From the NCBI RefSeq assembly GCF_014202945.1, contig NZ_JACHHW010000002.1, forward strand, positions 248,001 through 312,000: DNA of 64,000 bases, in the 5' to 3' direction. How positions within the stretch are numbered: position 1 is the first letter of the stretch; each line of letters starts with the position of its first letter. Position numbers and translations under genes: made by a program. Below are positions 1-64,000 of the stretch, in pieces. Below the pieces are notes generated by a model. That model did no database searches and had not been told where the DNA came from. It saw only the letters and a list, made by a program, of their open reading frames with translations. The stretch is from Zhongshania antarctica (GTDB taxonomy: Bacteria; Pseudomonadota; Gammaproteobacteria; Pseudomonadales; Spongiibacteraceae).

Positions 1-2
1 TG

Positions 3-1133
3 GGCGCTAAAGCGCGGGTAGAGTTTCAGCCCAAAGGCGTAGTCGGCATCATCGGCACCTGGAACTTCCCCTTGAACACCGTCTTTTCACCACTGGCTGG
101 CGTGTTGGCGGCCGGTAACCGCGCCATGATTAAGTGCTCTGAAGTTACACCTAAAACCGGCGAATTACTTGCCACCCTAACCGCCAAATATTTTTCCAAT
201 GACGAGATTGCCGTATTCAATGGTGGCCCAAACGTCGGCGCAGAATTTTCGGCACTGCCCTTCGACCACATTATCTTTACCGGTGCCACCAGCATTGCCC
301 GTCATATACTGCGCGCCGCCAGCGACAACTTAACCCCCGTCACTTTGGAGCTCGGCGGCAAATCACCGGTAATTGTCAGTGAGAGTTACCCAATTCAAGA
401 GGCCGTAGAGCGCATTTTCGGTGGCAAAATTTTGAATGTCGGCCAAGTCTGCTTATCACCAGATTATGTGTTTGTGCCGGAAAATCAATTGGCGGCATTT
501 ACCGAAGCCGCTAGCGCCTATATCGCCACTATGTTCCCCACCCTACGTGACAACCCAGATTACAGCTCGGTGGTTAACGAACGTCACTATCAGCGCCTGC
601 AAAGTTACCTGGCTGACGCGCGGGAAAAAGGTGCGGATGTTCGCGAACTTAACCCCGCCAAGGAAGATTTCAGTCAGCAACAAGGCACCTTCAAGATCCC
701 GCTCACCTTGGTGGTAAACCCCAGCGACGACATGCTAGTAATGCAAGAAGAGTTATTTGGCCCGATTATCTGCATTAAAACCTATCGCCAAGTCGACGAT
801 TGCATTACCTACGTCAATGCCCGCCCTCGACCATTGGCGCTGTATTACTTCGGTAAGAATAAAACCGAGCAGCAACACATACTGGATCACACCGTGTCCG
901 GCGCAGTTACCATCAATGATGTTATCTTCCATGTTAGCTGCGAAGATCTACCCTTTGGCGGCATTGGCCCTAGTGGCATGGGCAATTACCACGGTGCGGA
1001 CGGTTTCAAAACCTTCAGCCATGCCAAAGCGATTTATAAACAAAGCAATATTAACTTCCAGAAACTGGGCGGCATGATTCCCCCCTACGGCGACAAGGCC
1101 GATAAAACCCTAAAAGCCATGATCCGGAAATAG
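3..1133 (+). CDS. Coniferyl-aldehyde-type aldehyde dehydrogenase, 5' end missing
   Basis: NAD(P)-dependent oxidation of an aldehyde to the acid. The frame is open from the left window edge, so the N-terminus lies outside; the visible part begins inside the Rossmann domain with a GIIGTWNFP motif. The general-base Glu is in TLELGGKSP (near 348) and the nucleophilic Cys in GQVCLSPDY (codon 450-452). The tail (KAIYKQSNINFQ...) resembles the class-3/coniferyl aldehyde dehydrogenase subgroup. The substrate cannot be told from sequence. The TTG near 72 is internal, not a start. A hairpin follows at 1156-1178. Confidence 0.9.
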   Translation, partial: GAKARVEFQPKGVVGIIGTWNFPLNTVFSPLAGVLAAGNRAMIKCSEVTPKTGELLATLTAKYFSNDEIAVFNGGPNVGAEFSALPFDHIIFTGATSIARHILRAASDNLTPVTLELGGKSPVIVSESYPIQEAVERIFGGKILNVGQVCLSPDYVFVPENQLAAFTEAASAYIATMFPTLRDNPDYSSVVNERHYQRLQSYLADAREKGADVRELNPAKEDFSQQQGTFKIPLTLVVNPSDDMLVMQEELFGPIICIKTYRQVDDCITYVNARPRPLALYYFGKNKTEQQHILDHTVSGAVTINDVIFHVSCEDLPFGGIGPSGMGNYHGADGFKTFSHAKAIYKQSNINFQKLGGMIPPYGDKADKTLKAMIRK

Positions 1134-1155
1134 CACTTAGCCTGCTAATTCCCAC

Positions 1156-1178
1156 CACGCCCCTGCAATAGGGGCGTG
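1156..1178 (+). terminator. Hairpin after the aldehyde dehydrogenase gene
   Basis: Nine-base-pair stem (CACGCCCCT with AGGGGCGTG) and a five-base loop, 22 bp after the stop codon. There is no clear T-run, so termination is likely but not certain. Confidence 0.5.
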
Positions 1179-1281
1179 TCAGCCAATTTCTTCAGCAAAA
1201 ATAAGCCACTTAAAAGCTACTCCCCAAGCCGCATAGCGGCTATGCTGCCAAACTTAGTCTAATGACATTGCGAGGCCACAT

Positions 1282-1743
1282 TTGCCACAGACAACATTAG
1301 GATGGCGAGAGTGGGTCACCCTACCCGCATTGGGCATAAACGGTATTAAGGCAAAAATTGATACTGGCGCCCGTAGCTCCTCACTTCACGCCTTTGACAT
1401 CCAGGCAATTGAAGTAAACGGCGAGCAGTGGGTAGAGTTTAAAGTGAACCCCCAACAACACGAGACCACCGAGCTCGTTGCCTGCCGTGCACCGATAAAA
1501 GACTATCGACAGGTTACCGATTCTGGCGGTCACCGCAGCATGCGCTATGTTATAGAGACGAGCATTTGTATTGGCGGCGAACAGTTTCTTGCCGAAATGA
1601 CCCTCGCTGACCGCTCGCAAATGCTATTTCGTATGTTATTAGGACGAACCGCCATGAAGAATCGCTACATTGTTGACCCCAGCCGATCCTATTGCGCCAG
1701 TCAAAAACCCGCAAAGTCGCCTAGCCAAATAGTACCAAGCTAG
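1282..1743 (+). CDS. RimK-associated retropepsin-like Zn-protease family protein
   Basis: A 153-residue protein of the family annotated as ATP-dependent zinc protease (PF05618-like). The hallmark is KIDTGARSSSLHA near residues 25-37, a retropepsin-like Asp-Thr-Gly site, followed by a second conserved block ending LLGRTAMKNRYIVDPS. It starts at a TTG; no better ATG is in frame. It lies 85 bp upstream of rimK, and in Pseudomonas fluorescens a homologous gene (rimB) works with RimK in ribosome modification. The C-terminal 15 residues after the family core are low-complexity. Confidence 0.8.
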   Translation: MPQTTLGWREWVTLPALGINGIKAKIDTGARSSSLHAFDIQAIEVNGEQWVEFKVNPQQHETTELVACRAPIKDYRQVTDSGGHRSMRYVIETSICIGGEQFLAEMTLADRSQMLFRMLLGRTAMKNRYIVDPSRSYCASQKPAKSPSQIVPS

Positions 1744-1828
1744 CCCCGACTAATTCGCGGAACTAAATCTTAGCCACGCCAATCTGAACAATCCGCCTAG
1801 CAGCCGATAACAAAGAGAATACCCTACA

Positions 1829-2734
1829 ATGAAAATTGCCATACTGTCCCGGAACAGACGCCTTTACTCCACACGCCGCCTTGTAGAAGCCTGCACTGAA
1901 CGCGGCCACGAAGTGCGTGTTTTAGACACGTTAAAATGCTATATGGAATTAAACTCCAGCGAGCCGGTGGTGTGGTACAAAGGCGAACGACTCGAGGGCT
2001 TTGACGCGATTATTCCCCGTATAGGCGCTTCAATCACGCCCTATGGCCTCGCGGTTATTCGTCAGTTTGAAATGTTAGGCACCTACAGCCTCACCGAATC
2101 CGTCGCGCTCGGCCGTTCACGCGACAAACTGCGCGCTCTGCAACTGCTGTCACGCAAAAACGTCGGCATGCCGATCTCCAGCTTTGCCCACGACGTCCAC
2201 AACACCAAAGAACTTATTAAACTGGTTGGCGGCGCCCCTGTGGTGGTCAAACTCCTTGAAGGCACCCAAGGTCGCGGCGTGGTATTGGCCGAGACTGCCA
2301 AGGCCGCAGAGAGCGTTATCGACGCCTTCCGCGAGTTAAAGGCAGACTTTCTCGTACAAGAATTCATTAAAGAAGCCGGCGGCGCCGACGTACGCTGTTT
2401 GGTCATCGGCAAAAAAGTGGTCGCGGCCATGCAGCGCACCGCCGCCAGCGGCGAGTTCCGCTCGAACCTGCACCGCGGTGGCACCGCCGAACTCACTCGC
2501 CTCACCCCAGCAGAGCGTGCTACGGCAGTTAAAGCCGCGCAAATCATGGGCCTGAATGTAGCGGGTGTGGATATTTTGCGCTCATCACGGGGCCCGCTGG
2601 TTATGGAAGTGAACTCGTCACCCGGCCTAGAGGGCATAGAAACTGCCAGCAAGAAAAATGTTGCCGCAGAAATTGTAAAGTTCATTGAAGAAAATGCCGG
2701 CCCGAACAAGAATAAAACCAGAGGTACCGGTTAA
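1829..2734 (+). CDS. rimK: Ribosomal protein S6 glutamate ligase RimK
   Basis: ATP-grasp ligase that adds glutamate residues to the C-terminus of ribosomal protein S6. At 301 residues it matches E. coli RimK (300). Features are the N-terminal [18 protein letters not shown], the ATP-binding [15 protein letters not shown] near residues 137-151, and the Mg-binding [11 protein letters not shown] near 259. It sits between the protease-like gene and a desuccinylase-like gene, only 9 bp before the latter, so the three probably form one operon. Confidence 0.93.
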
Positions 2735-2743
2735 GACCACAAT

Positions 2744-3808
2744 ATGAAAAAACTAACCATTGCCGGCACCGACATTCCCGTCGGTTGCCGCACCCAGATA
2801 GAACTGCCGGTTGCGCAGCTGTACACCAACACTGAACTTTCAATGACCGTAAAAGCAATTCGCGGTCGCAAAGACGGGCCAACCCTGTTTGTGAGCGCGG
2901 CGATTCATGGTGACGAAATCAATGGCGTTGAGATCGTACGACGCTTATTACAGCACAAGGCACTGCGCTCCTTGCGGGGCACCTTGCTCGCGATCCCCAT
3001 TGTGAATGTGCACGGTTTTCTCAATAATAGCCGCTACCTGCCCGATGGCCGCGACCTTAACCGCTCCTTTCCCGGCTCGCCCAAAAGCTCGCTCGCGGGA
3101 CGCATGGCGCACACCTTTCTCAATGAAGTTGTGCTGCAATGCACCCACGGAATCGACCTGCATACCGGCGCTCGGCATCGCAGCAATCTACCCCAAATTC
3201 GCGCCGATATTAAAGACGAGTCGACCCGCGCCATGGCCGAGAGTTTTGCCGCACCAGTCATTCTGCATTCCGCAACCCGCGATGGCTCACTGCGCGAAAT
3301 CGCCAGCAATCACAATATTCAGGTACTGCTTTACGAAGCTGGCGAAGCGCTGCGCTTTGATGAAATTGCGATTCGAGCAGGCGTCAGTGGCATTATTAAT
3401 GTGATGCGCCATATCGGCATGCTGCCGGCGTCACGCAGTAAAAAGCCGAAACGCAAAAGCATGATCACCGGCCAATCGAGCTGGATACGAGCAACGAGCA
3501 GCGGCGTGTTGCGTGCGCTGGTACCGCTCGGCGAGTTTGTCACCAAGGGCGATATTCTCGCGCTGATTTCTGACCCTATGGGGAATAACAACGCCGATAC
3601 CAAGATTCTCGCCAACGATGACGGCATCGTTATTGGACGCACGTTTTTACCGCTGGTATACGAAGGCGACGCCTTGTTTCACGTGGCTAAATACAAAGCC
3701 AATATCGGCGAAGCCCTAGAGCACGTTACTGCGTTTAGAGAAGAGTTTGAGCCCGAGCCTTACTCTACATCCGACGACACGGAAGACCATCCACCAATTG
3801 CCGGGTAA
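2744..3808 (+). CDS. Succinylglutamate desuccinylase/aspartoacylase family protein
   Basis: Zinc carboxypeptidase-like amidohydrolase of 354 residues. Zinc ligands are visible as H55 and E58 in AAIHGDEINGVE and H140 in IDLHTGARH; the DGRDLNRSFPG substrate-binding block is at 101-111 and the catalytic Glu is probably in LYEAGEAL. The C-terminal part looks like the beta domain of this family. The position 9 bp after rimK suggests a role in glutamate-tail metabolism or trimming on S6; the actual substrate is unknown. Confidence 0.85.
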   Translation: MKKLTIAGTDIPVGCRTQIELPVAQLYTNTELSMTVKAIRGRKDGPTLFVSAAIHGDEINGVEIVRRLLQHKALRSLRGTLLAIPIVNVHGFLNNSRYLPDGRDLNRSFPGSPKSSLAGRMAHTFLNEVVLQCTHGIDLHTGARHRSNLPQIRADIKDESTRAMAESFAAPVILHSATRDGSLREIASNHNIQVLLYEAGEALRFDEIAIRAGVSGIINVMRHIGMLPASRSKKPKRKSMITGQSSWIRATSSGVLRALVPLGEFVTKGDILALISDPMGNNNADTKILANDDGIVIGRTFLPLVYEGDALFHVAKYKANIGEALEHVTAFREEFEPEPYSTSDDTEDHPPIAG

Positions 3809-3912
3809 GTTCGAAAGCGGTCATTTAAAAGCACTTTTTTATAGCGCTTTATAATGATTAGACAACACATTGATCCGCACTTATCAAAAGCCGCGGGTGT
3901 ACGTGCAGAGAC

Positions 3913-3960
3913 TTAAAAAGGCAGCGATGCAGTCGTTAGACTAGTGCGCTGCCTTTTTAA
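3913..3960. terminator. Bidirectional terminator
   Basis: Perfect 14-bp stem (3913-3926 with 3947-3960) around a 20-base loop, with A-run and T-run ends. It separates the rimK operon from the convergent small gene that ends at 3967. Confidence 0.85.
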
Positions 3961-3966
3961 GGGCAT

Positions 3967-4245
3967 CTATTTTTGATAGCCACCTGAAGATTTCGGCCTA
4001 TCATAGCTGACACACCTTCTTTTCTGGATAGTCCCGCTGCCACCGCAGGCTCGGCAGGTATGCTTGTTTTTCCATTCACTGCGAGGCGACCCAATTCTAT
4101 TGCCGGAGTCTTCTCGGCCATCACCGCCGCAGGTGCCGCAAGTCACAGTAGACGTTCGATACTGCAAACAGCCAGCGACCGCTGAAACGGGCAAAAATGC
4201 AGCGGGCAGCGCAGAAATAGCCAGTATGAAATTTCTCCTTTTCAC
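3967..4245 (-). CDS. Small lipoprotein with DnaJ-type CxxCxGxG pair
   Basis: A 92-residue protein if started at the GTG at 4245, which has an AGGGTG ribosome site 6-7 bases upstream. The N-terminus is a signal peptide ending in a lipobox (AVAGC). The mature part has two cysteine pairs, CGTCGGDG and CRACGGSG, the repeat unit of the DnaJ zinc-binding domain. An upstream in-frame start at 4293 exists but would bury the signal peptide. Function is unknown; a small exported zinc or redox protein is plausible. Confidence 0.6.
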   Translation of the reverse strand: MKRRNFILAISALPAAFLPVSAVAGCLQYRTSTVTCGTCGGDGREDSGNRIGSPRSEWKNKHTCRACGGSGTIQKRRCVSYDRPKSSGGYQK

Positions 4246-4335
4246 AATACACCCTAATTGAATTTCATAAATTTTAGCGACCACAACGCTCAATATCTGG
4301 TGCGTTAACTATTCAAACAATAGGTAGCTTCCTTG

Positions 4336-4461
4336 CTAGTGGCACTGAATAAACAGATGCTTCTCCATACACAAATCCAGTGCGGTATCACCAACACGCC
4401 AGACATCCACATCACTGCGAGCCACCGAGCGGCGATAGCACCTACTAGATTTGCTCAGCAT
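4336..4461 (-). CDS. Possible tiny ORF, 41 residues
   Basis: An ATG-started ORF upstream of, and on the same strand as, the zinc-motif lipoprotein gene. The composition (VARSDVDVWRVGDTALDLCM) looks protein-like, but there is no clear ribosome-binding site. It could equally be the remains of a longer gene. Unrecognised. Confidence 0.2.
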   Translation of the reverse strand: MLSKSSRCYRRSVARSDVDVWRVGDTALDLCMEKHLFIQCH

Positions 4462-4581
4462 GTAATCTAACGGTATAGTTTATTTAACGCCTCCCCTAGA
4501 TTGGGGAGATGCAACGGACAGCAGCTGCAGCGACCCACAGGAAGTGAGTCAAAAGTTGTGGGTACGGCCAACAATTACTCA

Positions 4582-5700
4582 ATGCAAAGCAGTAAATTAT
4601 CTCAGCTGATCGGTGAGCTTTATCGACACGCCCACCAAGCTGACGGCTGGATGGCTTTTTTTGCCATGCTCGAAACCGAAATTCCGTCGCGCTCCACAAC
4701 GCTAATGTTTGAGGATATTCAAACCCACGCGACCGACATGGTTTTATCGCGTCATTTGAACGATGACGAACTACAGGTATACGGTGAGCATTATATTCAC
4801 ACCGACGTCTGGGCAGAGGCGATGGCCGATATGCCGCTATTCCAATTTCATAGCAGTGATGCCATCTCAGATCGACATTTTTTATCATCTGAATTTTATG
4901 CCGACTACACCAAGCCGCTAGATATTCGCTATGCATGCGGCGCTTATATAGAAAACCCCAAAATCGGCCAGGCCTTTCGTGTGACTATTCAGCGCGGCCA
5001 TCAGCACAAGCCATTTAGTCACGAAGAACTTGCAACCCTCAACCTCTTTGTTCCCCACTTACAAAACGCATTGGCCATTTACAAACGCAATATCGCCTTA
5101 GAGTCACTGCAAAGTGGCTTCGACTCAATCACCAACATTATGGACAGCGCGGCCTATTTGCTACGCCAAGACACATCAATTGTCTCGCAAAACGCTCTGG
5201 CAGAAGACCTATTACGCCAAGACGTGGCGTGTATAACTGGGGGTAAACTGTCTTTTCGGCCCCATAAACTGCGCAACACCGTAGCCCAACTTATAAATAA
5301 GTTACAGGAATTCACTCATAATCGTGCAGCCTCCTGCCGAAATTATGCCCGTACCGAGCAATATCAAATTAGTGTAGAGCCCCATCTGCTACCGAGCCTC
5401 GTGCCTGGCACCCAGGAGCTTGGCGTGCTCCTGCAAATAAAGAATAGCGATGCTAATGTAAATATTGACCTAGCGGGGCTGGAAATTTTATACGAACTGA
5501 CCAGTACCGAAGCCGGTGTAACACGCTTACTTTGTAAGGGCCTAGTGGTTAAAGAAATAGCAGAGGCAATGGGCGTAAAAGACAGTACCATACGCTCCCA
5601 CCTTAAAGCGGTTTACTCAAAGCTTGGCGTGCGCTCACAACCCGAGTTGCTCAGTAAAGTCATGGCTTCGCTAGCAAGAACCCAAATAGATATCGTTTAA
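4582..5700 (+). CDS. LuxR-family transcriptional regulator
   Basis: A 372-residue regulator if started at the ATG at 4582; a TTG at 4501 would add 27 residues that look non-coding. The last ~65 residues form a LuxR/GerE helix-turn-helix: LTSTEAGVTRLLCKGLVVKEIAEAMGVKDSTIRSHLKAVYSKLGV. The preceding ~300 residues resemble the undefined sensory region common in LuxR regulators of marine gammaproteobacteria, with no recognised ligand domain. The target is unknown. It converges with the LysR gene. Confidence 0.85.
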   Translation: MQSSKLSQLIGELYRHAHQADGWMAFFAMLETEIPSRSTTLMFEDIQTHATDMVLSRHLNDDELQVYGEHYIHTDVWAEAMADMPLFQFHSSDAISDRHFLSSEFYADYTKPLDIRYACGAYIENPKIGQAFRVTIQRGHQHKPFSHEELATLNLFVPHLQNALAIYKRNIALESLQSGFDSITNIMDSAAYLLRQDTSIVSQNALAEDLLRQDVACITGGKLSFRPHKLRNTVAQLINKLQEFTHNRAASCRNYARTEQYQISVEPHLLPSLVPGTQELGVLLQIKNSDANVNIDLAGLEILYELTSTEAGVTRLLCKGLVVKEIAEAMGVKDSTIRSHLKAVYSKLGVRSQPELLSKVMASLARTQIDIV

Positions 5701-5723
5701 CATTATTTTTTAATTAAAATACC

Positions 5724-6626
5724 TTACAAGGCAGACTGCGACTCGAACCTCTCCACTATGGGCCGCAGGTAATCCAGCATAAAGTCGCGAAAGATTCTAA
5801 TTCTGGCCGTAGTGCGTAAATCGAGATTCGTCAGCAACCAAAAGCCCATCGGCTCCATGACACCCTGCGCTGGGATTTTGATTAAATCGGGATCACTATT
5901 GCCCAGTGAACAGGGGATTTCAGCAAAACCGCTGCCCTGTCTGACCAAATCGTAAATCACATTCAAGGAGTTAGAGCGATAGCGGATCGGCATGTCAGGG
6001 TAGCTTTGCCGCAGCCATTCAGGAATCGCCTTACCGTCTAACACCCACGAAATAGCGCCAACCTCGCTGCGCCCTGCCATATAGTCTTCCCAAACACGCT
6101 TGGTGGCATAAACCCCATAATTGAAATTGGCTATTTTCTTGCCCACCACATTCGGCGGCGGATTATTGGTGGTGCGAAAGGCGATATCCGCCGCATGCAC
6201 CGACAAATCCAAAGCCTCGTCCGACGCCAATAACTCCACATGAATACTGGGGTATTTTTCGCTAAAGGCCTTCAGGCCCGGCAACAAAATGCGCTGAATA
6301 CATACATCCAGCGCCGTAATCCGCAGCGTGCCGCTAAGGTCCTTGCGATCGGCGTGCACACTGCGCTCTATGGCGCTCGCGGCCTCTTGCATCTGCTCCA
6401 AATTGGGCAAAATAGACTCCCCCACCGGGGTCACCGACCAGCCCGAGGTAGAGCGATCAAACAAGGACGCGTGCAACGTTTTCTCCAGTGCACTTATGCG
6501 CCGAGACACCGTGGTGTGGTTAACACCCAGCTTCTTCGCCGCGGCTGTCACCGAGCCCTCTTGGATCACTGCCAAGCAGTAATGCACATCACTCCAATCC
6601 ATCGCCTGCATATTTGCACCATACAT
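5724..6626 (-). CDS. LysR-family transcriptional regulator
   Basis: A 300-residue LysR regulator with N-terminal winged helix-turn-helix (EGSVTAAAKKLGVNHTTVSRRISALEKTL) and a C-terminal substrate-binding-like effector domain. In-frame ATGs at 6611 and 6602 are alternative starts; 6602 (MDWSDVHY) fits the family's usual N-terminus best. It is divergent from the small secreted protein gene at 6750 across a 123-bp gap, so that gene is the first candidate target by the usual LysR arrangement. Confidence 0.88.
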   Translation of the reverse strand: MYGANMQAMDWSDVHYCLAVIQEGSVTAAAKKLGVNHTTVSRRISALEKTLHASLFDRSTSGWSVTPVGESILPNLEQMQEAASAIERSVHADRKDLSGTLRITALDVCIQRILLPGLKAFSEKYPSIHVELLASDEALDLSVHAADIAFRTTNNPPPNVVGKKIANFNYGVYATKRVWEDYMAGRSEVGAISWVLDGKAIPEWLRQSYPDMPIRYRSNSLNVIYDLVRQGSGFAEIPCSLGNSDPDLIKIPAQGVMEPMGFWLLTNLDLRTTARIRIFRDFMLDYLRPIVERFESQSAL

Positions 6627-6749
6627 GTGTATTTTTGGTCATTTACCATTATATACGCACAACCTACACTGACCACGTTACCAACACAAAGCAATTTGTT
6701 ACCAAATTACCTGCCTCGGCAGAATCCACACTGACAAGAGAGCGCCATC

Positions 6750-7043
6750 ATGAACGCATTCCAACACATCATTCTTACCTTTGGCCTGGTCATCGGCGCA
6801 CTGAATAGCGCCCACGCCGGCGAAGCCACCAAAGACTTAGTCGCCGCCTGCAAAGACAGCACCGTGGAGAAATTCAGTGAAAATGGCGACGCCGTTCGCG
6901 CGCGCTTCAAAGGCATTAGCGGACCATCAAACTCCCGTAAAGTACAATTGCTGATTCAGTCTCCAGAGCAATCCGCCTATCGCGCCGAATGCTTTATCAA
7001 TGCCAAAACCCAAGAAATAATCAGCATTGAAAAAGCAAGTTAA
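6750..7043 (+). CDS. Small secreted protein, unknown function
   Basis: A 97-residue protein with a clear Sec signal peptide (hydrophobic stretch residues 5-20, cleavage after AHA near residue 23). The mature part is about 74 residues with two cysteines (AACKD and AECFI) that could form a disulfide. An AGAGAG-type ribosome site precedes the ATG. It is transcribed away from the LysR gene and ended by a strong terminator. No family recognised. Confidence 0.7.
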   Translation: MNAFQHIILTFGLVIGALNSAHAGEATKDLVAACKDSTVEKFSENGDAVRARFKGISGPSNSRKVQLLIQSPEQSAYRAECFINAKTQEIISIEKAS

Positions 7044-7056
7044 GCGGTTAGTTATT

Positions 7057-7090
7057 AAAAAGGCGAGCGCTTTCGGGCCCTCGCCTTTTT
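7057..7090 (+). terminator. Rho-independent terminator
   Basis: Eleven-base-pair stem (7057-7067 with 7080-7090) followed by more Ts, 14 bp after the small secreted protein gene. Confidence 0.85.
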
Positions 7091-7243
7091 TGTTTGCCTG
7101 GAGATATAGTTATAGCCCCGCAGAGTGGCTATTTCGGTTTGAAATCAGTGCTGCTGCAGATTGATACATTGCTGCTAGGTAATAAGCGGGCGGGCGCACT
7201 GTACGGCTCCGCATTCAAGGTGTTTTGGGGCTGAGGGGTAGTA

Positions 7244-7918
7244 TTATTGCGACGGAACCAGGTGCCCAGCCTTTACATAAATAAGCGCACCGTCTTCCTT
7301 TGTAAACGGAGTATGCCGACTCAGGTGCGGGCTGCGTAACCAAGAGCCTTTTGGATAAGCGCCGTGCTCGTCGTGAAAAGTGCCTTCTATAACAAAGATT
7401 TCTTCGCCCCCCCAATGTTGGTGAGTGCTAAATTGTGTATTGGGTGCCCACTTTACTAGGGCTACGTGTTCGCCTTCAAATTCATGTAATGACATGACTG
7501 TTAGTCCGTCTACAAGGCCCTGCCGCCAAGATGCTGTGTGCGTATCAATCACCTTTTGCTCTGTGTCAGTATCACTAAACTGGTGTAGTTTAACAAAAAT
7601 AGTTGCGCCATCTTTTCCTATACGAGGTTTGTGTGAGGTCCCTATTGGGTTACGAACATAGCTGCCCTTAGGGTAATCCTGATGCTCGTCTGAAAAAACG
7701 CCATCGAGCACCAAAAACTCTTCACCACCTGCATGAAGGTGTGGTGAAAACTCACTAAAGGGCGCATATCTAACAATCGACGTGGCTCTAGCGACTTCAT
7801 CGCCGATTCTGTCGAGCATCATGCGTTCGACACCGGGCATGGGCGAATCGACCCAGCGATAGTCTCCTGGACGAATGACAATACGCTGTTCGAAATCAGC
7901 GTGAATGTAAGTGGTCAC
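7244..7918 (-). CDS. Double-cupin protein, ChrR-like
   Basis: About 224 residues from the GTG at 7918, which has a GAGG site 7 bases upstream; a TTG at 7924 is the alternative. Two tandem cupin domains are visible, each with the same block: HLHAGGEEFLVLDGVFSDEH followed by YPKGS in the first, and HQHWGGEEIFVIEGTFHDEH followed by YPKGS in the second. The H-x-H...E pattern suggests metal binding in both halves. This resembles the cupin part of anti-sigma ChrR but lacks its zinc-binding N-terminal domain, and no sigma gene is adjacent. Confidence 0.75.
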   Translation of the reverse strand: MTTYIHADFEQRIVIRPGDYRWVDSPMPGVERMMLDRIGDEVARATSIVRYAPFSEFSPHLHAGGEEFLVLDGVFSDEHQDYPKGSYVRNPIGTSHKPRIGKDGATIFVKLHQFSDTDTEQKVIDTHTASWRQGLVDGLTVMSLHEFEGEHVALVKWAPNTQFSTHQHWGGEEIFVIEGTFHDEHGAYPKGSWLRSPHLSRHTPFTKEDGALIYVKAGHLVPSQ

Positions 7919-8121
7919 GGACAAACCTCATAGAAACAAAAAGATCATTAAAGATGGCCGCAATACCTATAGCACTTATTGTAGTGCGAAACCGCAGGCA
8001 GGTATTGGTAATAAGCGGACGCTCAAAAAAACAAATCGAATGGATTTTCCTACAGTCTCAACGCCCGTATTTGCGGCTGGACTGGAGCCTTTTCGGTCGA
8101 TTCGAGCGTCTTATTAAGTTT

Positions 8122-9615
8122 CTATGGCACACTAATACGTTCAATGGTTCCTGTAGTATTGAGCACCTGGCTCCCATCTCCATCATCAATAACAAGATCC
8201 ATATTTCCTGATAATTGACTACCTGACGTTAAGGTGAATACATCAGCAATTGAGCCAGAAAAAACTAATTGTCCATCGTCATTAACCGACCATGATTCTG
8301 TATCCGCAGTACCATCATGGTAAACAATATCAACAGTGCCATTTCCTTTAAATGTATATTGATGTGTACCGGCAAAGTCACCACCACTTGCGCCAACTAC
8401 TTCATAAATTCCAGGTAAGGTCGCCGCTTCAAACAATGCACTAATACGTTCAATGGTTCCTGTAGTGTTGAGCACCGGGCTCCCATCTCCATCATCAATA
8501 ACAAGTTCCATATTTCCTGATAATTGACTACCTGACGTCAAGGTGAATACATCAGCAATTGAGCCAGAAAAAACTAATTGTCCATTGTCATTAACCGACC
8601 ATGATTCTGTGTCAGCAGTGCCATCATCGTAAACAATATCAACAGTCCCATTTTCTTTAAATGTATATCGATGAGTACCAGAAAAGTCACCACCACTTGC
8701 GCCAACTACTTCATAGACTCCAGGCAAGGTCGCAGCATCAAACAGTGTGTCAAGACGCTCAATGGTTCCCGTTGTATTTAACACAGGGCTCCCATCTGCG
8801 TCATCAATGACAAGATCCATATTGCCCAAAGATTGGCTACCAGACGTTAATGTAAATACGTCAGCAATTGAGCCAGAAAAAACTAATTGTCCATCGTCAT
8901 TAACCGACCATGATTCTGTGTCAGCAGTGCCATCATCGTAAACAATATCAACAGTCCCATTTTCTTTAAATGTATATCGATGAGTACCAGAAAAGTCACC
9001 ACCTTCTTCCCCAACAACGTCATATGCGCCTGGCAATGTATCCGCATCAAAGTTCAGATCATCTACCAAGCCCTCATCTTTCAATGTATTTTCAAAGTGC
9101 GCTATTGCATCATTTTCCGATATGAGTACAGAATTCGATGAGCCCGAGTTTGCCACCAGATTTGTCACGGCAGGCGACGATTCAAAATCGGCTATTGATA
9201 AGTCAAAATTTACCTGAGCAGCTTGACCTTTTGCCGTGTCGCTTATCGTAATCCCATTTTCAGGATTTCCATCTTCATCTAACGTTTGAATTAACCGTAA
9301 AATATTTACAACCGTTGAGTTAGATGTGTCGTCGCTACCAGCTAAATTTAGAGGTGTCACTGTTTTTGCTGCGTTAACAGGTGGCAATTCAAGATCACCG
9401 ATAAAGAAAGTGACCGTTTCACCCTCAACGTAGTCGTACTCCCCAAGGGAGTTCGTAACACCCTCCAAGGTTTCCGTTCTATATCCAATATTGGCAACGG
9501 GACTATCTAAGAATCGGCCTGTTTGCGTATTGGTTGAGCCATTTGAAGATGAGCCACCTCCCCCACACGCCATTAGCAGGGCACACAGGCCTGCTATTAA
9601 AATATTATTATTCAT
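8122..9615 (-). CDS. Repeat lipoprotein with three 103-residue tandem units
   Basis: A 497-residue lipoprotein: signal peptide with lipobox LMAC (Cys17), a Gly/Ser linker, an acidic domain (about 34-188), then three near-identical units at residues 189-291, 292-394 and 395-497. Each unit runs from a F-D/E-A-x-TLPG start through THRYTF, GTADTESWSV, GQLVFSGSIADVFTLTSGSQ to LNTTGTIER. It probably sits on the outer face of the outer membrane. No enzyme motif is seen; an adhesin or surface-layer role is a guess. Confidence 0.75.
   Translation of the reverse strand: MNNNILIAGLCALLMACGGGGSSSNGSTNTQTGRFLDSPVANIGYRTETLEGVTNSLGEYDYVEGETVTFFIGDLELPPVNAAKTVTPLNLAGSDDTSNSTVVNILRLIQTLDEDGNPENGITISDTAKGQAAQVNFDLSIADFESSPAVTNLVANSGSSNSVLISENDAIAHFENTLKDEGLVDDLNFDADTLPGAYDVVGEEGGDFSGTHRYTFKENGTVDIVYDDGTADTESWSVNDDGQLVFSGSIADVFTLTSGSQSLGNMDLVIDDADGSPVLNTTGTIERLDTLFDAATLPGVYEVVGASGGDFSGTHRYTFKENGTVDIVYDDGTADTESWSVNDNGQLVFSGSIADVFTLTSGSQLSGNMELVIDDGDGSPVLNTTGTIERISALFEAATLPGIYEVVGASGGDFAGTHQYTFKGNGTVDIVYHDGTADTESWSVNDDGQLVFSGSIADVFTLTSGSQLSGNMDLVIDDGDGSQVLNTTGTIERISVP
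8125..9051 (-). repeat. Three tandem 309-bp coding repeats
   Basis: Units at 9051-8743, 8742-8434 and 8433-8125, each exactly 309 bp and in frame. Long stretches are identical at the DNA level, for example the block around AATTGAGCCAGAAAAAACTA, indicating recent duplication or ongoing gene conversion. Confidence 0.92.
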
Positions 9616-10176
9616 AATCCCGTTACCTTTGGTTCGTTTGAAATATTACTCCGCAACTAAAGAACGCACATTAGGGCGTCCGGCTCGCAGGGCGAATCTA
9701 CCTTGAATTGATATCCTCTAACTCACTCAGTTAGGCTTTCTTAATTAATGGTAGTACAACACCGATAGAAAGACACCCCTTACAGTCCAGTCATGATCTG
9801 CAAATGTGATTATCATGCCAATGAAAACCACCACAGTCCGTGCATATGTAATTTTGGCGAGGTCTCATATGTCTTGCCCCTACTCCCTATGTGGCTGAAC
9901 TTACAAACCTTTTTCTTGAGAGAGCTGAAAAAACAAGCGCTCCGATAAACCGAGCATAAATCCTAGCGACAAAAAAACACCGTTTTATTAAGCTAACCAC
10001 GAGACCGATATACAGCGGTGCTATACGTCCGCTATTGTGAAAATAGCCGTCATCCAGGACTTGTCACGGCATCTGATCGCGTGTCTGGGAGCAAGTTCGG
10101 CGGCATTGGATTCTGAATCGAATTCAGAATGAACGCCAAGACGAACTCACATATACTTCAAAACACTCTGGGAAGA
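9616..10176. other. Intergenic region with a 21-bp palindrome
   Basis: No gene is apparent in this 561 bp. It would contain the promoter of the repeat lipoprotein. At 10110-10130 there is a perfect inverted repeat (ATTCTGAAT, 3-base spacer, ATTCAGAAT), 47 bp past the end of the sigma-factor gene. It lacks a T-run and looks more like a protein-binding site than a terminator. Confidence 0.5.
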
Positions 10177-10728
10177 TCACCCCAACAAACACGGGTCTAT
10201 ATAGGCTCGTAACCGCGACCTTATTTGCGACATAAATTCTCGGGTAGCGCCGTAACTGCGGCCGAGCAACTCCGCTACTGAGCGCAGGTCTAGCTCATCA
10301 TCAATCACCCACGATAGTGCTTGGGCACCTTCGGGGTAATCTTGGGTAAACACCGACATTTGGCCGGCGATACAGGCTTGCAATCGCGCTTCGTCGTAGC
10401 TTCCAGATTCTACCTGCCAGTTATCCTCATAGGATTCGGTATTCTCTTTAATTGTTTGGCGGTAGCGATCTGCAAGTTTTGAGCGCACTACTGACCACAA
10501 CCACCCCCGCCCCTGCCCGCTTGGGGTGAAGCCATCGCAGCGCTTAATAAAAGCGAGGAAGATATCGTGCATCAGGTCTTCTGACTCCGACTCTGGTGCA
10601 CCACGGAGTTGCAAGAAGCGGGTAAATTTTCCAGAAAATTCTGAATAGAGCTGGGTTACGGCGTGTTTGCGCTGGGCACCTCCAGCCTGAAGATCCACAA
10701 TAAGCGCGTCGACCTCGGCATTATTCAT
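10177..10728 (-). CDS. ECF-type RNA polymerase sigma factor
   Basis: A 183-residue sigma-70-family protein. The region 2 signature is SEDLMHDIFLAFIKR...GRGWLWSVVRSKLADRYR; region 4 is represented by LDLRSVAELLGRSYGATREFMSQIRSRLRAY. The ATG at 10728 has GGTGA six bases upstream; a GTG at 10737 is also in frame. It overlaps the upstream membrane-protein gene, so the two are translationally coupled, as expected for a sigma/anti-sigma pair. It is the last gene of a three-gene operon. Confidence 0.85.
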   Translation of the reverse strand: MNNAEVDALIVDLQAGGAQRKHAVTQLYSEFSGKFTRFLQLRGAPESESEDLMHDIFLAFIKRCDGFTPSGQGRGWLWSVVRSKLADRYRQTIKENTESYEDNWQVESGSYDEARLQACIAGQMSVFTQDYPEGAQALSWVIDDELDLRSVAELLGRSYGATREFMSQIRSRLRAYIDPCLLG

Positions 10729-11542
10729 TGTGGTCACCGCGCAGCGTTTCGACTACCTCTAATTTAAATTCAATTCGCTGAGCAATTGGCCACGGTTTAT
10801 TCCGCTCGGACTCTGGCAAGGCTTTCCGCCAGCGCTGCGCATCTGCTTCACTATTAAGCTGCAATATCCAACGGCCAACGTTGGCGCCCTGCTTTAACGA
10901 GATACCCTCACCGGCAAGTTCCCTTAGCGCCTGCCACTGCTTCTCAGTTACTACTAGGCGATGTGCGACGACACCCCCTTTCTGGCGCGCAGCCTGATGT
11001 TGCTCATTCGCTAGCAGCGCCGCGGCAACGCGATCGCGTTTTGCCATCGCGCTGCTCATTTCAGCCGCTTCATTTTTAGCAGCGTCCGCCAGATACTGTT
11101 CGCCAGACATTGCCTCGGCCCTAGATTCGATCATCTCCTCTTCCGCTATGTCTTTACGCATTTGTTGCGACGCGGCCATCATCTTAAATTGCGCAGAGTC
11201 GGAATCGCCTGCACTGCGCAATGCCTGCCGTGTTGGCCCGTTGAAAACAGACAGATCGAGCATAATCGCTAAGCCAGCTAACACCGCCGCGGCATAGCCA
11301 TAGCGATGTAAATTTCGGCCACGTTTCACCTTAGGTTGCTGATACTTAGCCTGCTGGTAAAGGCCTTCTTGCTCGATACGTCGATGCAGGCGCTGCAGAG
11401 CCAGCTGGTCTACTTCAATAGACTGCTGCGACGCGCTCAGCCCAGACTTGATCGCGGCCATAATCGCTTGTTCTCGATCTGACTCACACTCGCTCGGATT
11501 TTTAAGCTGGGTGAGCCAGTCTTCGATATTTTTCTCTTTCAC
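10721..11542 (-). CDS. Single-pass membrane protein, probable anti-sigma factor
   Basis: A 273-residue protein starting at a GTG that overlaps the VWA gene stop by 4 bp. The N-terminal ~85 residues are predicted cytoplasmic, then one membrane segment (YAAAVLAGLAIMLDLSVF, near 83-100), an Ala/Glu-rich, probably helical stretch, and a C-terminal domain. Size, topology and overlap with the sigma gene support an anti-sigma role; no zinc-binding HxxxCxxC motif is present. The functional call is inference from context. Confidence 0.6.
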   Translation of the reverse strand: MKEKNIEDWLTQLKNPSECESDREQAIMAAIKSGLSASQQSIEVDQLALQRLHRRIEQEGLYQQAKYQQPKVKRGRNLHRYGYAAAVLAGLAIMLDLSVFNGPTRQALRSAGDSDSAQFKMMAASQQMRKDIAEEEMIESRAEAMSGEQYLADAAKNEAAEMSSAMAKRDRVAAALLANEQHQAARQKGGVVAHRLVVTEKQWQALRELAGEGISLKQGANVGRWILQLNSEADAQRWRKALPESERNKPWPIAQRIEFKLEVVETLRGDHNE

Positions 11543-13320
11543 TCTTGGACGGTCCTAGTAGTGGTAAGCCTTTCGATCAGGCCAATAAATTCGCTGCGTT
11601 TGTCATCTGACATAAGCGGCAATACCGCTCTTGCCCGGCGCAAGGCTTCCGCGTAGTTGGCTGTGCCTGCATGCTCAGACTGCGACAGTACCAAGCTAAA
11701 CTCCGCGACGGCTGAAGCCCAACGCAAATCAGCGGTAGCGGATTCAATCGCCTTAGCCTGTGTTGTCATAGCATGCGCAAATTCAATGCCTTTGTCGCCA
11801 TCTGGCTGCTTGTAGCGAATTTTCACAAAGCCTAACTCCATTGCCTGAGTACCCGCGCTGCGAACTGTTGGGTAGCGGCGCTCAATATCTGGCGCGGTGC
11901 CGTTACCAGTGGGAATGATTTCGTAAAGCGCGACCACCGAGTGGCCTGCGCCGATTTCGCCAGAATCCTTTTTGTCGTCCCGAAAATCCTCGGCGTTCAT
12001 TACTCTAGATTCATAGCCTAACAGCCGGTACTCCGCTACCGCAGCCGGATTAAACTCCACCTGCACTTTCACGTCTTTAGCCGCAATGTGTAGGGTGCGG
12101 CTTAGCTCTGAGCCAAACAAGCGCTGGGCTTCGGCGTCGGAATCCAAATAATGCGCAACGCCGTTACCGGCCTCGGCCAAGACCTGCATTTTCGCGTCTT
12201 GGTAATTGCCGGTGCCCATGCCAATCACCGAAAGAAATACGCCGCTGGCGCGCTGCTTCTCGATCATTGCTTTTAGCTCGCCGTCGCTGCTGGCGCCAAC
12301 ATTAAAGTCGCCGTCGGTGGCGAGAATCACTAGGTTAGTGGCCTTGCTATCAAACTGCTTGCGGGCAACATCATAGGCCAGGGCGATGCCTGCACCACCG
12401 GCGGTAGAGCCACCTGCGCTAAGATTGGCCAAGGCCCGCTGAATGCGATTAGATTCGGTAACTGGCGTGGGCGGCAATACCACTCCGGCACTCCCCGCGT
12501 AAGTCACAATCGCAACCTGATCATCTTGCTTTAAATTCGAGAGCAAGGTTTGAAAACTGCGAATCAGTAACGGCAATTTATTGGGGCTGTTCATAGAGCC
12601 CGAGGTGTCGAGCAAAAAGGTAATACGTGCGCCGCGATCACTAGTAGCGGTGGTGTCCACCGCCTTCACGCCGATCATGGCAATGCGGTGCGCGGAATTC
12701 CAAGGTGCTATGGCGTAATCTGACATCACCGCAATGGGGTGCTTACCTGTTGGCGCAGGGAAGTTATAGTCAAAATAATTCACCAGCTCCTCTAGTCTTA
12801 CGCTGGCGGGCACGGGGATTTGGCCGTTATTGATTTGACGACGCATATTAGCGTAACTCGCCGAATCTACTTCAAGCCCAAAGGTAGATAGCGGCGATAG
12901 CGCCACCGACAAAAAGCGGTTCTCGGTTTTGGCGGCATAGCCTTCTCTGTCTCGAAGAGGGATGGTCATTGAGGCATCCGAATCCGCGATAAAATGAGAT
13001 CGCTGCCTTACCAGCATGGCGGACTCCTTTATTTGCTTAGCATGCGCAGCTGCCGCCTGAGCGCCAGCAAAGTGCTCCTCAAGTCTCTGTTCAGATACCG
13101 GATTGGAGGCTGACAGGCTAATAGCGGATGTATAAGCGTCGTCCTTTACCGCATTCCGCTGCGGCTCAGCGAGCTCGTTTATCGCGTGGTGTTCGAATTC
13201 ATTTCGGGCTGGAATTTCTGAAGTGCCCTGATTTTCTAAGAGTGAATCTTGTGGCCCTCGTAAAAATATAAAAGCTATCGCAAAGATAATAAGTAGTGAC
13301 AAGCTGGCGGCGTATTTCAT
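11539..13320 (-). CDS. VWA-domain membrane-anchored protein, YfbK-like
   Basis: About 593 residues from the ATG at 13320, which has GGAGA 6 bases upstream; the longer form from 13341 is less likely. There is an N-terminal membrane anchor (SLLIIFAIAFIFL), then a conserved YfbK-type N-domain (SVALSPLSTFGLEVDSASYANMRR), a von Willebrand A domain with intact MIDAS (FLLDTSGSMN; ILATDGDFNVG), and a DUF3520-like C-terminus. It is the first gene of an operon with the putative anti-sigma and ECF sigma genes, so it may be an extracytoplasmic sensor or partner of that signalling pair. Confidence 0.82.
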   Translation of the reverse strand: MKYAASLSLLIIFAIAFIFLRGPQDSLLENQGTSEIPARNEFEHHAINELAEPQRNAVKDDAYTSAISLSASNPVSEQRLEEHFAGAQAAAAHAKQIKESAMLVRQRSHFIADSDASMTIPLRDREGYAAKTENRFLSVALSPLSTFGLEVDSASYANMRRQINNGQIPVPASVRLEELVNYFDYNFPAPTGKHPIAVMSDYAIAPWNSAHRIAMIGVKAVDTTATSDRGARITFLLDTSGSMNSPNKLPLLIRSFQTLLSNLKQDDQVAIVTYAGSAGVVLPPTPVTESNRIQRALANLSAGGSTAGGAGIALAYDVARKQFDSKATNLVILATDGDFNVGASSDGELKAMIEKQRASGVFLSVIGMGTGNYQDAKMQVLAEAGNGVAHYLDSDAEAQRLFGSELSRTLHIAAKDVKVQVEFNPAAVAEYRLLGYESRVMNAEDFRDDKKDSGEIGAGHSVVALYEIIPTGNGTAPDIERRYPTVRSAGTQAMELGFVKIRYKQPDGDKGIEFAHAMTTQAKAIESATADLRWASAVAEFSLVLSQSEHAGTANYAEALRRARAVLPLMSDDKRSEFIGLIERLTTTRTVQE

Positions 13321-13430
13321 GTGGCTCTCCATGTGTCGCAAGATAGGGTTTGCTAATCGTCATATCTATAAACGCGCCGCCAAGGCAATTGTCAGGGTAT
13401 TCGCTAAAATATTTTTGGTGAAGTTCAGGC

Positions 13431-13455
13431 AAAAAAAAGCCCCTCGGTGAGGGGC
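13431..13455 (-). terminator. Terminator of ahpF
   Basis: On the minus strand, a 7-bp G+C stem (GCCCCTC/GAGGGGC) with a 3-base loop is followed by eight Ts. It lies 27 bp past the ahpF stop. Confidence 0.9.
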
Positions 13456-13481
13456 AACAGGGTATTCATATCAAATAGGGG

Positions 13482-15077
13482 TCAAGCGGCTTGGCTTGCA
13501 ACTTGCTCGGCGCTGTTTTCCATCACCGGCAGGCGAATCAAGTAGTCAAAGGCGCCCAAGGCGGCGGTTGCGCCGCTGCCCACCGCAATCACAATCTGCT
13601 TAAAGGGCGTGGTGGTGACGTCGCCGGCGGCAAACACACCAGGCACCGAGGTTTCACCGCGCGCGCCAATTTCAATTTCGCCCCGCGGACTAAGGTCTAC
13701 CACCCCTTTTAAAAACTCGGTGTTAGGCACCAAACCAATCTGCACAAAGATACCCGCCAGACTAATGGTTTTGGTCTCGCCGCTTTGGCGGTCGGTATAC
13801 GCCAAACCAATCACTCGGTCGCCGTCACCTAGCACTTCGGTGGTTTGGGCGCTGGTGATAATATCGACGTTCTTTAGTGAGCGTGCCTTGCGCTGCAAAA
13901 CCGCGTCGGCGCGCAGCTTGCTGTCAAACTCCAACACGGTGACATGGCCGGTGATTCCCGCAAGGTCGATGGCGGCCTCAATACCCGAGTTACCACCGCC
14001 AATCACCGCAACCGATTTACCTTTAAACAGCGGGCCGTCGCAGTGCGGGCAGTAGGCCACGCCCTTACCACGGTATTCTTGTTCGCCGGGCACATTCATT
14101 TCGCGCCAGCGAGCACCGGTTGCCAGCAACACCGAACGGCTGCGCAATACCGCGCCACCCTCGACGCTGATCTCGATGCTGCCATCCTCAGCTACCGATA
14201 AGCCGCTAGCTTGGTGGCCCGCCATAATATCCACATCGTAAGCACCAACGTGGGCCTCCAGATTGGCGACTAGTTTTGGACCTTCGGTTTCGTTAACCGA
14301 GATAAAGTTTTCAATACTCACGGTATCTAATAATTGGCCGCCAAATTTATCGGCCAACACGCCAGTGCGGATACCTTTGCGAGCGGCGTAGATTGCCGCC
14401 GACGCGCCAGCGGGGCCACCGCCAACCACTAACATATCGAATATGTCTTTCTCGGCGAGTTTTTTAAGGCTTCTCGCACCAGCGTTTTTGTCCATCTTCT
14501 TTAAGATATCGGCCAAGCTAATACGGCCCTGAGAAAACTGTTGGCCGTTCATAAATACGGTTGGCACCGCCAGCACTTTGCGCGTTTCCACTTCGTCTTG
14601 GAACATCGCGCCGTCGATCATTTCATTGCGAATCTGCGGGTTGATCGCCGCCATCATATTTAGCGCCTGAACCACCTCGGGGCAGGTCTGGCAGCTCAAA
14701 GAAATGTAGGTCTCAAAGCGGTATTCGCCGTCAAGATTGCGCACTTGTTCAATCAGCTCTTTATCTATCTTCATGGGGTGGCCGCCGCTGTGCAGCACCG
14801 CCAACACCAATGAGGTAAATTCGTGACCAAGCGGCACGCCAGCAAACCGCATCTCGGTGCCACTGGCCACGGAACGGACGCCCATAGCGGGTCGACGTGC
14901 ATCTTGATCGTTACCCTGAACCAGCGACACCAGCGGCGATAGCGCAGATACCTCGTTCATCAGGGTTTCAAGTTCCCGGGATTTATCTTGGCCATCGAGA
15001 TACGCGACCAGCTCTACCGGTGTTTTTAGATTTTGGAGGTAAGCCTCCAACTGGGTTTTCATTTTCGCGTCTAACAT
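13482..15077 (-). CDS. ahpF: Alkyl hydroperoxide reductase subunit F
   Basis: NADH-dependent flavoprotein disulfide reductase that recycles AhpC. At 531 residues it is slightly longer than E. coli AhpF (521). An N-terminal double thioredoxin-like domain has the redox pair C129-x-x-C132 (SCQTCPEV); FAD- and NAD-binding [10 protein letters not shown] and [10 protein letters not shown] motifs follow; the thioredoxin-reductase-type pair is C343/C346 (YCPHC). GGGAG six bases upstream supports the start. It lies directly downstream of ahpC on the same strand, with a terminator hairpin between them. Confidence 0.95.
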
Positions 15078-15129
15078 GGTGACTCCCGTGAACCTTAGAA
15101 TTCGGTTTTAATTTACAGATTCGAGTGGT

Positions 15130-15153
15130 AAAAAAGGCCCCGCTAACGGGGCC
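15130..15153 (-). terminator. Terminator/attenuator between ahpC and ahpF
   Basis: Minus-strand 7-bp stem (15136-15142 with 15147-15153) and 4-base loop followed by a T-run. It could limit ahpF expression relative to ahpC. Confidence 0.85.
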
Positions 15154-15164
15154 AACATGGGGTA

Positions 15165-15734
15165 TTAAATTTTGCCAACCAGGTCCAAAGAAGGAGACAG
15201 TGTTGCCTCACCTGGCTGCCATGCTGCGGGGCAAACTTCGCCATCGTGCTCGGCAACGTACTGGGCGGCTTGCACCTTACGCACCAACTCTTTCGCTGAA
15301 CGGCCAATGCCAAGATCGTGAAGCTCGGCGACTTTAATTTCGCCCTCGGGGTTAATAACAAACGTGCCCCGCAGTGCCAGACCGTCTTCCTCGATCATTA
15401 CGCCAAAATTGCGCGAGATCTTGCCCGTTGGGTCACCAATCATTGGGTATTGGATCTTGCCAATGGTGTCGGAGCTGTCGTGCCACGCTTTGTGGGTAAA
15501 GTGGGTGTCGGTAGATACCGAGTAGACTTCAACGCCCATTTCTTGCAGCTGCGCGTAGTGGTCGGCCATATCGCCAAGTTCGGTTGGGCAAACAAAGGTA
15601 AAGTCGGCGGGGTAAAAGACCAGCACAGACCACTTGCCTAAGAGATCAGCATCGCTGACGTCGACAAAATCACCATTGTGATAAGCGGTGGCTTTAAAGG
15701 GCTGGACCTTGGTATTGATAATCGTTGGGAACAT
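15165..15734 (-). CDS. ahpC: Peroxiredoxin, alkyl hydroperoxide reductase subunit C
   Basis: Two-cysteine peroxiredoxin reducing H2O2, organic peroxides and peroxynitrite. From the ATG at 15734 it is 189 residues (E. coli 187); the upstream in-frame extension to 15794 is not family-like. Peroxidatic Cys49 is in FTFVCPTEL and resolving Cys168 in GEVCPAAW; the C-terminus is intact. A candidate OxyR-binding site is found about 90-125 bp upstream. Confidence 0.95.
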   Translation of the reverse strand: MFPTIINTKVQPFKATAYHNGDFVDVSDADLLGKWSVLVFYPADFTFVCPTELGDMADHYAQLQEMGVEVYSVSTDTHFTHKAWHDSSDTIGKIQYPMIGDPTGKISRNFGVMIEEDGLALRGTFVINPEGEIKVAELHDLGIGRSAKELVRKVQAAQYVAEHDGEVCPAAWQPGEATLSPSLDLVGKI

Positions 15735-15821
15735 GCTGTGATTCCTTGTGTAGTCATAGTAAAAAAGGCTGCGCGCCTTAAGCTCAGTGACCATACTAGG
15801 GAAATAGTGAGATTAGCTCCA

Positions 15822-15858
15822 ATCAATCGTTATTATAGAATAGATAGGTTTTAGCTAT
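15822..15858 (-). promoter_or_regulatory. Candidate OxyR site upstream of ahpC
   Basis: OxyR contacts four ATAG/CTAT elements spaced by 7 bases. Here the elements read ATCA, TTAT, ATAG, CTAT at 15822, 15833, 15844 and 15855. The two on the right are perfect and all spacings are exact. The left two match 2 of 4 and 3 of 4 bases. Confidence 0.45.
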
Positions 15859-15909
15859 ACTTGATTTGCAGGTGAGCAGCGTACACGCCACCCACCTGAT
15901 GAAAAGCTA

Positions 15910-16431
15910 TTACAAATCTTGGAAGGGGATTGCACCAAGGTAGTCCATTTTGCCCAACTCTACACCGTGATGGCGAAGAATCGCGTAGGCGGTACTAACG
16001 TGAAAATAGAAATTGGGAATCGCAAAGCGCTGGGCAAAATCCTTACCAAGCAAGTACTTGCCCTCAAACCACGGCAATACCACCTTGCGCTCTTCGGCCC
16101 CGTCAAAGTCGGCTTCGCTAAACCCCGCCAAGTAGTCCTGAACCGATTTAATTCGCGCTTGAAGCTCAGCCATGGTGGTTTCAAAATCTTCATGCTTAGG
16201 GGCGCTGTCGGCCTTGCCGGTTAGGCGCGCCACGCTCAGTTTGGCCGCGTCGCAGCTAATTTGCACTTGGCGGATTAAATTAAATTGATCCAGCGCCAAA
16301 CGCGAGGTCAGCAAGGCGTCGACATCAATTTTCTTGCTTTCAGCAAATGCGGCGCCTTTATCTAAAATTACGCTTAAATTAGACAACATAGTACTGAACT
16401 GCACGACAGTTAGATCGTAAAGCATGGACAC
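15910..16431 (-). CDS. DUF1993 domain protein
   Basis: A 173-residue cytosolic protein of the DUF1993 family, likely a DinB-like helical bundle. Family-typical blocks are LYDLTVVQFSTMLSNLSVIL at the start, RLALDQFNLIRQVQISCDAAK in the middle and PNFYFHVSTAYAILRHHGVELGKMDYLG at the end. Full length for the family. No enzymatic activity is established; it sits next to ahpC but is not clearly co-regulated. Confidence 0.85.
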   Translation of the reverse strand: MSMLYDLTVVQFSTMLSNLSVILDKGAAFAESKKIDVDALLTSRLALDQFNLIRQVQISCDAAKLSVARLTGKADSAPKHEDFETTMAELQARIKSVQDYLAGFSEADFDGAEERKVVLPWFEGKYLLGKDFAQRFAIPNFYFHVSTAYAILRHHGVELGKMDYLGAIPFQDL

Positions 16432-16541
16432 ACCTCGTTAGTATAATTAGCCAGCAACCTAGATATGGAGACTGGGTTTACAGATTCAATTGGATTCTGC
16501 ACCTATTTTTGTTTTAACCCACTCTTGTACCCGCTATAGGC

Positions 16542-17291
16542 CTAAATTGCTAGGCTGCGACCACCGTCGACAGCAATAATCTGGCCGGTGATATAGGGGG
16601 CATCCGCCGCCAAAAACACCGCTGTTTTGGCGATGTCGCCAGCCTCCCCTTCGCGCTTAAGCGGCACTCGTTCTTCTAATGCTTGTTTTTCTTGCTCCCA
16701 ATAGGCTGAGGCGTGATTGGGCCACAATATATTGCCGGGCGAAATGCCATTCACGCGAATAGCGGGCGCCAACTCTAGCGCCAAAGACTGGGTCATCATC
16801 GCCACCCCCGCCTTGGCCATGCAATAAATACTGTGACTGGGCAGGGGGTTTTTGGCGTAAATATCGACCAGATTAATAATGCAGCCAGCGCTATCCCGCA
16901 GTGCTGGCGCCAAGGCTTGTGACAGAAAAAATGGGCCTTTGAGATTGCTGCCCATTAGCGCATCCCAATCCGCCTCGGTTGCCTCGCCCATCGGCGTGGG
17001 GTAAAAACCCGAGGCGTTATTCACTAGCACGTCCAACCGCTGCCAAACCCCAATCGCATTTTTAGCGAGCGCCTGCACCTCGGCGAAGGAAGTCATGTCG
17101 GCGGCCATTGTCGCCGCCGAGTCTGCCCGCAGATTATTTAACGCATCACGCAGCTGCTCAGCCGCTGCACTAGAGTGACGGTAATGAATAATAACGCGAT
17201 AACCGCGACCGTGAAGCTGGCGGCAAATTTCGGCGCCAATGCGCTGGGCGCCGCCGGTCACTAGGGCAACAGGTTGAGCGGTTGTCGCCAT
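16542..17291 (-). CDS. Pteridine reductase-like short-chain dehydrogenase
   Basis: A 249-residue NADPH-binding SDR. The cofactor motif is TGGAQRIG, the variant with Arg typical of pteridine reductases (FolM/PTR1), followed by the HYRHSS cofactor-selecting region. The NNAS motif, an Asp in place of the usual Ser (NLVDIYA) and YCMAK catalytic Tyr-Lys are also as in PTR1/FolM. Probable role: reducing dihydropterins/dihydrofolate. It is followed on the same strand's upstream side by a small unknown gene. Confidence 0.82.
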   Translation of the reverse strand: MATTAQPVALVTGGAQRIGAEICRQLHGRGYRVIIHYRHSSAAAEQLRDALNNLRADSAATMAADMTSFAEVQALAKNAIGVWQRLDVLVNNASGFYPTPMGEATEADWDALMGSNLKGPFFLSQALAPALRDSAGCIINLVDIYAKNPLPSHSIYCMAKAGVAMMTQSLALELAPAIRVNGISPGNILWPNHASAYWEQEKQALEERVPLKREGEAGDIAKTAVFLAADAPYITGQIIAVDGGRSLAI

Positions 17292-17334
17292 TACCCGGCG
17301 CCTCTCGACTGTATTCGCTTAGCGAAAACTGCAA

Positions 17335-17589
17335 TCAAAATACACCGCCATCAACAGGACCAATCAGGCAGTCTATGCCCTCTTCCTTAATCGTGGCTTC
17401 TATTTCAAATAGCGCGTCGGCATCTGATTCAAAGGCGTCTTCCCAGATTGTGGAATTATTAAATTGATCGAAGACTTCGAGAACCCAGCTGCCATCACCG
17501 TCTTGATAAATATCAACGCGCACGGATTTACCGTCTTTTTCAATGGTTCTGCACAGGGGGGACATTTTAATTTCGCTATTTTCGGACAT
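17335..17589 (-). CDS. Small conserved acidic protein
   Basis: About 84 residues from the ATG at 17589, with GAGAAG 7-8 bases upstream; the longer frame to 17619 is less likely. A compact, acidic, probably beta-rich protein (KSVRVDIYQDGDGSWVLEV...TIWEDAFESDADALFEIEATI) ending in GPVDGGVF. No named family recognised. It is probably co-transcribed with the pteridine reductase gene 43 bp downstream. Confidence 0.75.
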   Translation of the reverse strand: MSENSEIKMSPLCRTIEKDGKSVRVDIYQDGDGSWVLEVFDQFNNSTIWEDAFESDADALFEIEATIKEEGIDCLIGPVDGGVF

Positions 17590-17816
17590 GCTTACGCTTC
17601 TCAATAGGGTGTACGCCATTTTTTACACAACATACCTGAATTCCAAGACATTCTGAAATATTCAGTAAATTTTCCACAAAGGCCCCCATTAAGCGGCCTA
17701 GGTGGGCCAGAACACGGTCGGTGTCCTCGACCTTTTGGCCCGAAACCCTTACAATACGGCCCCCTTCTTTTCACGCTCCATCACAAATTACGTTTAACGC
17801 GTCCGGGAATAGCCTC

Positions 17817-19412
17817 TTGATCTCTACAGCAAATATCACCATGCAATTTGGTGCCAAGCCATTATTCGAAAACATCTCGGTTAAATTTGGCGGCGGCAAT
17901 CGCTACGGCCTTATTGGCGCGAATGGCTGCGGCAAATCCACGTTCATGAAGATTCTCGACGGCAGCCTGAAGCCCAGCTCCGGCAACGTGTCTATCGACC
18001 CCAATGAGCGCGTTGGTAAATTGCACCAAGATCAGTTTGCCTTTGAGCAGTATTCGGTCATCGATACCGTGATCATGGGCCATACCGAGCTGTGGGAAAT
18101 TAAACAAGAGCGCGACCGCATTTACTCTCTGCCCGAGATGTCGGAAGAAGACGGCATGAAGGTAGCCGAGCTAGAAACTCAGTTCATGGAAATGGACGGC
18201 TATAGCGCCGAGAGCCGCGCAGGGGAATTTTTACTGGGCGCCGGTATTGAGCTTGGCCTGCACTTTGGCCCTATGAGCGAAGTCGCACCTGGCTGGAAGT
18301 TGCGAGTATTGCTGGCTCAGGCGCTGTTCTCTGATCCAGATATACTGCTGCTGGACGAGCCTACCAACAACCTCGACATCAACACCATTCGCTGGTTGGA
18401 AGACGTACTCAACCAACGCAAAAGCACCATGGTAATCATTTCCCACGACCGCCACTTTTTAAACGCGGTGTGCACCCACATGGCCGACATCGACTACGGC
18501 GAGCTGCGAGTTTACCCCGGCAACTACGACGACTTCATGACCGCTGCCACCGCTGCCCGTGAGCGCCTGCAGTCACAGAATGCCAAAAAGTCTGCGCAAA
18601 TCGCCGATCTTCAGCAGTTTGTAAGCCGCTTCTCGGCTAACGCGTCTAAAGCGAAACAGGCCACCTCGCGAGCAAAGCAGATCGATAAGATCCAGCTCGA
18701 TGAGATCAAGGCGTCTAGCCGCTCCTCGCCGTATATTCGCTTCAAGCAAGACAAGAAGCTGCACCGCGCCGCGCTAACCCTTGAAAATATCGGCCACGGT
18801 TTTGATGAGCCGCTGTTCGCTAAAGGCAGCATGATCTTAGACGCCGGCACCCGCCTTGCGGTTATTGGTGAAAACGGCGCAGGTAAAACCACCTTTTTGC
18901 GCTGTTTAATGAAAGAGCTAGAAGCCCAAGAAGGCGTGGTTAAATGGGCCGAGAACGCCAGCCTCGGCTACTGCCCTCAGGACAGCACTGACGACTTCGA
19001 CAATGATCTCAATCTGTTCGACTGGATGAGCCGCTGGCGCAAACCCCACCACGATGACCAGATTGTGCGCGCCACCTTGGGTCGCCTGTTGTTCTCTTCA
19101 GACGACTTCAATAAGAAAGCGCGGGTCTGCTCCGGTGGTGAGAAAAACCGCCTGTTGTTCGGCAAGCTGATGATGATGGACACCAATGTCTTGATCATGG
19201 ATGAACCCACCAACCACTTGGACATGGAAGCCATCGAAGCCCTTAACCTAGCGCTGGAACACTACGACGGCACCTTGATCTTCGCCAGCCACGACCGGGA
19301 ATTTGTTTCCTCGCTCGCGACCCGCGTGCTTGAAATCAAGGACCAAGGCTTTAATGACTTCCAAGGCACTTACGACGAGTTCCTTGCCCACGAGCTAAGC
19401 AAAGCGAGCTGA
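17817..19412 (+). CDS. ybiT: ABC-F ATPase YbiT
   Basis: Soluble ribosome-associated ABC-F protein with two nucleotide-binding domains. Walker A motifs are GANGCGKST and GENGAGKTT; Walker B regions are [12 protein letters not shown] and [12 protein letters not shown]; a charged linker lies between the domains. A TTG start at 17817 gives 531 residues, matching E. coli YbiT (530), with GGGAA upstream. Longer in-frame starts add family-foreign sequence. A large hairpin follows the stop. Confidence 0.9.
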
Positions 19413-19420
19413 TCTCGCTT

Positions 19421-19450
19421 GCCTAAGAAGCGCTCAAGCGCTTCTTAGGC
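19421..19450 (+). terminator. Perfect 14-bp hairpin after ybiT
   Basis: GCCTAAGAAGCGCT (19421-19434) pairs perfectly with 19437-19450 around a 2-base loop (effectively 4 bases). There is no T-run after it, so it may act as a mRNA 3' end or protein-binding site rather than a classic terminator. Confidence 0.55.
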
Positions 19451-19504
19451 TTCAGTACGTCCACCAGTACCACCCCGCACACCCTCCCGCGACCGGCTCA
19501 AATA

Positions 19505-19541
19505 TTGACACCGTTAACTTAAATCGCTATCTTGACACCGT
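19505..19541 (+). promoter_or_regulatory. Promoter and repeated TTGACACCGT upstream of the FadH-like gene
   Basis: TTGACA at 19505 is followed 17 bases later by TATCTT at 19528, a reasonable sigma-70 promoter 31 bp before the start codon. The ten bases TTGACACCGT recur exactly at 19532-19541, overlapping the -10 region and suggesting a regulator bound to direct repeats. Confidence 0.45.
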
Positions 19542-19545
19542 CTAG

Positions 19546-21612
<2,067 letters not shown>

Positions 21613-21624
21613 TCGGCTCATAGA

Positions 21625-21660
21625 GGCGCCACGGTAATGAATTCGCCGTGGCGCCTTTTT
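21625..21660 (+). terminator. Terminator after fadH
   Basis: Ten-base-pair G+C-rich stem (21625-21634 with 21646-21655) directly followed by a T-run. Confidence 0.93.
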
Positions 21661-21763
21661 AACATTTAACTCTTCCCTGCCCGCCCAATCGCGACAAGCC
21701 CCTATTGACCATTAGCACCACAACCCCGAAGCTGAGTAGCCAAGCAACCCAAGCGGCTTCACT

Positions 21764-22645
21764 ATGGTATCGGGACACTCAACAGGGCAGACAGGAAATA
21801 GCCCTACCGACAAAGAACAGCTGCTAAAGCGTATTATCACCGCGCTAAAGTCGGGCACCCTCGAATTGCCGAGCCTTCCCGATATTGCGCTAGACGTGCG
21901 CGTTGCTGCCAATCAAGACAATTTGAATATTGAAGACCTCGCTCGCCTAGTTCAGCAAGATCCCGGCTTAAGTGCGTACTTACTCAAAGTAAGTATTAGC
22001 AGTTACTACAAACGACGCCACGCCACCAATAACCTCGGCAGCGCGCTACGCCGCCTCGGCTTAAATGCGACCCGCGACCTCACCGCAAGCTACGCGCTTA
22101 AAACCTTATTTTGCATTAACAACGCGCAAATCAAGCGTCGTCTGCGCGAGATTTGGCAACGCAGCGTCTACACCGCCGCTCTTGCCCATGTAATGGCCCG
22201 TCACTGCGGCTTTGACCCTGATCGCGCCCTATTAGCTGGGCTACTACAAGATATTGGCGCCCTCCCTATACTCGCTAATTTAAAGGAATACCCCGCACTG
22301 CTAGACGACCAAGTAGCTATAGACGACTTACTGAATAATTACACCGGCAAGATTAGCGCTCTAGTGCTAAACCACTGGCAATTTGACCACGAGCTCGTGG
22401 CGGTGGGGCTTGAACGCGGCAATTGGCTACGAGACAAGCCGGGGCCTGCCGATTTAGCAGACCTCGTACTTGTCGCTCGTTACCATAGCTACCTCGGCGA
22501 ACCCAGCCATAAAACGTTGCCGCAACTGAGCACCCTCCCTGCGTTTCAAAAATTGAAACTAGGGGAAATTGGCCCGCAGCAAGGCCTCGCGTTTTTACGC
22601 GAAGCTCAGCAGGAAATAGACGAACTGCGCAGCGCGCTGTTGTAA
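21764..22645 (+). CDS. HDOD domain protein
   Basis: A 293-residue protein dominated by one HDOD domain (about 30-230): LPSLPDIALDVRVAANQDN..., ARLVQQDPGLSAYLLKVSIS, LGLNATRDLTASYALK, RALLAGLLQDIGALPIL. HDOD proteins are non-catalytic relatives of HD phosphodiesterases used in signalling. No receiver or output domain is fused, so its partner is unknown. It is a single gene between a terminator and the convergent DUF4332 gene. Confidence 0.87.
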   Translation: MVSGHSTGQTGNSPTDKEQLLKRIITALKSGTLELPSLPDIALDVRVAANQDNLNIEDLARLVQQDPGLSAYLLKVSISSYYKRRHATNNLGSALRRLGLNATRDLTASYALKTLFCINNAQIKRRLREIWQRSVYTAALAHVMARHCGFDPDRALLAGLLQDIGALPILANLKEYPALLDDQVAIDDLLNNYTGKISALVLNHWQFDHELVAVGLERGNWLRDKPGPADLADLVLVARYHSYLGEPSHKTLPQLSTLPAFQKLKLGEIGPQQGLAFLREAQQEIDELRSALL

Positions 22646-22703
22646 AGCGAGTCACACTTCGCGCTTAGGAAGTCCCCAAGAACCTATGCCCTCAACCATC
22701 GTG

Positions 22704-23108
22704 CTAATGAGTAATTTTACGCGGCAACTCCTTGGCTTGCGCTACCCAGCTTTGCACCTGAGACAGAGACGGCACTTTGCGCACAAGATGAGTCTCCTCA
22801 TTACAACGCGCCATTTTCTCCTGCAAGTTCTCCGCGTTGCGCTGGGCTAACTCCGGCACGGTATCAACCCCCGCACTTTCCAATAAGTCTGCATACTGGG
22901 TACTCACACCGCTAATTCGCGCCAGATCGGCACGATTTACCCAATTTAAAATCCGCTTTTCGCTAATACCCGATTTTTCTGCAAGACTTTTCCGAGCGGG
23001 CTTTGCCGCACAATTTTCTAACAAACCCTCAACTGACGAAATACCTGCGCTAACCAGTTTGCTTGAATACGTCTCGCCAATACCCTCGATCTCGCTTAGC
23101 TTTGTCAT
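22704..23108 (-). CDS. DUF4332 helix-hairpin-helix protein
   Basis: A 134-residue protein matching the DUF4332 pattern: two successive helix-hairpin-helix-like units, IEGIGETYSSKLVSAGISSVEGLL and ISGVSTQYADLLESAGVDTVPELA. Such units usually contact nucleic acid, but members of this family have no assigned role. Single gene; the ATG is the natural start. Confidence 0.85.
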   Translation of the reverse strand: MTKLSEIEGIGETYSSKLVSAGISSVEGLLENCAAKPARKSLAEKSGISEKRILNWVNRADLARISGVSTQYADLLESAGVDTVPELAQRNAENLQEKMARCNEETHLVRKVPSLSQVQSWVAQAKELPRKITH

Positions 23109-23684
23109 ATATCACCTACCTTTATTCTCTATTACGCAATCTTGGCATATAGCCCCGCCTCAGCCCGACAAGCCCTAGGCTGAAATAGCCGCACTACGCG
23201 ACTCAATTACTATGTTAGTTAATATAGGAGGCAACTTAGAAACAGGCAAGGGTGTTAAAAATTGCGTAATTTCGATTTTTCAAATACAGAACAAGGAGTT
23301 ACTGGAGGCCAAAGAAAGGTCTATACGTACTTTACGCAGAATTTATATTTCGTACGCCGCGAATATCGCCTCAACAGGCTAAGTCCTGCCCGCCAATTCG
23401 ATTGCTCGCCAGTACAATATCCGCGCAGGTGAACACGCCCGTTTTCATATCGAAATGGGGTTTGTTCAGTTAAACGAAGATTGCTTAATTGTTCAAATCA
23501 GCTTTGACCAGAACAGTTTTACTTCATTGTAGAACTGGCGACTCTCAGACAAGGAGCCTGAAAATAACTATTAAGATAAGTCGCAAGTTGTCGGAGACGG
23601 GCCCCTACCTACATTACCGATTTTATTCTCACTCCGAAGCGCGACGAGTCATCGCCGGCACTTCGAAGTGATCATTTCCGTTAT
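23109..23684. other. Intergenic region, possible decayed coding remnant
   Basis: No convincing gene in these 576 bp. A 49-codon open stretch at 23383-23532 reads ANSIARQYNIRAGEHARF and continues protein-like to a TAG, but it has no good start or ribosome site and may be the tail of a lost gene. No terminator is seen for the TonB receptor that ends at 23685. Confidence 0.4.
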
Positions 23685-25970
23685 TTAAAAGCGTACTCGC
23701 CCCTCTAAGTAGTATGAGCGCAGTGGCTCAAGTGTGCCCCGATAGCCGCCCACATCTAATACGGTCGGGGAGCCAATACCAATCGTCATTTCATCGCTCA
23801 AGTTTTTGCCGACCAGAGCGACCGACCAACGGCCATTAGTCTCGCCCACAGCAAGGCGCGCATTCACTTTGGTATAGGCTTCTTGAATGCCGCGCGGATC
23901 AAGATCCCCCGACGTGAAATGGGTATCTTTATAGGAGGCGTCGGCGGTGAAGTCGAGCATAATATTGGCGCTCAAAGGGTAGCTAAGCGTGCCCGACAAC
24001 GCTGCCGTCCACTTCGGCGTTTGTTGGTTTTCCTTGCCACTCAAATCGCAAATATCCTCGTCGTCCGTTGCTATACAAGGACCTTCGCGGTAGTCCAGCC
24101 ATTCAAAATCGAGATAGGCTAGCGAGCCACTCAACATAAACCACTCACTCAGTAGCCAGCGGCTGTCGAGCTCGACACCTTGGGTCAAAGCACTACCTGC
24201 ATTGGAAACCACAAAGCCAGCCACGCCGTCGAACACACTTACCTGCATCTCCTCGTACTTGACGTGGTACAACGCAAGATTGAGTTCGGCTGCACCATCC
24301 GCCAGTGTCATTTTTGCGCCCAGTTCATAAGCTGTGGCCAGTTCGTCTTCGAACTCAAAATTACTGCCGCCGCCGCCAGGCCCGTAGCTCGCATTGTTAT
24401 TACGCGCGTCAAAACTACCTGATTTTGCGCCCTGTGTGGCAGTAAAGTAAGTCATCACATCTGGCGTAGCATCCCACTGCACATTGACCGACGGCAAGGT
24501 GACGCCTACATCACGGATGCGGTCGAGCTGGTGGGCCTCTATGTTCAATGCCCCCAAAATAGCGCCGGTCACCGGATCGACATTATTCTTGGTACCAGAC
24601 TGGTATAGGAATAACTCTCGGAAGCCTTCTTTTTCCTCGCGCACATAGCGAACACCTAAGGTAGTTCGCAAGGTTTCACTTAAGTTAAACGTCAACTGCA
24701 CAAAACCCGACCAAGCATCGCTGTTCATATAAAAATCTTTTTCAAGATCAGCGGTCACATTGGTTTGCATATTAATCAAACAGCCGATGGGATCGCGACC
24801 GGCGTCAGCGAGCGCACCGTTACGGATAGTCAGCGGTGTAGACTCATCAAAGACCATCTCTCCGCGCTGATAAAATACGCCAAAGATATAATCAATAAAT
24901 TCGCCGCCTGGAGAGGTAAAGCGGAACTCCTGACTAAGTTGGTCATATTCCTCTATACCCAGTAACGGCACCGTATTAAAACTGCTGGAATCACCGTCAA
25001 ACAAATCTTCCGAATCAAATCCGGTAGCCGCCGTCACCGAACTAAAGGTACCGCCAGCCACATCAACATCCACGTTCAATGTGGCATTGTAGTTGTCTAT
25101 TTCCGCGTATTCGTCGGTGTCCGCATTTTTAATGCCGTCGAGTTTTACATTCTCGCCGCTGCATCCCGTGAGCGCGCTAGCATGCGTGGTCTCGAACTGC
25201 CGGCCGCGCTGCTCACGGTTGGTTTTCTCCAATTTCAAGGTAGAGGCAATCGCGTCCGTTGGGTCCCATCCTAGCGTAACCCGCGCTGAAAACTCTTCCA
25301 CCGCAGGCTCGTTTCGATCTCGCGCGGGGTTTTCATTAAACATATAACCTGCTTCGTCACGACTGCGGAAAGCGGCCCGCACCCCAAAGGTGTCCGTCAA
25401 TGGGACCGACACCATGGCATTAAACTCCTGGATATCATCAGGGCCGCCAGTCATACCGCTAAAATGAGACTCGACCTCGTCACCGGGCTTGGCAGAAATC
25501 AGACTCAAGGCGCCAGCAATGGCGTTTTTACCAAACAGAATGGACTGCGGCCCGCGCAAAACCTCCACCCGCTCAAGGTCCATAAACGCGCCGCGAGTCT
25601 GATGCGGCCGCCCTAGATGAACGCCGTCAGAGAAGATACCTACAGACAATTCAAAGCCCTGATTGGAGCCCGAACCCACACCCCGCATATACACATTGGG
25701 CAATAGCCCCCCCTCAACCATCTTGAAATTGGGCGTGTAATCAGACAGGTCGCTCAGGTTTGATATTCCCGCCTTCTGTAATTTATCACCGTCTAAGGCG
25801 GTAACCGACACCGGCACATCACTAAGCGACTCAACCCGCTTCTGAGCCGTAACAAGCACCTCTTCCAACTGGAGCTTTTTTCCAGTACTCGCTTCGGTCT
25901 GAGCCAGAGCAGGCATCGTCAAACTCAAAAGTGACCCAAGGGATAACACACTGACAAGCGTTCTTTGCAT
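23685..25970 (-). CDS. TonB-dependent outer-membrane receptor
   Basis: A 761-residue receptor: signal peptide (cleavage near ALAQ, residue 24), TonB box EEVLVTAQKR, plug domain (ISNLSDLSDYTPNFKM...VYMRGVGSG...EVLRGPQSILFGKNAIAGAL) and a ~600-residue beta-barrel ending in aromatic RSYYLEGRVRF. It resembles the large group of receptors in marine degraders of hydrophobic or steroid-like compounds, but the ligand cannot be inferred. A GAGG site precedes the ATG by 8 bases. Single gene with a long upstream region. Confidence 0.92.
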   Translation of the reverse strand: MQRTLVSVLSLGSLLSLTMPALAQTEASTGKKLQLEEVLVTAQKRVESLSDVPVSVTALDGDKLQKAGISNLSDLSDYTPNFKMVEGGLLPNVYMRGVGSGSNQGFELSVGIFSDGVHLGRPHQTRGAFMDLERVEVLRGPQSILFGKNAIAGALSLISAKPGDEVESHFSGMTGGPDDIQEFNAMVSVPLTDTFGVRAAFRSRDEAGYMFNENPARDRNEPAVEEFSARVTLGWDPTDAIASTLKLEKTNREQRGRQFETTHASALTGCSGENVKLDGIKNADTDEYAEIDNYNATLNVDVDVAGGTFSSVTAATGFDSEDLFDGDSSSFNTVPLLGIEEYDQLSQEFRFTSPGGEFIDYIFGVFYQRGEMVFDESTPLTIRNGALADAGRDPIGCLINMQTNVTADLEKDFYMNSDAWSGFVQLTFNLSETLRTTLGVRYVREEKEGFRELFLYQSGTKNNVDPVTGAILGALNIEAHQLDRIRDVGVTLPSVNVQWDATPDVMTYFTATQGAKSGSFDARNNNASYGPGGGGSNFEFEDELATAYELGAKMTLADGAAELNLALYHVKYEEMQVSVFDGVAGFVVSNAGSALTQGVELDSRWLLSEWFMLSGSLAYLDFEWLDYREGPCIATDDEDICDLSGKENQQTPKWTAALSGTLSYPLSANIMLDFTADASYKDTHFTSGDLDPRGIQEAYTKVNARLAVGETNGRWSVALVGKNLSDEMTIGIGSPTVLDVGGYRGTLEPLRSYYLEGRVRF

Positions 25971-26015
25971 TGTTTAGCCTCGCTGTTATTCATTATTGGC
26001 ATGCGAATGGGGAAA

Positions 26016-26057
26016 ACAATTCGAGTATTGCACTACACCACTAATTTGTCGAATTGT
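26016..26057. promoter_or_regulatory. Inverted repeat upstream of the TonB receptor gene
   Basis: ACAATTCGA (26016-26024) and its exact reverse complement (26049-26057) are centred 33 bp apart, about three helical turns, 46 bp before the receptor start. Possible operator half-sites. Confidence 0.35.
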
Positions 26058-26183
26058 GTATTAAGCGCCTAAAATTCAAGGCGCAGCGACAGAAGGTGGG
26101 ATTTACACAGAGAAAGGATGAATTAAAACGGAAAAGCGAGCAAAGGGGCGGGAGCAGCTGAGATTTGCGCTCGCGGCCAATAA

Positions 26184-26457
26184 GGATTAACCAATCCAGC
26201 CTTAAGACTGTATTGCCAAAGGTTCTCGCAGATCAAGCAAACCAAAATCAAAAAACCGGCGCAAGGCCGGCTACTTCAACGTAATTTGGCCTGAACACTG
26301 TAAAGAGGATTAATCAAAACAGCCTCTGGGCTGTATTGACCCCTGCGGGGCCGCGTCGCTTCACTCCTTGTTTAAATTGCGCCGCGGGCACAATTTATCG
26401 AACCTAGAGAGGCTCTCACCGATCAAACGCACCAAAACCAAAAAGCCGGCACAAGGC
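26184..26457. repeat. Two decayed copies of a tRNA-terminator-containing unit
   Basis: Copy A (26184-26216 plus 26221-26267) and copy B (26307-26338 plus 26411-26457) share a GGATTAA...CTGTATTG block and a 47-bp block with 38 identical positions. The 47-bp block of copy B contains the tRNA-Arg 3' end and terminator arm; copy A keeps a degenerate hairpin (CCGGC/GCCGG). Confidence 0.6.
26449..26457. repeat. Target-site duplication, left copy
   Basis: GCACAAGGC, identical to 30482-30490, abuts the left terminal inverted repeat of the 4.0-kb element. Confidence 0.92.
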
Positions 26458-26483
26458 AAAGGCAGTGCGGTTATCTGTTGATA
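26458..26483 (+). repeat. Left terminal inverted repeat
   Basis: 26 bp, matching the reverse complement of 30456-30481 except at two positions (inner positions 6 and 14). Ends inward in TTGATA. Confidence 0.93.
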
Positions 26484-26511
26484 ACCTTGATCTTGCATAG
26501 CGGAGAAAACA

Positions 26512-26546
26512 AAAAGAGGGGCTCTCCAAGTGAAAGCCCCTCTTTT
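26512..26546. terminator. Bidirectional terminator inside the element's left end
   Basis: Twelve-base-pair perfect stem AAAAGAGGGGCT/AGCCCCTCTTTT around an 11-base loop. It would stop transcription entering from the left before the HEPN gene. Confidence 0.88.
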
Positions 26547-27055
26547 CTTTTACTAACAATAAGTTACATGAGTTATTAAACCGCTATTTAAGTATACAAC
26601 AGTAGATATATAAGTCTCTCCCTATTATATCAACCCCTCCTCACTACTAGAAAACCTTGAGGCAGTGGCCGCTACGTCATATTTGAGGGCTACCCCTTCA
26701 TTTCTGACCATAAAGTCAGCCCGCAAACAAAGGCAATCAACCGAATTCAATAAACCCTTAACCCCCTACTTCACGTCGACAAGGCACGTGAGGAACCGCT
26801 TCACTCCCTCTCCCTCTCCTATATTGGAGAGCTACTTAACTCATTGAAATATAAAAATAACGCGATATGATGAGGGAAATGATATGTTTGTCGGAAATAA
26901 ATAAAATTAGCCTCCGCTTGACCTGCGCCCGCTAATAGCGAAGTCGCCAGCTCAAAGAATTCACCTGATTTTTGTAATCCGGTCTTTGTTAACAAGACCC
27001 AAGTGATAGCGAAACCCAGTTTCTATAACTAACAGTTAAATTTTGGGAGTAACGA
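26547..27055. other. Non-coding stretch before the HEPN gene
   Basis: About 500 bp without a convincing gene on either strand. The promoter of the HEPN gene should lie here, but no clear -35/-10 pair stands out. The short reading frames present lack ribosome sites and protein-like composition. Confidence 0.4.
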
Positions 27056-28246
27056 GTGTCCCGTGCCGTAACCGCTGATCATGTCTTATTTGATGAATGT
27101 ATAGACTCTTTTCGCATGCAACGAGCTGACTACCGTCCATTTATTCCTGGTGAAAGCTATTCATTTTTATTGACACCATTTGAATTAACTGACGAGTGGG
27201 ATTTGGGGATATGCAAGGTATCTTCGTCGATTACAGTTGGTTTACCTGGAGCTTATTCGGCATTTATTAGCAAAGTAAAAAATCCTGATTGGGTGGATAA
27301 TCATAATTCACACCTTTTTGGGATAGCTTTAGCAACAATCGTTTCGGCAATATCTCTTAAATTATGCAAGTCTACAAGAGATGACTATTTGTGTAGGCGC
27401 GATGATTTATCAAGTGACGACATTAATCAACTTGCAATACTATATCCAGTACTAGTTGCTGGCCCAGGTGCAACAAATCCAAGGATTCCCAAGGTAAAAC
27501 AAGACATGATGCGGGCTGAGGTCGAAAATATTATTAATATTTTACGTTCTCTAGAATACAAGACGTACCGATCTGTCATGCAAAGCTTTCGGCTCATACA
27601 TCTTTCATTATTAGCAAAGAGAGATGATTTTGGCCTTGCTTACCTTTTGGCAGTCTCCTCCATTGAGTCAATCGCTCAAAAAGCAATTAAAAGAGATAAA
27701 GTTAAGAAAAAGCATCCCGATGAAGTCGCATGGAAGCAGAAGGCAGAGGGCGACCCACTATTTCAAACGCTTCTTAGCGAGTATCTGGAGTCACGGGGAA
27801 AAAATGAGTATTTGAAAGAGCGATTTGTAAGGTTTATAAAAAAATATGCACCTATCGAGGAGTGGGAAAAATACATTCAACATCCGATGCAAGATATGGC
27901 TGATTCAATCAAAGAGGCAAATCCGTCTCACAACTTAGAACACTTAACTCGTAAGAGTTTTTTTGAGAAATATCCAGAGGACTTGACTGCCGAAGAGATA
28001 GATTCGATATTGGCTGATGCTTATGCCCACCGCTCATGTTTTGTTCATAGGGGGGAACAACCTCCTCACACTGACCCAAATTCTTCTTTTAATCGCTTCT
28101 TTCAAGAAGTCAGAGAGTATGACGGTTATAATATAAAAGAAGCAGTTCTTCCAAATTATGAATTGATTTTAGGCCTTGCCAAGAACTCAATATCTAATTG
28201 GTTATCCGAAAAATTTAGGCAAGCATTGCAGCCGAAAAATCCATAA
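27056..28246 (+). CDS. HEPN-motif protein, transposon passenger
   Basis: A 396-residue protein starting at a GTG with GGGAG 6-7 bases upstream. The C-terminal part carries the HEPN RNase-type signature R326-x4-H331 within AYAHRSCFVHRGE, and a helix LAYLLAVSSIESIA (194-207) typical of Apea-like HEPN domains. The N-terminal ~180 residues are unrecognised. The gene is visibly richer in A+T than the host genes. As cargo of a transposon it may be a toxin or defence effector; no antitoxin-like partner gene is adjacent. Domain assignment is by motif only. Confidence 0.7.
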   Translation: MSRAVTADHVLFDECIDSFRMQRADYRPFIPGESYSFLLTPFELTDEWDLGICKVSSSITVGLPGAYSAFISKVKNPDWVDNHNSHLFGIALATIVSAISLKLCKSTRDDYLCRRDDLSSDDINQLAILYPVLVAGPGATNPRIPKVKQDMMRAEVENIINILRSLEYKTYRSVMQSFRLIHLSLLAKRDDFGLAYLLAVSSIESIAQKAIKRDKVKKKHPDEVAWKQKAEGDPLFQTLLSEYLESRGKNEYLKERFVRFIKKYAPIEEWEKYIQHPMQDMADSIKEANPSHNLEHLTRKSFFEKYPEDLTAEEIDSILADAYAHRSCFVHRGEQPPHTDPNSSFNRFFQEVREYDGYNIKEAVLPNYELILGLAKNSISNWLSEKFRQALQPKNP

Positions 28247-28403
28247 ATACTGTATGGAGATTGCGACCCTCATCGAGTTCGGTGTTTTTGAACGACTATC
28301 TGCCACCGAACTAGATATATTCATTCGGTTGTTAAGCCGCCGCATATCCAAGAGTGCGCGCCGGTGATGCTAGTTTCAGCGTATTCAGGCGTGGAATTAA
28401 ATG

Positions 28404-30398
28404 TCAGAAGTAGATTATATCTTCTACTCGCACTTTACCTTTAGCCAGCCCCAACTTCATTGCCGGTGTTTTAGCGTCTTTTTTACTGACAAGGCAATAG
28501 TTGTAATAAACACGAAAAATATCGAGTAGCTTCTGAATCATTGCTGGATTGTAAGGACTATAGCCATACCAAGTTCGGCCTCCACTTGATGCTGACTTGA
28601 TGGGGCGTTCAATCATGCTAAGGCGACGTCTAGCTTGCATAAAAAATCGATCAATTCCAAATGCGCTTGCCATATAAAAAAGTTGAGCCTGATGATCTAA
28701 GTCGTAATCCCCCATGTCAGTTAGCCAGCATACTGCTTTTTCTGGTTCGTATCGTTTAGCGATCGGGTGCAAAACCCATCGATCCCTCCATGGCCCTAAT
28801 TCCTCAACCCGTTCAAGTTCGTCTCGAATTAGGGCCAGGTGCGCCTCCTTTTCAGTTGCTTCAGGATTGACAAGAAGGTAGGCCCGGACTCTTGCTGCCG
28901 TCATTTTGGTAGCTTCAATTTTCCTGTCTATAATCAGATCTTTTAAGTATTTTACGTACCAGCCGTCAGCGCTTCGATCTTTAACTCTATCGCCAAATGT
29001 GGCCATAAATGCAGCCCTGATTCCAGATTCTTGATCCATGTAAAATCTAACTTTCTCGGTATGCTTAAACATTTCTTTTAGAAAGAAGAAGTGGCCATAC
29101 ATCGTGTATTCAGAGTGAACCTGCATACCGTTAACAGGTAGCTGCATTGATTCTTCAAAATATTCACTCACTTCAGTATCCAGCCGCTCAAGAACACGGT
29201 TATATGCTTTTAAAACCTCATCAATGACATTTCCGCTTTCCGAGTCTTCGGCTGATATTTTAGCTTCTGTAATTGCGACCTGCTCAGCAGGTGTAACTTC
29301 TTGAGATGAAAAGATTCTTTCGATATCTTCCGGTGAAAATGACAGCTCGTATTTATATTCTAAATCTCTAATGATCTGCTCTAGCGAGGTCATGCGCCGA
29401 TCACGATCTATCTCTTTTTGGCTTGAAAGCTTTTCCCTATGCTTTTTCTTAGATGCAGCAACAGCCGAATTATAATCGTCTTCTAGCCAATAGTGCCCCC
29501 ATTGACGGAAAGCCTGATCTTTATCAAGGTCACCTAATAATTTCGCCTCTTGATTGATATCAGCAGGCTTGAACGTATCATCATAATTAACAGTAAGCGG
29601 GAAGACATAGCCCGATCGGTTATCTGCGGTACCAACACCCATGAATTGAACGTGCCTACGAATTTTCGCGCTTCGCCAGTTGGAATGATACATCTGCCTA
29701 TCTGTACTGAGATAAAGCCTCTTATGCGATATTTCTCCGCTCAAGTATCGTCGCTCTCGATCTCCGATAAATCGCATGCACTGATCATGAAAAAAATCGA
29801 TGCGTCGGTAGAGCGTGTGTTTATCAATATCTGTTATTTCTAAAATTCTTCCCAAAGGCATTTTATTCATCAAAAGTTTGAATAGGATGATATTAAGGTG
29901 AGTATCTGTCTGTCGCCTTACTGGACGGATTCTTATGGAGAAGGTTTTTCCACATCCCTCAGCTTTACACTGATATCTGGCCGAACCGGAATCGGTAACT
30001 CCGAATTTACGATACGCGCTAGGGTGCGTGTAGATTCCAAGCGCGTGATGAGCGCACGCCTCATTCCTGCATGATGGTTCATCACGCCTAATATAGCCGG
30101 CGATACGATTAAGTTCCGATGCTATGCCAATATTCGACTTGGCAGCAAAGACCTCGCCACACGACTTACATTTATAGGCTGGCGCTCTTTTGCCAACAGC
30201 AACTAAGGTATAGCATGGGTCTGCGCCCGTCTTTTTACCACGACTACTACCTCTTTCACCCTGCGTAGCAGGGATATGGAAGTTAGCGCACTGAGGGTTT
30301 TTACAGAAGTTTACTTGAATGCCCTGGCAGGCTTCTGGGACACGCGGGTCTTTTATGGGCTGATGATCTGTCGGAGATTTTACCGGCGGCATTTGCAT
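28404..30398 (-). CDS. Large zinc-finger DDE transposase
   Basis: A 664-residue protein. The N-terminus has two tandem zinc-binding units: C32-x4-C37 with C77-x2-C80, and C110-x4-C115 with C144-x4-C149, each second pair in a Y-x-C-K-x-C-G-x-x-F context. A helix-turn-helix follows (GRILEITDIDKHTLYRRIDFF). Putative catalytic triad: D233 (LYLSTDRQ), D455 (FYMDQESG) and E597 (MIERPIK), with a ~150-residue charged helical insertion between the first two. The end (YYNYC...KTPAMKLGL) is typical of DDE integrase-fold transposases. The ATG at 30392 (third codon) is better spaced from AAGGGG than the one at 30398. Confidence 0.82.
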   Translation of the reverse strand: MQMPPVKSPTDHQPIKDPRVPEACQGIQVNFCKNPQCANFHIPATQGERGSSRGKKTGADPCYTLVAVGKRAPAYKCKSCGEVFAAKSNIGIASELNRIAGYIRRDEPSCRNEACAHHALGIYTHPSAYRKFGVTDSGSARYQCKAEGCGKTFSIRIRPVRRQTDTHLNIILFKLLMNKMPLGRILEITDIDKHTLYRRIDFFHDQCMRFIGDRERRYLSGEISHKRLYLSTDRQMYHSNWRSAKIRRHVQFMGVGTADNRSGYVFPLTVNYDDTFKPADINQEAKLLGDLDKDQAFRQWGHYWLEDDYNSAVAASKKKHREKLSSQKEIDRDRRMTSLEQIIRDLEYKYELSFSPEDIERIFSSQEVTPAEQVAITEAKISAEDSESGNVIDEVLKAYNRVLERLDTEVSEYFEESMQLPVNGMQVHSEYTMYGHFFFLKEMFKHTEKVRFYMDQESGIRAAFMATFGDRVKDRSADGWYVKYLKDLIIDRKIEATKMTAARVRAYLLVNPEATEKEAHLALIRDELERVEELGPWRDRWVLHPIAKRYEPEKAVCWLTDMGDYDLDHQAQLFYMASAFGIDRFFMQARRRLSMIERPIKSASSGGRTWYGYSPYNPAMIQKLLDIFRVYYNYCLVSKKDAKTPAMKLGLAKGKVRVEDIIYF

Positions 30399-30435
30399 AT
30401 CCCCTTACATGTATATCTATACAGTGTAAGGGGAT
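30399..30435 (-). promoter_or_regulatory. RBS-sequestering palindrome at the transposase start
   Basis: ATCCCCTTACA (30399-30409) and its exact complement (30425-30435) enclose TGTATA-TC-TATACA, giving a nearly continuous 17-bp stem. On the mRNA strand the 3' arm contains the AAGGGG ribosome-binding site of the transposase. Only transcripts starting upstream of 30435 contain both arms. Confidence 0.75.
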
Positions 30436-30461
30436 TGTAGCAGAGGCGGCTGGAATATCAA
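30434..30461 (-). promoter_or_regulatory. Transposase promoter, -35 in the terminal repeat
   Basis: Read on the minus strand, TTGATA (30461-30456, the inner end of the right terminal repeat) and TACAAT (30439-30434) are separated by 16 bases, each 5/6 to consensus. Expected start of transcription is near 30427, inside the 5' arm of the palindrome. Confidence 0.6.
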
Positions 30462-30481
30462 CAGATAGCCGCACTCCCTTT
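30456..30481 (-). repeat. Right terminal inverted repeat
   Basis: 26 bp, reverse complement of 26458-26483 with two mismatches; carries the transposase -35 element. Confidence 0.93.
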
Positions 30482-30490
30482 GCACAAGGC
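30482..30490. repeat. Target-site duplication, right copy
   Basis: GCACAAGGC, identical to 26449-26457. Confidence 0.92.
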
Positions 30491-30504
30491 CGGCTTTTTG
30501 GTTT

Positions 30505-30581
<77 letters not shown>

Positions 30582-30718
30582 GAAATGGGTACTTCACGAA
30601 GCGCGACACTATAACAGAGAGGGTTTCCCGCCTCAATCGGCCGCGGCCATTTACTTACTAATACTGGGCGAATATGGGCTAAGCAGCCAAAATGCGATCA
30701 GTTTGCCTAGGCACCGGT

Positions 30719-31378
30719 TTAAGCCAGCTTAAGCCACTCTTTGAGGCTGTTACCGATATCGACTATTTCCTCGTTGCAGACTTCGTGCTGCATGGAGTAA
30801 CTGCGGTACTTTGGCTTATAGCCCATGCTTAGCAAAATTTGATTAGCAGTATGTCCCATCGATTCCTGCACCATTGGGTCTTGGGTTCCGTGAAAAATAT
30901 GAATCGGCAGTGCTTTGTTCGCTTCCGAGAGCGTCACTTCCTTTGCAGTGGCGAAATACGTCGACATGGTCATTAAACCGGCCAGGGGCTTGGGGTATGA
31001 AAGCGCCGCGTGATACACCACGGCGCCGCCCTGACTAAAACCCGCCAATACGATGCGCTCGCTCGCTATACCGGCATCCAATTCGCGCTGTATTAATTCG
31101 CCCACGGCGGCGGCCGATGACTCTATCTGGACCAGGTCAATTTCCCGCTCTATCGACATAGCCAGTATGTCGTACCACGCCGGCATCACCATACCGCCAT
31201 TTATCGTGACAGGTATCTCTGGGGCGTGGGGAAACACAAAACGAACCCCGTGCTTGTCTGGCAAACCGAGATGAGGGACTATCGGCACAAAATCGTGGCC
31301 GCTAGCACCCAAGCCGTGCAGCCAAATTACAGTCGCATCGTGCGCGCCTTTCGGTTCTATTACTTCACATTTGAGCAA
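30719..31378 (-). CDS. Carboxylesterase, alpha/beta hydrolase (YpfH/EstB-like)
   Basis: A 219-residue phospholipase/carboxylesterase-family hydrolase. The oxyanion motif is WLHGLGASGHDF; the catalytic triad is S115 (GFSQGG), D167 (GTQDPMV) and H198 (QHEVC). Cytosolic, no signal peptide. The family hydrolyses short acyl esters with broad specificity. Single gene, divergent from the NADAR gene. Confidence 0.92.
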   Translation of the reverse strand: MLKCEVIEPKGAHDATVIWLHGLGASGHDFVPIVPHLGLPDKHGVRFVFPHAPEIPVTINGGMVMPAWYDILAMSIEREIDLVQIESSAAAVGELIQRELDAGIASERIVLAGFSQGGAVVYHAALSYPKPLAGLMTMSTYFATAKEVTLSEANKALPIHIFHGTQDPMVQESMGHTANQILLSMGYKPKYRSYSMQHEVCNEEIVDIGNSLKEWLKLA

Positions 31379-31659
31379 GGTCTCGCTCCTTAGCGGTTAT
31401 AAATTTTGGATAGAATATCACGGTCAGTCTAGTCAAGCCCCTACACAATCGCACTACCCAATGAATGACACCACGCTAATTCCGTATTAAATTTCACACG
31501 AGTATTCCGCTCAACTTAGCCCGCAAAATCGCCGCGAAAATAATTCAAAAACTAGCGCAATGCCATCGACGCCGACAATACGCCAGCATTAGCAACAGGC
31601 CCCATGGACAAAAGCCTTTATACTATTGGCCTTACCGTTGTTTGATTTGGAGTAACCAG

Positions 31660-32127
31660 ATGCTGTTTGATGAAAAAGAGAAGAAATTGCTCACGCTCAC
31701 AAGGGACGATGCGAGTCACCCATTAGCATCCTATGCGAAAAAATATTTCAAGCTGGATGGCTTCGAGTGGCCTTCGGTAGAGCACTATTACCAAGCGATG
31801 AAATTTGATGACGCCGAATATCGCGAACAGATTCGTCTAGCCGCTCACCCAGCGGATGCAGCTAAACTCGGTAAAAGTAAACGACACCAACGCCGCAAAG
31901 ACTGGAAGAAAAATAGCGTAACCTACATGACCCGCGCTACCTATATTAAGGCCCGCACCCATGCAGAGGTTGCTCAGATGCTATTGGAATCCGGCGACAT
32001 GGAAATTAAGGACCTGAGTCAGTACGACTACTTCTGGGGCAGCGGTCGCGACCTGCGCGGTGAGAACGCCTTTGGGAAGATGCTGATGGGTGTTCGGAAA
32101 AAACTGAGGGAAGAGCTGGTAAAATGA
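31660..32127 (+). CDS. NADAR family protein, YbiA-like N-glycosidase
   Basis: A 155-residue protein from the ATG at 31660, with TTTGGAGT 8 bases upstream; an in-frame TTG at 31642 is less likely. Conserved NADAR blocks are PLASYAKKYFKLDGFEWPSVEHYYQAMKF and DYFWGSGRDLRGENAFGKMLM. Characterised relatives (YbiA) cleave the N-glycosidic bond in riboflavin-pathway intermediates, while others occur in ADP-ribose or defence contexts. Here it is a lone gene, so the housekeeping role is more likely. Confidence 0.88.
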   Translation: MLFDEKEKKLLTLTRDDASHPLASYAKKYFKLDGFEWPSVEHYYQAMKFDDAEYREQIRLAAHPADAAKLGKSKRHQRRKDWKKNSVTYMTRATYIKARTHAEVAQMLLESGDMEIKDLSQYDYFWGSGRDLRGENAFGKMLMGVRKKLREELVK

Positions 32128-32291
32128 TTCGTATATAGTGTTAGAGCGCCAAACAGTATTACGCTGACAAATTCATTACCAAGGCGCGAATCACTGACGT
32201 ATCGGTTGAATCACCTTCGTTTAAGTAATTATTCAAAATAAAAATAACAAATAGCTGGTTAATGAACACATGAAAAAATTAACAAAGTCCC

Positions 32292-32313
32292 GCGTCATTT
32301 TACCGTCATGTAA
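32292..32313 (+). promoter_or_regulatory. Pho-box-like direct repeat
   Basis: Two adjacent 11-bp units, GCGTCATTTTA and CCGTCATGTAA, share GTCAT in register, as in PhoB sites (TGTCAT repeated every 11 bp). A weaker third unit starts at 32314. The site is 42 bp upstream of the DUF3604 gene. Confidence 0.35.
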
Positions 32314-32354
32314 TCTGTGTAAACTCGCCGCCTGCATTTTCGTCGGGGTGTACC

Positions 32355-35132
32355 ATGCATAAATTACAACCAATTGCGCTACTATCATGCTTACTGCTTT
32401 ATGCGTGTGGGGGCGGTACTTCAAAGGCAATTCCGCAAAACAGTGAAAATGTTTCTGCGCCGCCCAGTAATCACATAATCATTTCCGGTGAAGATCACAT
32501 CGCCCCAGCACTTGAACACCGGCTTTATGCCAACACGGAATCAACGAAGCCACTTCCGGGAGAATGGGTCTGGTCTGTTGATCAGGGCGAATCGCTAATA
32601 CAAAACTTACAGGTGGATGGCCACGTTTTGCGTTTTACACCGTTTGAGACAGACGGCGTACATCGGCTTCGTTTTTCCGTAATATATGAAGAGAGCACAG
32701 ACCGCATAAGTGCCAGCAAATCACTATTCTTGCATCCCGCCGATGACGAGACGATGGCGCCTCTAGTATCCGCAGGCGACCCATTCACAGCCGATGAAGC
32801 CAGCGCGACCACACTTCAGGGCCGAGCCCAAGCCCAAGGGGGGCGAAGTATTCGACGACTCCAGTGGCAGCAAATTTCCGGGCCACAGGCGCAAATTATT
32901 GGCGCAAATGATCAAGATCAACTTTCATTACTGCTACCCCAAGTACGAGTCGCTGACGAGATACAGTTCCGCCTCACTGCCAGCGATAGCGGGGGCTTTC
33001 GCAGTGAAGCAAGAGCAGTGGTTTTCATCCGCAACAGCCTGGCCAATCAGCTTCCCGAAGTAAATGCCGGTCCTGCTAAGCAAGCAATGGGCAGAGAACG
33101 TGTTCACCTCAATGGTGAGGCTATTGATCCTGATGGCGATATCGTGGGTGTGCAGTGGCGTGTACTTGCCCCATTTGCGCACATAGCGATTGAAAACGCC
33201 GACCAGTTTCAAGCGAGCTTTATTGCGCCTAACGTAGCAGAAGCCACTGAGCTAACACTGCGATTGCGAGCAAGTGATGATGAGAACGGATATAGCGAAG
33301 CCGATACCGTTATCACAATCCTGCCTGGCGCCAATACGGCCCCGACAATTACGGTATTTTCAGTAGATCCCGGCGTCGCGTATAATGACGAAATCGTCCA
33401 CTTGTCCGCCGACGCCAACGATGCCGATGGCGATGATTTGCACTTCTCATGGCAGATCCTCCATGACGGGGCGAGCGCCGCGATCGCGCTGCGCAACGAG
33501 CATACCCCCAAGGCTAGCTTTACTGTTCCGCAACTCGATAATGCCTACAACGCAGAGGTAGTGCTCGACGTCAGCGACGGTCGCGCCATCAGCCGCCAAA
33601 CCTACAATGTTCAATTACTTCCCCGTCAACAATCCCAGCCTGATGCCGTGTCCTGCCTAATCGCGCCATTGCAACAGGGTTGTCCGCTATACCCAGTCGC
33701 GGCACTTTTGGATGCTCAAAATTTTACATCCTGCCGTAACCCCTTAGACGAGAGCTGTTTACTTGGCGATCTGATTGGCCCCGCACTGCGACAGTGTTTA
33801 AATGAAAACGACCCCAGTGATTGCCGTGACGGACTTCAGCAACTTTATGACCCAAGTTACGTTCTGGAACAACTGGGCACCGAACATCCGGCAGACGCCT
33901 GCACTCCAGCCTATGATAAACAAAGTTTTGAGCATTATATCGGCGCCTTGCATGAACATACCGGTTACTCAGACGGCGTGCCCATGACCAAGCCTGCTGA
34001 CGTATTTCGTGAAGTGCACCAAAAAGGCTATGACTTTGCGGCGGCATCCGATCATTCAGACACACTGCAAATACCCCTTTCTGTAGGTCTGGGTCGCGCT
34101 GAGTGCCCACCGGAAAAATTTCTATACTGTGTGTTTCTTGTCGATGAAACGCGCCCCCAGGACGCACTCGCAAAGTGGGCCGCAACCTTAAACCAAACCA
34201 CCACAGCAAGTACCCCTGAATTTACAGCCATTCGTGGCTTTGAATGGACATCTGACCGCTTTGGACATGCAAATGTGTTTTTCTCGCAGAATTTTATCAA
34301 CGCGAAAACGGGGATGGGCTATGCCGTGAGTATGCTTGATTTCTGGCAGTGGTTCTCTTACCCCGCAGCCTTTGGCGGCGGCAATGACGGCTTGTTAAGT
34401 TTTAACCACCCTGGCCGTGAAGACTCGATAGAAAGTGTCTTTGAATCTTTAGGCGGCGACCCCGCATACACCTTTAACGACTTTCGCTACGTCCCGGCTG
34501 CTGACTACCGCACAATAGGGCTGGAGGTTTTCGGCAAGGGCAGCGAATACGATAGCGACGGCCCCAATGGCAGCTGGCTAGCTTACGCCTTGGACAAAGG
34601 GTGGCATCTCGCCCCCATCAGCTCGGAAGACCACCACGGCTTAGCCTGGGGAGACAAAAGCCTGCCTAAAACCGTACTGATATCTCGTTCACGCAGCCTC
34701 GACGATTTGCGGGAAGCGATGCTCGCTCGACGCGCCTATGCTCTCGCCCAAAATTACGACGATGTGAGGGCCACATTCTATATTGACAATAAACCTATGG
34801 GATCTCGTTTGCGGCGCAGTAGCGGGACGGCGATGCCAATTCACGCAGAGGCTTTACGCGCGGGACAAACCATGACAACCGCGCTGATCCAGCTGGTTGG
34901 CCCAGGCAATGAAGTATTCGCAGAATCTAGAGGTGGAATATTGCAGACCGAGGTCACCGCCCCCGACACCAAAACCTATTTGTTTTTGCGCATTGTGGAT
35001 ACCGCTGCACAAAACCGACCAATCGTTTTCACCGCACCGATATGGATCATGCCGGGAGAAGAGGCGCTACCCCCTTGCCTGCCACCTGAAATATGGCGCG
35101 GTGATAGCTTATTTCATCCCGCTGCGCCCTAA
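32355..35132 (+). CDS. DUF3604 (PHP-like) surface lipoprotein
   Basis: A 925-residue lipoprotein with lipobox LLLYAC (Cys18). Residues ~135-430 hold three Ig/PKD-like repeats (for example AIDPDGDIVGVQWRV and ANDADGDDLHFSWQI). A DUF3604 domain starts near residue 525, with PHP-type metal-binding motifs GALHEHTGYSDG, AASDHSDT and SSEDHHG. PHP proteins are metal-dependent phosphoesterases, so an external phosphoester hydrolase is plausible but unproven. It is followed by a TonB-dependent receptor gene on the same strand, 159 bp away, hinting at a scavenging pair. Confidence 0.82.
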   Translation: MHKLQPIALLSCLLLYACGGGTSKAIPQNSENVSAPPSNHIIISGEDHIAPALEHRLYANTESTKPLPGEWVWSVDQGESLIQNLQVDGHVLRFTPFETDGVHRLRFSVIYEESTDRISASKSLFLHPADDETMAPLVSAGDPFTADEASATTLQGRAQAQGGRSIRRLQWQQISGPQAQIIGANDQDQLSLLLPQVRVADEIQFRLTASDSGGFRSEARAVVFIRNSLANQLPEVNAGPAKQAMGRERVHLNGEAIDPDGDIVGVQWRVLAPFAHIAIENADQFQASFIAPNVAEATELTLRLRASDDENGYSEADTVITILPGANTAPTITVFSVDPGVAYNDEIVHLSADANDADGDDLHFSWQILHDGASAAIALRNEHTPKASFTVPQLDNAYNAEVVLDVSDGRAISRQTYNVQLLPRQQSQPDAVSCLIAPLQQGCPLYPVAALLDAQNFTSCRNPLDESCLLGDLIGPALRQCLNENDPSDCRDGLQQLYDPSYVLEQLGTEHPADACTPAYDKQSFEHYIGALHEHTGYSDGVPMTKPADVFREVHQKGYDFAAASDHSDTLQIPLSVGLGRAECPPEKFLYCVFLVDETRPQDALAKWAATLNQTTTASTPEFTAIRGFEWTSDRFGHANVFFSQNFINAKTGMGYAVSMLDFWQWFSYPAAFGGGNDGLLSFNHPGREDSIESVFESLGGDPAYTFNDFRYVPAADYRTIGLEVFGKGSEYDSDGPNGSWLAYALDKGWHLAPISSEDHHGLAWGDKSLPKTVLISRSRSLDDLREAMLARRAYALAQNYDDVRATFYIDNKPMGSRLRRSSGTAMPIHAEALRAGQTMTTALIQLVGPGNEVFAESRGGILQTEVTAPDTKTYLFLRIVDTAAQNRPIVFTAPIWIMPGEEALPPCLPPEIWRGDSLFHPAAP

Positions 35133-35291
35133 ACCCATATCCAGCCAAAGACGAATCAAAACAAGAAAACCTGCCCCGAGCGAATTTTGTCGTCTGCGGA
35201 CAATAATGGCGGGGCAAGCTAATAACTTAGCTAGCACGCCACACTATCGTTAACTGCTATATACCCCACAATAAAATACATAGGGAATTTA

Positions 35292-37664
35292 ATGAGCAAG
35301 CACGAGAAAATGTCGCGCTCTATACAGGCCCGCAGCACCCTATTTGGTGTACTCATTTCGGTGGTAGGTGTGTCGGCGTGGGCAGCTACCCCCCGAATGA
35401 TCGAAGAAGTGATTGTGACGGCCAACAAGAAGGCCGAAAGCGCGCAGGACGTACCCTTATCGATATCGGTTATTAGCGCTGATTTCATTCAGGAATCGGG
35501 CATTGCCGACGTCAGCGAAATTACCCGCTACATCCCCAATGTCACCTTTGATGCGTCCTTGGCCCTTTACACCACCATCACCATACGCGGCTTTGGCACA
35601 CCGCCATTGGGCGTTGGGTTTGAGCCGTCGATTGGTTTAGTCATAGACGATGTACCCTATGGGCGATCGACCTTCGCCCAAGATGCGGTGTTTGATATTG
35701 ATCGCCTCGAAGTATTACGCGGCCCGCAAGGTACCTTATTCGGGAAAAACACCTTAGGTGGCGTATTAAATTTCCACACTATGGACCCAACCGCAGAACC
35801 TGAAGGCTTTATTAAGCTCGGGCGTGGCGAAAACATCGAAAGCAGCACTGCAGAGGCCGCCTTGTCCGGCCCCCTGATAGGCGATAGTTTACTCGCCCGC
35901 GTCGCAATGCGTGTCAGTGCCGCCGACACCTTGGAATTTAACAGCACACGAAATGAGCAACAGACCCAAGACGATAAGGCGCTGCGCTTAAAATTAGCAT
36001 GGCTCATTAGCGATTCACTGTCGGCTAACTTTACCGGCCTCTACGCGGAGTCAATGACTAAGGGCTACACCCAGTCGTTAACCAAGGCTAGCGAACGCAG
36101 CCTGCGGGTATTTCGCGAATACGACCCTAAAGTTGAAGCCGACGCCTACGACCAAAATACCTCCACTGACTCACCGACTCGCTCAGATCGCGAAGTTCAA
36201 GCGGCATCACTCAGTCTCATCTGGCGACCAGATAGTTTAATTGGCATTCAAGCTCCGGAACTCACCGCCATTGCAGCTTGGTCTGAAGTCATCATTCCCT
36301 ACTCGTTAGACGTTGATTACTCCCCAGTAAACTTAGTTGCCTTTAATGAGCCGCCCGATGGAAACCCTTACTCATCCAGCTCACTGGAAGTGAGACTCGC
36401 AGGTGAAATAGCACCGCCATTTGGTTTGGGCGAAAGCCTCGACATGGTCGTTGGGGTATTCGCCCAGCATTCGACCAATAGTGTTTTTCAAGAAATTGAT
36501 GTCGACCTGAACGGCCTTATTGCCTTTGGCCGCGCGGGGGCCATAGTGCAAAACATCCAGTTCCCCCTTGATCCTATATTGATCGGTCTCCCGGTCGATA
36601 CCAGCGGCCTCATTATTGGCGGCTTAGAGCGGGAGCGCTATATTTCTGGAACAGATGCCGAAACCGACTCCTTTGCGCTATTTTCGCAATTCAACTGGTC
36701 TTTCACCGAACGCTTAACAGCGACGTTTGGATTGCGCTACGGCGCAGACGAATCCAGTGGCGCGTCTTTTTCCCAAGTTGCTGACGGCAACAGCATTTCG
36801 GGCGGCTCGCTCAATCAGCGCAATTTTGACGCGCCGAACCTCAAACGCAAAGAAACCAATGTTTCGCCCAAGTTCGCTTTAAACTACGCCGTATTGCCCG
36901 ATGTGAATGTCTATATGAACGCGGCTAAAGGCTTTAAGGCCGGCGGCTTTGATCCCGCGCCACTCAATGATGATCATTTACAGTATGACGGTGAAGAAAC
37001 GCTCACCTATGAAGCAGGTATAAAATCTCGCCTGCTTGGTGGATCGCTCACGCTCAATATGGCGGTTTTTGATAGTGATGTTAAAAACCTACAAATCCGC
37101 ACCTTCTCTGGCGTTACCCTCACGACCTTTAATGCCCCAGAGTCGGCCAGTCGCGGCGCCGAAATGGACTTTTTCTGGCTGCCGCCCATCGACGGTTTAA
37201 GCTTAGCAGGGAGTCTCGCCTATTTAGACGCCAACTACGTCTACTTTCCAGAGGGCCCACCGCTGTTCACACCTGAACAAGATCAAACCCAAGACCTCAG
37301 CGGCAGGCCCTTACCATACGCACCGCGCTGGTCAGGCTCGTTGTCGCCGCGCTGGGAAATACCGCTGTTTGGTAGCGACCACCTGCTCGGCAGCATTCGC
37401 ATGAATATTTCGTACACTGGCGAACGCTACCAAGACTCTGATATTGACCCGAACACCTTGCAGGATGAAATTACACGTATTGATGCCGGCCTGGGGCTGC
37501 GCTCAGAACGCGATCAATGGTCTGTTAATTTTCAAGCGCGCAACCTAAGCCGAGAGCAAGATTCTGTTTTAATTCTCGATCAACCCTTAATTCCGGGTAA
37601 CTACACAAAAGCCCCATTACCCGACCAAACAACCTACCAAATGGATGTAAGGTTTAGTTTTTAA
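35292..37664 (+). CDS. TonB-dependent outer-membrane receptor
   Basis: A 790-residue receptor: signal peptide (hydrophobic 17-30, cleavage near AWA), TonB box EEVIVTANKK, plug with QDVPLSISVISADFIQE and DRLEVLRGPQGTLFGKNTLGGVL, and a beta-barrel ending TTYQMDVRFSF. AGGGAA lies 6-7 bases before the ATG. It is unlike the receptor at 23685 in barrel sequence. The adjacent DUF3604 gene suggests that the ligand may be a product of that hydrolase. Confidence 0.92.
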   Translation: MSKHEKMSRSIQARSTLFGVLISVVGVSAWAATPRMIEEVIVTANKKAESAQDVPLSISVISADFIQESGIADVSEITRYIPNVTFDASLALYTTITIRGFGTPPLGVGFEPSIGLVIDDVPYGRSTFAQDAVFDIDRLEVLRGPQGTLFGKNTLGGVLNFHTMDPTAEPEGFIKLGRGENIESSTAEAALSGPLIGDSLLARVAMRVSAADTLEFNSTRNEQQTQDDKALRLKLAWLISDSLSANFTGLYAESMTKGYTQSLTKASERSLRVFREYDPKVEADAYDQNTSTDSPTRSDREVQAASLSLIWRPDSLIGIQAPELTAIAAWSEVIIPYSLDVDYSPVNLVAFNEPPDGNPYSSSSLEVRLAGEIAPPFGLGESLDMVVGVFAQHSTNSVFQEIDVDLNGLIAFGRAGAIVQNIQFPLDPILIGLPVDTSGLIIGGLERERYISGTDAETDSFALFSQFNWSFTERLTATFGLRYGADESSGASFSQVADGNSISGGSLNQRNFDAPNLKRKETNVSPKFALNYAVLPDVNVYMNAAKGFKAGGFDPAPLNDDHLQYDGEETLTYEAGIKSRLLGGSLTLNMAVFDSDVKNLQIRTFSGVTLTTFNAPESASRGAEMDFFWLPPIDGLSLAGSLAYLDANYVYFPEGPPLFTPEQDQTQDLSGRPLPYAPRWSGSLSPRWEIPLFGSDHLLGSIRMNISYTGERYQDSDIDPNTLQDEITRIDAGLGLRSERDQWSVNFQARNLSREQDSVLILDQPLIPGNYTKAPLPDQTTYQMDVRFSF

Positions 37665-37740
37665 CATGCATTAAAAATCGGGCATACCCTTTCGCGCTTG
37701 CCCGATTCAAAAAATTAAATAGCAATGAATACCTTATTCA
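37665..37740. other. Gap after the second TonB receptor
   Basis: The 1,036 bp between 37665 and 38700 hold the frameshifted small gene (37741-38000) and the microprotein (38331-38453). A weak inverted repeat of CGGGCA (37679-37705 region: TCGGGCA and TGCCCGA) follows the receptor stop and may terminate it. The rest (38001-38330, 38454-38700) shows no feature. Confidence 0.4.
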
Positions 37741-38000
37741 TTAGGCCTTTTTTACGCGCCACCATTTTTCATTACCATCAATAAAAATTGCGATCACTTC
37801 AATATTTTTATTATTTTTGTAAGGATGATGTCACTCCGCTCAACAGCTTCCACCCGACGTTTATTTTCTCGGGTAGAAAGCACCTCATCAACTTCAGTTA
37901 TAAAAAGTAATTCTTCCTTCCCTCCGAGCATCATCGAAGCATGTCGGGTTGCCACACCCGAAAATAAAAAAGAGGATATAATGATTAAAAATAGCTTCAT
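37741..38000 (-). pseudogene. Small secreted protein gene with an apparent frameshift
   Basis: The minus-strand frame from ATG 38000 (AAGGGA seven bases upstream) encodes a signal peptide (LFLIIISSFLFSGVATRHA) and continues for 68 codons to a TGA at 37796-37794. Immediately past a run of five As (37814-37818), the -1 frame is open and reads NNKNIEVIAIFIDGNEKWWRVKKA to a TAA at 37741. That tail looks like genuine protein. One missing A, a programmed shift, or a sequencing error would join them into an ~86-residue protein. No family recognised. Confidence 0.5.
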
Positions 38001-38330
38001 TATTATTCCCTTATTAACTTAAGCTCCTTGCATTATTATATTGGCTTAATCGCGTTGAGCAATTGCCATCGGGAATAAAACCCCTCGCCATACCCTCAAG
38101 AAAATATTCTTCCCAATCAAAATTGAAGCCGTATTTTTCCGGCCTAAGCGGTGTAAATCAAACTGTGTCCATATTCCAAATTTACAAGATGCGGCTTGCC
38201 CTTATAGCGAAGCACTAAGTCACGAGCGAAGATATATTGGCAGCAGAGAATTACTACCAAAACATTTTCTGGCGATGCACCACCAGTTTTCCAATACTAT
38301 ACTTACAGCACGTCAACAGGAGAGAAGGCG

Positions 38331-38453
38331 ATGATTAATAGCAAGGATGACGCTATGACCCCAAGCAGCAATAACGATCTGTTCAACACTCACATTGCAC
38401 TATTACTGGGCACGATGGCGATCTTAATGCTCTTTATGCCGGAAATTCGCTAA
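38331..38453 (+). CDS. 40-residue single-pass membrane microprotein
   Basis: An ATG at 38331 has a strong ribosome site (AGGAGAGAAGG ending 2-3 bases upstream, with AGGAGA at 9-14). The product has a polar N-terminus (MINSKDDAMTPSSNNDLF) and one hydrophobic helix HIALLLGTMAILMLFM, ending PEIR. It is too short to be called by length alone; the ribosome site and clean transmembrane pattern support it. Function unknown. Confidence 0.5.
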   Translation: MINSKDDAMTPSSNNDLFNTHIALLLGTMAILMLFMPEIR

Positions 38454-38700
38454 GCCGGAATAGCCCTGCCCGCCACGCCGACCGCCTGAGCTATTAGCTG
38501 TATTAGAAACGCATAAGCAACTATTTGGCGCTTAAGCTAACACCGCCAATGCGTGTTGCTATCAGTCTATTATCTCTATAAGTAAATCCCTCCCTAAACC
38601 GACTATTTATTGATCGGAGTCTTTTCATTACGCGTACAAGGAGTACATTGAGATAAACTCCGCGTCTTGAACGGCAGCGAAGTACACAGGATATTTCGCC

Positions 38701-40170
38701 ATGCTACATACGCTAGATGAACGCATTACCGTAAAGCGCAAGCTCGCCGATTGCTTCGCATACCTACGCGACTTTTCGACCATTGAGCAATGGGATCCGA
38801 GCGTACTCAGCGCTCATAAAATCACCGCCGGCTCAGTTATTATTGGCAGCCAGTACCAGCTCGAGCTAAAAATGCCCGGCGCCCAACACATCGCAATGCA
38901 CTACACTCAACTCGCCATTAAAGAACAAGAATTACTCGTATTAGAAGGGCACGGTACCAATTTTACGGCCCTAGACACATTACACTTCAAGGCACTGAAC
39001 GCTAATACCACCGAAATTCATTATCGAGCAGAATTAAATTTCGAGGGTTTATCCTCGCCTGCATATTTATTGCTTAAACCTATTCTTAATCGCATTGGAA
39101 AAAATGCCGCGCGGGGCTTAAAACAGGCGCTTGAAATTCCGGACATGCCTAAGAAAAGGCTAAAAGACCGCATCGGCGACCACCTTCTTGTACCCGCCGC
39201 CCTGAACTTTGGTCGTCGCGGCTACTTACGGCAACCGCGAAAATCCCACGCAAGTCGGCTTGACGGCAAAGTCATTGCGATTACCGGCCCTACCGCCGGC
39301 CTGGGTCTTAGTGCCGCGAGCGAACTCTCCCGCCTTGGCGCCGACCTTATTTTAATCGGCCGAGACAAATCCCGCTTAAACCAATCAGCCAAGCACATAA
39401 TGGGGTTCAGTGGCTGTAGGGAAAACCAACTTAGCTGCTATGAAATCGATTTCTCGAATCTCGAAAACACCGCCAATCTGGGCCGCCGCATTAGCACAGA
39501 ACATCCCTGTATTGACGTATTAATAAACAATGCGGGTGCATTGTTTAACGCGCGGGAAGTGAGTGATGAAGGTTTTGAACGCAGTATTGCGGTAAATTTT
39601 TTGGCGCCCACCCTACTCACAAACGTGCTCAGCCCCAGCTTACACAAAGACAGCCGCGTAATTAATGTGGTGTCTGGGGGGCTTTATACCCAAGGGCTTG
39701 CGCTCGACGATATGCAGTTTTGCAAGCCACCTTACAATGGCAGCAAAGCCTACGCCCGCGCCAAGCGCGCACTCCTCACTATGAGCCAGCACACAGAAAC
39801 GACAGCGATTGTCCACAACATGCACCCTGGCTGGGCGGCGACACCAGGCCTGGCAAAATCGCTGCCGGCATTTAACAAAGCCCTCCGCCCTCTCCTCAGA
39901 GACAGTCGAATGGGTGCAGACACCATGGTGTGGTTGGCCTCAGCGCCGGAGTTAGCCAACTTTCGGCATACTAGGCTATGGTTTGACCGCCAAATCCATA
40001 CCGATACCGTGCTACCTGGTACCGGCAGTACTAAGAGCGACATCGAAAAACTTCGGCAATGGAGCAATGACGTCTTATTCAAGTACCTTAAACCAAAAGA
40101 GCATGGGCAATTTCCTACACAACAGAGTGCAGATCTCCAGTTTCTAAGTACGGTGAAGGGAGTAAACTGA
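38701..40170 (+). CDS. SRPBCC-SDR fusion protein
   Basis: A 489-residue fusion. Residues 1-~150 look like an SRPBCC/polyketide-cyclase lipid-binding fold (DERITVKRKLADCFAYLRDFSTIEQWDPSV...). Residues ~180-450 are a short-chain dehydrogenase: GPTAGLGLS cofactor motif, NNAG, INVVSGG and YARAK catalytic Tyr-Lys. The architecture resembles DHRS12-like proteins. A hydrophobic substrate delivered by the first domain is plausible; none is known. Confidence 0.82.
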   Translation: MLHTLDERITVKRKLADCFAYLRDFSTIEQWDPSVLSAHKITAGSVIIGSQYQLELKMPGAQHIAMHYTQLAIKEQELLVLEGHGTNFTALDTLHFKALNANTTEIHYRAELNFEGLSSPAYLLLKPILNRIGKNAARGLKQALEIPDMPKKRLKDRIGDHLLVPAALNFGRRGYLRQPRKSHASRLDGKVIAITGPTAGLGLSAASELSRLGADLILIGRDKSRLNQSAKHIMGFSGCRENQLSCYEIDFSNLENTANLGRRISTEHPCIDVLINNAGALFNAREVSDEGFERSIAVNFLAPTLLTNVLSPSLHKDSRVINVVSGGLYTQGLALDDMQFCKPPYNGSKAYARAKRALLTMSQHTETTAIVHNMHPGWAATPGLAKSLPAFNKALRPLLRDSRMGADTMVWLASAPELANFRHTRLWFDRQIHTDTVLPGTGSTKSDIEKLRQWSNDVLFKYLKPKEHGQFPTQQSADLQFLSTVKGVN

Positions 40171-40292
40171 TTTTCGTCAAGGATGACATTGGTGCATACA
40201 AGGATGTACGGCACCACTCGCCGACTCATTGAGTCGGCACTTATTCTTTCGGCAGAGCGTAGCAGTAGCGGATTTAGTTATGCGATGACGAA

Positions 40293-40319
40293 AAAAAGCC
40301 CCGACTAGCGGGGCTTTTT
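40293..40319. terminator. Bidirectional terminator
   Basis: Eleven-base-pair stem (40293-40303 with 40309-40319) with an A-run and a T-run, serving the converging SDR fusion gene and the FKBP gene. Confidence 0.92.
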
Positions 40320-40334
40320 CATTTTACCAGCAGC

Positions 40335-41036
40335 TTACTCAGCGCCAGCAATCGAAATCAACTCAACGTCAAACACTAGCGCGGCATTCGGGCCGATCAT
40401 TTGGCCTGCACCACCGGCGCCATAAGCGAGTGATGGTGGAATAAACAACTTCCACTTGGAACCTACTGGCATAAGTTGCAGGGCTTCAGTCCAACCCGGA
40501 ATAACACCACCCACTGGGAAGCTCACGGTTTCGCCACGCTGATAGGAGCTATCAAACACAGTGCCATCGAGCAGTGTGCCATGGTAGTGCACTTCAACGG
40601 TATCTTCTGCTGTTGGCTTGGCACCTTTGCCTTCAACCAAAACCTGATATTGCAAGCCGCTTTCAGTCGTCACTACACCTTCAACACTGCCATTTTTGGC
40701 GAAAAAGGCGTCTGCCTCAGCCTTGTTTTTACCGCCCGCAGCTTGGGCTTCTTCCTGACGCTCGGCCAACTGCTTCTGTTGGTAAGCCTGCAGGGTACTC
40801 ATGATCTCTTCTTCAGTCATTTGCATTTCGCCACCAGCAAGGGCATCACGAACCCCAGCACTAAAGGCGTCAACATCCAAAGGCAGATCATCACCGAAAC
40901 GAGCGCCAATGTTCGCGCCAATACCGTAACTTACTTTGCCAATTTCGCTACCTAAATCAGCTTTTGATGACTTATCACCGCCGCAAGCTGTCAGCAGACC
41001 ACTCATTACCACCGCACATACCAGTGTTTTATTCAT
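40335..41036 (-). CDS. FKBP-type peptidyl-prolyl isomerase lipoprotein
   Basis: A 233-residue Mip/FkpA-like isomerase. Signal peptide with lipobox LLTAC (Cys18), a helical dimerisation domain (about 30-115), and an FKBP domain (GLQYQVLVEGKGAKPTAEDTVEVHYHGTLLDGTVFDSS...GVIPGWTEALQLMPVGSKWKLFIPPSLAYGAGG). Folds envelope proteins. Adjacent and divergent to the algP-like gene, the same neighbourhood as in Pseudomonas. Confidence 0.94.
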   Translation of the reverse strand: MNKTLVCAVVMSGLLTACGGDKSSKADLGSEIGKVSYGIGANIGARFGDDLPLDVDAFSAGVRDALAGGEMQMTEEEIMSTLQAYQQKQLAERQEEAQAAGGKNKAEADAFFAKNGSVEGVVTTESGLQYQVLVEGKGAKPTAEDTVEVHYHGTLLDGTVFDSSYQRGETVSFPVGGVIPGWTEALQLMPVGSKWKLFIPPSLAYGAGGAGQMIGPNAALVFDVELISIAGAE

Positions 41037-41242
41037 GTAACTACCTTAATTTTATGGGTAAAAAAAACCGTCGTGGATTCGACATGGAGTATCAGACCAT
41101 AGTCTGCCACAAGCGTTCCACCAGACACAGTGGCAACACCAATAAATACTTAACAGCACTGAACGTTACAGAGATAGATTCTCCGCGACAAGTTTGTATA
41201 ATGAAGATTGATGTTATTTTAACCACTTACAGGGTTAAACTC

Positions 41243-42007
41243 ATGGCCAGTAGTAATAATAACAAGGGCGCGTCCACAAGCAGCCCAATAATAGCGTTAA
41301 ACCAACTCCAATCTGAGCTATATGCACTGAGAGAGAAGCATATTCACGCCCTTGAAATAGCACTTGCTGCACTGGAGAAGGAAGAGGACAAGCAAAAAAC
41401 ATTACTCGACAAAACCCGCGCGCAGCTTAAACAATACCAAGATCGGCTAAAAGACCCAAAAAATGCCAAGCCCAGCGCCCAAGGTCGGCTAAAAACCAGT
41501 TTAGCGAGTGCCCAACGCAATTTTGACAGCGACCAAACCACTCTGGCTCAACTGCGTGGCAATATCATTGAGCAGCGCTTAACCCTTCGCAAAGAAAAAG
41601 CCGTACTTAAAGCCATGCTTGAGACCGACAAATCACTCAGTAAAACAGGCAATAAGCCCGCGGCCAAAGCAAGTCCAGCTAAGCAAGTCGCGGCGCCTGC
41701 ACCAAAAACACCCGCCCCGGCAAAAGCAAAAGTAGCTGCAGCTAAACCAGCCGCCGCACGCAAAGCCAAGTCCCAGGCGACGGCAAAAGCAAAACCTACA
41801 GAGCCAAAATCACCGCCTAAATCAGTCGAAACTGGCGCTATGCCCGCAATTAAGGCCGAGTTAGCCAAAATCACGCTCGAGACAGTGCCAGACAAAACAT
41901 CGGTAAATCTGCCAAAGCCCAAGCGTCGAGTTCGACGTATGAGCGATATACCCAGCCACCCTGATAAAGCGGCAGATCGCTTAGCCAGCTTATTTGATGA
42001 TTTTTAG
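41243..42007 (+). CDS. algP: AlgP-like protein with Lys/Ala/Pro-rich tail
   Basis: About 254 residues from the ATG at 41243 (AGGG upstream); the longer frame back to 40964 runs into the FKBP gene and is not credible. A coiled-coil N-terminal half (ALREKHIHALEIALAALEKEED...) is followed by a histone-H1-like Ala/Lys/Pro tail and a basic end (KPKRRVRRMSD). AlgP of Pseudomonas aeruginosa binds DNA and lies in the same gene context; its tail is longer and more regular. Its stop overlaps the convergent TIGR02444 gene by 4 bp. Confidence 0.72.
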   Translation: MASSNNNKGASTSSPIIALNQLQSELYALREKHIHALEIALAALEKEEDKQKTLLDKTRAQLKQYQDRLKDPKNAKPSAQGRLKTSLASAQRNFDSDQTTLAQLRGNIIEQRLTLRKEKAVLKAMLETDKSLSKTGNKPAAKASPAKQVAAPAPKTPAPAKAKVAAAKPAAARKAKSQATAKAKPTEPKSPPKSVETGAMPAIKAELAKITLETVPDKTSVNLPKPKRRVRRMSDIPSHPDKAADRLASLFDDF

Positions 42008-42525
42008 GTCGCAGCCGCCAAGGACGACGCCAATTCACTAAGGCAAGCTGCCAACTTAATTTGTTCGCTGCCTTTATAGCGTTTGGCATACATCGTTAAA
42101 TTGGCCAAATAGCGATTTTGGCTCTTAGGCTTGGCGTTGCCCGAAAACCCACCTAATTGCTGGGCCAGCGCCTCAATCTGCAAGCGCTCCGCCGCCAATT
42201 CAGCGTTTTTCAAGGCGCGGTATAAATCTTGCCGCTTAGACCCTTCGGCTTTACGACGCAATTCCCGCAGCGGCAGCACATAGCTTTCGCGCAACTCTGC
42301 CGATACCGCCACCAGCTCAGTCACTTGGGTCGACGACCAACAACGCTCGGCACAGGCCCAATAACCGGCCGCCAACAGCAAATTTACATCCAAGCCATAA
42401 CGATCTTGCAGGACTAAACACTGGGCTTGGATCGCCGGTTGCGAGTACACTGCCAGCGCATAATCCCAGAGCGGGTAATCTTGCAACGCGCCCTGGGGTC
42501 GATCATCGACAAATTTTTCATCCAT
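42004..42525 (-). CDS. TIGR02444 family protein
   Basis: A 173-residue helical protein of the conserved gammaproteobacterial TIGR02444 family. Typical features are PLWDYALAVYSQPAIQAQCLVLQDRYGLDVNLLLAAGYWA near the start and LRELRRKAEG in the middle. No function is known. It sits head-to-head with yheS (33 bp between starts), as in Pseudomonas. Confidence 0.87.
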   Translation of the reverse strand: MDEKFVDDRPQGALQDYPLWDYALAVYSQPAIQAQCLVLQDRYGLDVNLLLAAGYWACAERCWSSTQVTELVAVSAELRESYVLPLRELRRKAEGSKRQDLYRALKNAELAAERLQIEALAQQLGGFSGNAKPKSQNRYLANLTMYAKRYKGSEQIKLAACLSELASSLAAAT

Positions 42526-42558
42526 TAGGAATTACTCACGCTATAATCGCGGCCCATC

Positions 42559-44442
<1,884 letters not shown>

Positions 44443-44458
44443 GCCCCGGCTCAGTTTG

Positions 44459-45121
44459 TTACTTAGATTTCATCGCCTGCAAAAAAGCCGCCATACCTTC
44501 TTGATTGGCCTTGTCGAGCTGTTGTGAAATATCTTGACCGGCCATACGCTTGCTCCACTGCGCCAAGCCCGGCACCTCGGCGACAAGGTCCCACTGATAA
44601 ATAGCATGGGCGCACATGCCCGCGGGAATTAAGGCGTAACGCAGCACAATATCCGCCATGCTCACGCTATCACCCGCCACATAGGGGCTTTCCGGCAACT
44701 GAATCAGCGCAGCCAAGGCCTTACAGCCCTTCGTCAGGGTTTCCCGCGACTCAGCTTTAATATCATCGCTCACCACTTTGCCCGCCAACACCTCGGGAAA
44801 TAAGCGCCGCGCAGGCAGCTCAATATACAACTCCGCTACCTTCATAATTTCATTTACTTTGGCACGCTGAAACGCGTCCGCAGGGTAGAGCGGCTTTTCT
44901 GGGTAAGCGGCCTCTAAATAGCTCAGAATCACGCTGGTCTCTGCTAGACAACCCTGCTCAGTTTCAATACACGGCACCTTACCCATGGGGCTTTTATCAA
45001 TGTACGCAGGATCTGCACCGGGGAAAGTCGTAACTTCGTCAAACGCGAGCCCCTTATAAAGCATCGCGTGTTTGACCATATTGAAATAATTGCTTACTGC
45101 AAAACCGTATAATTTGAGCAT
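44459..45121 (-). CDS. Glutathione S-transferase family protein
   Basis: A 220-residue soluble GST. The N-terminal thioredoxin-fold part includes YGFAVSNYFNMVKHAM and the glutathione-binding SPMGKVPCIETEQGCLAETSVILSYLE (cis-Pro and Glu-Thr-Ser). The C-terminal helical domain includes YVAGDSVSMADIVLRYAL. Substrate class unknown. Single gene with its start facing a methyltransferase gene. Confidence 0.9.
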   Translation of the reverse strand: MLKLYGFAVSNYFNMVKHAMLYKGLAFDEVTTFPGADPAYIDKSPMGKVPCIETEQGCLAETSVILSYLEAAYPEKPLYPADAFQRAKVNEIMKVAELYIELPARRLFPEVLAGKVVSDDIKAESRETLTKGCKALAALIQLPESPYVAGDSVSMADIVLRYALIPAGMCAHAIYQWDLVAEVPGLAQWSKRMAGQDISQQLDKANQEGMAAFLQAMKSK

Positions 45122-45322
45122 GGCACTCCCCTCTCGTTTTAATTAGATCCAACCCGTTCCGGCAAGGCGACAATGTTACCACCAGCAACATACACCATTG
45201 CCACTACCAGCGCAGCATCGCCAAGCTGACAAGATGGTAATTTGCTCAAGCGCCTTATATTGGCTAAGGTGCCCAGCTTAAGGTGTTTTACGCCACCCCT
45301 TTACCGCCACACCGAGTAAACC

Positions 45323-45940
45323 ATGACCATTGCGCTCCCCCTAGATATGACCGACATCAAAGGCTTTTTGGCCGACGACGAAGCCGAGGCTTTGTATCGT
45401 TATGCGCTGAGTGTGGCTGAACGCGGGGCCGTACTGGAGGTGGGCAGCTACTGCGGTAAATCCACTATTTATTTAGGCCTCGCCTGCCAGCAAAAGCAGG
45501 GCGTTGTCTACGCCGTCGACCACCATATTGGCTCAGAGGAGCATCAGCTCGGGGAGATGTTCCACGACCCCGAACTTTATGACACCAGCGAAGCGCGCTT
45601 TGATACGTTTAACGCGTTCCGACGCAATATCCGCCGCGCGAGATTAGAAGATACGGTTGTGCCCCTCGTCGCGACCTCTGAAGTGAGTGCCCGCCACTGG
45701 CAGACTCCGTTGGCAATGGTGTTTATTGATGGCGGCCACAGCCTCGACGCCGCGCTCTGCGACTACCGCTGCTGGGCCACACACATTATGAAGGGTGGCA
45801 TACTCGCCATTCACGACTTATTCCCAGCGCCAGAAGAAGGTGGCCAAGCCCCATATGCTATTTACAAATTGGCCTTGGCCTCGGGTCTATTTGAGGAGAT
45901 TGCTCGCGTTAACACCCTAGGCTTACTCCGCCGGCTGTAG
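45323..45940 (+). CDS. Class I SAM-dependent methyltransferase
   Basis: A 205-residue protein of the Methyltransf_24 type. Motif I is VLEVGSYCGKSTIYLG, the acidic motif II is VYAVDHHIGSEEH, and MVFIDGGHSLDAALCDYRCW marks the metal/acceptor region. Acceptor unknown. Upstream of a convergent 2-oxoglutarate oxygenase gene. Confidence 0.85.
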   Translation: MTIALPLDMTDIKGFLADDEAEALYRYALSVAERGAVLEVGSYCGKSTIYLGLACQQKQGVVYAVDHHIGSEEHQLGEMFHDPELYDTSEARFDTFNAFRRNIRRARLEDTVVPLVATSEVSARHWQTPLAMVFIDGGHSLDAALCDYRCWATHIMKGGILAIHDLFPAPEEGGQAPYAIYKLALASGLFEEIARVNTLGLLRRL

Positions 45941-45992
45941 GCTTTTTAGGAAGACGTGCGGCGCAGATGAGTCGCCACCGGCCCACCGCTCG

Positions 45993-46661
45993 CTAGCGTG
46001 GCGGGTCAATATGCGGGCCAAGACTCGCATTCACCCTAAACCAACCCGCAATGCTATAGCGCAGGCGATTAGCCGCGGTGACCTCGTGGGGGAAGCGATC
46101 ACTGAGAAACACCACCACGCTACCCATCAGCGGCGTTATTCTCGCAATGGGCTCTAGCGACGCACCTTGTTCGTCGCTGTACATGAGTAAGTGGCCGCCA
46201 TCAGCCAAAGCCCAGCCCGGATTTAAATAGAACACCGTAGACAAAACTCGGTTGGTACGCCCTTTAAAAGCATCGACATGTTTTTTGTAAAATGCACCCT
46301 CGCAATAGCGCGAAAAATGGGCCTCGTAATCAAATAAGCCCATAAAAAGCCGTTTATTTAAGCCTAGGCGCAATTGCTCCATCCACGCTAAATAACTGGC
46401 CTCAACAGGGTCTTGGTTCGACAACCAACGAATTTCATCTTTGCGTACAAAAGGGTTAAGTTGAAACTCTTCAGCGCGCCCCACCCCCGCGGCCTGGAAG
46501 ACCTCATCTTCAAAAGACGCAATCCGCAGAAACATGGCCTCGGTGATGCTAGGCGGCAGTGCAAGCGGCAAAACTGCGTAGCCAGTCTCGACCAAAGCAT
46601 CCGCTATTTGATCAAAGATCAGCTCCGCATCTGGGGCTGATACTAATAATTCCGCCGTCAC
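45993..46661 (-). CDS. 2-oxoglutarate/Fe(II)-dependent oxygenase
   Basis: About 222 residues from the GTG at 46661, which has GGGAG 6 bases upstream; an in-frame start at 46715 adds 18 unlikely residues. The iron triad is H128-x-D130 (YKKHVDAF) and H192 (DRFPHEV), and R201 in NRLRYSIAGWF would bind 2-oxoglutarate. PKHD/prolyl-hydroxylase-like fold. Likely hydroxylates a protein or small molecule; substrate not predictable. Confidence 0.82.
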   Translation of the reverse strand: MTAELLVSAPDAELIFDQIADALVETGYAVLPLALPPSITEAMFLRIASFEDEVFQAAGVGRAEEFQLNPFVRKDEIRWLSNQDPVEASYLAWMEQLRLGLNKRLFMGLFDYEAHFSRYCEGAFYKKHVDAFKGRTNRVLSTVFYLNPGWALADGGHLLMYSDEQGASLEPIARITPLMGSVVVFLSDRFPHEVTAANRLRYSIAGWFRVNASLGPHIDPPR

Positions 46662-46870
46662 GCACTGCTCCCACAAAAAAGCGCCTTTGTAGCGCCAAAT
46701 GCGCCACCTTGTCATCTATTAATTGCTAGCGCAGCCTTTTTATTTTGCTGCTCTGCGCGATACCCTGTGACCTGGAAATCCCTTAGTAAACTAAGCAGTG
46801 TAAAAATGGCTTGTAAGCCTATGACATTCCAAACAAAATAAAGCCATTAGCCATAACATACGCCACTGCC

Positions 46871-48181
46871 ATGTCTGCACAAACCGATTACGTTAAATGG
46901 TTCCGCAACTCTGCGCCCTACATTAATGCCCATCGCGGTAAAACCTTTGTATTGATGTTTGGCGGCGAAGCCGTGGCACACCCTAATTTTGCCAATATTG
47001 TGCATGACATCGCCTTGCTCAATAGCCTGGGGGTGCGTCTAATTCTGGTACACGGCGCCCGTCCGCAAATTGAGCAGCGGGTCATGGACGCGGGCATAGA
47101 GAGCCGTTACCACAATGATTTGCGGGTCACCGACGATATTGAGCTGCGCTGTGTCACCGATGCCGCGGGTTCACTGCGCGCCCATATTGAAGCCCTGCTG
47201 TCGATGGGCGTGGCTAACTCACCCATGCACGGCGCAGCCATTCGGGTGTGTTCCGGTAATTACGTCACCGCGCGGCCGATTGGCGTGGTCGATGGCGTCG
47301 ATTTCCGGCACACCGGCATGGTGCGCAAAATTGATGCCTCGGCGCTCCAGCAGCAATTAAATAATCAACATATTGTGATCCTGTCACCGATAGGCTATTC
47401 CCCTACCGGCGAGGTCTTTAATCTCACGGCTGAAGATGTGGCTGTGCATACGGCCGCCACCCTCAAGGCCGACAAGCTAATTTTATTCACCTGTGATGAG
47501 GGCTTGCTCAACAGCGATGGCCAGCTAATTCGCCAGTGTGAATACCGCGATGTCGACAGTGAACTGATTAAGCAGCCGCTACTAAAACAAGACAGTATTG
47601 TGCAGGCGGTGGTCGAAGCCGGAGATATCGGCATCAATCGCTGCCATATGGTGTCTTTCCAGCAAGACGGTGCACTACTGCAAGAATTATTCACCCGCGA
47701 CGGCGCCGGCACACTGATTACTCAGGAGCATTACGAGCAATTTATGACCGCTGATATCGACGATGTCGGTGGCTTGCTTGCCATTATTGAGCCGCTGGAA
47801 GCCAAAGGCGTCTTATTAAAACGCTCACGCGAACTTCTCGAAAACGAAATAAACCATTTCAAAATTTTGGTTCGCGACGGCATGGTCGTCGCGTGTGCTG
47901 CGCTGTACCCGTATCCGGAACAGCGCAGCGGCGAGATTGCCTGTGTCGCCACCCACCCAGATTATCGCGGCGCCGATCGCGCCGAGCGTCTGCTTGAATT
48001 ACTGGAAAAAGAAGCTCGCCAGCAGGGCCTAGACTCGGTGTTTGTGCTCACGACACAGACCGCACACTGGTTCCAAGAACAGGGCTATGTGGAGTGTAAA
48101 ATTGACGACCTGCCCCCGGCTAAAAAGCAGCTGTACAATTTTCAGCGTAACTCCAAGGCCTTCCTAAAGGCGCTCAATTAA
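46871..48181 (+). CDS. argA: N-acetylglutamate synthase ArgA
   Basis: First enzyme of arginine synthesis, acetyl-CoA + glutamate to N-acetylglutamate. At 436 residues it fits the classical bifunctional-layout ArgA: an N-terminal amino-acid-kinase domain (FVLMFGGEAV, VRLILVHGARPQIEQR) and a C-terminal GNAT acetyltransferase domain (GEIACVATHPDYRGADRAERLL). Followed after 1 bp by rsmE, so co-transcribed. Confidence 0.95.
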   Translation: MSAQTDYVKWFRNSAPYINAHRGKTFVLMFGGEAVAHPNFANIVHDIALLNSLGVRLILVHGARPQIEQRVMDAGIESRYHNDLRVTDDIELRCVTDAAGSLRAHIEALLSMGVANSPMHGAAIRVCSGNYVTARPIGVVDGVDFRHTGMVRKIDASALQQQLNNQHIVILSPIGYSPTGEVFNLTAEDVAVHTAATLKADKLILFTCDEGLLNSDGQLIRQCEYRDVDSELIKQPLLKQDSIVQAVVEAGDIGINRCHMVSFQQDGALLQELFTRDGAGTLITQEHYEQFMTADIDDVGGLLAIIEPLEAKGVLLKRSRELLENEINHFKILVRDGMVVACAALYPYPEQRSGEIACVATHPDYRGADRAERLLELLEKEARQQGLDSVFVLTTQTAHWFQEQGYVECKIDDLPPAKKQLYNFQRNSKAFLKALN

Positions 48182-48182
48182 G

Positions 48183-48908
48183 ATGCGGGTGCCCAGAGTC
48201 TATGTCGACCAGCCACTCACTGGTGGCGAGCTGAGCCTAGATGAGCGCGCTGCCCACTATGTCGGTCAAGTCTTGCGGATGCGCGCGGGACGGGAGCTAA
48301 TACTCTTTAATGGTGACGGCAATGCTTATGCGGCGACCATTATTGAAGCCGCTAAAAAACACGTTTTATGTCAGCTCGACACCGCGCCTCAAGCAGCCAT
48401 CGCCGCCTCACCGCTCAAAATTGAATTGGGCATTGCCCTATCCAAAGGCGACCGTTTTGATTTGGTCATTCAAAAAGCCACAGAACTGGGGGTGAGCAGT
48501 ATCACACCGCTGTTTACCGAGCGTGTTGACGTCAAACTCAGTGGCGAACGACTAGAGAAAAAACAGCGGCACTGGCAGCAAATTATGATCAGCGCCTGCG
48601 AGCAGTGCGGTCGCAATGATTTAGTCGCCATCAAGCCAGCCCAAGCGCTCGCGCAATGGCGCAGCGGTTTAACTGCAGAGTTAAAACTGGTGTTGTGCCC
48701 CGCTGTTGCTGGCGCCATTGCCGGTGACACCGCCAAAAGCATAGCGCTCTTGGTTGGCCCTGAAGGTGGTCTGAGTGATAGCGAAATCGATCACTGCTTA
48801 GCGCAAGGCTTCGCCGCGCTGCAGCTTGGGCCTAGAGTGCTACGCACTGAAACTGCCCCCATTGCGGCAATCAGTATTCTGCAATACCGCTGGGGCGATA
48901 TGGCTTAA
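48183..48908 (+). CDS. rsmE: 16S rRNA m3U1498 methyltransferase RsmE
   Basis: A 241-residue SPOUT methyltransferase that modifies U1498 of 16S rRNA. N-terminal PUA-like domain (MRVPRVYVDQPL...HYVGQVLRMRAG), then the knot domain with LGIALSKGDRFDLVIQKATELGV, LLVGPEGGLSDSEI and LGPRVLRTETAPIAA. The stop overlaps the convergent chpC stop by 4 bp. Confidence 0.95.
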   Translation: MRVPRVYVDQPLTGGELSLDERAAHYVGQVLRMRAGRELILFNGDGNAYAATIIEAAKKHVLCQLDTAPQAAIAASPLKIELGIALSKGDRFDLVIQKATELGVSSITPLFTERVDVKLSGERLEKKQRHWQQIMISACEQCGRNDLVAIKPAQALAQWRSGLTAELKLVLCPAVAGAIAGDTAKSIALLVGPEGGLSDSEIDHCLAQGFAALQLGPRVLRTETAPIAAISILQYRWGDMA

Positions 48909-49375
48909 TCGGGTGTCGCTAGGGCGGCAATTATTTGCTGCTCCATATAATCCCAGTCAGGTATCGTCAAAGACTGTTCCACCAAGCGCACCACACTGTG
49001 AATCAAAGCTTGCGGCGGAGTTTCCAGCGGCTCTAAATCGGCACTAATCAAGCGCTGAATAGAGGGCATGCCACTGAGCGCCACCGCAAAAAACGGTAAC
49101 TTAGCACGATTGCTAATGCCATAAAGCACCGCGATATGACGAATTTTCAAGTCTTTTGGCAGCACGCCATCGCGCAGCCCCTCAAAGCTAAATACTGGTA
49201 TATCTTGCTCTCGCCACGCCACAGTGCCGAGTATAAACGGCGAGGCAATAGCCGAGTTCAAGCCCCCCGCTATCGTGACCTCGGCCACAGTGGCATTAGG
49301 GACTAACAGCGCGCCATCCATCAAGGGCAAAACAATATTCGCCAGTACCGTAGACGTCGACTCTAGGGTATTCAT
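48905..49375 (-). CDS. chpC: CheW-like adaptor ChpC
   Basis: A 156-residue CheW-domain protein, last gene of the pil-chp array and overlapping the chpA stop by 4 bp. Core pattern: LPLMDGALLVPNATVAEV...GTVAWREQDIPVFSFE...RHIAVLYGI. In Pseudomonas aeruginosa ChpC links additional receptors to ChpA. The expected chpB (methylesterase) between chpA and chpC is absent. Confidence 0.85.
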   Translation of the reverse strand: MNTLESTSTVLANIVLPLMDGALLVPNATVAEVTIAGGLNSAIASPFILGTVAWREQDIPVFSFEGLRDGVLPKDLKIRHIAVLYGISNRAKLPFFAVALSGMPSIQRLISADLEPLETPPQALIHSVVRLVEQSLTIPDWDYMEQQIIAALATPD

Positions 49376-52300
49376 ACCGCCACCACTGTGGACGTCACGT
49401 CATCAATTGCCTTTAATAACTGGATTTCTTGATAAGGCTTGCCGAGGAAATTATGCACTCCCAAGCCAAACGCACGCTGTCGATGCTTTTGCCCAGTTCG
49501 CGAGCTAATCATAATAATCGGGATATGCTTAAGACGGGGATTACTGCGCACCCGATTTGCTACTTCAAAGCCGTCCATACGGGGCATTTCAATATCCAAC
49601 AGAATAACATCCGGTAAACGCTCACTGTCTTGCAGCTGATTCATCGCGTCTAGGCCATCTCTGGCGAGGGCAACTTCCATTTGCTGGCGAGCCAATAGCC
49701 GTGAGGTAACCTTGCGCACGGTCACTGAGTCATCAACCACCATCACCAATCGATTATTGCTCTGCTCAACTTGCGCTACCGACTCGGTATTATCCGTTAG
49801 TAACTGCCTAGCGGTATCGGCACGGATACTGGCCAACATATCGAGTATTACAACCACGCTGCCGTCGCCCAGCACCGTCGCCCCAGACAAACCCGGCACC
49901 GCAGCAAATTGCGGCCCCAAGGTTTTTACTACCACCTCACGAGAACCCAATAGAGAGTCGACCTGTACCGCCGTCGCAGGCTCGGCATTGCGAATGAGCA
50001 GCACTGGCCGAGGTTCGGTCTGTCCTTCCAAGTTAGGCACTTTGGACGCTCCCAGTAAATTGCCGAGGTAGCGTAATTTATAGTCCTGACCCGCGTATTC
50101 AAAATCCGGCCCGTTATCCTGGTAGTAAACATCTAGTTCATAGGGGCTGACCCGCACGATCCCTTCGATATTATTGAGGGGCACCGCAAAGATTTCGCCA
50201 CCGACACTGACCATCAGGGCCCGGTTAACCGAGACGGTAAAGGGCAGGCGAATTTCAAACCGCGAGCCTTGGCCACGACTGGTTTGAATGTCTATCGCGC
50301 CGCCCAACTGTTTAATTTCGCTGCGCACCACGTCCATGCCCACACCGCGACCAGAAATCTGCGTGACGTTGCTGGCGGTAGTGAAGCCCGCGTGAAAGAT
50401 ATACTCCAACAACTGCCGCTCAGTGAGTTCGGCATCCGTGCTCACCAAGCCCAAGGCTTCAGCTTTAGTGCGCACCGCGGCCAAATCGATACCCGCACCG
50501 TCATCGTTAATGACTATAACTACGTCGCCACCTTGACGGTCGAAACGCATAGTAATTTCACCCTCGGCGTTTTTACCCGCCGCGACTCGTTCAGCAGGGG
50601 ATTCTATGCCGTGGTCAACCGCGTTGCGAAGCATATGTTCAAGGGCCGGAATAATGCGCTCAAGCACCCGGCGGTCCATCTCGCCTTCGGCGTTATACAC
50701 TTTAAAATCAATAGGCTTATCAAGTTCACTGGCGACCTGACGCACGCCACGCCGCAGGCGCGGCACCATGCGCGCAAAGTGAACCATCTGCGAGCGCATC
50801 AGGCCCTCTTGTAACTCGGTATTGACCCGAGACTGCTGTACCAACAGGGTTTCCATATCTCGGCTTTTTTCAACCAAGGTGCCCCGCAAGTCGGTGAGAT
50901 CCGATGCCGACTCAAGCAAGGAGCGCGATAACTGCTGAAGCTGGGAGTAGCGGTCAAATTCTAGGGGGTCAAAGCCATCGGCGCCTTCGCTCTCAACCTG
51001 CTCCTGACGAAAGACAATCTGCGCTTCGGTTTCAATGTCCAAACGTCGCACTTGCTCTTGCAAACGCTCGACGGTGATTTCCATTTCCTCAAGAGAGTAA
51101 TGGATCTCACTCACCTGTTCTTCAACTCGGCCACGGGCAATCGAGGTTTCCCCAGCAAGATTAATCAAACGCTCCAGCAAAATCGAAGGCACTTTAATCA
51201 TTTCTTGCGGAGCACGGCCGCCGCTATTGGCCAATCCACTCGCCGAGTCACTCTCTACCGGCGGAACTTGGCGACCAGTGACATTACCGGGTAATAGCTC
51301 GGCTACTTGGCCCAGCACATCGTCATCGCTGACAAGCGCAGGCAGCTCATTTTCTACGGTATTCTGCGCAGCCGCATCGGCCGCGCCAATACGGCCAAGC
51401 TCTTTAACGAGCTGATCTTGAAAACCCTGTAGGGTGTTGAAAAACGCATCGCTGCCGCTGGCAGATTTTGTCACTGCCGTCGTTATCGCTGTTTCAAAAT
51501 CATGGCTGAGATCGCCAAGTTTCTTTATGCCTGATAAGCGTGCGCCACCTTTTAAGGTGTGCAGATAGCGCTGAATATCGTCAAGCTGACGCTGGTCTTC
51601 GCGGTTTTCCGAAAACTGCTGAATGGCTTCGTCCATGCCCTCAATCAGGTCATGGGCTTCTTCCATAAATATTTCGATTATTTCTGGATCGACATCACTC
51701 TCGAAATCCGACGCAGGCTCCGATACTGATGCAGCTTGCGGCGCAACTGACACCGACACGTCCTCGAGAGTCTCCTCTCCAGACGCATTCGGTTCCACAA
51801 CGGACAGTTTGGCACCGGCCTCAAAGTTGCGTATTTGGTCAATAAGGCCGGAATTTTCTAGCACGGTCTGCTCACCGGCCAATTGATTCAGGTATTCCAT
51901 TAATTGATCGAGTGCAGCGTCCAACAGCGCAATAAAGTTCTGCGCAATTGGGTCTTGCGCATGACTAAGCAAGACCTGCACTGCTTGTGCAAGTTCAGCA
52001 ATCGCTTCGCTATTAATCTCTTCCGCACGCTGAGCAAAAACCCCCATCACTGGCGCATAATCAATTAATTTTGCCGCTCGCAATTCTGCCGGCTCACTCA
52101 ATAAATCACTTAGGGCTTGAATGCTGTCGCTATTACTTGCCAAAAACGCGTTTAGCGCACCTGGTGCCAACTCGCCACTATTGTCTCGATCTGCTGAGAA
52201 CTCAGCTTCATGAATCAGCTGCACAGCCAAACTATTAATACGGCGGACTAATTCATCGGCGGTGTTTAAGTCCGCGACCGGCGTAGAAGCCATCTCAGCA

Positions 52301-54729
52301 ATCGTCGCCCGCACTTCGCGAATAACATCAGACATCAACGCAATTAAGCGCTGTTCAGCGGCAACGCGCATTGAACGCAGTTCTTTTACCAGGCCCTCAA
52401 GCGGCGTGATGATGGCCGCTATCGGCCCAACCTCGGCCATTTTTGAAGAGCCCTTGAGGGTGTGTAAAGCGCGCTGCACATCGTCCGTCAGCCGCACCGG
52501 ATAACTGTCGACACTCTCAATATAGGCTTCTAGAACGCGGAGATGGTTATCGGCTTCGCCGATGAAAACAGCAATCAAACCCTCGTCATCACCGCTCGCG
52601 CCAGCGCCGACAGCACGTGGTAACTGGCTATCGGTGAGCGCCTTGGCCAAGCTCATCAAACCATTCACAACCGTACTAGAAATCTCACGCCCTGCCGCCA
52701 AGGCCGTGGTCATCTCTGGCAGTAAATCAATGATCTGATCAATTAACACCAGTCGCGCTTGGTCCATATTCAGACGACCATCGACGACTTTATTCAACAT
52801 CGCTTCCACTGACCAAGCCAATTCCCCGAGCTGCTCAGCCCCCACCATACGGCCACTGCCTTTGAGGGTGTGAAAAGCTCGGCGCACTGTAACCAAGTGC
52901 TCAGTAGAACCAAGCTCGGCGTGCCACTGAGGCAAGGTTTCAGTTAGTAGCTCAAGAACTTCTTCAGCTTCTTCTAAAAACACCTCAAGAATATCTGGGT
53001 CGAGTTCAAGAGTGGTGCCAGCTTCTTGGGCCTTGGCTGCAGAATGCCTGCCAATAACATCAGGGCTGCCACCTGAGCGTTGACTAGGCCAGTTCAACAC
53101 GTTTGCTGATAAGGCAGTATCTGCGCCCGCAACCGGGTAACCTAAGCGCGCCACCCCGAGCTGAGCACCTGTCAACAAGCCCTGATCAGCGTACTGCCGC
53201 CCCTTGGCACTGCGCTCTAAATAATAATCGACCGCCGTTAGCGAATCGGCCAGTGCATCCAACATTTGCCACTGGGGCACGGTCTGCCCAGCAATGATTT
53301 CATTGGCGATGTAATCCGCACAGCTTTCAAGTATCGCGGCTGAATCAGTGTAATCCGCCGCAGTTAGCTCGTTTGCCAAGTCCTTGAGCTGGCCGGGAAC
53401 ACTGACTAAATGACTGCTTTGCCACTGCTCAGCGACATAGACAATAATTGCTTCCTGAGCATCAAATAATACCGCCCTACTTTTCTTGGCTACCGCAGCA
53501 TGGGCGTCATCGGTAACCGACGGCGCCACATTGGGTTCAGAAGGCTCCGCCTCAGGTTTCTCGGTTAGGCGCTCGGCAAGCCGGCGCAGAGAATTCGCCA
53601 GACTTTGACTCCCCCCGGCACTCAAGCCCTGTTCTAAGCCATCTGCAATTGCCCTTAGGGAGTAAAGTGGTTCGATCATGCCCACAACAGCCAAGGTATC
53701 GCTAAGCTGCTTGCAGCGTTGGCTAATTTCTACGTGGTTAGCATCGCCTGAGAGCAGCTCGGCAATACTGCGCAACTCCCGTTCAACCACGCTTCGTGTC
53801 TCAATGGTAAAGGCAAGTGACACTGCCCCAGTAGTCTCTTGCTCATCAAAGACACCCTGCAAATTGTGTCTTGCGAATACCTCGGCAATATACGGCGTCT
53901 CGGCATTGCTACTGGCCACATAAAAGAGAATATCTTTAAATAAAGAGCGACCTATTTTGCGATCACTGGCCGACGCACCCAGCTGAGCAAAGGCCGAAAG
54001 TTCAATTTCGAGGCGTGCCATTAAATCCCGAATAGCAAAGTGACGCGCTATCGACTTATTGGCCAAGCCTTCAATTAATGCGAGCGCCGCTAACCAAAGA
54101 AATTTTTGTTCCTTGCCCGCACACAGCTTTGCCGCTCGACCACACACTTTACCGAGGTAAACGAGGTTTTGTTGATCGTCGCCGCCACGGATGTAGGCTG
54201 CCATGGCAATTTGGTACATTTTCAGCAGTTTGCCAGCCAACTCTAAAAAAGTTGCTTCAGGCAACTGTTGATGCCGTTCGCCATCGTCAGCCGCCAGTGC
54301 CAAGCGCGGGTTAAATAACACTGATGACGATAAGAGCGGGTTACCAGTGGCCGCGCGTAAGTCGTTAAAAATAATAATTAAGGATGCCGGTAGCTCGCGC
54401 TGAGAATCACTTAAACGCTGCAAATAGGTGGGTAAATCACGGGCGCTGTTCAACACAGCTTGAACGATATCGGTTTGTGAGCGAGGCATGCTGCCATCTT
54501 GCAAAGACAGCAGTGCCCCCTCCATTTCTTCCAATAACAAGGCCGGGCCGCTGAATTCAATCATCCGCAAGCTGCCCTGCACTTGGTGCAGTATTGCCGT
54601 CGCACGCTCCAGAGCCGCTTCATTTCCGGTGAGCAGCACGTCCTTGAGCAACAGTACACACTGGCCTAGGGATTCCGCTATTTCTCCGGAAACCCATTCC
54701 AGCGCGATATAATCTCGGCGATCCGTCAT
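49372..54729 (-). CDS. chpA: Hybrid chemosensory histidine kinase ChpA/PilL
   Basis: A 1785-residue CheA-type kinase controlling type IV pili. The N-terminal FimL-like region has an HPt-like H48 (LHQVQG); canonical HPt histidines are H620, H756 and H1057 (each HTLKG). Then come the dimerisation domain, ATPase (LRNAVDHG, DDGAGID, GRGVGMDVV), CheW domain and a C-terminal receiver with D1712 (ILLDIEMP). P. aeruginosa ChpA is ~2,470 residues with eight transfer domains, so this one is a shorter version. Overlaps chpC by 4 bp. Confidence 0.95.
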   Translation of the reverse strand: MTDRRDYIALEWVSGEIAESLGQCVLLLKDVLLTGNEAALERATAILHQVQGSLRMIEFSGPALLLEEMEGALLSLQDGSMPRSQTDIVQAVLNSARDLPTYLQRLSDSQRELPASLIIIFNDLRAATGNPLLSSSVLFNPRLALAADDGERHQQLPEATFLELAGKLLKMYQIAMAAYIRGGDDQQNLVYLGKVCGRAAKLCAGKEQKFLWLAALALIEGLANKSIARHFAIRDLMARLEIELSAFAQLGASASDRKIGRSLFKDILFYVASSNAETPYIAEVFARHNLQGVFDEQETTGAVSLAFTIETRSVVERELRSIAELLSGDANHVEISQRCKQLSDTLAVVGMIEPLYSLRAIADGLEQGLSAGGSQSLANSLRRLAERLTEKPEAEPSEPNVAPSVTDDAHAAVAKKSRAVLFDAQEAIIVYVAEQWQSSHLVSVPGQLKDLANELTAADYTDSAAILESCADYIANEIIAGQTVPQWQMLDALADSLTAVDYYLERSAKGRQYADQGLLTGAQLGVARLGYPVAGADTALSANVLNWPSQRSGGSPDVIGRHSAAKAQEAGTTLELDPDILEVFLEEAEEVLELLTETLPQWHAELGSTEHLVTVRRAFHTLKGSGRMVGAEQLGELAWSVEAMLNKVVDGRLNMDQARLVLIDQIIDLLPEMTTALAAGREISSTVVNGLMSLAKALTDSQLPRAVGAGASGDDEGLIAVFIGEADNHLRVLEAYIESVDSYPVRLTDDVQRALHTLKGSSKMAEVGPIAAIITPLEGLVKELRSMRVAAEQRLIALMSDVIREVRATIAEMASTPVADLNTADELVRRINSLAVQLIHEAEFSADRDNSGELAPGALNAFLASNSDSIQALSDLLSEPAELRAAKLIDYAPVMGVFAQRAEEINSEAIAELAQAVQVLLSHAQDPIAQNFIALLDAALDQLMEYLNQLAGEQTVLENSGLIDQIRNFEAGAKLSVVEPNASGEETLEDVSVSVAPQAASVSEPASDFESDVDPEIIEIFMEEAHDLIEGMDEAIQQFSENREDQRQLDDIQRYLHTLKGGARLSGIKKLGDLSHDFETAITTAVTKSASGSDAFFNTLQGFQDQLVKELGRIGAADAAAQNTVENELPALVSDDDVLGQVAELLPGNVTGRQVPPVESDSASGLANSGGRAPQEMIKVPSILLERLINLAGETSIARGRVEEQVSEIHYSLEEMEITVERLQEQVRRLDIETEAQIVFRQEQVESEGADGFDPLEFDRYSQLQQLSRSLLESASDLTDLRGTLVEKSRDMETLLVQQSRVNTELQEGLMRSQMVHFARMVPRLRRGVRQVASELDKPIDFKVYNAEGEMDRRVLERIIPALEHMLRNAVDHGIESPAERVAAGKNAEGEITMRFDRQGGDVVIVINDDGAGIDLAAVRTKAEALGLVSTDAELTERQLLEYIFHAGFTTASNVTQISGRGVGMDVVRSEIKQLGGAIDIQTSRGQGSRFEIRLPFTVSVNRALMVSVGGEIFAVPLNNIEGIVRVSPYELDVYYQDNGPDFEYAGQDYKLRYLGNLLGASKVPNLEGQTEPRPVLLIRNAEPATAVQVDSLLGSREVVVKTLGPQFAAVPGLSGATVLGDGSVVVILDMLASIRADTARQLLTDNTESVAQVEQSNNRLVMVVDDSVTVRKVTSRLLARQQMEVALARDGLDAMNQLQDSERLPDVILLDIEMPRMDGFEVANRVRSNPRLKHIPIIMISSRTGQKHRQRAFGLGVHNFLGKPYQEIQLLKAIDDVTSTVVAV

Positions 54730-54769
54730 GTCATTAAACTCTGATATTCAGTGCCCGCCTGGCTGGGCG

Positions 54770-56803
54770 CTAAGCCTGCTGCTCTGGCAAGGTAAAACCG
54801 GCAACTGAGCTACGTAAGTCGTTAGTCATCTCAGCCAGCGCACCAATTGAACGAGCCGTTTCCGTTGAACCCGCCGAGGTCTGCGAGGTAATTTCTTGAA
54901 TAACCCGCATGGTCGAGGAAATTTGTCCGGCTGACGTTGCCTGATCGGCAGCAGCGCTGGAGATATTTTCAATTAGCTCTGCCAGTTCCTGAGATACCGC
55001 TTCGATTTCGGTCAGGGCTGTACCCGCATCTTGAGCCAAGCGCGCGCCGCGAACCACTTCCGAGGTCGTTTGCTCCATTGAAATAACTGCTTCACTGGTA
55101 TCCGACTGAATGGTTTTAACCAGTGCTTCAATCTGCTTTGTTGCGCCAGATGAGCGCTCAGCGAGGCGCTGAACCTCGTCGGCAACCACCGCAAAGCCGC
55201 GTCCGGCGTCACCAGCCATCGAGGCCTGAATCGCGGCGTTCAGTGCCAAAATATTGGTTTGATCGGCAATGTCGTTAATCAAGGAAACAATATCACCAAT
55301 CTCCTGAGTCGATTCACCAAGCCGCTTGATTCGCTTCGAGGTTTCTTGAATCTGCTCACGAATATTATCCATGCCTTTAATGGTGTTCTGTACCACTTCT
55401 GCACCCGTGTTGGCGATGGCTACCGAGCGCTGCGCCACCGCGGCAGATTCCCGCGCATTGGAAGAGACTCGGTCAATGGTAAGCGCCATTTCGGTGATCG
55501 CGGCGGAAGCACCAGCAATTTCCTTGGCCTGGCTTTCAGACGCCTGAGCCAGGTTCAAGGCCGTAGACTGGGAATTCTGCGCGGCCGAAGAAACCTGTAC
55601 CGCAGTTTCGTTGATCTGCGATACCAATACCCGCAATTGGTCGATGGTGTAGTTAATCGAGTCGGCGATGGCACCGGTAAAGTCTTCGGTTACCGTGGCG
55701 GAGGTTGTCAAATCGCCGTCGGCGAGATCGGCGAGCTCATCTAACAAGCGCAAAATCGCCGTTTGATTGCGTTCATTCGCGTCGGCTGTTTCACGCAAGC
55801 GTAAATTAGTGCTGCGCATTGACTGCCAAGCCAAAAGGCTCAAGGCAACAAGAATTAAACCGACAAACATCATTGCCGTCGCAACTGACCAAGACCGCTG
55901 TTCATCAAGCGTGGCAATCTCGGCAGATAACTTACTGGTGACCAAGGTGATTTGTGGCACGTTCGCTGCTATCAACGCAGCCGCTTCCGACGATTTTAAG
56001 AGCTCAGGCGAGACCTGAAAGATCTCTTCCATCGAGCCACTGATCATTTGGAAGGAGGTCGACATTTCGGTGAGTATTAACCGCGCATCTTTATTACTGA
56101 CTTTATCAACGCCAATCGCACTATTGCCGCCGAGCATGCCTCGCAGTACCGTGGCAAACTCACTGGCATCAATCGTAAATTGCTCTGCGGCTAAGGTCGC
56201 GGCATCGGTGCCGCCAATCATTTTGTCAACATTACGCGCAATACGCTCTGCCAACCAAGACTGGCGCTGGGCAATGGCAACTTGTTGCGCTGACACGCCG
56301 GTCTTTAGAAAAATTTCAACGAGTTTATTGTTGCCCACTTGCAGCTGAGGAATCAGCCTATTGAGGTTTTCGGCGACCTCGTAGAGAAAAACAATCCGCT
56401 CGCGGTTGTTGACGATGGTTTCCGTTGCGCTATTCACTTGCGCCCACAGGCGATTGAGTTCATCGACATTACTGCCTAACAGTGCAGCAGGAGATGGCAG
56501 GCTTTTACTGCCCGACACCAATTGGCTGCGCGCTGTTTCAAAATTTCGCTGCGCCCGCGCCAAAGAGTCAAACTGACTCTGATCGCCCAATGCCGCTTCG
56601 CGGGCATTATTGGCCAACTGCTGAGCATAAAGCCGCATTTCGCTGGTGAGCTCTAAATAACGCTGATCATGATCGGCGTCTCGTAGGATGATATACGTGT
56701 TGAAGCCCGCGCCAACAAAACCTACCAGCATAAATAAGACGAGAACACTGACTGCACGGCTGGTTCGTAGTCGCGCCATCGCTCCTTGATTACCTGCTTT
56801 CAT
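54770..56803 (-). CDS. pilJ: Pilus chemoreceptor PilJ
   Basis: A 677-residue methyl-accepting protein (P. aeruginosa PilJ 682). Membrane helices near 17-38 and 308-330 enclose a periplasmic PilJ-type sensor domain ([29 protein letters not shown]...). A HAMP-like segment follows, then the signalling hairpin [41 protein letters not shown]. Presumed to sense pilin or surface contact and drive ChpA through PilI. The pilK methyltransferase gene expected next to it is missing. Confidence 0.95.
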
Positions 56804-56852
56804 TTACCCCAACTCCCAGCATTTAAAATAGATGTGTTAATAGCTGCCTTAT

Positions 56853-57392
56853 TTAAGCGGCAACCGTATAAAAGTCTGTGTCATTAATTAATTGGCTTGG
56901 TCTGAACAGTGCCCAGAAACGATCTGCGTGCTCATACGCACCTTGAGCGTATTTCGCCAGCCGCGCGCTGGCATGAACCGAATCAAGACGGTATTGATCT
57001 ACAGGAAAATGCTGCATGCCAAAGACATTATCAACGATCAAACCAAGATAGGTATCGCCTTTCTCAATAACCAAAACGCGACGCTGACGCTGTTCGGTGG
57101 CTTTGGACTCACCAAGAAAAACAGTTAAATCGATAAGCGGCAACAATCGGCCGCGAACATTGGCGACGCCCCTCACCCAAGGCTTTACCCCGGGTAAGCG
57201 AGTACTCGCGGGCTCAGTAAGCACTTCGGCGATATCATCCATGGCCGCCACGCAGTAATGCTCTCCCAATAAAAAGCCAACGCCACTCCAGCTCGCCGCC
57301 GCGCGATCTCGGCCACTGGGTAAACCACCTATTCCTAATTGGCAGCGACGGGAGAGTTCTACTAAATAATCAAACGACGAGGTGTCAGACAT
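56853..57392 (-). CDS. pilI: CheW-like adaptor PilI
   Basis: About 179 residues from the ATG at 57392; a GTG at 57404 is also in frame. CheW domain: GVGFLLGEHYCVAAMDDIAEVL...VKPWVRGVANVRGRLLPLIDLTVFLG...RVLVIEKGDTYLGLIVDNVFGMQHF. Couples PilJ to the ChpA kinase. Lies between pilH and pilJ, in the order known from Pseudomonas. Confidence 0.93.
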   Translation of the reverse strand: MSDTSSFDYLVELSRRCQLGIGGLPSGRDRAAASWSGVGFLLGEHYCVAAMDDIAEVLTEPASTRLPGVKPWVRGVANVRGRLLPLIDLTVFLGESKATEQRQRRVLVIEKGDTYLGLIVDNVFGMQHFPVDQYRLDSVHASARLAKYAQGAYEHADRFWALFRPSQLINDTDFYTVAA

Positions 57393-57421
57393 ACTTCCGT
57401 TCACCGTAGTTAATTGCGCAT

Positions 57422-57784
57422 TTAATTAAGTACGGCATCAATCGCCTTCAACAAGCCTTTACTGTCCACCGGTTTTGTCAGGTAGCCCTTGGCACCTTGG
57501 CGCTGGCCCCATAGCCGATCTGTTTCCTGATCTTTGGTCGTGACAATAATAACGGGGATACCACTGGTCTCGGGATCGCGACTTAGCTGCCGAGTCGCCT
57601 GAAAGCCATTTAAACCGGGCATGACAATATCCATCAAGACCACATCTGGCATTTCTTGTTTAGCAAGCGCAATCCCTTTCTCGCCGCTTTCAGCCGTCAA
57701 TACCTCGTAACCACTCTTATTGAGAATTTGCGATATTTTAAAAATTTCAGTCGGCGAATCGTCGACTATTAAAACCCGTGGCAT
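57422..57784 (-). CDS. pilH: Response regulator PilH
   Basis: Single-domain CheY-like receiver of 120 residues from the ATG at 57784 (MPRVLIVDD); the frame extends to 57820 but that part is not family-like. Phosphoacceptor D52 (VVLMDIVMPG), acidic pair D8-D9, and Lys in YLTKPVD. In Pseudomonas PilH opposes PilG, favouring pilus retraction and lowering cAMP. Confidence 0.94.
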   Translation of the reverse strand: MPRVLIVDDSPTEIFKISQILNKSGYEVLTAESGEKGIALAKQEMPDVVLMDIVMPGLNGFQATRQLSRDPETSGIPVIIVTTKDQETDRLWGQRQGAKGYLTKPVDSKGLLKAIDAVLN

Positions 57785-57875
57785 ATTGCTTCCCTCGCTA
57801 GCACCGCGCGAATACGGCACATAACACGGCCAAAAGCAGTGGCGTATAGCCCAGCTCCAGCAGTGAGTCTAACAA

Positions 57876-58271
57876 TTATTGCGCTTGCGCAATCTGTACG
57901 TGGGTCTGAATTGCCTCGAGCAACTCGCCCTTACTAAATGGCTTTGTAAGGTATTGATCTGAACCAACAATACGGCCTTTCGCTTTATCGAACAAGCCGT
58001 CCTTACTCGACAACATAATGACCGGCGTCGACTTGAATTCAGTATTATTTTTTATCAAGGCGCAGGTTTGATAGCCGTCTAAACGCGGCATCATAATATC
58101 AACAAAAATGATATCAGGTTTAGTATCAGCTATTTTTGCCAGAGCATCAAAACCATCAACCGCAGTAACAACTGTACAACCTTCTTTAGCGAGCAAGGTT
58201 TCAGTGGTTCTACGGATAGTCTTGCTGTCATCAATAATCATAACCTTTAAACTAGAAAAATTGACTTCCAT
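57876..58271 (-). CDS. pilG: Response regulator PilG
   Basis: Single-domain receiver of 131 residues, first gene of the pil-chp operon. Phosphoacceptor D58 (IIFVDIMMPRLDGY), acidic pair in MIIDDSKTIRRT, conserved Lys in YLTKPFSK. PilG promotes pilus extension and cAMP signalling in Pseudomonas. It is divergent from gshB across 245 bp, the classical arrangement. Confidence 0.94.
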   Translation of the reverse strand: MEVNFSSLKVMIIDDSKTIRRTTETLLAKEGCTVVTAVDGFDALAKIADTKPDIIFVDIMMPRLDGYQTCALIKNNTEFKSTPVIMLSSKDGLFDKAKGRIVGSDQYLTKPFSKGELLEAIQTHVQIAQAQ

Positions 58272-58516
58272 AGGTAATGCGAACCTTTTGCAGGTTTCAA
58301 TTTATGCACTAACATTTCCTTATTCGAGCGCACACTCATTTGATTTTTACACGGAATCCGCTCCAACACCATCATCGCAAAGTAGATCACTAATGCAAAA
58401 TTGCCTGAACTTGCGATAATGCGCTATTTTAGCGGTATTCTGTGAGGGCTAATTATTAGCTCAGCAGGCCCGTATAAGAAACCCCTTTCCGCGAAGTTTT
58501 CGACATAGGTATCAAA

Positions 58517-59485
58517 ATGACAATTAGTTTGGGTGTTGTAATGGATCCCATTGATCATATTACGTACAAAAAGGATTCTACACTCGCCATGTTGTGGGCT
58601 GCCGCTGAACGCAATTGGCAAATACATTACATGACCATTGCCGACTTATACGTCAGTGGTGGCCAGGCCCGTGCCACCAGCCGTCCACTCCAGGTATTTA
58701 AAGACCCCCAGCATTTCTACGAGCTAGGCGACAGCAAAGATATCAGCCTCGGCGAACTCGACGTTATTCTGATGCGCAAAGACCCGCCGTTTGACAATGA
58801 ATTTCTCTACGCTACCCATATCCTAGAGCTGGCCGAAACGCAGGGTGCCTGGGTGGTCAATAAGCCCCAGAGCCTCCGCGACTGCAACGAAAAACTATTT
58901 GCCCTGCAGTTTCCACAGCTCGGGCCTGTCCACTTGGTTAGCCGGGATCAAAAACGCCTGCGCGCCTTTCATGCCGAGCATGGCGACGTGATCATGAAAC
59001 CCTTAGACGGCATGGGTGGCAGTTCTATTTTCCGGCTCCGCGCTGACGACGCCAATGTCGGGGTGATCCTGGAAACCCTCACCAATCACGGCCAAACCAC
59101 CATTATGGCCCAAGTCTATGTGCCGGAAATTAAAGATGGTGACAAACGTATTTTGTTAATTGATGGTGAGCCCATACCCTATTGCCTTGCCCGCGTCCCC
59201 GCCAAGGGTGAAACCCGTGGTAATTTGGCCGCTGGCGGTACCGGCCGCGCCCAAGCCCTCAGCGACAGCGACCGTCGCATTGCGGCTGAAGTCGGCCCCA
59301 TTGCCAAGGCAAAAGGCCTACTCTTTGTTGGCTTGGACGTTATTGGCGAATATCTCACCGAAATCAATGTCACCAGCCCCACCTGTATCCGGGAAATAGA
59401 CGATCAATTCGGCACCGATATCGCAGGCCAGCTTATGGATTGCATCGCCGCCAAATTAGCTGTGTCGGCCCCAACGCATGGGTAA
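58517..59485 (+). CDS. gshB: Glutathione synthetase
   Basis: ATP-grasp ligase joining gamma-glutamylcysteine and glycine. 322 residues (E. coli 316). Recognised by the N-terminal SLGVVMDPIDHITYKKDSTLAMLWAA, DVILMRKDPPFDNEF, GDVIMKPLDGMGGSSIFRL and the C-terminal EINVTSPTCIREID. Overlaps the tonB gene by 8 bp, so the downstream genes share its transcript. Confidence 0.96.
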   Translation: MTISLGVVMDPIDHITYKKDSTLAMLWAAAERNWQIHYMTIADLYVSGGQARATSRPLQVFKDPQHFYELGDSKDISLGELDVILMRKDPPFDNEFLYATHILELAETQGAWVVNKPQSLRDCNEKLFALQFPQLGPVHLVSRDQKRLRAFHAEHGDVIMKPLDGMGGSSIFRLRADDANVGVILETLTNHGQTTIMAQVYVPEIKDGDKRILLIDGEPIPYCLARVPAKGETRGNLAAGGTGRAQALSDSDRRIAAEVGPIAKAKGLLFVGLDVIGEYLTEINVTSPTCIREIDDQFGTDIAGQLMDCIAAKLAVSAPTHG

Positions 59486-60356
59486 TGAGCTTGTATTTAT
59501 TGAGGATCAGCCGCCACCAGAGCGGCTTGGTTTTATCATTATCGTCGCCACTGCCATGCATTTGGCCGTTATCTTGGGCTTAAACTTCGCCCCAGCAGAT
59601 GCCCGTATAAAACTACCCAGTCTGGAGATCACCTTAGCGCAATACCGCAGCAAAGACGCACCTGCCGAGGCCGATTATCTTGCCCAATACGATCAAATCG
59701 GCAGTGGTAGCCTCGACCAAAAAGCCGAACTCCGCAGTATGTCCGACAGCGCTTTTCACGACGCCACCGCCAGCGAAAGTGCGCTTAAACTTGCCAAAAA
59801 TACCCCTCAGCACGCACCGTCGCCGGAGCTGACGAGTACCGCGAAGAACACCCGTAGCAGCACCGAGCGCAATACCCGCATGGTTCTGCAACAGCAGCAA
59901 TGGCAGGGCAGTGACGACAGCACTGAGTTAAGCGACAATATTGCGTCTTTGGAGGCTCAACTCGACAAGCTTAATCAGTCTTATGCACGGATGCCGAGGC
60001 CAAAATTCATTACGTCAGTAGCCACCAAAGGCTCGCCGGACGCCCTCTACCTCAATCGCTGGGAACAGCGAATAGAAGGCATTGGCAACGCCAATTATCC
60101 AGAGGAAGCACGGCGCAAAGGCATAGAGGGCGAATTGCGCTTGTTACTGATGCTGATGCCCGACGGCCGAATCGACGAAGTGCGTATTCTCAGTAGCTCG
60201 GGCAGTGCGGTACTCGACCAAGCGGCCCATCGTATTGTCCGGAAAGCCGCGCCCTATGAGGCCATTCCCGCCGAGGTTTTAGATGGAAAAAATCGCCTCG
60301 GTATCGTTCGCACCTGGCGTTTTGAGCGCCAAGGGCTAAAGGCCAGCCTGAACTAA
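59478..60356 (+). CDS. TonB-family energy transducer
   Basis: A 292-residue protein with one N-terminal membrane anchor (FIIIVATAMHLAVILGLNF), an extended, polar periplasmic part and a C-terminal TonB domain (YPEEARRKGIEGELRLLLMLMPDGRIDEVRIL...AAHRIVRKAAPY). It corresponds in position to tonB3 of Pseudomonas aeruginosa, which is needed for twitching motility. It has no Pro-rich XP repeat typical of TonB1. Translationally coupled to gshB. Confidence 0.88.
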   Translation: MGNELVFIEDQPPPERLGFIIIVATAMHLAVILGLNFAPADARIKLPSLEITLAQYRSKDAPAEADYLAQYDQIGSGSLDQKAELRSMSDSAFHDATASESALKLAKNTPQHAPSPELTSTAKNTRSSTERNTRMVLQQQQWQGSDDSTELSDNIASLEAQLDKLNQSYARMPRPKFITSVATKGSPDALYLNRWEQRIEGIGNANYPEEARRKGIEGELRLLLMLMPDGRIDEVRILSSSGSAVLDQAAHRIVRKAAPYEAIPAEVLDGKNRLGIVRTWRFERQGLKASLN

Positions 60357-60402
60357 GGGCTTTATTCTTGTGTTTACCACAACTTAATCCATACTCAGTA
60401 AC

Positions 60403-60972
60403 ATGAACCAAAGTGCCTTCCCGTCATTCAAAAACCACTTCCTTATCGCCCTTCCCGGCTTGAGGGATGGCATCTTTACCCACAGTATTACCTATCTTTG
60501 TGAACACGATGATCAAGGCGCCATGGGCATTGTCATTAATCACCCTCTCGGTATGGAGGTAGACGAAATACTCGAACAACTTGAAATTGACGGTCAGATT
60601 TTTGACCATCGCGAACCCGTATTCGCCGGTGGTCCGGTGCACACTGATCGCGGATTTGTCCTTCACCGCCGCGACCATCAGCACTGGCAGGCCAGTATTG
60701 AAGTTACTGACACCGTCGCGCTGACGACCTCACTGGATATTCTTGAGGCCATTGCGCTTAACCGTGGCCCCAGCCAATGCCTAATCGCGCTTGGCTACGC
60801 CGGCTGGGACGCTGGCCAGCTAGAAGAGGAAATTCAAAACAATACCTGGCTGACCCTACCTGCCAGTGAAGAAGTGCTATTTAATGTGCCCTCAGATCAG
60901 AAAGTAGACGCGGCGCTGGCGGCGCTGGGAATTACCTTCAGCCAACTTGGCTCGGACAGCGGTCACGCCTAG
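60403..60972 (+). CDS. yqgE: YqgE/AlgH family protein
   Basis: A 189-residue member of the AlgH/YqgE family: FKNHFLIALPGLRDGIFTHSITYLCEHDDQGAMGIVINHPLG, then FAGGPVHTDRGFVLH and LIALGYAGWDAGQLEEEIQNNTWL. Mechanism unknown; once linked to alginate control in Pseudomonas. Lies before ruvX as in nearly all gammaproteobacteria. Confidence 0.94.
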   Translation: MNQSAFPSFKNHFLIALPGLRDGIFTHSITYLCEHDDQGAMGIVINHPLGMEVDEILEQLEIDGQIFDHREPVFAGGPVHTDRGFVLHRRDHQHWQASIEVTDTVALTTSLDILEAIALNRGPSQCLIALGYAGWDAGQLEEEIQNNTWLTLPASEEVLFNVPSDQKVDAALAALGITFSQLGSDSGHA

Positions 60973-61031
60973 CGGGTGTTCTCACCACTGAAATATGACC
61001 AGAACGCCACCCTTCTTAGGAACAGCGACCC

Positions 61032-61451
61032 ATGACAGCAAAACCCCAAACCCTTATCGGCTTTGATTTTGGCCTGCGCTGGATCGGCTGTGCGGTGGGT
61101 CAAACCCTAACGGGCACCGCCTCACCACAGGGCGCCGTCACCGCCAAAGACGGGATTCCCCGCTGGGAAGATATCGACAACTTATTTGCAACCTGGCAAC
61201 CCAATGCCATTGTGGTTGGCCTGCCACTGAATATGGATGGCAGTAAATCAGAGATGTCTCACCGCGCCCGCAAATTTGGCAACCGCCTTCACGGCCGCTT
61301 TGGTCTGCCAGTGCACTTTGCCGATGAACGCCTATCTAGCTTCGAAGCCAAAGGCGATATTATTGCCGACAGCGGCTCCCGCGACTTCAAAGGACAAGGC
61401 GTCGACAGCCGCAGCGCAGTGATTATTTTAGAAAGCTGGATGCGGGGCTAG
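61032..61451 (+). CDS. ruvX: Holliday junction resolvase-like RNase RuvX (YqgF)
   Basis: A 139-residue RNase H-fold nuclease involved in rRNA end maturation. Motifs: IGFDFGLRWIGCAVGQ with the first catalytic Asp, VVGLPLNMDGSKSEMS, and HFADERLSSFEA with the later acidic residues. Last gene of the gshB operon. Its stop overlaps the convergent pilU stop by 4 bp. Confidence 0.94.
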   Translation: MTAKPQTLIGFDFGLRWIGCAVGQTLTGTASPQGAVTAKDGIPRWEDIDNLFATWQPNAIVVGLPLNMDGSKSEMSHRARKFGNRLHGRFGLPVHFADERLSSFEAKGDIIADSGSRDFKGQGVDSRSAVIILESWMRG

Positions 61452-62611
61452 CGCCGCCTAACATTATTGCCCGAGCTCGGACGATTGTCGTTCTCGTCTT
61501 CCTGCATGCTTAAACCACCGGCTAGCGACTTCATTTTTTCTGGGTCATTGTCCGCTCCAAGCTTAATCAACAAGCGTAAATCATTGGCCGAATCGGCGTG
61601 GGCAATTGCATCCTGATAGGTGATTTCGCCAGCCAGATACAGGTCATAGAGGGCTTGATCAAAGGTTTGCATGCCCTGCTCGGTGGAAGTGCGCATTAAG
61701 TCCTTAATGCCCGTCACATCGCCTTTACGAATCAAGTCGGAGGCCAGCGGTGTATTCAGTAACACTTCAACACAAGCCCGTCGCCCCTGACCATCACGGG
61801 TAGGGACCAACTGCTGGGCGATCATTGCTTTGAGGTTTAGCGACAAATCCATCCACAACTGCGGATGCCTGTCCGCGGGGAAAAAATGGATAATCCGGTC
61901 TAATGCCTGGTTGGCATTATTGGCATGCAGAGTACACAAACAGAGGTGCCCGGTTTCAGCAAAGGTAATCGCTTGCTCCATGGCCTCTCGGGTTCGAACC
62001 TCGCCGATCATGATGACATCGGGCGCTTGGCGCAGCATGTTTTTCAAGGCAACTTCAAAAGACTCGGTATCAATACCCACTTCGCGCTGAGTTACAATAC
62101 AGCCGTGATGCTGGTGCACAAACTCAATAGGGTCTTCTACCGTAATGATATGTCCACGCGAGTTCTCGTTACGGTGACCAATCATTGACGCCAGTGACGT
62201 CGACTTACCGGTGCCGGTAGCACCAACAAAAACAATCAGCCCGCGCTTGGTCATTGCCAGTTCTTTAACAATCTCTGGCAAGCCCAACTCATCGCTAGTC
62301 GGTATCTTGGTCTCGATACGCCGCAGCACCATGCCCACCAAATTGCGCTGGTAGAATGCGCTAACCCGGAAGCGGCCAATGCCCCGAGAGCTAATGGCAA
62401 AATTACATTCTTTGTCCCGCACAAACTCCCGGCGCTGTTGATCGTTCATCACTCCCAGTACGACTTCTCGCGCTTGCTCGGGACTCAAAGCATTGCTGCT
62501 CATGGGAATCATTTGGCCATTAATTTTAATCGACGGCGCCACCCCCGCCGAAATGAATAAATCCGAGGCACCTTTATCCTGCATAATCTTTAGCAGTTTT
62601 TCTATTTCCAC
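61448..62611 (-). CDS. pilU: Pilus retraction ATPase-like PilU
   Basis: A 387-residue PilT-family ATPase. Walker A is GATGTGKST (near 131-138); the Asp box is IITVEDPIEFVHQ; Walker B region ends IMIGEVRTREAMEQAI; His box GHLCLCTLHANN. PilU works with PilT to provide force in pilus retraction. It follows pilT by 37 bp on the same strand. The C-terminal 20 residues are polar and basic. Confidence 0.94.
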   Translation of the reverse strand: MEIEKLLKIMQDKGASDLFISAGVAPSIKINGQMIPMSSNALSPEQAREVVLGVMNDQQRREFVRDKECNFAISSRGIGRFRVSAFYQRNLVGMVLRRIETKIPTSDELGLPEIVKELAMTKRGLIVFVGATGTGKSTSLASMIGHRNENSRGHIITVEDPIEFVHQHHGCIVTQREVGIDTESFEVALKNMLRQAPDVIMIGEVRTREAMEQAITFAETGHLCLCTLHANNANQALDRIIHFFPADRHPQLWMDLSLNLKAMIAQQLVPTRDGQGRRACVEVLLNTPLASDLIRKGDVTGIKDLMRTSTEQGMQTFDQALYDLYLAGEITYQDAIAHADSANDLRLLIKLGADNDPEKMKSLAGGLSMQEDENDNRPSSGNNVRRR

Positions 62612-62648
62612 TTTGCCATCCCCAGGCTACGTCGTTTTATTCGCGCCA

Positions 62649-63683
62649 TTAGAAGTTTTCCGGGAAACGCGCTTTCAAACGAGCCGCATCGCGGTTGATC
62701 TTGCGCTTAGCCAATAGCTCTTTCAAACACTGATCCATGGTCTGCATACCCAGCGCGGCGCCCGACTGAATTGCCGAGTACATCTGCGCCACTTTGTCTT
62801 CCCGAATCAGGTTACGAATTGCCGGGGTACCAATCATGATTTCATGAGCGGCTATTCGACCGCCCTCGGGCCGCTTCAACAAGGTTTGCGAAATAACCGC
62901 CTGTAAAGATTCCGACAGCATCGAACGCACCATGGATTTTTCATCCCCAGGGAAGACATCGACAACCCGGTCAATCGTCTTGGCTGCTGAGGTGGTGTGT
63001 AAGGTGCCAAACACCAAGTGACCTGTTTCTGCCGCAGTCAGGGCCAAACGAATGGTCTCTAAGTCACGCAATTCGCCCACCAGAATAATGTCAGGGTCTT
63101 CGCGCAGCGCCGAGCGTAAGGCCTCATTAAAGCCGTGGGTATCGCGGTGCACTTCACGTTGGTTAATCAGGCATTTTTTAGATTCATGCACAAATTCAAT
63201 CGGGTCTTCAATGGTCAAAATATGGTCGAATTTATTGTCATTGATGTAATCGATCATTGCCGCCAAGGTGGTGGATTTACCCGAGCCCGTTGGCCCGGTG
63301 ACCAAAACCAGCCCCCGCGGCAACATTGATATATCTTTAAACACCTGTCCCATGCCAAGGTCGTCCATAGACAAAACCTTAGACGGAATCGTCCGGAATA
63401 CGCCACCGGCGCCACGATTGTGATTAAAGGCGTTTACCCGGAAACGGGCCACACCAGGCACATCAAAGGAAAAATCTGTTTCCAAAAATTCTTCAAAGTC
63501 CCGACGCTGCCGGTCGTTCATTATTTCGTAAATCAGGCTGTGAACTTCACGATGCTCAAGAGGCGGTAAATTGATACGACGGACATCGCCGTCTACCCGG
63601 ATCATCGGCGGCAAACCCGCCGAAAGGTGCAAGTCAGATGCATTTTGTTTCGCACTGAAAGCCAATAATTCGGTAATATCCAT
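62649..63683 (-). CDS. pilT: Pilus retraction ATPase PilT
   Basis: From the ATG at 63683 (MDITELLAFSAK) it has 344 residues, the length of Pseudomonas PilT; the frame extends to 63704 but without family support. Walker A GPTGSGKST (near 129-137), Asp box ILTIEDPIEFVHE, Walker B IILVGELRDLETI and His box GHLVFGTLHTTSA. Drives pilus retraction. Divergent from yggS, as in Pseudomonas. Confidence 0.96.
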   Translation of the reverse strand: MDITELLAFSAKQNASDLHLSAGLPPMIRVDGDVRRINLPPLEHREVHSLIYEIMNDRQRRDFEEFLETDFSFDVPGVARFRVNAFNHNRGAGGVFRTIPSKVLSMDDLGMGQVFKDISMLPRGLVLVTGPTGSGKSTTLAAMIDYINDNKFDHILTIEDPIEFVHESKKCLINQREVHRDTHGFNEALRSALREDPDIILVGELRDLETIRLALTAAETGHLVFGTLHTTSAAKTIDRVVDVFPGDEKSMVRSMLSESLQAVISQTLLKRPEGGRIAAHEIMIGTPAIRNLIREDKVAQMYSAIQSGAALGMQTMDQCLKELLAKRKINRDAARLKARFPENF

Positions 63684-63847
63684 GAAATTCCTCAAACACA
63701 TCAAAACCGCACAGCACCGCCTGCGCAGGCAGCACCAGATTCAAAACCTTATAATGCGACGGCGCTGGCGTACAGCACAATGTTTTTATTTTGCCGTCCA
63801 AGGTCCTGAAAAGCGACGCTTAGACAGAGATCGGGCATAATCTCCCT

Positions 63848-64000
63848 ATGACAACAGCCAATACCATAGTAAGTAATATAGCAGCGATTCAGGCTCGGAT
63901 AGCGACCACCCATAATCTTTTCCACCCCAACACGCCGCAACCCACCTTGATGGCCGTCAGCAAAACCCGCAGCGCGGCCGAAATCCGGCTAGCGCTGGCG
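63848..64000 (+). CDS. yggS: YggS-family PLP homeostasis protein, 3' end missing
   Basis: The first 51 codons only; the gene runs off the window. The start ATG at 63848 is followed by TIVSNIAAIQARIATTHNLF and LMAVSKTRSAAEIRLAL, the N-terminal helix and PLP-lysine strand (AVSK) of the YggS/PROSC family. It carries pyridoxal phosphate and influences its homeostasis. The position beside pilT matches Pseudomonas. Confidence 0.85.
   Translation, partial: MTTANTIVSNIAAIQARIATTHNLFHPNTPQPTLMAVSKTRSAAEIRLALA

Follow-up and report, generated by a model that had tools for sequence, protein, structure and literature searches.

A cargo-carrying transposon of Zhongshania antarctica and its widespread relatives, which probably select intrinsic terminators as targets

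The tRNA-Arg terminator of Zhongshania antarctica is split by a 4,024-bp element (26458-30481). This is very probably a DDE-type cargo transposon from a widespread family in which the transposase chooses its targets among intrinsic terminators and prefers those that are symmetric (bidirectional). Coordinates refer to the window, the whole 64,000-nt stretch of DNA that was analyzed, and its features are listed in Table 1. The ends, the duplication, the empty site, the family-wide placement at the terminator apex and the A- and T-tracts at fixed distances were read directly from sequence.

The window element is bounded by inverted repeats of 26 bp each, matching at 24 positions, and by a perfect 9-bp target-site duplication, GCACAAGGC, which confirms the exact boundaries proposed in a preliminary description. 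The repeat pair scored 22, with the runner-up pair in the locus at 6, and the end sequence at up to three mismatches occurs just twice in the genome (26 contigs), as the two ends of this element. In-silico excision of the element with one duplication copy restores a perfect stem of 23 bp closed by a 5-nt loop (-44 kcal/mol), and the insertion-free hairpin described earlier after tRNA-Arg was thus recovered by recomputation. The same description had suggested looking for the empty site in relatives; the uninterrupted hairpin was found at the orthologous position in two genomes of the same genus (L069, L068), with both flanks matching and one stem mismatch in L068. The earlier reading of the hairpin as evidence of insertion holds, but it missed that such a hairpin is the kind of target selected by the family.

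Table 1. Features of the window element and its target site.
Feature	Position	Strand	Remark
Left arm of split tRNA-Arg terminator	26428..26450	+	Target half-site
Left target-site duplication copy, GCACAAGGC	26449..26457		Loop plus two inner base pairs per side of original terminator
Left terminal inverted repeat	26458..26483	+	Cargo end
Element-borne hairpin with A-tract and T-tract	26504..26554		Just within cargo end; candidate replacement terminator
Passenger gene	27056..28246	+	396 aa, GTG start
Transposase gene	28404..30398	-	664 aa
Palindrome between right repeat and transposase start	30401..30434		Possible operator, without T-tract
Right terminal inverted repeat	30456..30481	-	Transposase end
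Right target-site duplication copy	30482..30490		
Right arm of split tRNA-Arg terminator	30489..30511	+	Target half-site; overlaps tRNA 3' end
tRNA-Arg (CCG)	30505..30581	-	Gene whose terminator received the insertion

Relatives of the window element are widespread. The survey comprised 67 loci, the window included, and an element was accepted where both ends and an 8-10-bp duplication were present. This was the case at 45 of 67 loci (19/32 in the first batch, 26/35 in the second), representing 44 independent sites (18 from the first and 26 from the second). The remaining loci (13/32 and 9/35), where ends and duplication were not both detected, did not enter the site counts. Family elements are 1.8-10.6 kb long and duplicate 9-10 bp of target, and the 10-bp duplications may be over-counted because the length rule prefers the longer reading. 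Two further candidates were left out of the count, L004 (perfect 24-bp ends, no duplication) and a Polaromonas element (ends 10.1 kb apart, damaged duplication); the weakest accepted element was L222 (score 16, runner-up 10). The window element shares with the family a homologous large transposase, an inverted repeat of about 26 bp in the same register and a duplication of 9-10 bp, and it too interrupts an intrinsic terminator at the tip of the hairpin.

Across the 44 sites the target duplication repeatedly falls on the tip of an intrinsic terminator hairpin, and the A- and T-tracts keep fixed distances from it. Complementarity of the arms outside the duplication was tested at the 5% level, with every position in the locus as background. 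Among the 26 held-out sites, which had not been used in forming the terminator idea, 19 had self-complementary arms versus 1.3 expected (binomial p 9e-20, sites of related elements being only partly independent). The 18 sites of the first set had been used in forming it, and 11 of them passed, L050 having been scored without a recognized duplication. The window target arms were paired at 12/12 positions. An earlier fold-energy test, in which five boundaries were one base off, was passed at the 5% level by 9/15 sites against intergenic positions and 8/15 against all positions. Seven sites in each set were missed by the arm test, which has a fixed center and overlooks off-center hairpins: L043 scored 1/12 though its flanks form a hairpin. 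By eye, six of the seven held-out misses (the exception being L222), as well as L043 and L055, resemble off-center terminators. The remaining first-set misses comprise L048 and L050, with tracts present and weak stems, L053, with a short palindrome only, and L047 and L057, with nothing terminator-like.

Base preferences at the target are pronounced. A occupies positions -9 and -8 at 38/44 and 39/44 sites, and T occupies +8 and +9 at 36/44 and 33/44. Such fixed positions would fit a transposase that reads a linear motif (A-tract/GC/N9/GC/T-tract) in duplex DNA, the pairing of the arms being incidental. We regard this reading as possible but doubtful, since partner pairing in the G+C zone (positions 1-5) was 3.70, above the maximum of 2.80 in 500 partner shuffles, none of which reached the observed value, and so beyond the level due to composition. 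The excess pairing fits an unfolded palindrome as well as a folded hairpin. The symmetry of the target also bears on the proposal that the transposase is recruited by an RNA polymerase that pauses or terminates at the hairpin, and not by the DNA. The targets do resemble gene-end terminators, but their A-tracts are as strong as the opposite T-tracts, a symmetry that one-directional termination does not need, and we consider such coupling to transcription improbable.

Most target sites lie at the 3' ends of genes. At the 33 classified sites the flanking host genes are convergent in 15 cases, co-directional in 17 and divergent in 1 (11 sites were unclassified), versus 54, 189 and 51 control gene pairs, respectively. 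A location mostly at gene 3' ends, sparing coding sequence, would also result from near-random insertion if harmless gene-end copies persist and terminators look enriched for that reason. We find this explanation very hard to sustain. Survivorship should neither center the duplication on the hairpin axis with equidistant A- and T-tracts in most of the 44 sites nor prefer symmetric terminators over others nearby, yet both tracts are present at 27/44 sites (27/40 of those with either tract) versus 11/146 of the other terminator-like hairpins that these flanks contain. Also against it, a near-identical 3.3-kb dfrG element occupies seven distinct sites, all of which have a run of at least 4 A to the left and of at least 4 T to the right, and in a small control of IS1/IS1595-like copies such arms were seen in 0/4 testable cases (4 with detectable ends of 19 loci).

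Selection of the terminator by the transposase is the reading that we favor. A symmetric transposase complex would read the palindrome of A-tract, G+C stem, loop, G+C stem and T-tract and would attach the transposon ends to opposite strands at points 9-10 bp apart on either side of the loop; the loop would then be duplicated by repair. Insertion divides the terminator and spares coding sequence, and the passenger moves as cargo. Many members carry a terminator-like hairpin just within one or both ends, set against transcription from the host: hairpins opposing incoming host transcription were found at 20/43 transposase ends and 13/43 cargo ends, with controls of 26/840 and 19/840. As these end hairpins face incoming host transcription, the elements may replace the terminators that they destroy. 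At its transposase end the window element lacks a hairpin of this kind, and the palindrome there is not terminator-like under the hairpin rule applied to family element ends. A stronger version, in which the transposase would recognize the folded (cruciform or single-stranded) hairpin and end terminators would make insertion a near-silent terminator exchange and a general means of bringing defense and resistance genes to safe harbors found in every bacterial genome, is put forward tentatively, as the less likely case. Were it true, a catalytically dead relative that is fixed next to deoD would have been domesticated as a protein binding terminators or hairpins.

Cargo is present in the elements at 36 of the 44 sites, and 10 of 23 examined gave restriction-modification or other defense-gene matches. 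Cargo types include restriction systems, Gabija, Septu, CBASS-like and Tmn genes, and dfrG. The passenger of the window element had been described as a HEPN-motif protein; HEPN-domain proteins have an RX4-6H motif within an all-helical fold. The RX4H motif (R326, H331) is present and is kept in one homologue (44% identical), but no match was obtained with Pfam, NCBIfam or PADLOC models. An AlphaFold prediction of the passenger alone (pLDDT 39.1) was too low in confidence for fold search. Among the 299 genomes of a phylum sample, only its own carries the gene; it was also found in one plasmid, and not in phage records or in the viral contigs scanned. On the basis of one motif and one homologue, the passenger is most likely a HEPN-type (RNase-like) defense protein.

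Because many relatives sit in terminator hairpins with varied cargo, the family seems to treat terminators as safe places to land. This suggests a route by which the cargo genes named above, the clinically relevant dfrG among them, enter genomes while sparing genes, and offers a predictive landing rule for the family, namely insertion into symmetric terminators at their loop. Should recognition prove structural, the family would reach terminators by a second route besides that of IS1272 and might serve as a tool for structure-guided insertion. For a group of large zinc-finger transposases outside curated models, the target can now be defined and the mechanism put to the test.

The window transposase is a single 664-aa ORF, with N-terminal Cys clusters followed by an IS1/IS1595-like zinc/HTH region (aa 129-225) and a catalytic core. 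The core holds invariant D233 and D455, with D583 (R590 at +7) or E597 as third residue of a candidate triad. An ordinary IS1 or IS1595 member with passengers, already in ISfinder, is a reading that we hold to be rather unlikely. In its favor, the NCBIfam IS1 model matches 15/16 members at E <= 0.01 (best E 6.9e-12 among nine of the 16), and dfrG islands are tied to "IS1595" and "ISSsu9" in the available text of one paper (PMC8343405). Against it, the other seven members score 20-36 bits (window transposase, 29) where the cut-off is 100 and E. coli InsB reaches 143.7, and the match falls in the zinc/HTH region in all seven, the members with coordinates. The NCBIfam IS1595 model (75 bits) did not match the window transposase or six other members, whereas controls L155 and L156 passed at 178-179 bits; it was absent for all 16 members among the matches listed (25 of 34 families). 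No Pfam DDE model matched any of 16 members at E <= 0.01, and no full-length IS256 model was passed by family transposases. Profile alignment (hhalign) of the family with InsA (93% probability) and with L155, an IS1595 transposase (96%), was confined to the zinc-finger/HTH region, and the catalytic half gave no alignment with InsB (0.2%). The demonstrable part of the IS1 relation drawn in the preliminary description is limited to that region. A weak profile match (E 0.009, 111 positions) to PDB 6xg8, a "Mutator family transposase" (ISCth4), spans the second invariant aspartate and stops short of the third candidate residue. The AlphaFold model of the transposase (5 sequences; pLDDT 45.9) was too low in confidence for fold search, and the viral contigs scanned with the transposase gave no match.

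Several known systems share features with the family. IS1 has an InsA/InsB frameshift arrangement of about 230 aa and an 8-9-bp target duplication. The family resembles it in the zinc-finger/HTH region and the 9-bp duplication, a length shared by the window element, but differs in scoring below the curated cut-off, in its single large ORF, which is not an InsA/InsB arrangement, and in a catalytic half that does not align with InsB. IS1595 duplicates 8 bp; the family is like it in the zinc/HTH region, and unlike it in lacking a catalytic-model match and in duplicating 9-10 bp. Mutator/IS256 transposases have an RNase-H-like core with a helical insertion ahead of the third catalytic residue. The weak 6xg8 match, a long stretch ahead of the third candidate residue and the 9-10-bp duplication suggest that the transposase core weakly resembles Mutator/IS256. 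Large elements are known in ISfinder subgroups (ISMhu11, ISNwi1 and ISNha5, the latter two under IS1595), and a literature search found no paper for ISMhu11 together with "IS1 family". Part of the family, set apart here by NCBIfam and Pfam models, may already stand in ISfinder. Prokaryotic Mutator families have promoter targets or seemingly random ones, according to the available text of PMC3942029.

The element had been called unfamiliar, which stands insofar as the scanned curated models reject its transposase but not otherwise, as its relatives are widespread and one is already named in print. The dfrG transposon Tn7491 (in Tn6198) is described with an inverted repeat and a 9-bp duplication, and a second copy lies between convergent genes (PMC10763498, available text). 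Its large transposase is homologous (25.5% identity over 76% of query, E 8e-14), and it shares with the window element same-register inverted repeats, the 9-bp duplication and cargo 3' of the transposase on the opposite strand. It differs in an extra small ORF ahead of the transposase, in its cargo, and in having N in place of D at one candidate catalytic position. At the two Tn7491 sites tested (L048, L050) the arms did not pair significantly, and the word "terminator" is absent from the main text of PMC10763498. We conclude from these sequence comparisons that Tn7491 is a distant member of the family. Among the matches listed, IS1272 was the sole terminator-targeting transposon recognized in the literature. 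IS1272/TnSha1 (IS1182 family) carries cargo and targets hairpins, among them several that are confirmed as terminators; its insertion is described in the available text as blunt, with part of the stem deleted and no duplication (PMC4923244). The window element, in contrast, has a perfect 9-bp duplication in which the loop is duplicated.

The element in the tRNA-Arg(CCG) terminator is bounded by 26-bp inverted repeats that agree at 24 of 26 positions, and the 9-bp duplication flanking it is perfect. Its end sequence, sought with up to three mismatches, has two matches in the 3.85-Mb genome, both being its own ends; these results bear out the preliminary description of a transposon with exact ends. 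The transposase likewise has a single match in that genome. The preliminary description suggested looking for an empty site in related strains; at loci L068 and L069 both flanks of the site match those in the window, and the hairpin is present. A terminator hairpin adjoins the tRNA in nine of 18 other loci with the same or a similar tRNA (L068, whose stem has one mismatch, L069, L080, L081, L086-L089 and L091), and is absent from the other nine within the 110 bases inspected. Left of the element lies what appears to be a second, decayed version of the sequence downstream of tRNA-Arg (a short repeat), with its own broken terminator hairpin. A palindrome seen in the sequence, lying between the start of the transposase gene and the right repeat, is a possible autoregulatory operator.

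Ends were defined as an 8-10-bp duplication adjoining an inverted repeat around each transposase, and were found in 19 of 32 loci in the first set (window included) and in 26 of 35 held-out loci, which were searched after the terminator idea had been recorded. Accepted repeats score 16-28, and the next unrelated pair at most 10 where distinguishable. Locus L059, from the same-genus genome G016, carries a family element at the same site as L046, a Marinobacter plasmid; one was removed, leaving 44 sites (18 first-set and 26 held-out). The duplication was read as 9 bp at 21 sites and 10 bp at 23, by a criterion biased toward the longer length, and the elements measure 1.8 to 10.6 kb. The L059 transposase is interrupted by ORFs of 547 and 251 aa resembling the istA/istB genes of IS21. 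A 10.1-kb element on Polaromonas JS666 plasmid 2, with ends matching at 22 of 24 positions, a damaged duplication and AAA, HNH and HepT-like cargo genes, is a probable family member.

Measured against all positions of the same locus, complementarity between the arms immediately flanking the duplication reaches the 5% level at 11 of the 18 independent first-set sites and at 19 of the 26 held-out sites (13 at 1%, 11 at 0.1%); at 16 of the 26, an A-run and a T-run, each of four or more bases, occur together. An earlier fold-energy test, with boundaries off by one base at five sites, gave 9/15 at the 5% level against intergenic positions and 8/15 against all. In the pooled sites, A occupies position -9 in 38/44 and -8 in 39/44, and T occupies +8 in 36/44 and +9 in 33/44. 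The five positions adjoining the duplication are about 70% G+C, and shuffling partners between sites reached the observed pairing of this zone in 0 of 500 trials. The test windows contain both runs (at least 4) at 27 of 44 sites and either at 40. The frequency of both is 11 of 146 for other terminator-like hairpins within these flanks, and 0.43% over all positions. By eye, L043 and L055 have off-centre terminators, L053 is a short palindrome, and L047, L057 and L222 show no terminator. The dfrG element (3,275-3,276 bp) was read at seven distinct plasmid or phage sites, all seven with the A-run/T-run arrangement, in eight loci picked from many records, two sharing a site; arm pairing was not significant at L048 and L050, the two dfrG sites tested. 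As a small control, the same search of 19 loci with IS1/IS1595-like matches found ends in four, with complementary arms at 5% in 0/4.

Hairpins oriented against incoming transcription are found 22-112 bp inward of the transposase end in 20 of 43 elements; for the cargo end the count is 13 of 43. Among 840 intergenic control windows, such hairpins occur in 26 and 19, respectively, and in the elements the opposite orientation is less frequent (5 and 8). In a wider 220-bp view, the cargo end has them in 25/44, versus 23/435 random flank pieces. None of these counts is independent, since related elements have common ends. The window element has a terminator-like hairpin at its cargo end and none at its transposase end; therefore, tRNA-Arg transcription would run toward the transposase gene.

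The transposase, which had been called unusually large, is 664 aa long and has weak model matches only: the NCBIfam IS1 model, whose cut-off is 100 bits, gives 29 (residues 129-225), and a Pfam search gave nothing better than E 0.02. The seven family members whose scores were read passed neither the IS1 nor the IS1595 curated model, while E. coli InsB (143.7 bits) and IS1595 copies (178-179 bits) were accepted by their own models. The probability of alignment with the family is 93% for IS1 InsA and 0.2% for InsB. A PDB search that includes the zinc region is dominated by eukaryotic zinc fingers; with that region removed, the sole match at E of 5 or less is the Mutator family transposase 6xg8 (E 0.009), spanning the second aspartate. 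In a 16-member alignment D233 and D455 are invariant. Of the two candidates for the third catalytic residue, E597 is E in 15/16 members, and D583 is D in 14/16 and N in 2/16, with an invariant R at +7. Because the family motif IDRFFMQVR resembles InsB IERHNLNLR in spacing, and IS256-type enzymes have a motif of the same spacing, the comparison would favour D583. One of the 16 transposases, identified as L058 by length and N-terminal extension, matches DnaQ-type 3'-5' exonuclease models (NCBIfam E 9e-50); its relatives with ORFs of 804-861 aa (L197, L198, L199, L203, L204, L205 and L209) probably share the fusion.

Transposase matches, counting the query genome where sampled and including some short ones confined to the zinc region, occur in 2/18 genomes of the genus (its own and one other), 11/369 of the class, 20/398 of the phylum sample, 5/78 of a further set, and 32/216, 15/218 and 2/218 of three families, as well as in 129/72,556 plasmid and 2/50,697 phage records. 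A 489-515-aa relative (L060-L066) keeps the eight zinc cysteines in 7/7 loci; P replaces the second catalytic aspartate, and the first is present in L061 only. At 7/7 loci the surrounding 18 kb also contains a deoD-like motif, directly upstream in L061. The relative has probably been domesticated as a DNA-binding protein that is catalytically dead.

Non-transposase ORFs of at least 100 aa occur in elements at 36/44 sites (74 ORFs, some possibly transposase fragments, as probably in L222). Cargo was scanned in 23 of the 36 elements (40 ORFs plus the window's, 10 of the 40 also against PADLOC): ten of the 23 have defence-type matches and several have no match. L048 and L050 carry dfrG, and among the L194 cargo is part of another mobile element, an integrase-core fragment. 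The 396-aa window passenger has no family match, and its one distant homologue found, on Carnobacterium plasmid pCAR50, is 44% identical, with the first 16 residues identical. The homologue keeps the RX4H motif; our best guess for the passenger is a HEPN-type defence protein. No transposase is annotated in the 13 kb around the homologue.

Features of the window element, its relatives and their cargo
Locus	Coordinates	Feature
Window	26180-26457	Apparent decayed tRNA-Arg downstream copy
Window	near 26250-26275	Broken terminator hairpin
Window	26458-30481	Transposon
Window	26504-26554	Terminator-like hairpin, cargo end
Window	30401-30434	Palindrome CCCCTTACA...TGTAAGGGG
L058	7947-10499	Exonuclease-matching transposase
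L061	8919-10412 (+)	489-515-aa relative
L129	820-10941	Polaromonas element
L229	6001-7185	pCAR50 passenger homologue
L051, L052, L053, L054, L216		Methylase and/or restriction genes
L203		Septu PtuA + HNH gene
L204		Gabija GajA + UvrD-type helicase
L195		Tmn match
L220		Patatin + DncV-like nucleotidyltransferase, CBASS-like (Pfam only)
L205		Reverse transcriptase, retron-like by inference (Pfam only)
L196		RND and cation efflux genes
L201		Serine beta-lactamase-fold protein
L202		Esterase + two-component system
L218		MFS transporter
L212		Acyltransferase
L199		PEP-CTERM protein

We conclude that the window element is a genuine transposon, that its family is widespread and poorly catalogued, and that its precise, unusual target rule is supported by the window, the held-out sites and, partly, a clinical relative. 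That relative, the dfrG transposon Tn7491, is reported with an inverted repeat and a 9-bp duplication, once between convergent genes, in a main text that lacks the word terminator (PMC10763498). Other papers describe a dfrG-linked "insertion element protein", apparently always linked to dfrG (PMC8638950), ISSsu9 and IS1595 beside dfrG (PMC8343405), and promoter targeting by Mutator-type families (PMC3942029). Among the matches listed in the literature searched, most subscription journals being outside its scope, no description of terminator targeting by this family was found. Hairpin-targeting transposition is already known; as far as searched, the transposase family and its loop-duplicating mode at terminators are undescribed. 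IS1272/TnSha1 is described as inserting into hairpins and terminators with a blunt deletion and no duplication (PMC4923244); there part of the stem is deleted, whereas in the family described here the loop is duplicated at terminators.
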